A DNA stretch of 33,135 nt from Gammaproteobacteria bacterium. GTDB lineage: Bacteria; Pseudomonadota; Gammaproteobacteria; Eutrophobiales; Eutrophobiaceae. Below are positions 1 to 33,135 of the stretch, one piece after another. The number at the start of each line of letters is the position of its first letter. Positions within the stretch are counted from its first letter, which is position 1. The stretch lies in assembly GCA_030835405.1 (NCBI GenBank), contig JAURPG010000029.1, positions 1 through 33,135 on the forward strand, in the 5' to 3' direction. Below the pieces are notes generated by a model. The model searched no databases, had not been told where the DNA came from, and saw only the letters and a list, made by a program, of their open reading frames with translations. The position numbers were made by a program, and so were the translations under genes.

Positions 1-611
1 ATCTGTGAACCAATATGACAATCTATGCCTACTACATTCACATTGACCATAGCGTTAGCCTGGTCAAACGCAATTTTGGCGTCCTGGTAGGCAATCCCAA
101 ATTTATTTTCTTTCAGACCCGTAGATATGTAAGGGTGTGTCAATGGGTCTACATCAGGGTTAATCCGCAGTGATACAGGCGCCCTGCAATGGAGCTCACC
201 CGCAACCTTATTTACCATCTCAAGCTCAGAAAGTGATTCAACATTAAGGCACTTCACGCCTACCTGTAACGCAGTCCGAATTTCATCGGGCGTTTTACCC
301 ACTCCGGAAAATACAACTTTACCAGGGTCGCCACCAGCCTTGATAACCCTTTGTAGTTCACCCACTGATACGATATCAAAACCTGAACCCAGCCTGGCCA
401 GTAAATTTAAAATAGCAAGATTGCCATTGGCCTTAACCGCATAACAAATGCAGTGTGATCTGTTTTTAAACGCCCCCTCGTAAGATTGCCATTGTCGCTC
501 AATCGCCGCTCGACTATAAACGTAACCGGGCGTGCCAAATTGCTTTTGAATTTCTGTAACCGCAACGCCTTCCGCAAACAAGGCCCCACCTAAGTATTGA
601 AAATCCTGCAT
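1..611 (-). CDS. lysA: Diaminopimelate decarboxylase, N-terminal part (runs off the window)
   Basis: LysA is the PLP enzyme that decarboxylates meso-diaminopimelate to L-lysine, the last step of lysine synthesis. About 203 residues are present; the family is usually about 415, so the C-terminal half lies beyond base 1. The sequence shows the alanine-racemase-fold barrel: CYAVKAN at residues 56-62, with Lys60 as the expected Schiff-base lysine, then SGVGKTPDEI, an INPDVDPLTHPYISTGLK stretch, and HIGSQ at the cut end. The ATG at 611 is only 3 bases downstream of the lptM stop, the usual lptM-lysA arrangement. Identification is secure; only completeness is unknown. Confidence 0.95.
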   Translation of the reverse strand, partial: MQDFQYLGGALFAEGVAVTEIQKQFGTPGYVYSRAAIERQWQSYEGAFKNRSHCICYAVKANGNLAILNLLARLGSGFDIVSVGELQRVIKAGGDPGKVVFSGVGKTPDEIRTALQVGVKCLNVESLSELEMVNKVAGELHCRAPVSLRINPDVDPLTHPYISTGLKENKFGIAYQDAKIAFDQANAMVNVNVVGIDCHIGSQ

Positions 612-614
612 AGT

Positions 615-728
615 TTATTCTTCTGTTACAGCAACCGTTAGTTCATCTGGAATATATAAATCACCTTTTTGTCCGCAGGACGCGGCAAAAATAACTACAG
701 CAATTAATATGACTAATCGTAAACGCAT
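615..728 (-). CDS. lptM: LptM (YifL)-type small lipoprotein
   Basis: This is a 37-residue ORF, easily missed by size cut-offs. It begins MRLRLVILIAVVIFAASC; Cys18 follows a hydrophobic stretch and a lipobox (AASC), and the mature part starts CGQKGDLYIP. That CGxKGxLY(x)P signature, the length and the position directly upstream of lysA match the YifL/LptM family. In E. coli this outer-membrane lipoprotein helps mature the LptDE lipopolysaccharide translocon. A diderm envelope with LPS is implied. Function in this organism is inferred from family and synteny. Confidence 0.85.
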   Translation of the reverse strand: MRLRLVILIAVVIFAASCGQKGDLYIPDELTVAVTEE

Positions 729-779
729 TTCATCACCTGAATTATCGTGTGATTTTATTTTCCAATAGGAGAGTAATTT

Positions 780-881
780 ATGGAGTTAAATTATACACCA
801 GCGATATCATCATTTGCGTATATTCTTTATTTGGGTAACAATTACAGCATTACTATCCACCTAAATAAATATCAGATATAG
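780..881 (+). CDS. Possible 33-residue ORF upstream of trxA
   Basis: An ATG at 780 follows a good Shine-Dalgarno match (AGGAGAG, 767-773) at normal spacing and opens a 33-codon frame (MELNYTPAISSFAYILYLG...) that ends with TAG at 879-881. It lies in an AT-rich gap between divergent lptM and trxA. I recognise no family. The only support is the ribosome-binding site, so it may be chance or a leader peptide. Confidence 0.2.
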   Translation: MELNYTPAISSFAYILYLGNNYSITIHLNKYQI

Positions 882-948
882 CTTGCATTCAGGCATAGAT
901 TTTTGATGAAATGTACCCCCTTTCGAACAATCAGAGGTAAAAAAAATA

Positions 949-1275
949 ATGGGTGAAGAAATAATTCATGTATCAGATACCGATTTTGAAGACCAGGTAT
1001 TAAAGGCCGCAGGACCGGTATTGGTTGACTACTGGGCAGAATGGTGTGGCCCATGCAAGATGATTGCCCCGATTCTTGATGAAATATCCGATGAGTATGC
1101 GGAAAAGCTTACCGTGGCGAAAATAAACATCGATGAAAACCGCGAAATACCCCAGAAATATGCCGTTCGAGGAATTCCTACGCTGATGATATTCAAAGAT
1201 GGTGAAATTGCAGGTACTAAGGTAGGCGCGTTGTCAAAATCCCAGTTATCAGCTTTTATTGACAGCGTCATATAA
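949..1275 (+). CDS. trxA: Thioredoxin 1
   Basis: Small dithiol-disulfide oxidoreductase of the cytoplasm that reduces protein disulfides and is recycled by NADPH thioredoxin reductase. It is 108 residues, the family's normal size. The active site WCGPCK has its cysteines at 33 and 36, and the cis-proline loop RGIPTLMIF is near residues 74-82. A purine-rich GAGGT lies about ten bases before the ATG. It is followed by rho, a common gammaproteobacterial neighbour, but with a 181-base gap and a possible terminator between them, so the two are probably separate transcripts. Confidence 0.97.
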
Positions 1276-1292
1276 ACGCTATACATTTACAG

Positions 1293-1321
1293 AACGCGGC
1301 GGAATGCTCGTGTTATTTTTT
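1293..1321 (+). terminator. Possible intrinsic terminator after trxA
   Basis: AACGCG (1293-1298) can pair with CGTGTT (1309-1314) using one G-U pair, with a ten-base loop, and is followed by a T run (1316-1321). The stem is short, so this is a modest call. Confidence 0.35.
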
Positions 1322-1456
1322 AATTAATAATAACCTTCTTAAACCGAACTCCCTCAAATTTATATTAACAAGGTCTTATTTTTAGGGCGTTTCCTGCGCT
1401 TAAATAAAAACTTATTTAATAACCCTTATCGTCTAACTTAAAGTAATCCATGATCT

Positions 1457-2716
1457 ATGAACCTAACAGAACTTAAACAGCAGCCCGCATCAGAACTTAT
1501 CAAATTATCAGAGAAACTCGGGCTTGACGGCCTGGCAAGATCTAGAAAACAGGATGTTATTTTTGAAATCCTAAAAGCCCATGCCAAAAAAGGTGAAGAC
1601 ATATATGGTAGTGGAGTATTAGAAATCCTCCAGGATGGGTTTGGTTTTCTAAGATCAGCAGACAGTTCATACCTGGCGGGCCCGGACGATATCTATGTCT
1701 CCCCCAGTCAGATCCGGCGTTTTAATCTCAGAACAGGTGATAACATTGCCGGCAAAATCAGACCGCCTAAAGATGGTGAACGTTATTTTGCCTTGTTAAA
1801 GGTTGCTGAAATTAATTTTGAATCACCGGATAAAGCCAAGAATAAAATCCTTTTTGAAAACCTGACACCGTTGTTCGCCAATGAAAGATTGAAACTGGAA
1901 ATTGGTAACGGCAGTACGGAAGATCTGACTCCGCGGATTATTGACCTGGTCGCACCCATCGGTAAAGGCCAACGTGGCCTCATAGTCTCTCCACCTAAAG
2001 CCGGTAAGACGATGATCCTGCAGTCCATTGCACAATCCATTACCTACAATCACCCGGAATGTCACCTGATCGTATTACTGATTGATGAACGGCCTGAGGA
2101 AGTGACAGAAATGGCCCGATCCGTAAAAGGAGAAGTCATATCCAGTACCTTTGATGAACCGGCCAGCAGACATGTACAGGTTGCGGAAATGGTCATCTCC
2201 AGGGCCAAACGCCTCACGGAGCATAAAAAAGACGTGGTGATATTACTGGATTCCATTACTCGACTGGCGCGGGCCTATAATACGGTGGTCCCTGCTTCCG
2301 GCAAGGTCCTGACAGGTGGTGTGGATGCCAACGCCCTGCAAAAACCGAAACGATTTTTTGGTGCCGCAAGAAACATTGAAGAAGGCGGAAGCCTGACGAT
2401 ACTGGCTACTGCACTGGTAGATACCGGTTCGAGAATGGATGATGTCATCTATGAGGAATTTAAAGGTACCGGCAATATGGAATTACACCTGGACCGAGAA
2501 ATTGCAGAAAAAAGAATATATCCAGCGATCCATATAAATCGCTCGGGTACCCGACGGGAAGAAATGCTTACCGATCAGGCTGAGTTACAAAAAATGTGGA
2601 TACTCCGCAAACTCCTGCATCCCATGGAGACATTGGCGGCAATGGAATTTTTACTGGAAAGACTGAAAGCGACAAAAAATAATGCTGAGTTTTTTGACGC
2701 CATGAAACGTCAATGA
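1457..2716 (+). CDS. rho: Transcription termination factor Rho
   Basis: Hexameric RNA-dependent ATPase that terminates transcription at Rho-dependent sites. At 419 residues it has exactly the E. coli length. It begins MNLTELKQ as in E. coli, which fixes the start at the second of two nearby ATGs. Visible parts: N-terminal helical domain, cold-shock-like RNA-binding domain with GFGFLRS (61-67), Walker A PPKAGKT (179-185; Lys181 and Lys184), [10 protein letters not shown] (207-216; Glu211), [12 protein letters not shown] (263-274), the [14 protein letters not shown] loop (281-294) contacting RNA, and arginine finger GTRREE (Arg366). No insertion is seen. Its stop overlaps the 3' end of the opposite-strand gene by 7 bases. 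Confidence 0.98.
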
Positions 2717-3363
2717 CGTTGATTTATCCGGTCCAGCTTACCTGGTTTAGTGAGACGGTAAAACTTCCTTAATTCAGATAACAAACCTTTCTTATCTTTC
2801 TGTTCCAGGTAGTGGTCTTCAAGACGCTGACAATACTGACGCGCATATTTAGTAGCATATACATATCGTTGTAACTCTTCACCACTAAGATCAGTGTGAT
2901 AAACGTTCTTCTCAAACAATAATTTTGAAATTTGCCTGGTTGCTGAATGGATGGACTGACGCTCCAGACAATCCAGCAACATGACGAACTTATCTATCTC
3001 CGCCTGTAGTTCCATCTCTAATAACGTAACTGACCTGTCATAGCTTGCGTTCCATACCAGGTATAGGAAATGGCTAATCCCTTCCAGGACAATACAAAAT
3101 TCCTGGATATTATGACCTCCCAGGTTGGAAAGTGGGTCACTGTCCAGATAATACTCGAGTAAATCCTTTTCCAGATAAAGCGAAAGATTCAGACCTTCCT
3201 CATCCTGATGGACCAGAAGTTTTTCCCTGGTATTGAGATTTGAATTCAGCTGGCAGAAATGATCGGCAATGGATTTATTGGTGAGCACAAAATTTTCAAT
3301 ATTATGTTCAATGTCCAGCTCATAGATGGATTGCAGACCTGCTTGCAATTGTATCAGTGACAT
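2710..3363 (-). CDS. Conserved-looking protein of unknown function (217 aa), second of a tandem pair
   Basis: I cannot assign a function. The protein is hydrophilic and predicted mostly helical, with no signal peptide or clear membrane span. The most motif-like part is the middle: [21 protein letters not shown] (roughly 102-122), followed by [16 protein letters not shown]. That pattern reminds me of uncharacterised proteins in proteobacteria and myxobacteria, but this is memory, not a search. The C-terminal third is basic with several Tyr and Arg. It lies 21 bases downstream of the 3385-4032 gene on the same strand, so they are probably cotranscribed. Its end overlaps the rho stop by 7 bases. 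Both pair members end in Gln-Arg-His. Confidence 0.75.
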
Positions 3364-3384
3364 GTCGATACGTTGTTGGGAAAA

Positions 3385-4032
3385 TTAATGACGTTGCATT
3401 GCTGTTTTTATCGGCTGTATACCGGTCTGTTTTAGTTTATCTGCTATGCGATTATTCCCGGTTTTCTGCCACATCTCATACATTCTCAATACATCAAAAC
3501 TGGATCCCAAATGTGATGCTTCGCTGACTTCTGACAGAACATCAATCATTTCAGTAAACTTGCTCGCCAGCTCTGAGAAAGCAACCTTTAGACCACAAGT
3601 CATATTTGTCTTGTCTGTTTCGGAGAGATAGCTATAAGCATTTCCACCCATGGCTATATAGTAATCAATATCTACCAGTCCCCGGTTCAGGCTTTGGCTA
3701 TACATGCCGGAAATGCATAAAGAAACATCCCCCAGGCGACGAAGTAATAAAAATCGTTGCTTGGACGTGCTGGCCTCAACTGCCTCCTTGTAATGCATGG
3801 CTAGGGGCTTTAGCATCATGCCATCTTCAGTATGCTCGAACAGGTAATCGGTATTAATAAAGGTGGTTAATAAATTGCCAAGATAGACAACTGTCTCGCC
3901 GGAAACTGCTATGGCCTGATTGTGAAGCGCCGTCTCAATAGCACCATGAAAAAACTCATGGGCATCTATGTCAGTAATTAATTGTTCTTGATCTCTGCAC
4001 GCTTCCATGGTTTCTCGATCACAATTAGCCAA
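3385..4032 (-). CDS. Conserved-looking protein of unknown function (215 aa), first of a tandem pair
   Basis: Not recognised as a named family. It is soluble-looking and helical, with the motif-like stretch LLLRRLGDVSLCISGMYS (about 96-113) followed by VDIDYYIAMGGNAYSYL, which looks conserved and could mark a structured core. The frame opens at a TTG (4032-4030) without a good ribosome-binding site; an internal ATG nine codons in (MEACRDQEQ) is a plausible alternative, so the N-terminus is uncertain. It is separated from groEL by a strong terminator and so should have its own promoter in 4033-4140. Length and end (QRH) match the gene that follows it. Confidence 0.7.
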   Translation of the reverse strand: MANCDRETMEACRDQEQLITDIDAHEFFHGAIETALHNQAIAVSGETVVYLGNLLTTFINTDYLFEHTEDGMMLKPLAMHYKEAVEASTSKQRFLLLRRLGDVSLCISGMYSQSLNRGLVDIDYYIAMGGNAYSYLSETDKTNMTCGLKVAFSELASKFTEMIDVLSEVSEASHLGSSFDVLRMYEMWQKTGNNRIADKLKQTGIQPIKTAMQRH

Positions 4033-4144
4033 ATCATTAATGTCACTAATAAAGACTGGGAAATAACATAACCTTATTTTGCAAAATCACAAAGTCAGCA
4101 CTTGGTGTGTAATGCTGCTAATATTTTTCTGGGTGCTGAAAAAG

Positions 4145-4170
4145 AAAAACCCGCCATTCGGCGGGTTTTT
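4145..4170 (-). terminator. Strong bidirectional intrinsic terminator after groEL
   Basis: A perfect 11-base-pair stem, AAAAACCCGCC (4145-4155) with GGCGGGTTTTT (4160-4170), closes a four-base loop (ATTC). The GC core is flanked by A and T runs, so it can terminate on both strands. It sits 29 bases past the groEL stop and insulates groESL from the two unknown genes downstream. Confidence 0.93.
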
Positions 4171-4199
4171 CAAGACACATAAAGTATATATGTTTGGGA

Positions 4200-5855
<1,656 letters not shown>

Positions 5856-5869
5856 CTACCTCCAGTTAA

Positions 5870-6157
5870 TTATTCAATTACGCCCATAATGTCGTCTTCG
5901 CGAAGCACCAGGAGTTCTTCTCCATCAATCTTCACCTCTGTGCCGGAATACTTGCCAAACAGGATCTTGTCACCCTTTTTGACCTCCAAGGCACGGACTT
6001 CACCATTATCAAGAATCTTGCCATTACCAACCGCCATGATCTCACCCTGTATGGGCTTCTCTGTGGCACTATCGGGAATGACGATTCCACCCGGCGAGGT
6101 TTTACCCTCTTCAATTCGTTTGACGATTACGCGATCGTGTAATGGTCGAATATTCAT
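5870..6157 (-). CDS. groES: Co-chaperonin GroES (10 kDa)
   Basis: Heptameric lid of the GroEL chamber. It is 95 residues, normal for the family. It begins [16 protein letters not shown], has the mobile-loop region [19 protein letters not shown] (17-35), and ends [15 protein letters not shown] strong GGAGGT ribosome-binding site precedes the ATG. It is the first gene of the groESL operon, and the CIRCE operator sits in its leader, 56-82 bases upstream of the start. Confidence 0.98.
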
Positions 6158-6212
6158 TATTTGAACCTCCGTATTTATAAACCATTGATTTTTAAGTAAC
6201 TAATTTGAATTA

Positions 6213-6239
6213 TTAGCACTCAACTTTAATGAGTGCTAA
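6213..6239 (-). promoter_or_regulatory. CIRCE operator (HrcA binding site) of groESL
   Basis: Perfect inverted repeat TTAGCACTC (6213-6221), nine-base spacer (6222-6230), GAGTGCTAA (6231-6239). This equals the CIRCE consensus bound by the heat-inactivated repressor HrcA. It starts directly after the predicted -10 box on the minus strand, over the likely transcription start. The hrcA gene is not in this window. Confidence 0.96.
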
Positions 6240-6240
6240 T

Positions 6241-6268
6241 ACTATAGCGGATTTTTTTTTGTAGTCAA
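6241..6268 (-). promoter_or_regulatory. Sigma70-type promoter of groESL
   Basis: On the minus strand, TTGACT (6268-6263) is a -35 box, followed by a 16-base spacer and the -10 box TATAGT (6246-6241). The CIRCE repeat begins one base after the -10. I see no convincing sigma32-type box, so repression by HrcA appears to be the heat-shock switch. Confidence 0.7.
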
Positions 6269-6285
6269 GAACTGGATGTTTTTAG

Positions 6286-7476
6286 TTAATTTTCTGCCTC
6301 TCGCTGATAGAAATCCATGAGGATATGGGCCACTTCTGGACGGGCAAACTCTTCTGGTAATTCTTCCCCGGCAGCGAGCATGTCCCTGACCTTTGTCCCT
6401 GATAAAAGCACAAAGTCTTCCTGGCTATGGTCCGGAGCATCCCGCATCATGACCACTTTATTGAGCTTTTTTGACCAGGCCGTATGATCGGCCTTGAAGA
6501 TATCAATTTCAAGGGCGTCTGTTGGCAACGTATCAAAGATAGCCTGTGCATCAAAGGGACCATAGTAGCTACCAACCCCGGCGTGATCGCGGCCAACAAT
6601 CAGATGGGTACAGCCGGTATTCTGTCTAAATACCGCATGTAATAATGCCTCCCTGGGGCCAGCATATAGCATGTCAAACCCGTAACCGGTCACCATTACC
6701 GTATCCGGGGGGAAATATAGCTCCACCATTTTACGAATGGCCGCATCTCTCACATCAGCTGGTATATCGCCCGGTTTGAGTTTACCGAGTAACATATGGA
6801 TTAAGATACCGTCTGCGCCCACCGCTTCACTGGCCATTTTGCAGAGTTCCTCATGGGCACGATGCATAGGATTTCGGGTCTGAAATGCCACCACGGTCTC
6901 CCAGCCTTTTGCTGCAATTTCGTCTCGAATCTGGACTGCTGTTCTGAATGTTTCAGGAAACTCCTGATCAAAGTAACTGTAATTCAGTAGCTGTATGGGG
7001 CCTGCAATCAGATATTTACCATGCGAGAAAAAGGTAGCAACACCAGGATGGTCTTTATCGGTAGTGCCAAATATCTTTTCAATGATGGAATGGAGTTGAT
7101 CACCGGTTATGGTCTCAATGGACTTAATATCCTGAATGGCGATGATCGGATGACCATCTACGTTTGGATCCAGCAGGGCTATGCGATCTGCATTTTCGAT
7201 AGATGAAATATCATTTGTCCGGTTCAGACAGGGTACTGGCCAGAATAACCCGTCTGAAGTTGTCATTTTCTCGGCAACACTCATGGTATCGACCAGGTTC
7301 ATATAGCCTGTCAACGGAGTAAAATAGCCAGCGCCCAACATCACCGCATTCGCTGCGGCTGCAGAATTAATCAACAGTTTTGGCAGGGATTCGGCCTCCT
7401 TGAGCAGGGCCTCCCTTTTATTTGCATCTGTTACATATAGTGGTGTTAAGTCGGCTGATCCATGCGGATTTATCAT
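6286..7476 (-). CDS. sat: Sulfate adenylyltransferase (ATP sulfurylase), single-chain Sat type
   Basis: Interconverts ATP plus sulfate with APS plus pyrophosphate. It is 396 residues. Visible motifs are QTRNPMHRAHE (199-209; the QxRN and HxxH nucleotide-binding motifs) and GRDHAGVGSYYGPFD (295-309). There is no APS-kinase domain at the C-terminus. This homo-oligomeric type is unrelated to CysDN; in sulfur oxidizers and sulfate reducers it works in dissimilation (ATP from APS when oxidizing), while in other bacteria it is assimilatory. No aprAB, cysC or cysH is nearby to decide. A GGAG ribosome-binding site precedes the ATG. It lies upstream of the groES promoter on the same strand, and its 3' end lies just outside the groE promoter. 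Confidence 0.95.
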   Translation of the reverse strand: MINPHGSADLTPLYVTDANKREALLKEAESLPKLLINSAAAANAVMLGAGYFTPLTGYMNLVDTMSVAEKMTTSDGLFWPVPCLNRTNDISSIENADRIALLDPNVDGHPIIAIQDIKSIETITGDQLHSIIEKIFGTTDKDHPGVATFFSHGKYLIAGPIQLLNYSYFDQEFPETFRTAVQIRDEIAAKGWETVVAFQTRNPMHRAHEELCKMASEAVGADGILIHMLLGKLKPGDIPADVRDAAIRKMVELYFPPDTVMVTGYGFDMLYAGPREALLHAVFRQNTGCTHLIVGRDHAGVGSYYGPFDAQAIFDTLPTDALEIDIFKADHTAWSKKLNKVVMMRDAPDHSQEDFVLLSGTKVRDMLAAGEELPEEFARPEVAHILMDFYQREAEN

Positions 7477-7660
7477 CGATATGTCTCCGTATTTATTAGT
7501 TATTTCGATAATTGGGACAAAAAGAGGCGATACGATAAACCTCTTGGAATGGAATTCAAGTAAAAATATTAAATTCCATTAAAACTGCAGTTTAAAACCC
7601 TAGCGGTTTGTCATGGCTAATATTATGATAATCAGGGTATTTTACACAAGGAAGAGCGAC

Positions 7661-7870
7661 ATGGCTGATCCAACACAAGTTGATGCAACCGATCCAGCAT
7701 AGAAAAATTCAGAAATTCTGGGACCAACCAGTGATGAAGCGACAGTACAAATGTCAGAGATGGATCAGACTTGTTTCTGGAACGACGTGGAATTTCAGCA
7801 AGGTCAATCAGTTGTCTGTGAGGGTAAAGAATATCAATGTAGTTTTGGGAAATGGATTCCCGCGGATTGA
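7661..7870 (+). pseudogene. Small cysteine-containing ORF interrupted by one in-frame TAG
   Basis: An ATG at 7661 with a GGAAG ribosome-binding site opens MADPTQVDATDPA, then TAG (7700-7702). The same frame continues for 55 further sense codons to TGA at 7868-7870, giving a 69-codon unit with one internal amber. The distal part reads QTCFWNDVEFQQGQSVVC and then EGKEYQCSFGKWIPAD, with three cysteines and a spacing that looks like a small folded domain. The stop abuts the 3' end of the Nudix gene on the other strand. It could be a recent pseudogene (one CAG-to-TAG change), a readthrough site, a sequencing error, or translation may restart at the ATG at 7751-7753. I recognise no family. Confidence 0.5.
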
Positions 7871-8434
7871 TCAGGTATGTAGAGTAAATTCATACCCGCT
7901 ATCATTTCTGATAATCTCACCCGTCCGTATCGTATAGCTGCCAGTCCGAATATCATCAAAATAGAGTCTCAATGTCTCTCGCATAACTGGAAATGCCAGT
8001 TCATCCCATGGTATCTCCTCTTCACCGTATAGTTCCACCTCCAGACTCTCTGCGCCCGGGGAAAACCCCTGTTCAGTCAAGGCCGCTCGATAGATAAGAT
8101 ATACCTGATTGACATGAGTCAGGTTTATGACCGTGTATAAATCATGAATAACGACGGTCGCATTGGCCTCCTCAAGGGTCTCCCGTAGCGCAGCCTGGGT
8201 AGTTGACTCATCATTTTCCATAAAACCCGCCGGCAAAGTCCATTTACCATATTGCGGTTCAATGGCCCGCTTACATAACAGTATTTTCCCTGCTTGTTCA
8301 GGAATACAACCGGCAACAATTTTTGGATTTTGATAGTGAATGGTTTTACAGCCCAGGCAGACATGCCTATGTCGATTATCGTCGCCTGGAATTTTATATT
8401 CCACCTCAGAGCCGCAATCACTACAATATTTCAT
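7871..8434 (-). CDS. Nudix hydrolase with N-terminal zinc ribbon
   Basis: Predicted to cleave a nucleoside diphosphate linked to another moiety. It is 187 residues. The N-terminus carries a zinc ribbon, CSDCG (4-8) and CLGC (26-29), followed by HYQNPKIVAGCI. The Nudix box GFMENDESTTQAALRETLEE fits GX5EX7REUXEEXG except that AN replaces the final Gly context. This ribbon-plus-Nudix layout is common in NADH- or ADP-ribose-type hydrolases, but the substrate cannot be read from the sequence. It starts 8 bases after the tesA stop, so the two probably form an operon. Confidence 0.9.
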   Translation of the reverse strand: MKYCSDCGSEVEYKIPGDDNRHRHVCLGCKTIHYQNPKIVAGCIPEQAGKILLCKRAIEPQYGKWTLPAGFMENDESTTQAALRETLEEANATVVIHDLYTVINLTHVNQVYLIYRAALTEQGFSPGAESLEVELYGEEEIPWDELAFPVMRETLRLYFDDIRTGSYTIRTGEIIRNDSGYEFTLHT

Positions 8435-8442
8435 TAAATCGA

Positions 8443-9057
8443 TTACTCTTCACTGAGCATGGGTTGAAGGTCAGGCCAGATATTTTCCAGCATCATAATC
8501 TGTGCTTCGGCGGTTGGATGGATACCATCGTTTTGCATCAACTCCGGCTTGTCTGCAATCCCATCGAGGATAAATTTACTGAGCAGGGTAGCCGTCTCTT
8601 CTGCCAGTTCAGAATAAATCGCGGTAAAACGATCGATATAAAATTTGCCATAATTGGGTGGCAGCAACATCGGGACCAGTAATATCTCACTGCCAGCAGT
8701 TTCCAGTAAGCCTATTATTTCTCCCAGGTTGGATTTAATTTCAGGTATCGGCAGGCCTCTCAGCCCATCATTACCGCCCAGCTCTAAAATGGTTATATCC
8801 GGTTTCGTTTCAGTTAATATTTCATCCAGTCTGGATTTTGCACCATGTGTGGTGTCACCGCTGATGCTGGCATTAAAAACATTGTACGTGTAGCCTTGGT
8901 CTCGTAATCTGTTTTGCAACAATGAGACCCAACCATCCTCTATGGCTATTCCGTAACTTGCACTTAGACTATCAGCCAGGACTAAAATGGTATTATCCTG
9001 TGCACGGGTACTCAGGCTACTAAGACACAATAATGTAAGTAATAATTTTTTAATCAT
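8443..9057 (-). CDS. tesA: TesA-type SGNH esterase/lysophospholipase (thioesterase I)
   Basis: Periplasmic SGNH hydrolase; the E. coli homologue acts on acyl-CoA thioesters, lysophospholipids and other esters. It is 204 residues. A signal peptide covers residues 1-19 (MIKKLLLTLLCLSSLSTRA). The nucleophile block reads LADSLSASYG with Ser30; the usual GDSL Gly is Ala here. The oxyanion residues are Gly67 (SISGDTT) and Asn96 (LGGND), and the C-terminal pair is Asp177/His180 (DGIHP). It is divergent from ybbA-ybbP as in E. coli, and the two ATG codons overlap by two bases (CATG). The Nudix gene follows. Confidence 0.93.
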   Translation of the reverse strand: MIKKLLLTLLCLSSLSTRAQDNTILVLADSLSASYGIAIEDGWVSLLQNRLRDQGYTYNVFNASISGDTTHGAKSRLDEILTETKPDITILELGGNDGLRGLPIPEIKSNLGEIIGLLETAGSEILLVPMLLPPNYGKFYIDRFTAIYSELAEETATLLSKFILDGIADKPELMQNDGIHPTAEAQIMMLENIWPDLQPMLSEE

Positions 9058-9745
9058 GGATACTACCTCTGACGTTATTTTGCAGGCTGAACATCTTGGA
9101 AAGCAAGTTACCAGTCCTGCTGGTCAACTGACAATACTGGATGACATAAATATCTCCCTGCATCGCGGTACCAGCCTTGCCATCATCGGTGTATCAGGAT
9201 CTGGCAAGTCAACATTGCTTGGACTATTGGCAGGCCTGGATGTTTCCACTTCCGGGCGGGTTATTTTCAATAATAAAGACCTGAACTCACTGGATGAAGA
9301 CGGCAGGGCGAGACTCCGAAATAAACGGGTGGGATTTGTTTTTCAGTCATTTCAGCTGTTAAAAAGCCTTACCGCACTTGAAAATGTATTACTGCCCCTT
9401 GATCTGGCGGGAGAAGATGATGGTAGGGATATAGCATTAAACAGGCTCGAAGAAGTAGGCTTGAAAGACCGGGTACACCATTACCCCAGTCAACTTTCTG
9501 GTGGTGAACAGCAACGGGTGGCCATCGCCAGGGCTTTTGTATCCGAACCTGACATTCTTTTTGCAGATGAACCAACGGGTAATCTGGACCAGAAAACAGC
9601 GAAGACCATCATCGACCTTGTTTTTCGACTGAATTCACAGCATGGCACCACGCTTGTGCTGGTAACCCACGATCCGGATATTGCCTCCCACTGTAACCAT
9701 GTGTTAACACTGGAAGGTGGCCGAATCAGTACTGGTGAATCATAG
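9056..9745 (+). CDS. ybbA: ABC transporter ATP-binding protein, YbbA type
   Basis: ATPase of a MacB/FtsE-like type VII exporter. From the ATG at 9056 it is 229 residues; an in-frame extension upstream (to 8987) lies inside tesA and was discarded. Motifs: Walker A GVSGSGKST (near 42-50), Q-loop FVFQSFQLL, signature LSGGEQQRVAIARA, Walker B ILFADEPTGNLD, and H-loop LVTHD. It is followed two bases later by the FtsX-type permease ybbP. Divergence from tesA is conserved in enterobacteria, where YbbAP is thought to work with TesA on hydrophobic or lipid substrates. Confidence 0.94.
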   Translation: MDTTSDVILQAEHLGKQVTSPAGQLTILDDINISLHRGTSLAIIGVSGSGKSTLLGLLAGLDVSTSGRVIFNNKDLNSLDEDGRARLRNKRVGFVFQSFQLLKSLTALENVLLPLDLAGEDDGRDIALNRLEEVGLKDRVHHYPSQLSGGEQQRVAIARAFVSEPDILFADEPTGNLDQKTAKTIIDLVFRLNSQHGTTLVLVTHDPDIASHCNHVLTLEGGRISTGES

Positions 9746-9747
9746 AA

Positions 9748-12225
9748 ATGTTTAGCTTTGCATTGCAGGCATTCAGGCGTGATTGGCGCGCCGGGGAAAT
9801 GCGCCTGATTGCCATAGCCGTCATCGTCGCCGTTGCCAGTATGACTTCAGTCAGTTTTTTTACTGATCGGGTAAAAAAGGCTATAGAGACCCAGACAACC
9901 CGGTTACTGGCTGCAGACCTGGTGCTGGAATCAAGGTTGCCCATACCCGAAGACATCATCAAAACTGCAAATGAAAATAACCTGGTTACCGCCAATATCA
10001 CTAGTTTACGCAGTATGGTGGTTGCGGATGACCAGCTTCAAATGGCAGAAATCAAGGCGGTGGATGACAGTTATCCAATACGGGGACAACTTCGAACATC
10101 TAATGGATTGTTTCAGGAGGAAACCGAGACCACTGAAATACCCGATCCAGGCACTGTTTGGGTAGATAGCAGGTTATTCCAGACCCTTGATCTTACCATC
10201 GGCTCAAGCTTAAGTGTGGGGGCATCGGAATTTTCTGTATCCAGGGTACTGACCTATGAACCTGACCGCGGTGGCGATATGTTTAATATGGCACCCAGAT
10301 TGTTGATGAATCTGTCAGACATTCCGGATACTAATCTGATTCTGCCGGCCAGCCGGGTGGAGTATCGTTTTCTGGTAGGCGGAGAGGGTTCTGTTGTTCA
10401 ACAATTTCGCCAGACCATAAACCAGGACAGGGATCTCAGGGTTCAGGGGATCCGCGATGCCCGTCCAGAACTTCGCTCTGCGTTGGAACGGGCAGAACAA
10501 TTCCTGGGGCTTGCGGTCCTGGTGAGTATTGCCCTTGCGGGTCTGGCGGTGGCTTTGTCTGCACAACAATATGTCATCAGGCATTTTGATGTATGCGCGA
10601 TTATGCGCTGCCTCGGTGCAGATCAAAACACCATCAATAAAATTTACATTACCCAGTTACTGTTATTATCCATTTGCGCCAGCCTGGTGGGCTGTGTGCT
10701 GGGTTTTATTGCCCAGCATGCGCTGGCTTATATGTTAACCGGCATTAGTAACACACAACTACCTGCTGCCTCATTACTGCCTGTTGTTTATGGGATGCTT
10801 GCGGGTGTTATTACAGTAATGGGGTTTGCCCTGCCACAGGTACTCCGCCTGAGACATGTGGCACCTTTACGTGTCCTGCGCAGGGACTTGAACCCAATAC
10901 CTCTAAGCAGCATAAGTTGTTACAGCATGGCAGTACTGGCCCTGGCCCTGCTGACGCCATGGCAATCGGGTAACTTCAGGCTTACCGGGATATCATTACT
11001 GGGGATAATCGCAACAGCTTTATTATTAACTGCCGGGGCTTACATGTTGATACTGTTATTAAACAGATTCCGCAGCAAGGTAAAATTTACTATCCGGTTT
11101 GGTCTTGCCAATATCGTCAGAAGGGCAAATTTAAGTATTGCCCAAATCCTGGGAATAGGCCTTGGCGTTATGGTTATGTTGCTGTTAACACTGGTGAGGA
11201 CCGATTTGCTAAATACCTGGAGAGACCGCATCCCGGAAGGTACCCCGAACTATTTTTTGATCAATATTCAAGATAGTGATGTGCCCAAACTTGAGACATT
11301 CCTGAGTACAGAAAACCATACCACCTCAGACCTTTATCCGATGATCAGGGGACGCCTGGCGGCCATAAATGACGAAAAAGTCATTGTAGAAAATTTTACT
11401 ACACCCGAATCGCGGCGATGGGCAAGGCGGGCATATAACCTATCCTTCTCCGGAGACTTTCCCGCCGCCAATACAATCGTCACTGGTGAATGGTGGAATA
11501 ATTCTGATAACATCGACAATCAATTATCACTGGAAGAAGATTTTGCGGGGGAACTAGGGGTAGGCTTAAATGACACGCTCACCTTTTTGATTGCCGGCAA
11601 AGAGATCACCGGCAGAATTACCAGTATCAGACAAGTGGACTGGGATTCATTCAATGTCAATTTCTTTGTACTCGCAAGCCCTGGGATGCTGAATGGATTT
11701 CCCGCCAGCTACGTCACCAGCTTTTACCTGCCGGCAGATAATAAGAATACTATCATTGACCTGGTCAAACAGTTTCCCAGCGTTACGGTATTTGATATTG
11801 ATGCATTGATTACCGAAGTAAGAAAGATTATGGACCAGGTCATCAAGACCGTAGAGTTTGTGTTTGGATTCACAATTCTCGCCGGTATTGTGGTCCTTAT
11901 CGCCGCGCTCCAGACTACCCATGCAGAGCGTAGTTACGAGTCTGCGTTGCTGAGCAGCATTGGTGCATCCAGGAAACAGATCCGATCCGGACTAATAATG
12001 GAATTTTTATGTATCGGGGCACTGGCTGGTTTTCTTGCGGCCTTTTCTGCATCATTTGTTGAACTGATACTGGCAAAATTTGTATTTAACATGGACATTG
12101 TTGTGGATTACCGGTTGTGGCTGGTAGCGCCTGTTGTTTGTGCCCTGATCATCACTGTTACAGGACTGGCAGGAACCCGGCGCGTACTTTACACTCCTCC
12201 TATGCAGGCCCTTAAAGAAGTATGA
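9748..12225 (+). CDS. ybbP: ABC transporter permease, YbbP type (duplicated FtsX domain)
   Basis: Inner-membrane permease partner of YbbA. It is 825 residues (E. coli YbbP is about 804). There is a first membrane span near 17-36 (LIAIAVIVAVASMTSVSFF), then a large periplasmic domain, a first FtsX block of spans around 255-380 (LAVLVSIALAGLAVALSAQQY), central spans near 390-490, a second periplasmic domain, and a C-terminal FtsX block (about 705-815) with the repeated ESALLSSIGASRKQIRSGL motif. This is the two-halved FtsX architecture of YbbP. It is tightly linked to ybbA, and the substrate is unknown, probably lipid-like. Confidence 0.93.
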   Translation: MFSFALQAFRRDWRAGEMRLIAIAVIVAVASMTSVSFFTDRVKKAIETQTTRLLAADLVLESRLPIPEDIIKTANENNLVTANITSLRSMVVADDQLQMAEIKAVDDSYPIRGQLRTSNGLFQEETETTEIPDPGTVWVDSRLFQTLDLTIGSSLSVGASEFSVSRVLTYEPDRGGDMFNMAPRLLMNLSDIPDTNLILPASRVEYRFLVGGEGSVVQQFRQTINQDRDLRVQGIRDARPELRSALERAEQFLGLAVLVSIALAGLAVALSAQQYVIRHFDVCAIMRCLGADQNTINKIYITQLLLLSICASLVGCVLGFIAQHALAYMLTGISNTQLPAASLLPVVYGMLAGVITVMGFALPQVLRLRHVAPLRVLRRDLNPIPLSSISCYSMAVLALALLTPWQSGNFRLTGISLLGIIATALLLTAGAYMLILLLNRFRSKVKFTIRFGLANIVRRANLSIAQILGIGLGVMVMLLLTLVRTDLLNTWRDRIPEGTPNYFLINIQDSDVPKLETFLSTENHTTSDLYPMIRGRLAAINDEKVIVENFTTPESRRWARRAYNLSFSGDFPAANTIVTGEWWNNSDNIDNQLSLEEDFAGELGVGLNDTLTFLIAGKEITGRITSIRQVDWDSFNVNFFVLASPGMLNGFPASYVTSFYLPADNKNTIIDLVKQFPSVTVFDIDALITEVRKIMDQVIKTVEFVFGFTILAGIVVLIAALQTTHAERSYESALLSSIGASRKQIRSGLIMEFLCIGALAGFLAAFSASFVELILAKFVFNMDIVVDYRLWLVAPVVCALIITVTGLAGTRRVLYTPPMQALKEV

Positions 12226-12229
12226 TTTA

Positions 12230-12529
12230 ATGAGGAATATCTATTTTGACAGCCTGAGGGTGATGGTTTGTGAATATACAAAACAGATTTCGAAAACTGA
12301 CCCGGAATCTCACTCAACGGAATGGTTTTTGCTCAAATATCTGAAACGAATTGAAAAAAAAACCCAACCACCTTCAAGCATAGGTCAGGTAGAAGGCACC
12401 ATACGCTCCATGGTCAGATTTTATGTAGACAATATTGATGAGAAATCAGAATTAGGTGATATATGCGTCAAGATATATAACGAACATCGAAAAGTACTAA
12501 GGGAATATCAGGAAAAGGATAATACCTGA
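12230..12529 (+). CDS. Small hypothetical protein (99 aa)
   Basis: Not recognised. The ATG is 4 bases past the ybbP stop, suggesting cotranscription, but I see no strong ribosome-binding site of its own. The product is charged, probably helical (STEWFLLKYLKRIEKK; DICVKIYNEHRKVLREYQEK), with no signal peptide or membrane segment. hemH follows after 36 bases. A continuous frame and tight linkage are the main support. Confidence 0.6.
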   Translation: MRNIYFDSLRVMVCEYTKQISKTDPESHSTEWFLLKYLKRIEKKTQPPSSIGQVEGTIRSMVRFYVDNIDEKSELGDICVKIYNEHRKVLREYQEKDNT

Positions 12530-12565
12530 TCACTGGAAAAATAAATTATTTTCAACAAGAAGACT

Positions 12566-13651
12566 ATGCCAAATTTCATAAACAGCAGCAATCCTCCTCA
12601 TGATATAAATCCAACGACCGGCATCCTGCTGACTAACCTGGGAACGCCTGAGGCACCTACCAGCGGAGCACTCAGACGCTACCTTGCAGAATTCCTAAAC
12701 GACCCCCGGGTCATAGAAACACCGAGATTGATTTGGTGGCCGATTTTGTATGGCATCATCCTGACCTTTAGACCCAGGAGGTCGGCTCATGCATACGGCA
12801 AGGTATGGACCGACAAGGGGTCTCCTTTGCTGGTCAATCTACAAACTCAGGCAAAGGCCCTTGAAACGGTCCTGGCTGATTCAGTGCCATTTTCATTTAA
12901 AGTTGAAATCGCCATGCGATACGGTGAACCTTCGATAAAAAATGCTCTGCGCAAATTACGAGAATCAAATATCCAGCGCCTTTTGGTATTCCCTCTTTAC
13001 CCCCAGTATTCTGCTACCACCACTGCGTCAACCTTTGATGCCATTACCAATGAGTTACAGAAGTGGCGGTGGGTCCCTGAGGTCAGGTTTATTTCTCACT
13101 ACCATGATGACCCTGGTTATATAACTGCCCTGGCATCAAGTATTCGTTCTCAATGGGACGAAAAAGGCAGACCGGAAAAACTGTTATTTTCTTTTCATGG
13201 CCTGCCAAAAAAGTATTTTCAATCGGGGGACCCCTACTTTTGTGAATGTCATAAGACTGCCCGCCTGGTGGCTAAAGAACTCAGCCTGGAAGACTCATTG
13301 TGGCAAGTTGCATTTCAGTCGCGATTTGGTCCCATGGAATGGTTACAACCCTATACCGATGTGGTCCTGGAAGCCTGGGCAAATGAAGGCGTATCAAATG
13401 TGCATGTGATCTGTCCGGGCTTTTCAGCGGATTGTCTTGAAACACTGGAAGAGATACAGATCCAGTATCGCAGTCTGTATCTCAAAGCAGGTGGTAAACA
13501 TTTTACTTACATCCCCGCATTGAATGACAAGCCCGATCACATTAATGCCCTGGGAACGATTATCACCCGACACTGTGCAGGTTGGGAGCAGCTTGAATGG
13601 GATAGTAAGCTGATCAATACACGTGCTGAGCAGATTCAGCATAAAGCTTGA
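12566..13651 (+). CDS. hemH: Ferrochelatase
   Basis: Inserts ferrous iron into protoporphyrin IX, the last step of protoporphyrin-dependent heme synthesis, at the inner membrane's cytoplasmic face. It is 361 residues. Hallmarks are TGILLTNLGTPEAPT (18-32), FPLYPQYSATTTAST (142-156), the active-site FSFHGLP with His211, and CPGFSADCLETLEE (283-296) with the conserved acidic residues. The C-terminus contains YIPALND. It ends one base from the 3' end of the convergent CULT gene. Confidence 0.97.
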   Translation: MPNFINSSNPPHDINPTTGILLTNLGTPEAPTSGALRRYLAEFLNDPRVIETPRLIWWPILYGIILTFRPRRSAHAYGKVWTDKGSPLLVNLQTQAKALETVLADSVPFSFKVEIAMRYGEPSIKNALRKLRESNIQRLLVFPLYPQYSATTTASTFDAITNELQKWRWVPEVRFISHYHDDPGYITALASSIRSQWDEKGRPEKLLFSFHGLPKKYFQSGDPYFCECHKTARLVAKELSLEDSLWQVAFQSRFGPMEWLQPYTDVVLEAWANEGVSNVHVICPGFSADCLETLEEIQIQYRSLYLKAGGKHFTYIPALNDKPDHINALGTIITRHCAGWEQLEWDSKLINTRAEQIQHKA

Positions 13652-13652
13652 T

Positions 13653-14051
13653 TTAATCTGTCTGCTGCTCCACCACACGGCCCTTGATTAATCCATAAAA
13701 TCTCGTTTCACCAGTGAAATACCATCCCAGATGTTCAAGGCATTGCTGACATGATGCGACCTGCCAGGCATAACCACTGAACCAGGAATGTTCTAAACAC
13801 GGTTCCCCCGCCACAATACAACCCGGGGCATTGGAATAACATACAAAGTGATAGGCAAATCCGGCGGGATTAACCTTACTGTATACCTGCCTGCCCAGTA
13901 CAGATATTCGTTGATCACGGGAGGTGATCAGCCGGTTACAAACATGACAGACCAACTGATTTGAGTTCTGTGCACCCATATCAGAATCTTCTTCGGTCAC
14001 GTTGATATCCGGGCTGATCCCGGTTCTGTCAAGGCAAAAAACCTTTAACAC
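13653..14051 (-). CDS. CULT-domain protein (bacterial cereblon-like)
   Basis: A single CULT domain, the fold that binds thalidomide and cyclic imides in human cereblon and in the bacterial protein MsCI4. It is 132 residues. Zinc ligands: CHVC (Cys35, Cys38) and CQQC (Cys101, Cys104). The ligand cage is EHSWFSGYAWQVASC (87-101) plus HLGWYF (107-112): Trp90, Trp96 and Trp110. The Trp spacing (6 and 14), the Trp-to-Cys spacing and the preceding His88 match human His378, Trp380, Trp386 and Trp400. There is no Lon domain, as in MsCI4, and no signal peptide. The long frame starts with GTG; an ATG at 13979 with a GAAGAAGA upstream would give 108 residues and keeps all key residues. The natural ligand of bacterial members is not settled. 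Confidence 0.9.
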   Translation of the reverse strand: MLKVFCLDRTGISPDINVTEEDSDMGAQNSNQLVCHVCNRLITSRDQRISVLGRQVYSKVNPAGFAYHFVCYSNAPGCIVAGEPCLEHSWFSGYAWQVASCQQCLEHLGWYFTGETRFYGLIKGRVVEQQTD

Positions 14052-14209
14052 TTTGATATTTAATTGATTTTACTCAAATTGTCGCATAGCGAACTCGTGT
14101 AATATGTCAGGTATAAGAATCTGCTTAATTTTGATATTTCCATTAAGTAGAATAGTAGATTATGAAAATGGCCTCATAACAATATATCAGGTCATAATTG
14201 AATAAAACC

Positions 14210-16210
14210 ATGAGCGGAAAAAAGAATATTATTCACTACCCCCTATGCCAGCTCATATTCCTGGCGATAGCTTGCCTGGTTACAAATCAACCAGTCAACG
14301 CCCAACAGGATATTGAACAGCAACGTAAGATATACCTGCAGGCACAAAAGGCTTTAAAGGCCGGTCAACTAACAAATTTTAAAAACCTCACCGGAACGCT
14401 ACTGGATTACCCCTTATATCCCTACCTGATTCATGACTACATCAGGCCCAGGATTTCAAGTATAGATAAGAAGGACATCATCCAGTTTCTGGAAAAACAT
14501 GATTACCTGCCAGTAGCCAATGACTTAAGAAAACAATGGTTAAGATACCTGGCGCGTACCGGCCAATGGCAAACCTATATTGACAACTATGTCCCCATGA
14601 ATAACACGGAACTTGAGTGTTATCAGTTACAGGCAAGAATAAAAACCAATAACACATCTTATCTGCTTGAAGATACCAGATCTGTCTGGTTAGTGGGTAA
14701 GTCTCAACCGGATATTTGTGATCCTGCATTTGCCCTCTTGTATAAGAGTGACTTCATGACATCCGAACTGATCTGGGAACGGATCCGGCTGTCCATGCAA
14801 AACAATGAATTAAACCTCGCCAGGTATCTTGCCGGAAAACTTGATAAGCCTGAACAGGAATGGGTAAACCGTTGGATCGCCACATATCGTAACCCTGCCA
14901 GGGGGACAAACAAACCTGGTTATGAAGACACTCCCCTGGCCAGGGAGATCCTCGCACAGGGAATGCGCCGATTGGCAGCCGCAAATGTGGATACCGCAAT
15001 TACACGCTGGAACGCTCTTAAACCTGAATATTCCTTTGATAAAGAACAAACCGATCAAATTGAAAGGGCGTTGGCGATTCGGTCTGTCATCAATAAACAT
15101 GAACGGTCCCAGGAATTACTGAATAATCTGGATAACCAGAATGTGGATGAGACTATCTTTCATTGGCGCTTGAGGGGCGCGCTGCAAAAAGAAGATTGGC
15201 AAACATTAATTAAATGGACAGAAGGCGAGCCGCCAGAAGAAGCTATCAAACTGAGATGGAAATACTGGCGTGCACGGGCATTGGAACAAACTGGCAGAAA
15301 AACTGAAGCCGATATGCTCTATCATGAACTGGCAGGGGAAAGAGATTATTACGGCTTTCTCGCAGCCGACAAGATCATGGCTGACTATGCCATCGCCCAT
15401 CGCTCCCTACCGGAAGACCTGGAAACCTGGAATAAGGTATCCACAAAACCCGCAGTTGAACGCGCTCGTGAGTTGTTTCATCTAGGCAATAAGTATTTCG
15501 CGCGAAGGGAATGGAATGCGGTGGTTGGTAAGCTGACAAATTATGAATTGCACATTGCAGCGATGATTGCAGCTAACTGGGGATGGCATGACAGGACCAT
15601 ACTGACCCTGGGTAGGGCAAAATCTTATGATGATCTTATCTTGAGATTTCCTGTTGTATTTGAAGACCAGATGACCAAGTATTCTGAGATGCGCGGTCTG
15701 GACCTGGGCTGGATGTATGCCCTGACCCGTGCGGAAAGTGCATTTATGTCTGATGCCAGATCACCCTCTGGTGCATTGGGACTAATGCAGGTGATGCCGG
15801 CGACAGGTAGGGAGACAGCAAAGAAAATTAACTTCAGGACCTTTTATAACCGTTACCTGCTGGAACCTGATAAAAATATCACAATCGGAAGCGCCTACCT
15901 GAAACAAGTGTACGAACGATTTAACAATGTCATCCTGGCAACGGCAGCGTATAATGCCGGACCGAATGCTGTTGCAAGATGGGTCCCCATCGACGAATGT
16001 ATGGAACCGGACATCTGGGTTGAACAAATTCCTTATACGGAGACCAGAAAATATGTCGCCAGGATCATGTTTTTTGCCACCATCTATGATTGGCGGTTAA
16101 AAAATAAAATTACCAGAATTAACCAGCGCATGACGGGTATATCCCCCCGGACCCAGGTGGCCTCTTCCGGGTTGTCCTGTCCTGCAGCTGCAAACGTATC
16201 AGGGTTATAA
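14210..16210 (+). CDS. slt: Soluble lytic murein transglycosylase Slt (Slt70 type)
   Basis: Periplasmic enzyme that cleaves peptidoglycan between MurNAc and GlcNAc, forming anhydro-MurNAc. It is 666 residues from the ATG; an in-frame TTG at 14198 with a possible AGG upstream would add four. A signal peptide (about 1-32, ending PVNAQ) is followed by a long helical superhelix typical of the Slt U-domain, a linker, and the C-terminal lysozyme-like domain. That domain has ALTRAESAFMSDARSPSGAL with catalytic Glu509, then GLMQVMPATG and ATAAYNAGPNAVARW. The epimerase gene follows after 5 bases. Confidence 0.95.
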   Translation: MSGKKNIIHYPLCQLIFLAIACLVTNQPVNAQQDIEQQRKIYLQAQKALKAGQLTNFKNLTGTLLDYPLYPYLIHDYIRPRISSIDKKDIIQFLEKHDYLPVANDLRKQWLRYLARTGQWQTYIDNYVPMNNTELECYQLQARIKTNNTSYLLEDTRSVWLVGKSQPDICDPAFALLYKSDFMTSELIWERIRLSMQNNELNLARYLAGKLDKPEQEWVNRWIATYRNPARGTNKPGYEDTPLAREILAQGMRRLAAANVDTAITRWNALKPEYSFDKEQTDQIERALAIRSVINKHERSQELLNNLDNQNVDETIFHWRLRGALQKEDWQTLIKWTEGEPPEEAIKLRWKYWRARALEQTGRKTEADMLYHELAGERDYYGFLAADKIMADYAIAHRSLPEDLETWNKVSTKPAVERARELFHLGNKYFARREWNAVVGKLTNYELHIAAMIAANWGWHDRTILTLGRAKSYDDLILRFPVVFEDQMTKYSEMRGLDLGWMYALTRAESAFMSDARSPSGALGLMQVMPATGRETAKKINFRTFYNRYLLEPDKNITIGSAYLKQVYERFNNVILATAAYNAGPNAVARWVPIDECMEPDIWVEQIPYTETRKYVARIMFFATIYDWRLKNKITRINQRMTGISPRTQVASSGLSCPAAANVSGL

Positions 16211-16215
16211 GCTAT

Positions 16216-17199
16216 ATGATTATCAAGACAATTGGAATGTTAGGTGGAACAGGTTTTGTTGGACGTAGACTTGCCAACAGGTTGGTAAGACGGGGGTATC
16301 GGGTGAAAATCCTGACCCGTGATCGCGAACGGCACAAAGAAGACCTTATTCTACTCCCTAACCTGGATTTGATAGAAACCAATATTCATAGTGAATCCTA
16401 TCTCACAGAACACCTGGATGGTTGTGATGCAGTTATAAATCTTGTTGGCATACTCAATGAAAACGGAACCAATGGAGAAGGGTTTAAACATGCCCATGTT
16501 GAATTAACTAAAAAAGTGATCAGTGCCTGCCAATCGTTGGACATTAAACGCTTACTGCAAATAAGCGCCCTGAATGCAGATCCCAATGGCCCCAGTCATT
16601 ATCTGAAAACCAAGGGTGAAGCAGAAGACCTGGTCCATGCTGCGGAGGGCATATACGCCACCAGTTTCAGACCCTCTGTCATATTTGGTCCGGAAGACAG
16701 CTTCTTTAATCGTTTTGCATTTTTATTAAAGATTTCCCCGATCTTCCCCCTGGCCTGCCCCAATGCCAGGTTCGCCCCGGTATATATCGATGACCTGACA
16801 TCTGCCATGGTCCAGACCATGGAGAATAAAGACTATTACGGCCAGCGGCTGGATATCTGTGGTAATGAAACTTACACCTTAGAGGAACTGGTCAGGTTTA
16901 CCCTAGATTGTCTAGGCATAAAACGACTGATTGTCCCCTTACCTGAAATTTTATCCAGGCTACTGGCACTTGACTTCGACTTTTGGGGATTTGTGTTTAA
17001 TCTAATTAAGATTGAAAAACCCTTTTCCATGGATAATTTTCATTCGTTGCAGGTGGATAGCGTCTCAACAAAGAATACCCTCCAGCAGTTTGTGGAAAAT
17101 CCGGTTTCCATCAAGGCCGTGGCCCCCGGGTATTTGAATCAACTGTCATACCGGTCAGACTATATGAAATACCGGCAGACGTCCCGCAGGACCAATTAG
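16216..17199 (+). CDS. NAD(P)-dependent epimerase/dehydratase-family protein (complex I NDUFA9-like)
   Basis: Atypical short-chain dehydrogenase with an N-terminal Rossmann motif GMLGGTGFVGRRLANRL (about 7-23). It continues with DAVINLVGIL, LLQISALNADPNGPSHY with YxxxK-like SHYLKTK, and SFRPSVIFGPEDSFFNRF. These features and the 327-residue length match the family that includes NDUFA9 of mitochondrial complex I and cyanobacterial ycf39-like proteins. The bacterial role is poorly known; an oxidoreductase or quinone/lipid-linked role is only a guess. It is likely cotranscribed with slt, and a 120-base gap precedes cca. Confidence 0.88.
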   Translation: MIIKTIGMLGGTGFVGRRLANRLVRRGYRVKILTRDRERHKEDLILLPNLDLIETNIHSESYLTEHLDGCDAVINLVGILNENGTNGEGFKHAHVELTKKVISACQSLDIKRLLQISALNADPNGPSHYLKTKGEAEDLVHAAEGIYATSFRPSVIFGPEDSFFNRFAFLLKISPIFPLACPNARFAPVYIDDLTSAMVQTMENKDYYGQRLDICGNETYTLEELVRFTLDCLGIKRLIVPLPEILSRLLALDFDFWGFVFNLIKIEKPFSMDNFHSLQVDSVSTKNTLQQFVENPVSIKAVAPGYLNQLSYRSDYMKYRQTSRRTN

Positions 17200-17319
17200 C
17201 CCCTTAATCCGTTACACTCAGATTCCTCCTGCGTGCATACGACAGGTAGCAACACCGTTGCTGTTCTCTCATTCTCATGTTCAAATAGGTACTCAATGTA
17301 ATTATGCAAACTTTTCACG

Positions 17320-18537
17320 ATGAAGATCTATCAGGTTGGCGGCTGTATCCGCGACAGACTACTGGGACTTGAAGTCAAAGACCACGACTGGGTAGTGGTC
17401 GGCAGTACCCCCGAAGAAATGATGTCGTTGGGATATAAACCGGTTGGCAAGGATTTCCCCGTCTTTCTGCATCCTCAAACTCACGAAGAATATGCACTCG
17501 CCAGAACGGAACGAAAATCGGGAAGAGGATATAAGGGGTTCACCTTCAATACCTCAACAGACGTTACCCTGGAAGAAGACCTTGCCCGGCGTGACCTGAG
17601 CATTAATGCCATAGCCCAGGACGAGGATGGTAATCTTATTGACCCTTATAAAGGGCAGGAAGACCTGGAAAAGGGTGTTTTGCATCATGTTTCCCCCGCC
17701 TATTCTGAAGATCCCTTACGTGTATTGAGGACAGCAAGATTTGCCGCACGATTTGATTTCATTATTGCACCTAACACCTTGGAATTAATGAAAAATATTT
17801 CTGCTTCAGGTGAATTGGGTACACTTGTCCCGGAACGAATCTGGACTGAACTGGAAAAGGCCCTTGGCTATGACCATGGCCATCGTTTTTTTGAAGTCCT
17901 TAGAGACTGTAATGCCCTTGACCAACTCTTTCCTGAAATCGATGCACTTTATGGTATCCCGCAACCGGTGATTCACCATCCCGAGATCGATACGGGGATA
18001 CACACCATGATGGTTCTGCAACAAGCGAGCAGGTTAACTGAAGATACCCTAATCAGGTTTGCCGCACTTGTCCATGATCTGGGCAAAGCTACTACACCCA
18101 AGGATATCCTGCCTAAACATAGGGGACATGAAGAACGCGGAGTAAAGATAATCAAAAAGATGTGCCAACGTTTAAAGGTACCAAATAAATATCGTGACCT
18201 GGCCATGCTGGTATCACGCTATCATTTTATCTGCCACAAGCTTGATGAGCTACGATCAGATACCATTATCAACAAGCTCGAAGCAATGGACGCCTTTCGC
18301 AGATCGACACGTTTTGAGCAATTTCTTATTGCCTGTGAGGCTGATGCAAGAGGCAGGACGGGTTTTGAAGAAAAGGACTACCCCCAGGCCGATCAATTCA
18401 GGAAATATTTTGACATTGCCAATAACATCGATACAAAACAGATACAGACGGATACTATGTCAGGCAAAGAGATTGCCCAGGAAATTCAAAGATTGAGAAC
18501 TAATGCTGTGGACAAGCTCAGAAAAAGTATTCAGTAA
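17320..18537 (+). CDS. cca: CCA tRNA nucleotidyltransferase with HD domain
   Basis: Adds and repairs the 3' CCA of tRNA; the HD domain confers phosphohydrolase activity in the E. coli enzyme. It is 405 residues. N-terminal class II nucleotidyltransferase motifs are GGCIRDRLLGLEVKDHDWVV (catalytic Asp of DHD near 21-23) and LARRDLSINAIAQ. DPLRVLRTARFAARF is the helical neck motif. The C-terminal HD domain has FAALVHDLGKATTP. The ATG at 17320 gives the expected N-terminus (MKIYQVGGCIRD). Confidence 0.96.
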   Translation: MKIYQVGGCIRDRLLGLEVKDHDWVVVGSTPEEMMSLGYKPVGKDFPVFLHPQTHEEYALARTERKSGRGYKGFTFNTSTDVTLEEDLARRDLSINAIAQDEDGNLIDPYKGQEDLEKGVLHHVSPAYSEDPLRVLRTARFAARFDFIIAPNTLELMKNISASGELGTLVPERIWTELEKALGYDHGHRFFEVLRDCNALDQLFPEIDALYGIPQPVIHHPEIDTGIHTMMVLQQASRLTEDTLIRFAALVHDLGKATTPKDILPKHRGHEERGVKIIKKMCQRLKVPNKYRDLAMLVSRYHFICHKLDELRSDTIINKLEAMDAFRRSTRFEQFLIACEADARGRTGFEEKDYPQADQFRKYFDIANNIDTKQIQTDTMSGKEIAQEIQRLRTNAVDKLRKSIQ

Positions 18538-18586
18538 ACATAATTAAAGGTAACATCGGGGTAAATTTCGAGCTCCTATATTTTTT

Positions 18587-19867
18587 ATGGCAGAACAACA
18601 AAACATATTCAAGCGTGCTATCAAGGCACTTACCACCGTTGAAGAAAATGAGATTAAGGCAACGGTTTCGGCCTTTTTATTCGTATTTATATTGATGGCA
18701 GCATATTATATTTTGCGTCCAGTACGCGATGCCATGGCAAGTGACTGGACTGATTCAGAGGTAAGCTGGTTATGGACCCTGAATTTTTTTATTGGTATTG
18801 CCATTGTCGCCCTGTATGGGTATATCGTATCAAACGTTAAATTCAAAAACCTGGTGCCTGGAATTTATGGCCTATTTGCCACCAGTTTTCTATGTTTTTA
18901 TTTTGGTGCAAACCTTTTCACTGATCGCACTCTGATAGATAAGTCCTTTTATGTCTGGGTGAGCTTTTTTGCCATGTTCCATCTTTCTGTTTTCTGGAGT
19001 TATATGTCAGATTTGTTCAACAAGGAACAGGCAAAACGCCTTTTTGCAATTATTGCCGCAGGCGCGAGTGCCGGTGCGCTTGTGGGCCCGGCCATACCGG
19101 CATTTTTTGCGGACAATATTGGAAATGATGCGTTAACACTGGTTTCAGCAGCAATGCTGTTTTGTACCATTCCCATTATCTTTTACCTGGCAAGATTGAA
19201 AGTATCCGAGTTAAAAAATGAAGATGTCAATGCGGACCCGGAATCTTTAAAAATTGGAGGTAATCCGATTGCTGGATTTAAACTATTTTTCCAGAACCCT
19301 TACCTTCTGGGGATAGGCTTTTTCATATTACTGTATACCATGATCAGTTCCTTTATATATTTTGAACAAAAAAACCTATTGGATGTTTACGGCAGGGAAA
19401 CCCGTACACAGATCCTCGGCAGTATTGATTTACTTGTGAATCTACTAACATTTGGTATCGCCTTCTTCGCTACAGGCAGACTGGTTAAACGCCTGGGTAT
19501 GAGCTTTACCCTGGCTTCCATGCCAGTACTGGTGGTGGTTGGTATGTTGATCCTTGCCTTTGCACCCATTATTACTGTTTTGCTTGCCCTGCAGGTGGTT
19601 AGGCGTGCAGGAAATTATGCCATTACCAGACCTTCAAGAGAGATGTTATTTACCGAGGTCGATAAAGAAACACGCTTTAAGGCCAAACCAGTCATTGACG
19701 TGGTGGTATATCGTGGCGGCGACACCGTAACAGCATGGTTCTTTACCGGCCTGACCGAAGGCCTGGGGCTGGGATTTACTGCGGTTGGTATTATAGGGGC
19801 TGCAATCGCCGCTTTATGGGCGGGCGTCGGCATCTTTCTGGGTAAACTATATAACGGAAAAAAATAG
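18587..19867 (+). CDS. NTP/NDP exchange transporter-family (TLC-like) membrane protein
   Basis: Polytopic inner-membrane protein of 426 residues with about 11-12 predicted spans, beginning after KATVSAFLFVFILMAAYYIL and ending GIFLGKLYNGKK. ILRPVRDAMAS near 42-52, the SVFWSYMSDLF segment and NKEQAKRLFAIIAAGASAGA are shared with proteins annotated as ATP/ADP translocase-like or MFS-type in free-living bacteria. Chlamydial and rickettsial relatives exchange ATP for ADP, but the substrate of free-living homologues is unproven, so no substrate is claimed. It stands alone, 49 bases after cca. Confidence 0.82.
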   Translation: MAEQQNIFKRAIKALTTVEENEIKATVSAFLFVFILMAAYYILRPVRDAMASDWTDSEVSWLWTLNFFIGIAIVALYGYIVSNVKFKNLVPGIYGLFATSFLCFYFGANLFTDRTLIDKSFYVWVSFFAMFHLSVFWSYMSDLFNKEQAKRLFAIIAAGASAGALVGPAIPAFFADNIGNDALTLVSAAMLFCTIPIIFYLARLKVSELKNEDVNADPESLKIGGNPIAGFKLFFQNPYLLGIGFFILLYTMISSFIYFEQKNLLDVYGRETRTQILGSIDLLVNLLTFGIAFFATGRLVKRLGMSFTLASMPVLVVVGMLILAFAPIITVLLALQVVRRAGNYAITRPSREMLFTEVDKETRFKAKPVIDVVVYRGGDTVTAWFFTGLTEGLGLGFTAVGIIGAAIAALWAGVGIFLGKLYNGKK

Positions 19868-19981
19868 CTGAACCCCATCCTCAGGCAACAAACCAGGCAA
19901 ACCAACCCTGTACTTGATTATTGTATTATGTAATTTCTAATTAGCTTGATTCAAACATGTATTTATTAACATGATTGAACT

Positions 19982-21907
19982 ATGACAAAGATAAAATATA
20001 GACCTGAGATCGATGGGCTACGGGCCATTGCTGTTTTATCGGTCATCATCTATCACGCCAATTTCATCCTGGGAGAAGAAAGACTGCTAGGTGGTGGCTA
20101 CCTGGGGGTAGACGTCTTTTTTGTTATCTCCGGTTACCTGATTACTTCCATCATCCTTAAAGGTTTGATACAAGGTAATTTCAGTTTTGCCGAATTTTAT
20201 CTGCGCCGGGCGAAACGGATCTTGCCTGCCCTGTTTGCCGTCATGCTGTTCATGACACCATTCGCCTTCACCCTGTTGATACCCTGGCAGTTAATTGATT
20301 TTTCGAAAAGTGTCTTTGCAACGATATTTTTCTTCTCCAACATATATTTCTGGAAAAATTCCGGATACTTCGCCCCTGAATCTGACCAGATCCCCTTGCT
20401 GCATACCTGGAGTCTATCCATTGAAGAACAATTCTATATATTATTTCCGCTGTTTCTATTCCTGCTATGGCGATATATTCCAAAATTAATTATTCCCGTA
20501 TTTATTACAGGAATATTAATGTCGTTACATCTTGCGAACACTTATTCACATTTTCAGCCTGAATCGGCCTTTTACCTGTTACCGACCCGAATGTGGGAAT
20601 TATTCTGTGGCGCGGTACTGGCAAAAGTAGAGCTAAACTACAATGGAAAAACCATTCCTTCTATTATTCGAACTCTCCTGAACCTTGTTTGCCTGGCAAC
20701 AATAATTGGATGTTTTTTTATATTTAATTCAGAGACGCCCCATCCCGGATATCTAACGGTGTTAATAGTCATTGGCACTATGGGACTGATCTGGTTTATG
20801 CAGCCTGATGATCTGGTCACAAAAATGCTTTCCCTCAGACCGATGGTTTATATCGGGCTTATATCCTATTCCCTATATCTATGGCATTACCCATTATTCT
20901 CTTTTCTGGAAATCAGCCACATTGTGTCTGGCACAGTTATGAATGTTTTAATTATCATACTTGCATTTATATTGTCTGTTTTCAGTTATCACTATATTGA
21001 ACAACCAATAAGAAAAAACCAGCTAAGTCTTAAAGGATTCCTGGTCTTGTGCTCGTCTATGATATTTCTCCTGTTGACAACAATAGCTATCGCAATCAGA
21101 ACCGATGGCGGTTTGGGTAAATATCATCCCATAGATCTGGATTTGCTAAGTAAAAGTCCAAATGAGTTGGGCATCTATGTGCGCTCTAGATTTCTTGACC
21201 ATCAGGATCGTGATTTAGAAGATACCGATAAAATAAAACTGTTAATAATCGGAGACAGTTATGCGCAGGACTTGTTGAATGCCGTGTTTGAAACAGATCT
21301 TATTTCAAATTTTACGGTATCCACATACCTGATATCCGCCCGTTGTGGAAACCTCTTTCTGCATTATGATTATTCTGATCAAATTGCCCCAGGGGACAGA
21401 GCACGATGTGCAAACAGCCAGGATTATCATAATGTACATATACAAAATCTCATGCGCGAGTCAGATGCCATATGGATTGCTTCTTCCTGGCGGGAATGGC
21501 ATGTGGATCTATTACCAGAAAGCTTGAAAAATATTCAGCAGTTAACAGATGCCAGGTTGCTGGTATTCGGCAGAAAAAACTTTGGTGACTACACGATTAA
21601 CCAGCTCATCGATGTACCCATGGAAGAAAGGCAAACTTGCCGGGAGAAAGTCCTGGACAGTCATTGGCAAACAAATGAATTAATGAAAAGCAGTATCGAT
21701 CACAAGTACCTGGTTGATCTGCAAATGCTGCTATGTGATGGGCTTAGGACCTGTCCTGTTTTTGATAATAATAGCAACGTTATATCTTATGATGGTTTCC
21801 ATTTAACAAAAATGGGCGCCCGATTTGTTGGCGAGAAATTAAAATCACATACTTTAATTCGTGAACTAATATCAAATAAACAAATAAATCAGCAGAATAC
21901 CCAGTAA
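19982..21907 (+). CDS. OafA/YrhL-type membrane acyltransferase with C-terminal SGNH domain
   Basis: Probably O-acetylates a surface polysaccharide or other envelope glycan. It is 641 residues. Domain 1 (about 1-365) is acyltransferase-3: YRPEIDGLRAIAVLSVIIYH with the conserved His near 25, the RRAKRILPA arginine motif, and LLHTWSLSIEEQFYILFP, with about ten membrane spans. Domain 2 is periplasmic SGNH: LLIIGDSYAQD as the Ser block and YDGFHLTKMGARF as the Asp-His pair. The gene looks somewhat more AT-rich than its neighbours, fitting the variable nature of such loci. Its last 36 bases overlap uppP, which runs the other way. Confidence 0.92.
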   Translation: MTKIKYRPEIDGLRAIAVLSVIIYHANFILGEERLLGGGYLGVDVFFVISGYLITSIILKGLIQGNFSFAEFYLRRAKRILPALFAVMLFMTPFAFTLLIPWQLIDFSKSVFATIFFFSNIYFWKNSGYFAPESDQIPLLHTWSLSIEEQFYILFPLFLFLLWRYIPKLIIPVFITGILMSLHLANTYSHFQPESAFYLLPTRMWELFCGAVLAKVELNYNGKTIPSIIRTLLNLVCLATIIGCFFIFNSETPHPGYLTVLIVIGTMGLIWFMQPDDLVTKMLSLRPMVYIGLISYSLYLWHYPLFSFLEISHIVSGTVMNVLIIILAFILSVFSYHYIEQPIRKNQLSLKGFLVLCSSMIFLLLTTIAIAIRTDGGLGKYHPIDLDLLSKSPNELGIYVRSRFLDHQDRDLEDTDKIKLLIIGDSYAQDLLNAVFETDLISNFTVSTYLISARCGNLFLHYDYSDQIAPGDRARCANSQDYHNVHIQNLMRESDAIWIASSWREWHVDLLPESLKNIQQLTDARLLVFGRKNFGDYTINQLIDVPMEERQTCREKVLDSHWQTNELMKSSIDHKYLVDLQMLLCDGLRTCPVFDNNSNVISYDGFHLTKMGARFVGEKLKSHTLIRELISNKQINQQNTQ

Positions 21908-22672
21908 AATTCTGTAAATAACATATGGCAACAGACCGGTCCTGTCCAAAAACCTGATAAAAAAATGTATGGTCAAGGCAGCGAGAATAAATGAGGTAAC
22001 GGTGACCGTTATCACTCCTGGCCAGTACACTACATCTTCGCTCAAAATTAATTTGAAACCTTCATACCCCCCCGCCAGTACAATGGTGGGTATAGAAAGC
22101 AAGAACGCAAAACGTGCCGCAGCCCGGCGTTCCAGCCCTAGCAGCAGTCCTGCGGTAATGGTGATGCCCGATCTCGATGTTCCGGGAACCAATGCCAGTA
22201 CCTGAAATAACCCAATAATGATAATGTCTTTAAAAGTCAGGTCTTTCTCTGCATGGTCCTTATGACCAAATTTGTCTACGATAAAGATTAAACACCCAAA
22301 AATAATTGTAGCCACTGCAATCACCATTGGTGAACGCAGATATGTCTCAACTAAATTGTCCAGTAACAATCCAGATACGGCAATTGGCATGGTTGCGATC
22401 AGGAGAAACCAGACGTATCGCGAATGGTAGTCATGGGTATTAAAGCCTGTAGATACCCATTTACTGGACATTTCAACCAGATCTCGTCGAAAGTAAAATA
22501 TCACCGCGCATAATGTCCCTACATGGGCTGCTACATCTACCGCCAATCCCTGATCCTGCCACTCCAACAATGTCGGCAAAAGAATCAGGTGGGCTGAACT
22601 GGAAATCGGCAAAAATTCTGTCAAGCCCTGAATCAGGCCAAGTATAAGATATTGAATAATGCTGATTTCCAT
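21872..22672 (-). CDS. uppP: Undecaprenyl-diphosphate phosphatase (BacA/UppP)
   Basis: Membrane phosphatase that recycles C55-PP to C55-P, the lipid carrier for peptidoglycan and other envelope glycans. It is 266 residues with about eight spans. The two signature regions are GLTEFLPISSSAHLIL (16-31; Glu19 and the Ser cluster) and PGTSRSGITITAGLLLGLER (about 172-191; conserved Arg). It starts 2 bases after the stop of the upstream lipoprotein gene, so it is the last gene of a midA-lipoprotein-uppP operon. It overlaps the acyltransferase tail by 36 bases. Confidence 0.96.
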   Translation of the reverse strand: MEISIIQYLILGLIQGLTEFLPISSSAHLILLPTLLEWQDQGLAVDVAAHVGTLCAVIFYFRRDLVEMSSKWVSTGFNTHDYHSRYVWFLLIATMPIAVSGLLLDNLVETYLRSPMVIAVATIIFGCLIFIVDKFGHKDHAEKDLTFKDIIIIGLFQVLALVPGTSRSGITITAGLLLGLERRAAARFAFLLSIPTIVLAGGYEGFKLILSEDVVYWPGVITVTVTSFILAALTIHFFIRFLDRTGLLPYVIYRILLGILLIYLFI

Positions 22673-22674
22673 AA

Positions 22675-23406
22675 TTATAGTATCGGTAAAAAGATCGCTG
22701 AGGCCATTTGCTGAATGACCTTGGTGATGGTTCTGTTGGTCCGACCGGAAATGATGATGGCCATGGTATCCTGCAGACCAATCAGTTTTCCAAATAATCG
22801 TTCAGAGCTTAAATTGGCTTCTTCCGTACCCAATGAATTACTATATAAATATAACTCACCATTTTCATCGTACGAATTACCAAGTTTCCAGATGGTGATT
22901 TCAATATTTCTGGCCAGGTTGTAAAGGTTTTGTGGATCAGGTGCCTGAAACAGATAAAAGCTCCTTTTATTGTTATAGGCCTCCATTATCATAAACAGCA
23001 ATTCCGCTATCAGGCTGAAGACCCTGTCTCCCTGATACCCTGTTGAAAACGTTAATAATATTAAATCTCCACCATAGACACCCGGAAATTCCTCAAATTC
23101 CCAGTTATGATTAAGATCGAACAACCGCACGACATTTTCATCTATCGTATTGGCATAACCGGATTTATGAAGTTCTCTGGGGTTTCTTTTATACAGCTTG
23201 ACCATTAATTCTCTCAAGTGAATCCTGGACTCCTCCACATGGACCTCAATCACCTCGCCCATGTCGGTTTTTATTAGTGATCCAACCTGGTAATTCTCAT
23301 GAGGTAAGCCGTCGGGGCGAGTACCATCATTGATGCAACCACTTAGCAATAAGCCTAAACTGAATAAGGCAATTAAATATGCGGTTGTGTTATGAACTCG
23401 ATTCAT
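22675..23406 (-). CDS. Putative lipoprotein of unknown function (243 aa)
   Basis: Not assigned to a named family. A hydrophobic N-terminus (YLIALFSLGLLLSGC) with a lipobox LSGC at Cys24 predicts a lipoprotein. The mature part looks alpha/beta, with SGYANTIDENVVRLFDLN, GDLILLTFSTGYQGDRVFSL, LARNIEITIWKLG and an ELYLYSNSLG segment. Gly/Thr-rich ISGRTNRTITK comes near the end. Its ATG overlaps the midA stop (ATGA, 23403-23406), implying translational coupling, and uppP follows after two bases. An envelope role is inferred from context only. Confidence 0.8.
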   Translation of the reverse strand: MNRVHNTTAYLIALFSLGLLLSGCINDGTRPDGLPHENYQVGSLIKTDMGEVIEVHVEESRIHLRELMVKLYKRNPRELHKSGYANTIDENVVRLFDLNHNWEFEEFPGVYGGDLILLTFSTGYQGDRVFSLIAELLFMIMEAYNNKRSFYLFQAPDPQNLYNLARNIEITIWKLGNSYDENGELYLYSNSLGTEEANLSSERLFGKLIGLQDTMAIIISGRTNRTITKVIQQMASAIFLPIL

Positions 23407-24611
23407 AACTTATGAATACTATTTCCTGTGCTAAAGCCCTTTAGTGATGTTGGTACGTTACGTGTTAAACCCATCACTTTAAATTTTTCTCCCATTTCAC
23501 CCGGCAACATCAACTGACCTGCCTGTTGTGATAATTTGAGGTTCCATATCTGATCTTCATTACGATAAGTATTCATCACATCTTCCATACCACATGACAT
23601 TAAAAATGCCGCTTGAGGTGAATAGCCATGCACTTCCATTCCAACCTCATGGGCAGATTCAGCCACAGTGGTAAAATCTACAAACGCTGTGATGTCCTGG
23701 CATCCGACTAATATAAAGGGGTTATCATGACTACGATGCCGGTAATGACAGACCAGGGTCCCGGTTGTCCGTTGGGGGTGGTAATATTCATTACGGCTGT
23801 AACCATAATCAATAAAAAAAGCAGCGCCTGTGGCGAGGATTTCTGATATGGAACGTAAAAAAGGACCAATCATGAGATTAATTTCCGTTTCATAAACATC
23901 ATTAATGCTACCCAGGACATCATCTAATCGATTAGCTGCCAAAGAAATAAACTTTTCGTCTGATATATCGGCCTTCAGCCAGGAAAAACTATCGTCCTTA
24001 AAAGTCACCCTCAGTTCACTGATTTTATTCTCGGTGATTGTTATCTTATGTACCGGGATAGCATCCAGAACTTCATTGGCCAGCACCACACCATCAATAC
24101 GTTCAGATGGCAAAGTGTCCAGCCATTTCACCCGATCCAGGACATCAGGCTGTCTTTCTTTTAGCAGCTGGTACTGCCTTTGTTTGAGATCGGCACTGGT
24201 TTCAAGGATAAGATATTCACTGGGCAGGGCATTTAGACGCATTAATTCAGAAAGCAAATCACAAGCCATAATGCCACTGCCTGCGCCGAGCTCCAGGATA
24301 CGATCTCCCCCGGTAATCTCAAATACTTCCAGACACTGACGGGCAAGACACCAGGAAAACAACGGAGATATCTCGGGTGCCGTGGTGAAATCGCCCAGTG
24401 GACCAAATTTACCTGCCCCGGCACTATAATACCCCAGGCCCGGTTCATATAACGCCATGCCCATATAGCGATCAAAGCCGATACTGCCATTATTATTCTG
24501 TATATTGGAGGTAATTAGCTTAACCAGTTCCTGGCTGTGTGCCTTTGCAGCCTCATCAGGCTCAGGCCAATCCGGATGGCCAACAGTTTGATTAAAAATC
24601 TGATTATCCAC
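23403..24611 (-). CDS. MidA/NDUFAF7-family SAM-dependent methyltransferase
   Basis: Class I methyltransferase of 402 residues. Motif I is ILELGAGSGIMACDLL (about 113-128). GVVLANEVLDAIPVHKI fits the NE-LDA-P motif of the family. The early segment IGFDRYMGMALYEPGLGYYSAGAGKFGPLGDF is also characteristic. The human member NDUFAF7 dimethylates an arginine of complex I subunit NDUFS2; the bacterial role is uncertain. The frame begins with GTG (24611) and no nearby ATG gives a sensible start. First gene of a three-gene operon with the lipoprotein and uppP; divergent from the SDR gene at 24685. Confidence 0.9.
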   Translation of the reverse strand: MDNQIFNQTVGHPDWPEPDEAAKAHSQELVKLITSNIQNNNGSIGFDRYMGMALYEPGLGYYSAGAGKFGPLGDFTTAPEISPLFSWCLARQCLEVFEITGGDRILELGAGSGIMACDLLSELMRLNALPSEYLILETSADLKQRQYQLLKERQPDVLDRVKWLDTLPSERIDGVVLANEVLDAIPVHKITITENKISELRVTFKDDSFSWLKADISDEKFISLAANRLDDVLGSINDVYETEINLMIGPFLRSISEILATGAAFFIDYGYSRNEYYHPQRTTGTLVCHYRHRSHDNPFILVGCQDITAFVDFTTVAESAHEVGMEVHGYSPQAAFLMSCGMEDVMNTYRNEDQIWNLKLSQQAGQLMLPGEMGEKFKVMGLTRNVPTSLKGFSTGNSIHKL

Positions 24612-24684
24612 GGGCGTATTTTTCTAATCCAAACTTTTATAGCAAGAATGTTTATAATGATGAATTCAACATCATACCCAAGCC

Positions 24685-25407
24685 ATGACGACGAAAACAG
24701 CACTAATCACCGGGGCAGCAAGACGAATAGGGGCAGGCATTGCCAGAGACCTGCATGATTACGGTATGAACGTAATCATCCATTACCATACATCTGATTC
24801 TGATGCGCAGGCCCTTTGCAGCGAACTGAATGAGGTCCGGCCTGATAGTGCAATTACTGTAAAAAAAGACCTTAGAGATGTTGATGGCTATAGTGAGCTT
24901 GCCCGGTCGGTCATGTCATTCAAGGGCAACCTGGACGTCCTGATCAATAATGCCTCGATGTTTTATCCTACCCCTGTCACCAGAACAACTCCGGATCAAT
25001 GGATGGATATCGTTGGGACAAATATGAAGGCACCGTATTTCCTGATCCAGACCCTGCAACCATATCTTAATAAATCCAGGGGATGTGTAATCAATATTAC
25101 TGATATCTATGGTGACGTTCCATTATCAGAACATTCCGTTTATTCTGCTTCCAAGGCCGGATTGATCATGCTGACCCGGTCACTGGCCCATGAACTGGCA
25201 CCGGATATCCGGGTTAATGCTATTTCACCCGGGGCGATTCTCTGGCCTGACGATATTGAAGTTGACCACCAGACAAAAGTTTTAAACAACACACTGGCTG
25301 GCAGAGCTGGGTCCACGCAGGACATCACCACTACGGTAAGATTTCTTATTGAGTCTGATTTTATCACTGCCCAGGTTATCAACGTCGATGGTGGGCGGTT
25401 GGTATAA
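24685..25407 (+). CDS. folM: Pteridine-reductase-like SDR (FolM type)
   Basis: Short-chain dehydrogenase of 240 residues, predicted to reduce dihydromonapterin or dihydrofolate with NADPH. The cofactor motif is ITGAARRIGAG (8-18), using the Arg typical of pteridine reductases rather than TGxxxGIG. The catalytic set is Asp140 (NITDIYG), Tyr153 and Lys157 (YSASK), the same spacing as Asp181, Tyr194 and Lys198 in trypanosomatid PTR1. SPGAILWPDD is also typical. The neighbours folB and folK support a pterin role. The FolM assignment is strong at subfamily level; the exact substrate is not visible. Confidence 0.85.
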   Translation: MTTKTALITGAARRIGAGIARDLHDYGMNVIIHYHTSDSDAQALCSELNEVRPDSAITVKKDLRDVDGYSELARSVMSFKGNLDVLINNASMFYPTPVTRTTPDQWMDIVGTNMKAPYFLIQTLQPYLNKSRGCVINITDIYGDVPLSEHSVYSASKAGLIMLTRSLAHELAPDIRVNAISPGAILWPDDIEVDHQTKVLNNTLAGRAGSTQDITTTVRFLIESDFITAQVINVDGGRLV

Positions 25408-25417
25408 GATTGGAAGA

Positions 25418-25822
25418 CTAGAAGTCAGGAAAATTACTGTCCAGAAACCATTGCCCCGAATCGGGTTCATACCACCAGTGCTGATCGTACTCCAGGGTCC
25501 TGATGGTTGCCGAATCATTCTGGTAATATTTCAACTCACCTCTGACTGTCGCCTCAGTTTGTTCAGGGTTCACTGTCCTGTCCATGATTTCAAATCCGGT
25601 TACCCTGACTGAATCCATAACGGATGAATCGATCTGGGGCCGGGTGCCATCTTCGTTGAAATGATAAGAAACCGCATCATCAGTCCGTCCCCAACGCAAT
25701 GCATAGGCATAATCATCAATGGCATCACTTAAGGTCGCTATCTTCTGGCGTTCAGCAGTCCCACCACATGACAGCAAAGCCATAAAAGTTGATATCGTCA
25801 GTATTCTGATGAATGTATTCAT
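25418..25822 (-). CDS. Small putative lipoprotein (134 aa)
   Basis: Not recognised. The N-terminus MNTFIRILTISTFMALLSC gives a lipobox (LLSC, Cys19). The mature part contains IDDYAYALRWGRTDDAVSYH, then RVTGFEIMDRTVNPEQTEATV and ELKYYQNDSATIRTLEYDQHWWYE; this beta-rich pattern recalls NTF2-like fold secreted proteins, but that is a guess. It follows folK by 43 bases on the same strand and converges on the SDR gene, 10 bases apart. Confidence 0.75.
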   Translation of the reverse strand: MNTFIRILTISTFMALLSCGGTAERQKIATLSDAIDDYAYALRWGRTDDAVSYHFNEDGTRPQIDSSVMDSVRVTGFEIMDRTVNPEQTEATVRGELKYYQNDSATIRTLEYDQHWWYEPDSGQWFLDSNFPDF

Positions 25823-25865
25823 AATGTATCCTGGTTTTGATTATAGCCTGTTAAGTGGGAAAATC

Positions 25866-26363
25866 TTATTTAATCTCCATATCCAAATAGACTTTTCGTA
25901 AGGTAGAATCTGAGGAGTCAAAATTCTCCTTAAGCGTACTAATTTTGATACCTTTTTCAGGGTGCATGGTATCGGCAGCAATATCTGCCAGGGGAAATAA
26001 TACAAAGGCATAGGATTCGATATCTTCCCTGGGCAGGTCCAACTGTTCATTATGGATAATCAGGTTGTCATAAAGTAATAGATCCAGGTCCAGGGTCCTT
26101 GATGAAAAACGCGGACCATTTCTTACCCTGCCCTGTTCATCTTCAATCTGTTGCAACTTAATGGTCAGTTCCTGTGGTGAGTCTGTCGTTTCCAAACCGA
26201 CCACGAGATTATAGAAATTGTCACCCTCAAATCCATACGCAGGACTTTCATATACCGGTGATACAGATATGCTGTCCCCTAACCGGGATAATTTATCAAC
26301 TGCAGCTCGAACATTTATTTCGCGATCGACGTTACTGCCGACACCGATGTATACCGTTCCCAT
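25866..26363 (-). CDS. folK: HPPK: 2-amino-4-hydroxy-6-hydroxymethyldihydropteridine pyrophosphokinase
   Basis: Transfers pyrophosphate from ATP to the hydroxymethylpterin in folate synthesis. From the ATG at 26363, one base after the folB stop, it is 165 residues; a longer frame from GTG at 26423 overlaps folB and was rejected. Visible: YIGVGSNVDREINVRAAV, SPVYESPAYGFEG, QGRVRNGPRFSSRTLDLDLL with the Mg-binding DLD. At the position of the E. coli PHYDMKNRGF segment, this protein has PREDIESYAFVLFPL, so the residues matching His115 and Arg121 are changed. Folate context with folB and folM-like SDR is clear. Confidence 0.93.
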   Translation of the reverse strand: MGTVYIGVGSNVDREINVRAAVDKLSRLGDSISVSPVYESPAYGFEGDNFYNLVVGLETTDSPQELTIKLQQIEDEQGRVRNGPRFSSRTLDLDLLLYDNLIIHNEQLDLPREDIESYAFVLFPLADIAADTMHPEKGIKISTLKENFDSSDSTLRKVYLDMEIK

Positions 26364-26364
26364 T

Positions 26365-26721
26365 CTAGGCCCGGGTTCCCCGTTCAATGATGACACCAAC
26401 GTCCCTGACGCCTCTGACTGCACCCTTCTTATTTAATCTGATCCGACACCACTTAACACCAAATTCATCGGTAATGATTGCGGCGATCCGTTCAGCGAGG
26501 GTTTCCACCAGATTAAACTTACTCTCGCCAATATACGCGAATAATCTTTTTGCCACTGCTTTATAGTCCAGGGCATCATCAATACTGTCAGATTCTGCCG
26601 CTGTGCGGATATCCGTTCCCATCTCGATATCCAGGATGATGGTCTGTTTGGTCCTTCTCTCCCAATCATAGATACCGATTATCGTATCAACGCGTAGATC
26701 ATTTAAATACACTATGTCCAT
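26365..26721 (-). CDS. folB: Dihydroneopterin aldolase
   Basis: Cleaves dihydroneopterin to 6-hydroxymethyl-dihydropterin, one step before FolK. It is 118 residues. It starts MDIVYLNDLRVDTIIGIYDWE, with substrate-binding Glu21, ALDYKAV with Tyr53, NLVETLAERIA with Glu73, and RLNKKGA with Lys98. These positions fit the catalytic set of the family. It is directly upstream of folK (one base between) and divergent from plsY, as in many gammaproteobacteria. Confidence 0.97.
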   Translation of the reverse strand: MDIVYLNDLRVDTIIGIYDWERRTKQTIILDIEMGTDIRTAAESDSIDDALDYKAVAKRLFAYIGESKFNLVETLAERIAAIITDEFGVKWCRIRLNKKGAVRGVRDVGVIIERGTRA

Positions 26722-26821
26722 TTAACACCAGTTGCTTTACAGTTATTCAGATTAGATATTACATTATTCATTTATTTATGAATAACTTGAATTTTGCCAC
26801 ATTTCAACGTCCAATAATGGC

Positions 26822-27418
26822 ATGCCTTTGAATATTTCATTAATTGTATCCGCCTACATAATAGGTTCCCTGTCTGCGGCCATCATTGTCTGCAAAGTCC
26901 TAGGACTCAGTGATCCCCGGCAAAGCGGTTCAAATAATCCCGGGGCCACCAATGTGTTGCGTCTGCATGGCAAGGTGCCGGGTGTGCTTTCCCTGGCCGG
27001 CGACCTGATCAAAGGAGTTATACCGGTATTAGTGGCTAGATACGCAGGATCACCTGACTGGGTCATCGCCTGCTGTGGCCTGGCCGCCTTTCTTGGGCAC
27101 CTGTTCCCCGTATTTTTTAACTTTAAAGGTGGTAAAGGTGTGGCAACAACCCTGGGAGTCTTACTGGCAACCTCATGGCTACTGGGATTATCGTTTATCG
27201 CTACCTGGGTAGTGGTAGTCAGAATTTCAAGGTTTTCATCACTGGGTGGCATAACTGCGGCATTGCTTACCCCGGTATACGCACTATCGCTGATGAACGA
27301 CATTACCTATACAGCGGGGTTCCTTATCATGGCCCTGTGCCTCGTCAGCCGGCACAGGCAAAATATTCAACGCCTACTGGCAGGGACCGAATCAAAGATA
27401 GGTGAAAAGAAAGAATAG
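26822..27418 (+). CDS. plsY: Glycerol-3-phosphate acyltransferase PlsY
   Basis: Inner-membrane enzyme that transfers acyl from acyl-phosphate to glycerol-3-phosphate, the first step of phospholipid synthesis. It is 198 residues with about five spans. Motif 1 is GSNNPGATNVLRLHGK (near 37-52) and motif 2 KGGKGVATTLGVLL follows NFKG. Its final TAG (27416-27418) coincides with the first bases of a repeat copy, so the repeat may have supplied the present end; the C-terminal tail ESKIGEKKE may not be ancestral. Confidence 0.96.
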   Translation: MPLNISLIVSAYIIGSLSAAIIVCKVLGLSDPRQSGSNNPGATNVLRLHGKVPGVLSLAGDLIKGVIPVLVARYAGSPDWVIACCGLAAFLGHLFPVFFNFKGGKGVATTLGVLLATSWLLGLSFIATWVVVVRISRFSSLGGITAALLTPVYALSLMNDITYTAGFLIMALCLVSRHRQNIQRLLAGTESKIGEKKE

Positions 27419-27680
27419 ACAGGATTAACAGGATGTATGAAAAAGGTTGTTCCTATGCCATTACTAACATCAAGTCATATTGAAAAGTAAAACAATTTTC
27501 TGTAATTCAAAAAATAGACAAGATTAACAAGATGTTATTGTGTCATTTTCCAATCTTGTAAATCATGTCGAAATTTTTAAATCAGTATATTGAGAATCAA
27601 ATTGCAGGATTTCATAACATCATATTTAATATTATTCTCCATTCTTTTAATCCTGAAATATCCTGTAAATCCTGTCCATA
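27415..27680. repeat. Nested inverted repeats between plsY and tsaD
   Basis: Four related 17-base elements lie symmetrically. Outer pair: GACAGGATTAACAGGAT (27418-27434) and ATCCTGTAAATCCTGTC (27660-27676), 16 of 17 matching as reverse complements. Inner pair: GACAAGATTAACAAGAT (27517-27533) and ATCTTGTAAATCATGTC (27553-27569), 15 of 17. The two plus-orientation copies share a longer block starting AATAGACA. An extra half-unit (AATCCTGAAAT) precedes the last copy. The rest is AT-rich with no ORF. It may be an intergenic repeat family or the remnant of a small mobile unit. Confidence 0.75.
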
Positions 27681-27692
27681 TTTTTTTACTTG

Positions 27693-28700
27693 TCACTTGT
27701 AACTAGTCATATCCCACCTTGGATACGCCGCAAACGACAACGGCTCTGACCTGCCTTCCTTAATATGAAGATAACCCGCATAGGCTATCATGGCGCCATT
27801 ATCTGTACAGAATTCCATTCTGGGATAATATACCTTCCCCCCTAGCTTGCCGGTCATGTGTCCCAGGCTTTCTCTCAATTGCAGGTTAGCACTAACGCCA
27901 CCGGCCGCCACCAGGGAACGGATACCGGTTTGCTCCATGGCCCGCCGACACTTGATTGTCAGAGTATCTACAACCGCATCAACAAAACTCCTAGCAATAT
28001 CGGCATGGGTTTGTGGGTCATCATCAGACTGCTGGATGGTCAACATGGTATGGGTTTTCAGTCCACTGAAACTAAAATCCAGTCCAGGTCGATCAGTCAT
28101 GGGTCTTGGAAAATAGAACCGACCTGGATTACCTATCTCGGCCAATTTTGAAATGACGGGACCTCCGGGATAACCTAAGCCAAGTAACTTGGCCGTCTTA
28201 TCAAATGCTTCACCTGCCGCATCATCCAATGATTCACCGAGTAGTTCATATTGTCCTGGTCTTTCTACCTTGATTATCTGGGTATGGCCGCCGGATACCA
28301 GCAAGGCAAGAAATGGATACTGCGGTGGCTCATCCTCCAGCATGGGGGCCAGCAGATGGGCTTCCATATGATGAATAGCCACAGCGGGAACATTCCAGGC
28401 ATAGGCAAGACTTCTACCCACTGCCGCTCCCACCAGTAATGCCCCTACCAATCCCGGTCCTGCCGTATAGGCCACTCCGTCGATATCGCTCTGGTGTATC
28501 CCGGATTCATTAAAGATCTGCTTGAGTAAGGGGACGATACGCCTGATATGATCACGGGATGCCAGCTCAGGAACGACACCTCCATAGGCCTGATGAAGAT
28601 CCACCTGGCTATGGATCACATTGGCAATGATCCCATTATTTGGGTCAAAAACCGCTAAACCGGTCTCGTCACAGGATGTTTCTATACCAAGAATTTTCAT
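27693..28700 (-). CDS. tsaD: tRNA threonylcarbamoyladenosine biosynthesis protein TsaD
   Basis: Catalytic subunit that, with TsaB and TsaE, transfers threonylcarbamoyl to A37 of ANN-decoding tRNAs. It is 335 residues. It starts [19 protein letters not shown]; metal ligands are in AIHHMEAH (His111 and His115), with VSGGHTQII and the C-terminal [12 protein letters not shown] motif carrying the third metal ligand Asp. It is divergent from rpsU, the canonical gammaproteobacterial order. Confidence 0.97.
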
Positions 28701-28737
28701 AAATTACGTTATTTTAAGCTATTTTTCAGAAATCATC

Positions 28738-28765
28738 TTGCAATTAGCAATTTTCCCACTAAAAT
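28738..28765 (+). promoter_or_regulatory. Probable sigma70 promoter of rpsU
   Basis: TTGCAA (28738-28743), a 16-base spacer, then TAAAAT (28760-28765), 45 bases before the rpsU ATG in the gap between divergent tsaD and rpsU. This would drive the macromolecular synthesis operon. Confidence 0.5.
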
Positions 28766-28810
28766 TCTCCCTCTTTGACGCAAAACAGGACTAAAAGGAA
28801 TATTAAGCTA

Positions 28811-29026
28811 ATGCCATCAGTAAGAGTAAGAGAAAATGAACCATTTGATATAGCACTCAGGCGCTTTAAACGCTCCTGTGAGAAAGCCGGTACATTAGCT
28901 GAGGTACACCGTCGGGAGTTTTATGAGAAACCCACCCAAGTAAGAAAACGCAAGGCCGCAGCCGCTGTAAAACGCAGCCAGAAACGCGTGTATAAAGAGA
29001 ACGCCCGCCACAACCGACAGTATTAA
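28811..29026 (+). CDS. rpsU: Small ribosomal subunit protein bS21
   Basis: Small basic protein of the 30S subunit, involved in initiation. It is 71 residues, the exact E. coli length, starting [20 protein letters not shown] and ending in a Lys/Arg-rich helix ([15 protein letters not shown]). The ATG at 28811 was chosen over an upstream in-frame TTG (28775) because it gives the family's N-terminus and has AAGGAA at 28795-28800. First gene of rpsU-yqeY-dnaG-rpoD. Confidence 0.97.
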
Positions 29027-29049
29027 TCTCTGACAGGATCATTCTCACT

Positions 29050-29496
29050 ATGAGTGGCCTGAAGCAACAACTCAATGACGATGTAAAAGCTGCTATGCGC
29101 AGCAAGGACAGTGAACGTCTTGTCACGCTGCGAATGATCACGGCCGCTATCAAGCAAAAAGAAGTGGATGAACGCATTGAACTGGATGATCACCAGGTCA
29201 TCGCCATTCTTGATAAAATGGCACGCCAGCATAATGACTCTATAGAACAATACCAGAATGCCGGTCGGAATGATCTGGTGGAAAAGGAACAATCTGAACT
29301 GGCGGTGGTGGAAAGCTACCTTCCTGCGCAATTATCAGAAGAAGAAGTAAAATCCCTGGTGGAGAAGGCAATTAATACCACCGGTGCTTCCAGCATGAAA
29401 GATATGGGAAAAGTCATGGGGGTCCTCAAACCAGAATTACAGGGCCGCACAGATATGGGCAAAGTCAGCGGTATCGTAAAATCACTTTTGACATGA
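29050..29496 (+). CDS. yqeY: YqeY/GatB-tail-like protein
   Basis: A 148-residue protein of the YqeY family, related to the C-terminal tail domain of GatB/GatE amidotransferase subunits that bind tRNA. It begins SGLKQQLNDDVKAAMRSKD, has TLRMITAAIKQKEVDER and IEQYQNAGRNDLVEKEQSEL, and ends with LKPELQGRTDMGKVSGIVKSLL, all typical. Its function is unproven. Its place between rpsU and dnaG is common outside enterobacteria. A 196-base gap without a gene precedes dnaG. Confidence 0.93.
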   Translation: MSGLKQQLNDDVKAAMRSKDSERLVTLRMITAAIKQKEVDERIELDDHQVIAILDKMARQHNDSIEQYQNAGRNDLVEKEQSELAVVESYLPAQLSEEEVKSLVEKAINTTGASSMKDMGKVMGVLKPELQGRTDMGKVSGIVKSLLT

Positions 29497-29692
29497 GCTT
29501 ATAACAAGCCTTTATTTATCAGTCTTATTCTTCGTCCCCGTTTCACAACACATCTTGCAGTAGACAATTAGTACTTGTTTACAGACGAGTGATAACTAAT
29601 ACGGTTATAATATTCCAGCCAGCAGGCTTTGGCTGAATAGAATCAGTTACACGGTGCTGGCAACACAGCAACTGCTATACTCTTAGATTCTT

Positions 29693-31456
29693 ATGCCCGG
29701 AAGAATACCACAGTCCTTCATTGACGATTTACTTGCACGAACTGACATCGTTGATGTTATAGATAATTATGTCTCGCTTAAGAAAGGGGGTAAAAATTAT
29801 CTTGGCCTATGTCCTTTCCATGATGAAAAATCACCTTCGTTCACTGTCAGCCCAGACAAACAGTTTTACCACTGCTTCGGTTGCGGGGTAAATGGTACTG
29901 CAATCGGTTTTCTCATGGAATATAACCGCATGGACTTTCCCGAAGTCGTGGAAGATCTTGCCTCAAAGGCCGGACTTGAGGTACCCCGCGAAGGTGGCAG
30001 TAATGTTGCCAGTGACGGAACCAGTGAATCCTATGAGTTAATGGAGTTAATCGTAAAATATTATCGAGATCAATTAAAAGAACATAGGACTTCACAACAG
30101 GCTGTATCTTATTTGAAAGGCAGAGGGATCAGCGGCGAGATAGCGGCAAAATATGAGATCGGGTATGCACCAGCCGGGTGGGACAACCTGCTAAAGAAGT
30201 TTGGCGGTTCAAGGGACGCACAGGCGCGTCTGGAAAAACTGGGGATGGTAATAACCCGTGAAGGCGGTGGTCAATACGACCGTTTCCGGGACCGGATCAT
30301 ATATCCCATACGTGATTACCGTGGCCGGGTGGTTGGTTTTGGAGGTCGAACCCTGGGTGATGATACGCCTAAATATCTAAATTCACCGGAAACCATAATC
30401 TTTCATAAAGGCCGTGAACTCTATGGTCTGTTCCAGGCCAGACAAAAACTGAAAGAAACCAACCGAGTGTTTGTCGTCGAAGGTTATATGGATGTTATTG
30501 CCCTGGCACAATTTGATATCACCAATGCGGTGGCAACTCTGGGTGTGGCTGCAACAGCAGATCATTTACATCGCATTTATCGGAATGTAAACCAGGTGGT
30601 ATTCTGTTTCGATGGTGATGAAGCAGGGCGTACGGCGGCATGGCGCGCCATGGAAATAGCACTGACCTTCCTTCGAGAAGGTAACCAGGCATTTTTTATT
30701 TTCATGCCCGATGGCAAAGACCCTGATGATTTCGTCCGCGAACATGGCAACGACTTTTTTCAGAACCAGGACAATTTTATCCCTTTATCTGATTACCTTT
30801 TCAGTCACCTGACATCGAAGGTTGATCTAAAAACCCGGGAAGGTCGCTCTCAATTAATTGACCTGGCTACTCCCTTAATTTCCAGAATTCCACAGGGTGG
30901 GTTTAAACAATTGATCACCTCTGATCTCGCAAAGATTGCCAATACGCCAGTGGAAAATATTGATCCCCTAATTCCCAAATCCCGTCCTGCCACCAGACAT
31001 ACCAAACCGGTATTTAATTCCCACGGAACCGGAACCAGGACCCCAGTCACCGCCATCATCGAATTACTACTGACCCGGCCAGAACTGGCTAATCTTATCG
31101 ATGATCCCGCCGAATTAAATGGTATTCCCGATCCGGGCGCAGATTTTCTCCGTCAAATGGTGGAATTATTGCATAATCGACCGGAATTAAACTGCGCCGG
31201 TATTATTGAGAACTGGCGTGGGACCAAATATGAAACCCGTTTACGGCAAATCGCCGCTGACAGTGATGAGCGGATCGCCTCACTTAGCGACCCGGATATG
31301 GAAATGCTCGACGCCCTGGAGAAGCTCAGGAGCCATAAAGAGCGACAAAATAGGCAAAAAATTGCCCAAATTGACCGAATCAGTGACCTTTCAGATGAGG
31401 ACAAAGACAGGCTGAGGCAGGCCGGAAAACACAAATCTCCTACCCATAAAGAGTGA
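29693..31456 (+). CDS. dnaG: DNA primase DnaG
   Basis: Synthesises RNA primers at the fork in contact with DnaB. It is 587 residues. The N-terminal CHC2 zinc finger has Cys40, His43, Cys61 and Cys64 (LCPFHDEKSPSF; YHCFGCG). The central TOPRIM core has RVFVVEGYMDVIAL (catalytic Glu) and VFCFDGDEAGR. The C-terminal third (about 440-587) is the weakly conserved DnaB-binding domain. It has its usual operon place between rpsU/yqeY and rpoD. Confidence 0.97.
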   Translation: MPGRIPQSFIDDLLARTDIVDVIDNYVSLKKGGKNYLGLCPFHDEKSPSFTVSPDKQFYHCFGCGVNGTAIGFLMEYNRMDFPEVVEDLASKAGLEVPREGGSNVASDGTSESYELMELIVKYYRDQLKEHRTSQQAVSYLKGRGISGEIAAKYEIGYAPAGWDNLLKKFGGSRDAQARLEKLGMVITREGGGQYDRFRDRIIYPIRDYRGRVVGFGGRTLGDDTPKYLNSPETIIFHKGRELYGLFQARQKLKETNRVFVVEGYMDVIALAQFDITNAVATLGVAATADHLHRIYRNVNQVVFCFDGDEAGRTAAWRAMEIALTFLREGNQAFFIFMPDGKDPDDFVREHGNDFFQNQDNFIPLSDYLFSHLTSKVDLKTREGRSQLIDLATPLISRIPQGGFKQLITSDLAKIANTPVENIDPLIPKSRPATRHTKPVFNSHGTGTRTPVTAIIELLLTRPELANLIDDPAELNGIPDPGADFLRQMVELLHNRPELNCAGIIENWRGTKYETRLRQIAADSDERIASLSDPDMEMLDALEKLRSHKERQNRQKIAQIDRISDLSDEDKDRLRQAGKHKSPTHKE

Positions 31457-31462
31457 ATCCAT

Positions 31463-31492
31463 CTGGCATAAAAGCATGGTGTATGCTATAAT
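31463..31492 (+). promoter_or_regulatory. Probable internal promoter of rpoD (extended -10)
   Basis: CTGGCA (31463-31468) as a weak -35, an 18-base spacer, and TATAAT (31487-31492) preceded by TGC (31484-31486), an extended -10. It lies in the 93-base gap between dnaG and rpoD and fits separate control of rpoD inside the macromolecular operon. Confidence 0.55.
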
Positions 31493-31549
31493 TGCCGATT
31501 AACTTTCGCCGTTTTTTTTTATTTTAATCAAGGACTTATTAGGAACATT

Positions 31550-33135
31550 ATGTCAAGGTTACCTTCCTCCCTAATTGAATCATCAGATGAAGACATCGAT
31601 CCAAATCTCGTTGTCGACGAGAACGATGAAGAATCACAACTGAAAATCCTAATCGCCAAAGGCAAAGAGCAGGGATTTCTTACCTATCATGAAGTCAATG
31701 AATCGTTACCGGACGGAATTGTTGATCCTGAGCAAATTGAAGAAATTGTAAACATGATTAATGACATGGGCATAGAAGTCCATGAATCCCCACCGGACCT
31801 CGATGTCCTGATGGCTAGCAATGACGAAACTCAGAGCAATGATGCCACCACCCCACTCATTGGTGTTGAAAATGAGTTTGGACGGACTACTGATCCAGTC
31901 CGTATGTATATGCGGGAAATGGGAACGGTTGACCTTCTTACTCGGGAAGGTGAAATCAAGATAGCAAAACGCATCGAAGAAGGTATCAGTGAAATTCTTA
32001 CCGCCTTGTCAACCTATCCAGGCACAGTACAGACATTGATCGATTGTTATGATGCAGTTGGAAGGGAAGAGCTAAAACTGGCAGATATTATTATTGGGTT
32101 TACTGATCAGGAAGAATATCCAGACAGTGGGATCGTGGTTGAAAATACCGCTGCCAAGAACAGCAATGACGATGACGATGACGACGATTCAGATGGTGAT
32201 GATGAACCTGAAGCAACCATCGATCTGGAAGCTGTCAGTGACACCATGGTAGAGATTAAAAAACTCCACGATAAACTTCTAAAATCCATCAAGCGAAACG
32301 GTCGCGACCATAAACGTTCGATTTCGCTCAATCAGGACCTGACAGAAAAATTTTTAGAGCTCAGACTTTCTCCGAAATTTATTGAGAAGCTGACCCATAC
32401 AATTCGCGAACTGATAGATTATATCAGGGGTATCGAGCGTGAAGTCATGCAACTATGCCTAAGAACAGCGAAAATGCCACGCAAAGATTTTATTACCATG
32501 TTTCCAGGTAATGAAATCAACTTAAAATGGTCAAGCAATATAAGCCGAACAAAAAAACCTTATGCAAAATCCATAAAATCCATCCAGCCTGACATTATCA
32601 AGGCACAGGAAAAACTGTCTGTCTTGTTTGAAGGCAGCCTGCTAACACTGGATGAAGTCAAAGACATAAACCGAAAAATCTCAATTGGTGAGGCCAAAGC
32701 AAGACGGGCGAAAAAAGAAATGGTTGAAGCCAACCTGCGACTGGTGATCTCCATTGCTAAAAAGTACACTAACCGCGGCTTATTATTTCTCGACCTTATC
32801 CAGGAAGGCAATATCGGCCTGATGAAGGCAGTAGACAAATTTGAATACCGAAGGGGTTACAAATTTTCCACCTATGCAACCTGGTGGATACGACAGGCCA
32901 TTACGAGGTCAATTGCCGACCAGGCCAGGACCATCCGTATTCCCGTGCATATGATAGAGACGATAAACAAGCTAAATCGTATCTCACGGCAGATCCTTCA
33001 GGAAAAGGGCAGAGAACCCACCCCGGAAGAACTGGCAGACAAAATGGAATTGCCGGAAGACAAGATCAGAAAAGTCCTGAAAATTGCCAAGGAACCCATC
33101 TCCATGGAGACCCCCATAGGAGATGATGATGATTC
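31550..33135 (+). CDS. rpoD: RNA polymerase primary sigma factor RpoD (sigma70), C-terminal part missing
   Basis: Main housekeeping sigma factor. About 528 residues are visible before the window ends; the family is about 600-615, so regions 3.2-4 are cut off. Region 1.1 starts [20 protein letters not shown]. Region 1.2 has [20 protein letters not shown]. The non-conserved insert carries a run of seven Asp (32167-32187). Region 2 shows [19 protein letters not shown] and [20 protein letters not shown], and region 3 [17 protein letters not shown]. The ATG at 31550 follows AGGA at normal spacing. Confidence 0.97.

Follow-up and report, generated by a model that had tools for sequence, protein, structure and literature searches.

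We have analyzed a small gene from a 33,135-nucleotide stretch of gammaproteobacterial DNA (contig JAURPG010000029.1; hereafter the window) and found that its product is truly a small bacterial protein related to the thalidomide-binding part of human cereblon. Our main reading, to which we give a probability of about 0.9, is that this is a soluble, zinc-stabilised protein made of a single CULT domain, with three tryptophans in an aromatic cage that, by extension from MsCI4 and human cereblon, would bind a cyclic imide or ureide ring. The gene occupies positions 13653..14051 on the minus strand, begins with GTG at 14051 and encodes 132 amino acids; the first-pass annotation had placed a CULT protein here without giving its strand. 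There is one copy in the genome.

Family identity and predicted fold

A phmmer search against PDB sequences matched the single-domain bacterial protein MsCI4 (PDB 4v32) with an E-value of 9e-21 and human cereblon with one of ~1e-14, so that the match to known CULT proteins is significant. In an AlphaFold2 model built on an alignment of 33 homologues, the CULT core (residues 28-132; 13656..13970, minus strand) is predicted as a beta-tent, with a pLDDT of ~97 across residues 31-130. MsCI4 ranked first when this model was compared with known structures by Foldseek and VIA-align, with Z of 18-19 and an rmsd of 0.8-2 A across ~100 residues in most of the comparisons. Human cereblon was second (Z ~17.6, rmsd 1.4 A), with model residues 30..131 lying on CRBN 318..427. 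The superposition on these two proteins, which had been proposed as a check at first pass, thus agrees with the sequence matches (Z 19 for MsCI4). The VIA-align register places model residues 31..131 on MsCI4 20..123, and the cage geometry described below is read from the superposition and this register, not from measured side-chain distances. Yippee-Mis18 (PF03226), a related beta-tent zinc fold, scores 20 bits, below the curated Pfam cut-off of 26.6, and the protein is not assigned to that family; CULT and Yippee are known as kin, and the sub-threshold match fits this kinship. An NCBIfam search with the protein gave no match.

CULT is the only domain of the protein, which comprises the core and a mostly polar, predicted disordered tail; no signal peptide was apparent on reading the sequence. 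An ORF of 132 residues has neither the fused LON domain nor the DDB1-binding region of the cereblon CRL4 receptor, and the MsCI4-like, single-domain architecture supposed earlier is borne out. The protein does display the features of the bacterial CULT family, namely the sequence match, two CxxC motifs, three cage tryptophans and a predicted beta-tent fold. As such, it is an ordinary family member.

The first-pass statement that the protein lacks a Lon partner holds for a fused or stand-alone LON domain, neither of which was found in the window's genome, but not for Lon itself: one full-length Lon protease (G000:C73), the only LON-domain match, is encoded on another contig. The four other genomes of the genus (G001-G004) likewise encode Lon protease and lack the stand-alone LON-domain protein of most other members of their taxonomic family. 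A split cereblon with a separate LON partner was rejected as a dependency, since the genus has no stand-alone LON and CULT-negative relatives often have one.

Zinc and cage residues

The predicted zinc ligands form two pairs, C35-x-x-C38 (13938..13949, minus strand) and C101-x-x-C104 (13740..13751, minus strand). The cage segment, H88-S-W90-F-S-G-Y-A-W96...W110 (13722..13790, minus strand), corresponds to human H378/W380/W386/W400, and its spacing of 88/90/96/110 (+2, +6, +14) is that of human 378/380/386/400. Zinc pairs and cage spacing are both as the first-pass annotation had them, and the register on MsCI4 agrees: H88, W90, W96, W110 and F112 align with F77, W79, W85, W99 and Y101. Sequence comparison and structure prediction together establish the predicted fold and its cage residues. 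The published MsCI4 pocket is formed by Trp79/85/99, equivalent to human Trp380/386/400, and ligands there hydrogen-bond to the main chain at Phe77 (human His378) and Trp79, with one extra hydrogen bond from Tyr101 (PMC8900816). At the base of the cage, residue 112 is Phe as in human cereblon, in contrast to Tyr101 of MsCI4; the window protein could therefore be a naturally occurring substitute for the engineered Y101F construct of MsCI4.

The four cysteines, W90, W96, W110 and F91 do not vary across two alignments, of 33 and 47 homologues, whose mean column identity is only ~35-37%. Such invariance among divergent homologues argues that the pocket, and not the fold alone, is under selection, with drift in the remainder of the protein. 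At another position, Tyr57 (13881-13883, minus strand) stands in place of a His kept in at least 90% of homologues, that of the nearest congener among them.

A conserved motif in the N-terminal tail

Residues 1-27 (13971..14051, minus strand) form a predicted disordered tail, a low-confidence region of the model, that carries the motif F5-C6-L7-D8, with C6 situated 29 residues ahead of the first zinc cysteine. Most homologues have about 25-35 variable, predicted disordered residues in this region. A pattern of a hydrophobic residue, Phe or Leu, and one of Asp, Lys, Arg, Asn or Glu, placed 27-33 residues ahead of the cysteine, is present in 24 of the 28 homologues from the window's taxonomic family (shuffle mean 2.3) and in 18 of 44 from elsewhere (shuffle mean 2.6, maximum 9 in 3000); these figures overstate the significance of the motif, because the pattern was written after all tails had been viewed and the sequences share ancestry. 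The instance in the window is CLD at 29, and counts of the pattern at other positions are at background. The possibility that the motif adds a strand to the fold found no support, as residues 1-30 have pLDDT near 50 in two models; in the second of these, of a relative with a strong tail motif, the motif is again undocked. A short motif at a fixed distance, in a tail that is otherwise variable and predicted to be disordered, suggests that it may serve as a docking peptide. MsCI4, with only ~24 residues before its first zinc cysteine, cannot hold the motif in the same place, which makes the tail a concrete place to look for function.

Ligand and role

One bacterial cereblon-type protein has become a workhorse of drug design. 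In the mechanism that we propose, the three tryptophans would enclose a cyclic imide or ureide ring of five or six members, with the backbones of residues 88 and 90 making the contacts that hold it, as the equivalent residues do in MsCI4. In its natural role the cage would read cyclic-imide ends (C-terminal aspartimide or glutarimide) on damaged or processed proteins and peptides, and the bound ends would be handed on by way of the N-terminal tail, or sequestered. We offer this role tentatively, by analogy with human cereblon, for which C-terminal cyclic imides are an established class of degron and ligand (PMC11974815, PMC13001092); they arise via backbone cleavage at Asn or PCMT1 (PMC11974815). 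PCMT-family matches occur in the window's genome, and PCMT was set aside as a pathway marker because it is found in 56 of 58 genomes and is thus uninformative. Against the role, neither a protease nor a repair or imide-processing enzyme was found to recur beside CULT among the selected neighbours annotated. In Kistimonas asteriae an amidohydrolase gene (L002:6522-7658) closely follows CULT on the same strand, an arrangement seen once; Pfam places the product in the amidohydrolase superfamily and nothing finer. It may resemble isoaspartyl dipeptidase, an enzyme that would be in keeping with aspartimide as a ligand. Carriage of CULT is sporadic, at ~8% of the class and phylum genomes sampled, and this counts against a role in reading protein ends, since cyclic-imide damage is expected in every cell.

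Small cyclic compounds such as uridine are a close rival to cyclic-imide protein ends as the ligand. CULT could sense or scavenge uracil, uridine, hydantoin or succinimide with no relation to protein ends, which we regard as possible though doubtful. MsCI4 binds uracil and uridine (PMC4287342) and has been crystallized with deoxyuridine (4v31), and the 2015 family paper prefers a widespread ligand, reasoning from conservation and against a linear motif (PMC4287342). However, among the selected neighbours annotated at 75 CULT loci, no pyrimidine or imide catabolism genes recur.

A more specific form of the protein-end reading, and an unlikely one, would make bacterial CULT an adaptor like ClpS: the cage would bind cyclic-imide C-termini of broken or aged proteins while the tail motif docks an AAA+ protease or repair enzyme. 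The comparison with ClpS is an analogy of function and implies no kinship. If the reading is true, bacteria would have a C-degron pathway that deals with damaged proteins, a forerunner of the role of cereblon.

Gene neighbourhood

The CULT gene is flanked by a convergent hemH (ferrochelatase; 12566..13651, plus strand), with 1 nt between its end and the stop codon of CULT, and by a divergent slt (soluble lytic transglycosylase; 14198..16210, plus strand). With these orientations, CULT is probably transcribed alone on its own transcript; a promoter and terminator scan over 13600-14260 found none. The GTG start is favoured over an internal ATG at codon 25, because the upstream sequence meets an in-frame stop just 6 codons before the GTG and the tail motif, which precedes codon 25, is kept.

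Neighbourhoods were compared at the 75 CULT loci by gene clustering, with Pfam run on selected neighbours. Within the window's taxonomic family, the loci follow a common row: slt, a TauE/SafE permease gene on the CULT strand, CULT, sometimes DUF1499, then YjbQ (UPF0047), DUF427 and hemH. Among the 29 family loci, slt adjoins CULT in 27, a TauE gene immediately precedes CULT on its strand in at least 18, yjbQ is nearby in 17 and DUF427 in 14. At two more loci (L032 and L038) TauE had been masked by ORF picking and was recovered by tblastn. The window's locus lacks TauE, YjbQ and DUF427, and elsewhere in the genome there are a DUF427 gene and, for TauE, only a weak match. The neighbours had been thought at first pass to give no obvious clue. 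This was incomplete with regard to the conserved slt and to the fuller row of the family, which is mostly absent from the window. Outside the family the neighbours vary and include BatD (4), rhodanese (4), FIST, FHA-AAA, DUF819 and CoA-binding genes, among others; the rhodanese-domain genes, at loci L130, L138, L141 and L144 of the wider phylum, directly follow CULT.

This conservation, together with the rhodanese genes after CULT at four loci outside the family, could mean that CULT is a functional partner of the TauE/SafE-YjbQ-DUF427 row, for example by gating or feeding an exporter of some cyclic or sulfur-containing compound. We consider this quite unlikely. Across 37 family genomes, CULT and TauE occur together in 16, CULT alone in 8, TauE alone in 7 and neither in 6 (Fisher p 0.49, with related genomes treated as independent), and this lack of co-variation already weakens the idea. 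The corresponding counts for CULT and DUF427 are 16/8/4/9, with a p of 0.047 that is uncorrected for two tests or for phylogeny and is not relied on. Moreover, the window's genome and a congener (G002) carry CULT without a close TauE homologue, another genome (G007) retains the whole row with only a relic of CULT, and outside the family the row is mostly missing. Given the relic and the lack of any link between its occurrence and that of the permease, CULT is an optional passenger of the row and not an obligate partner; the row is probably not a functional unit of which CULT is a required part.

Distribution and loss

The CULT gene is present in 33 of 96 relatives; samples from the class and the phylum have it in 29 of 369 and 21 of 249 genomes, respectively, all whole-genome sampling being within Pseudomonadota. 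An exact peptide-pattern scan of genome contigs found three close relatives only. In the genus it is missing from 3 of 5 genomes, where the slt-hemH gap is ~100-150 nt and contains no CULT match. In G007 the TauE/SafE, YjbQ and DUF427 genes are intact and CULT is reduced to a pseudogene relic of its last 21 codons and stop (WLFSNDEYFYGLIRDRLTNAV; L157:3498-3569, minus strand) between TauE/SafE and YjbQ. This relic and the CULT-less loci of the congeners indicate that CULT is an optional gene, outside the core functions, and that its loss has happened repeatedly. Within the family, the conserved synteny speaks for vertical inheritance. An origin from a mobile element was dismissed, as no relative was found in plasmid, phage or viral-contig collections. 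A syntenic family whose closely related genomes differ in this way, some with the gene, some without it and one with a relic, is another concrete place to look for its function.

That the window's gene is itself a decaying remnant without present function is very improbable: its absence from most of the genus, its faster divergence between congeners (52% identity, against 75% for hemH) and its Tyr57 would fit decay, but the frame and the zinc and cage residues are intact, the tail motif is retained, and the 52% identity to the nearest congener's protein is free of gaps.

Comparison with known CULT proteins

Bacterial CULT proteins are already described, having been known since 2014/2015, mainly from delta-proteobacteria, with few from alpha- and gamma-proteobacteria and one from a spirochete (PMC4287342). 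The present additions are the gene neighbourhood, the repeated loss in relatives and the tail motif. MsCI4 (MGR_0879, cereblon isoform 4 of Magnetospirillum gryphiswaldense; PDB 4v2y, 4v32, 5amj) shares with the window protein a single CULT domain, two CxxC motifs and three cage tryptophans in register, at about 38-40% identity and Z of about 19. The two differ at the cage base, Tyr in MsCI4 and Phe here, and in the shorter tail of MsCI4. Human CRBN 318-427 agrees with the window protein in fold, cage, zinc residues and the Phe at the cage base, whereas the LON domain and DDB1-binding region are found in human cereblon only. For the classical IMiDs, the cage and binding modes are common to MsCI4 and human cereblon (PMC8900816).
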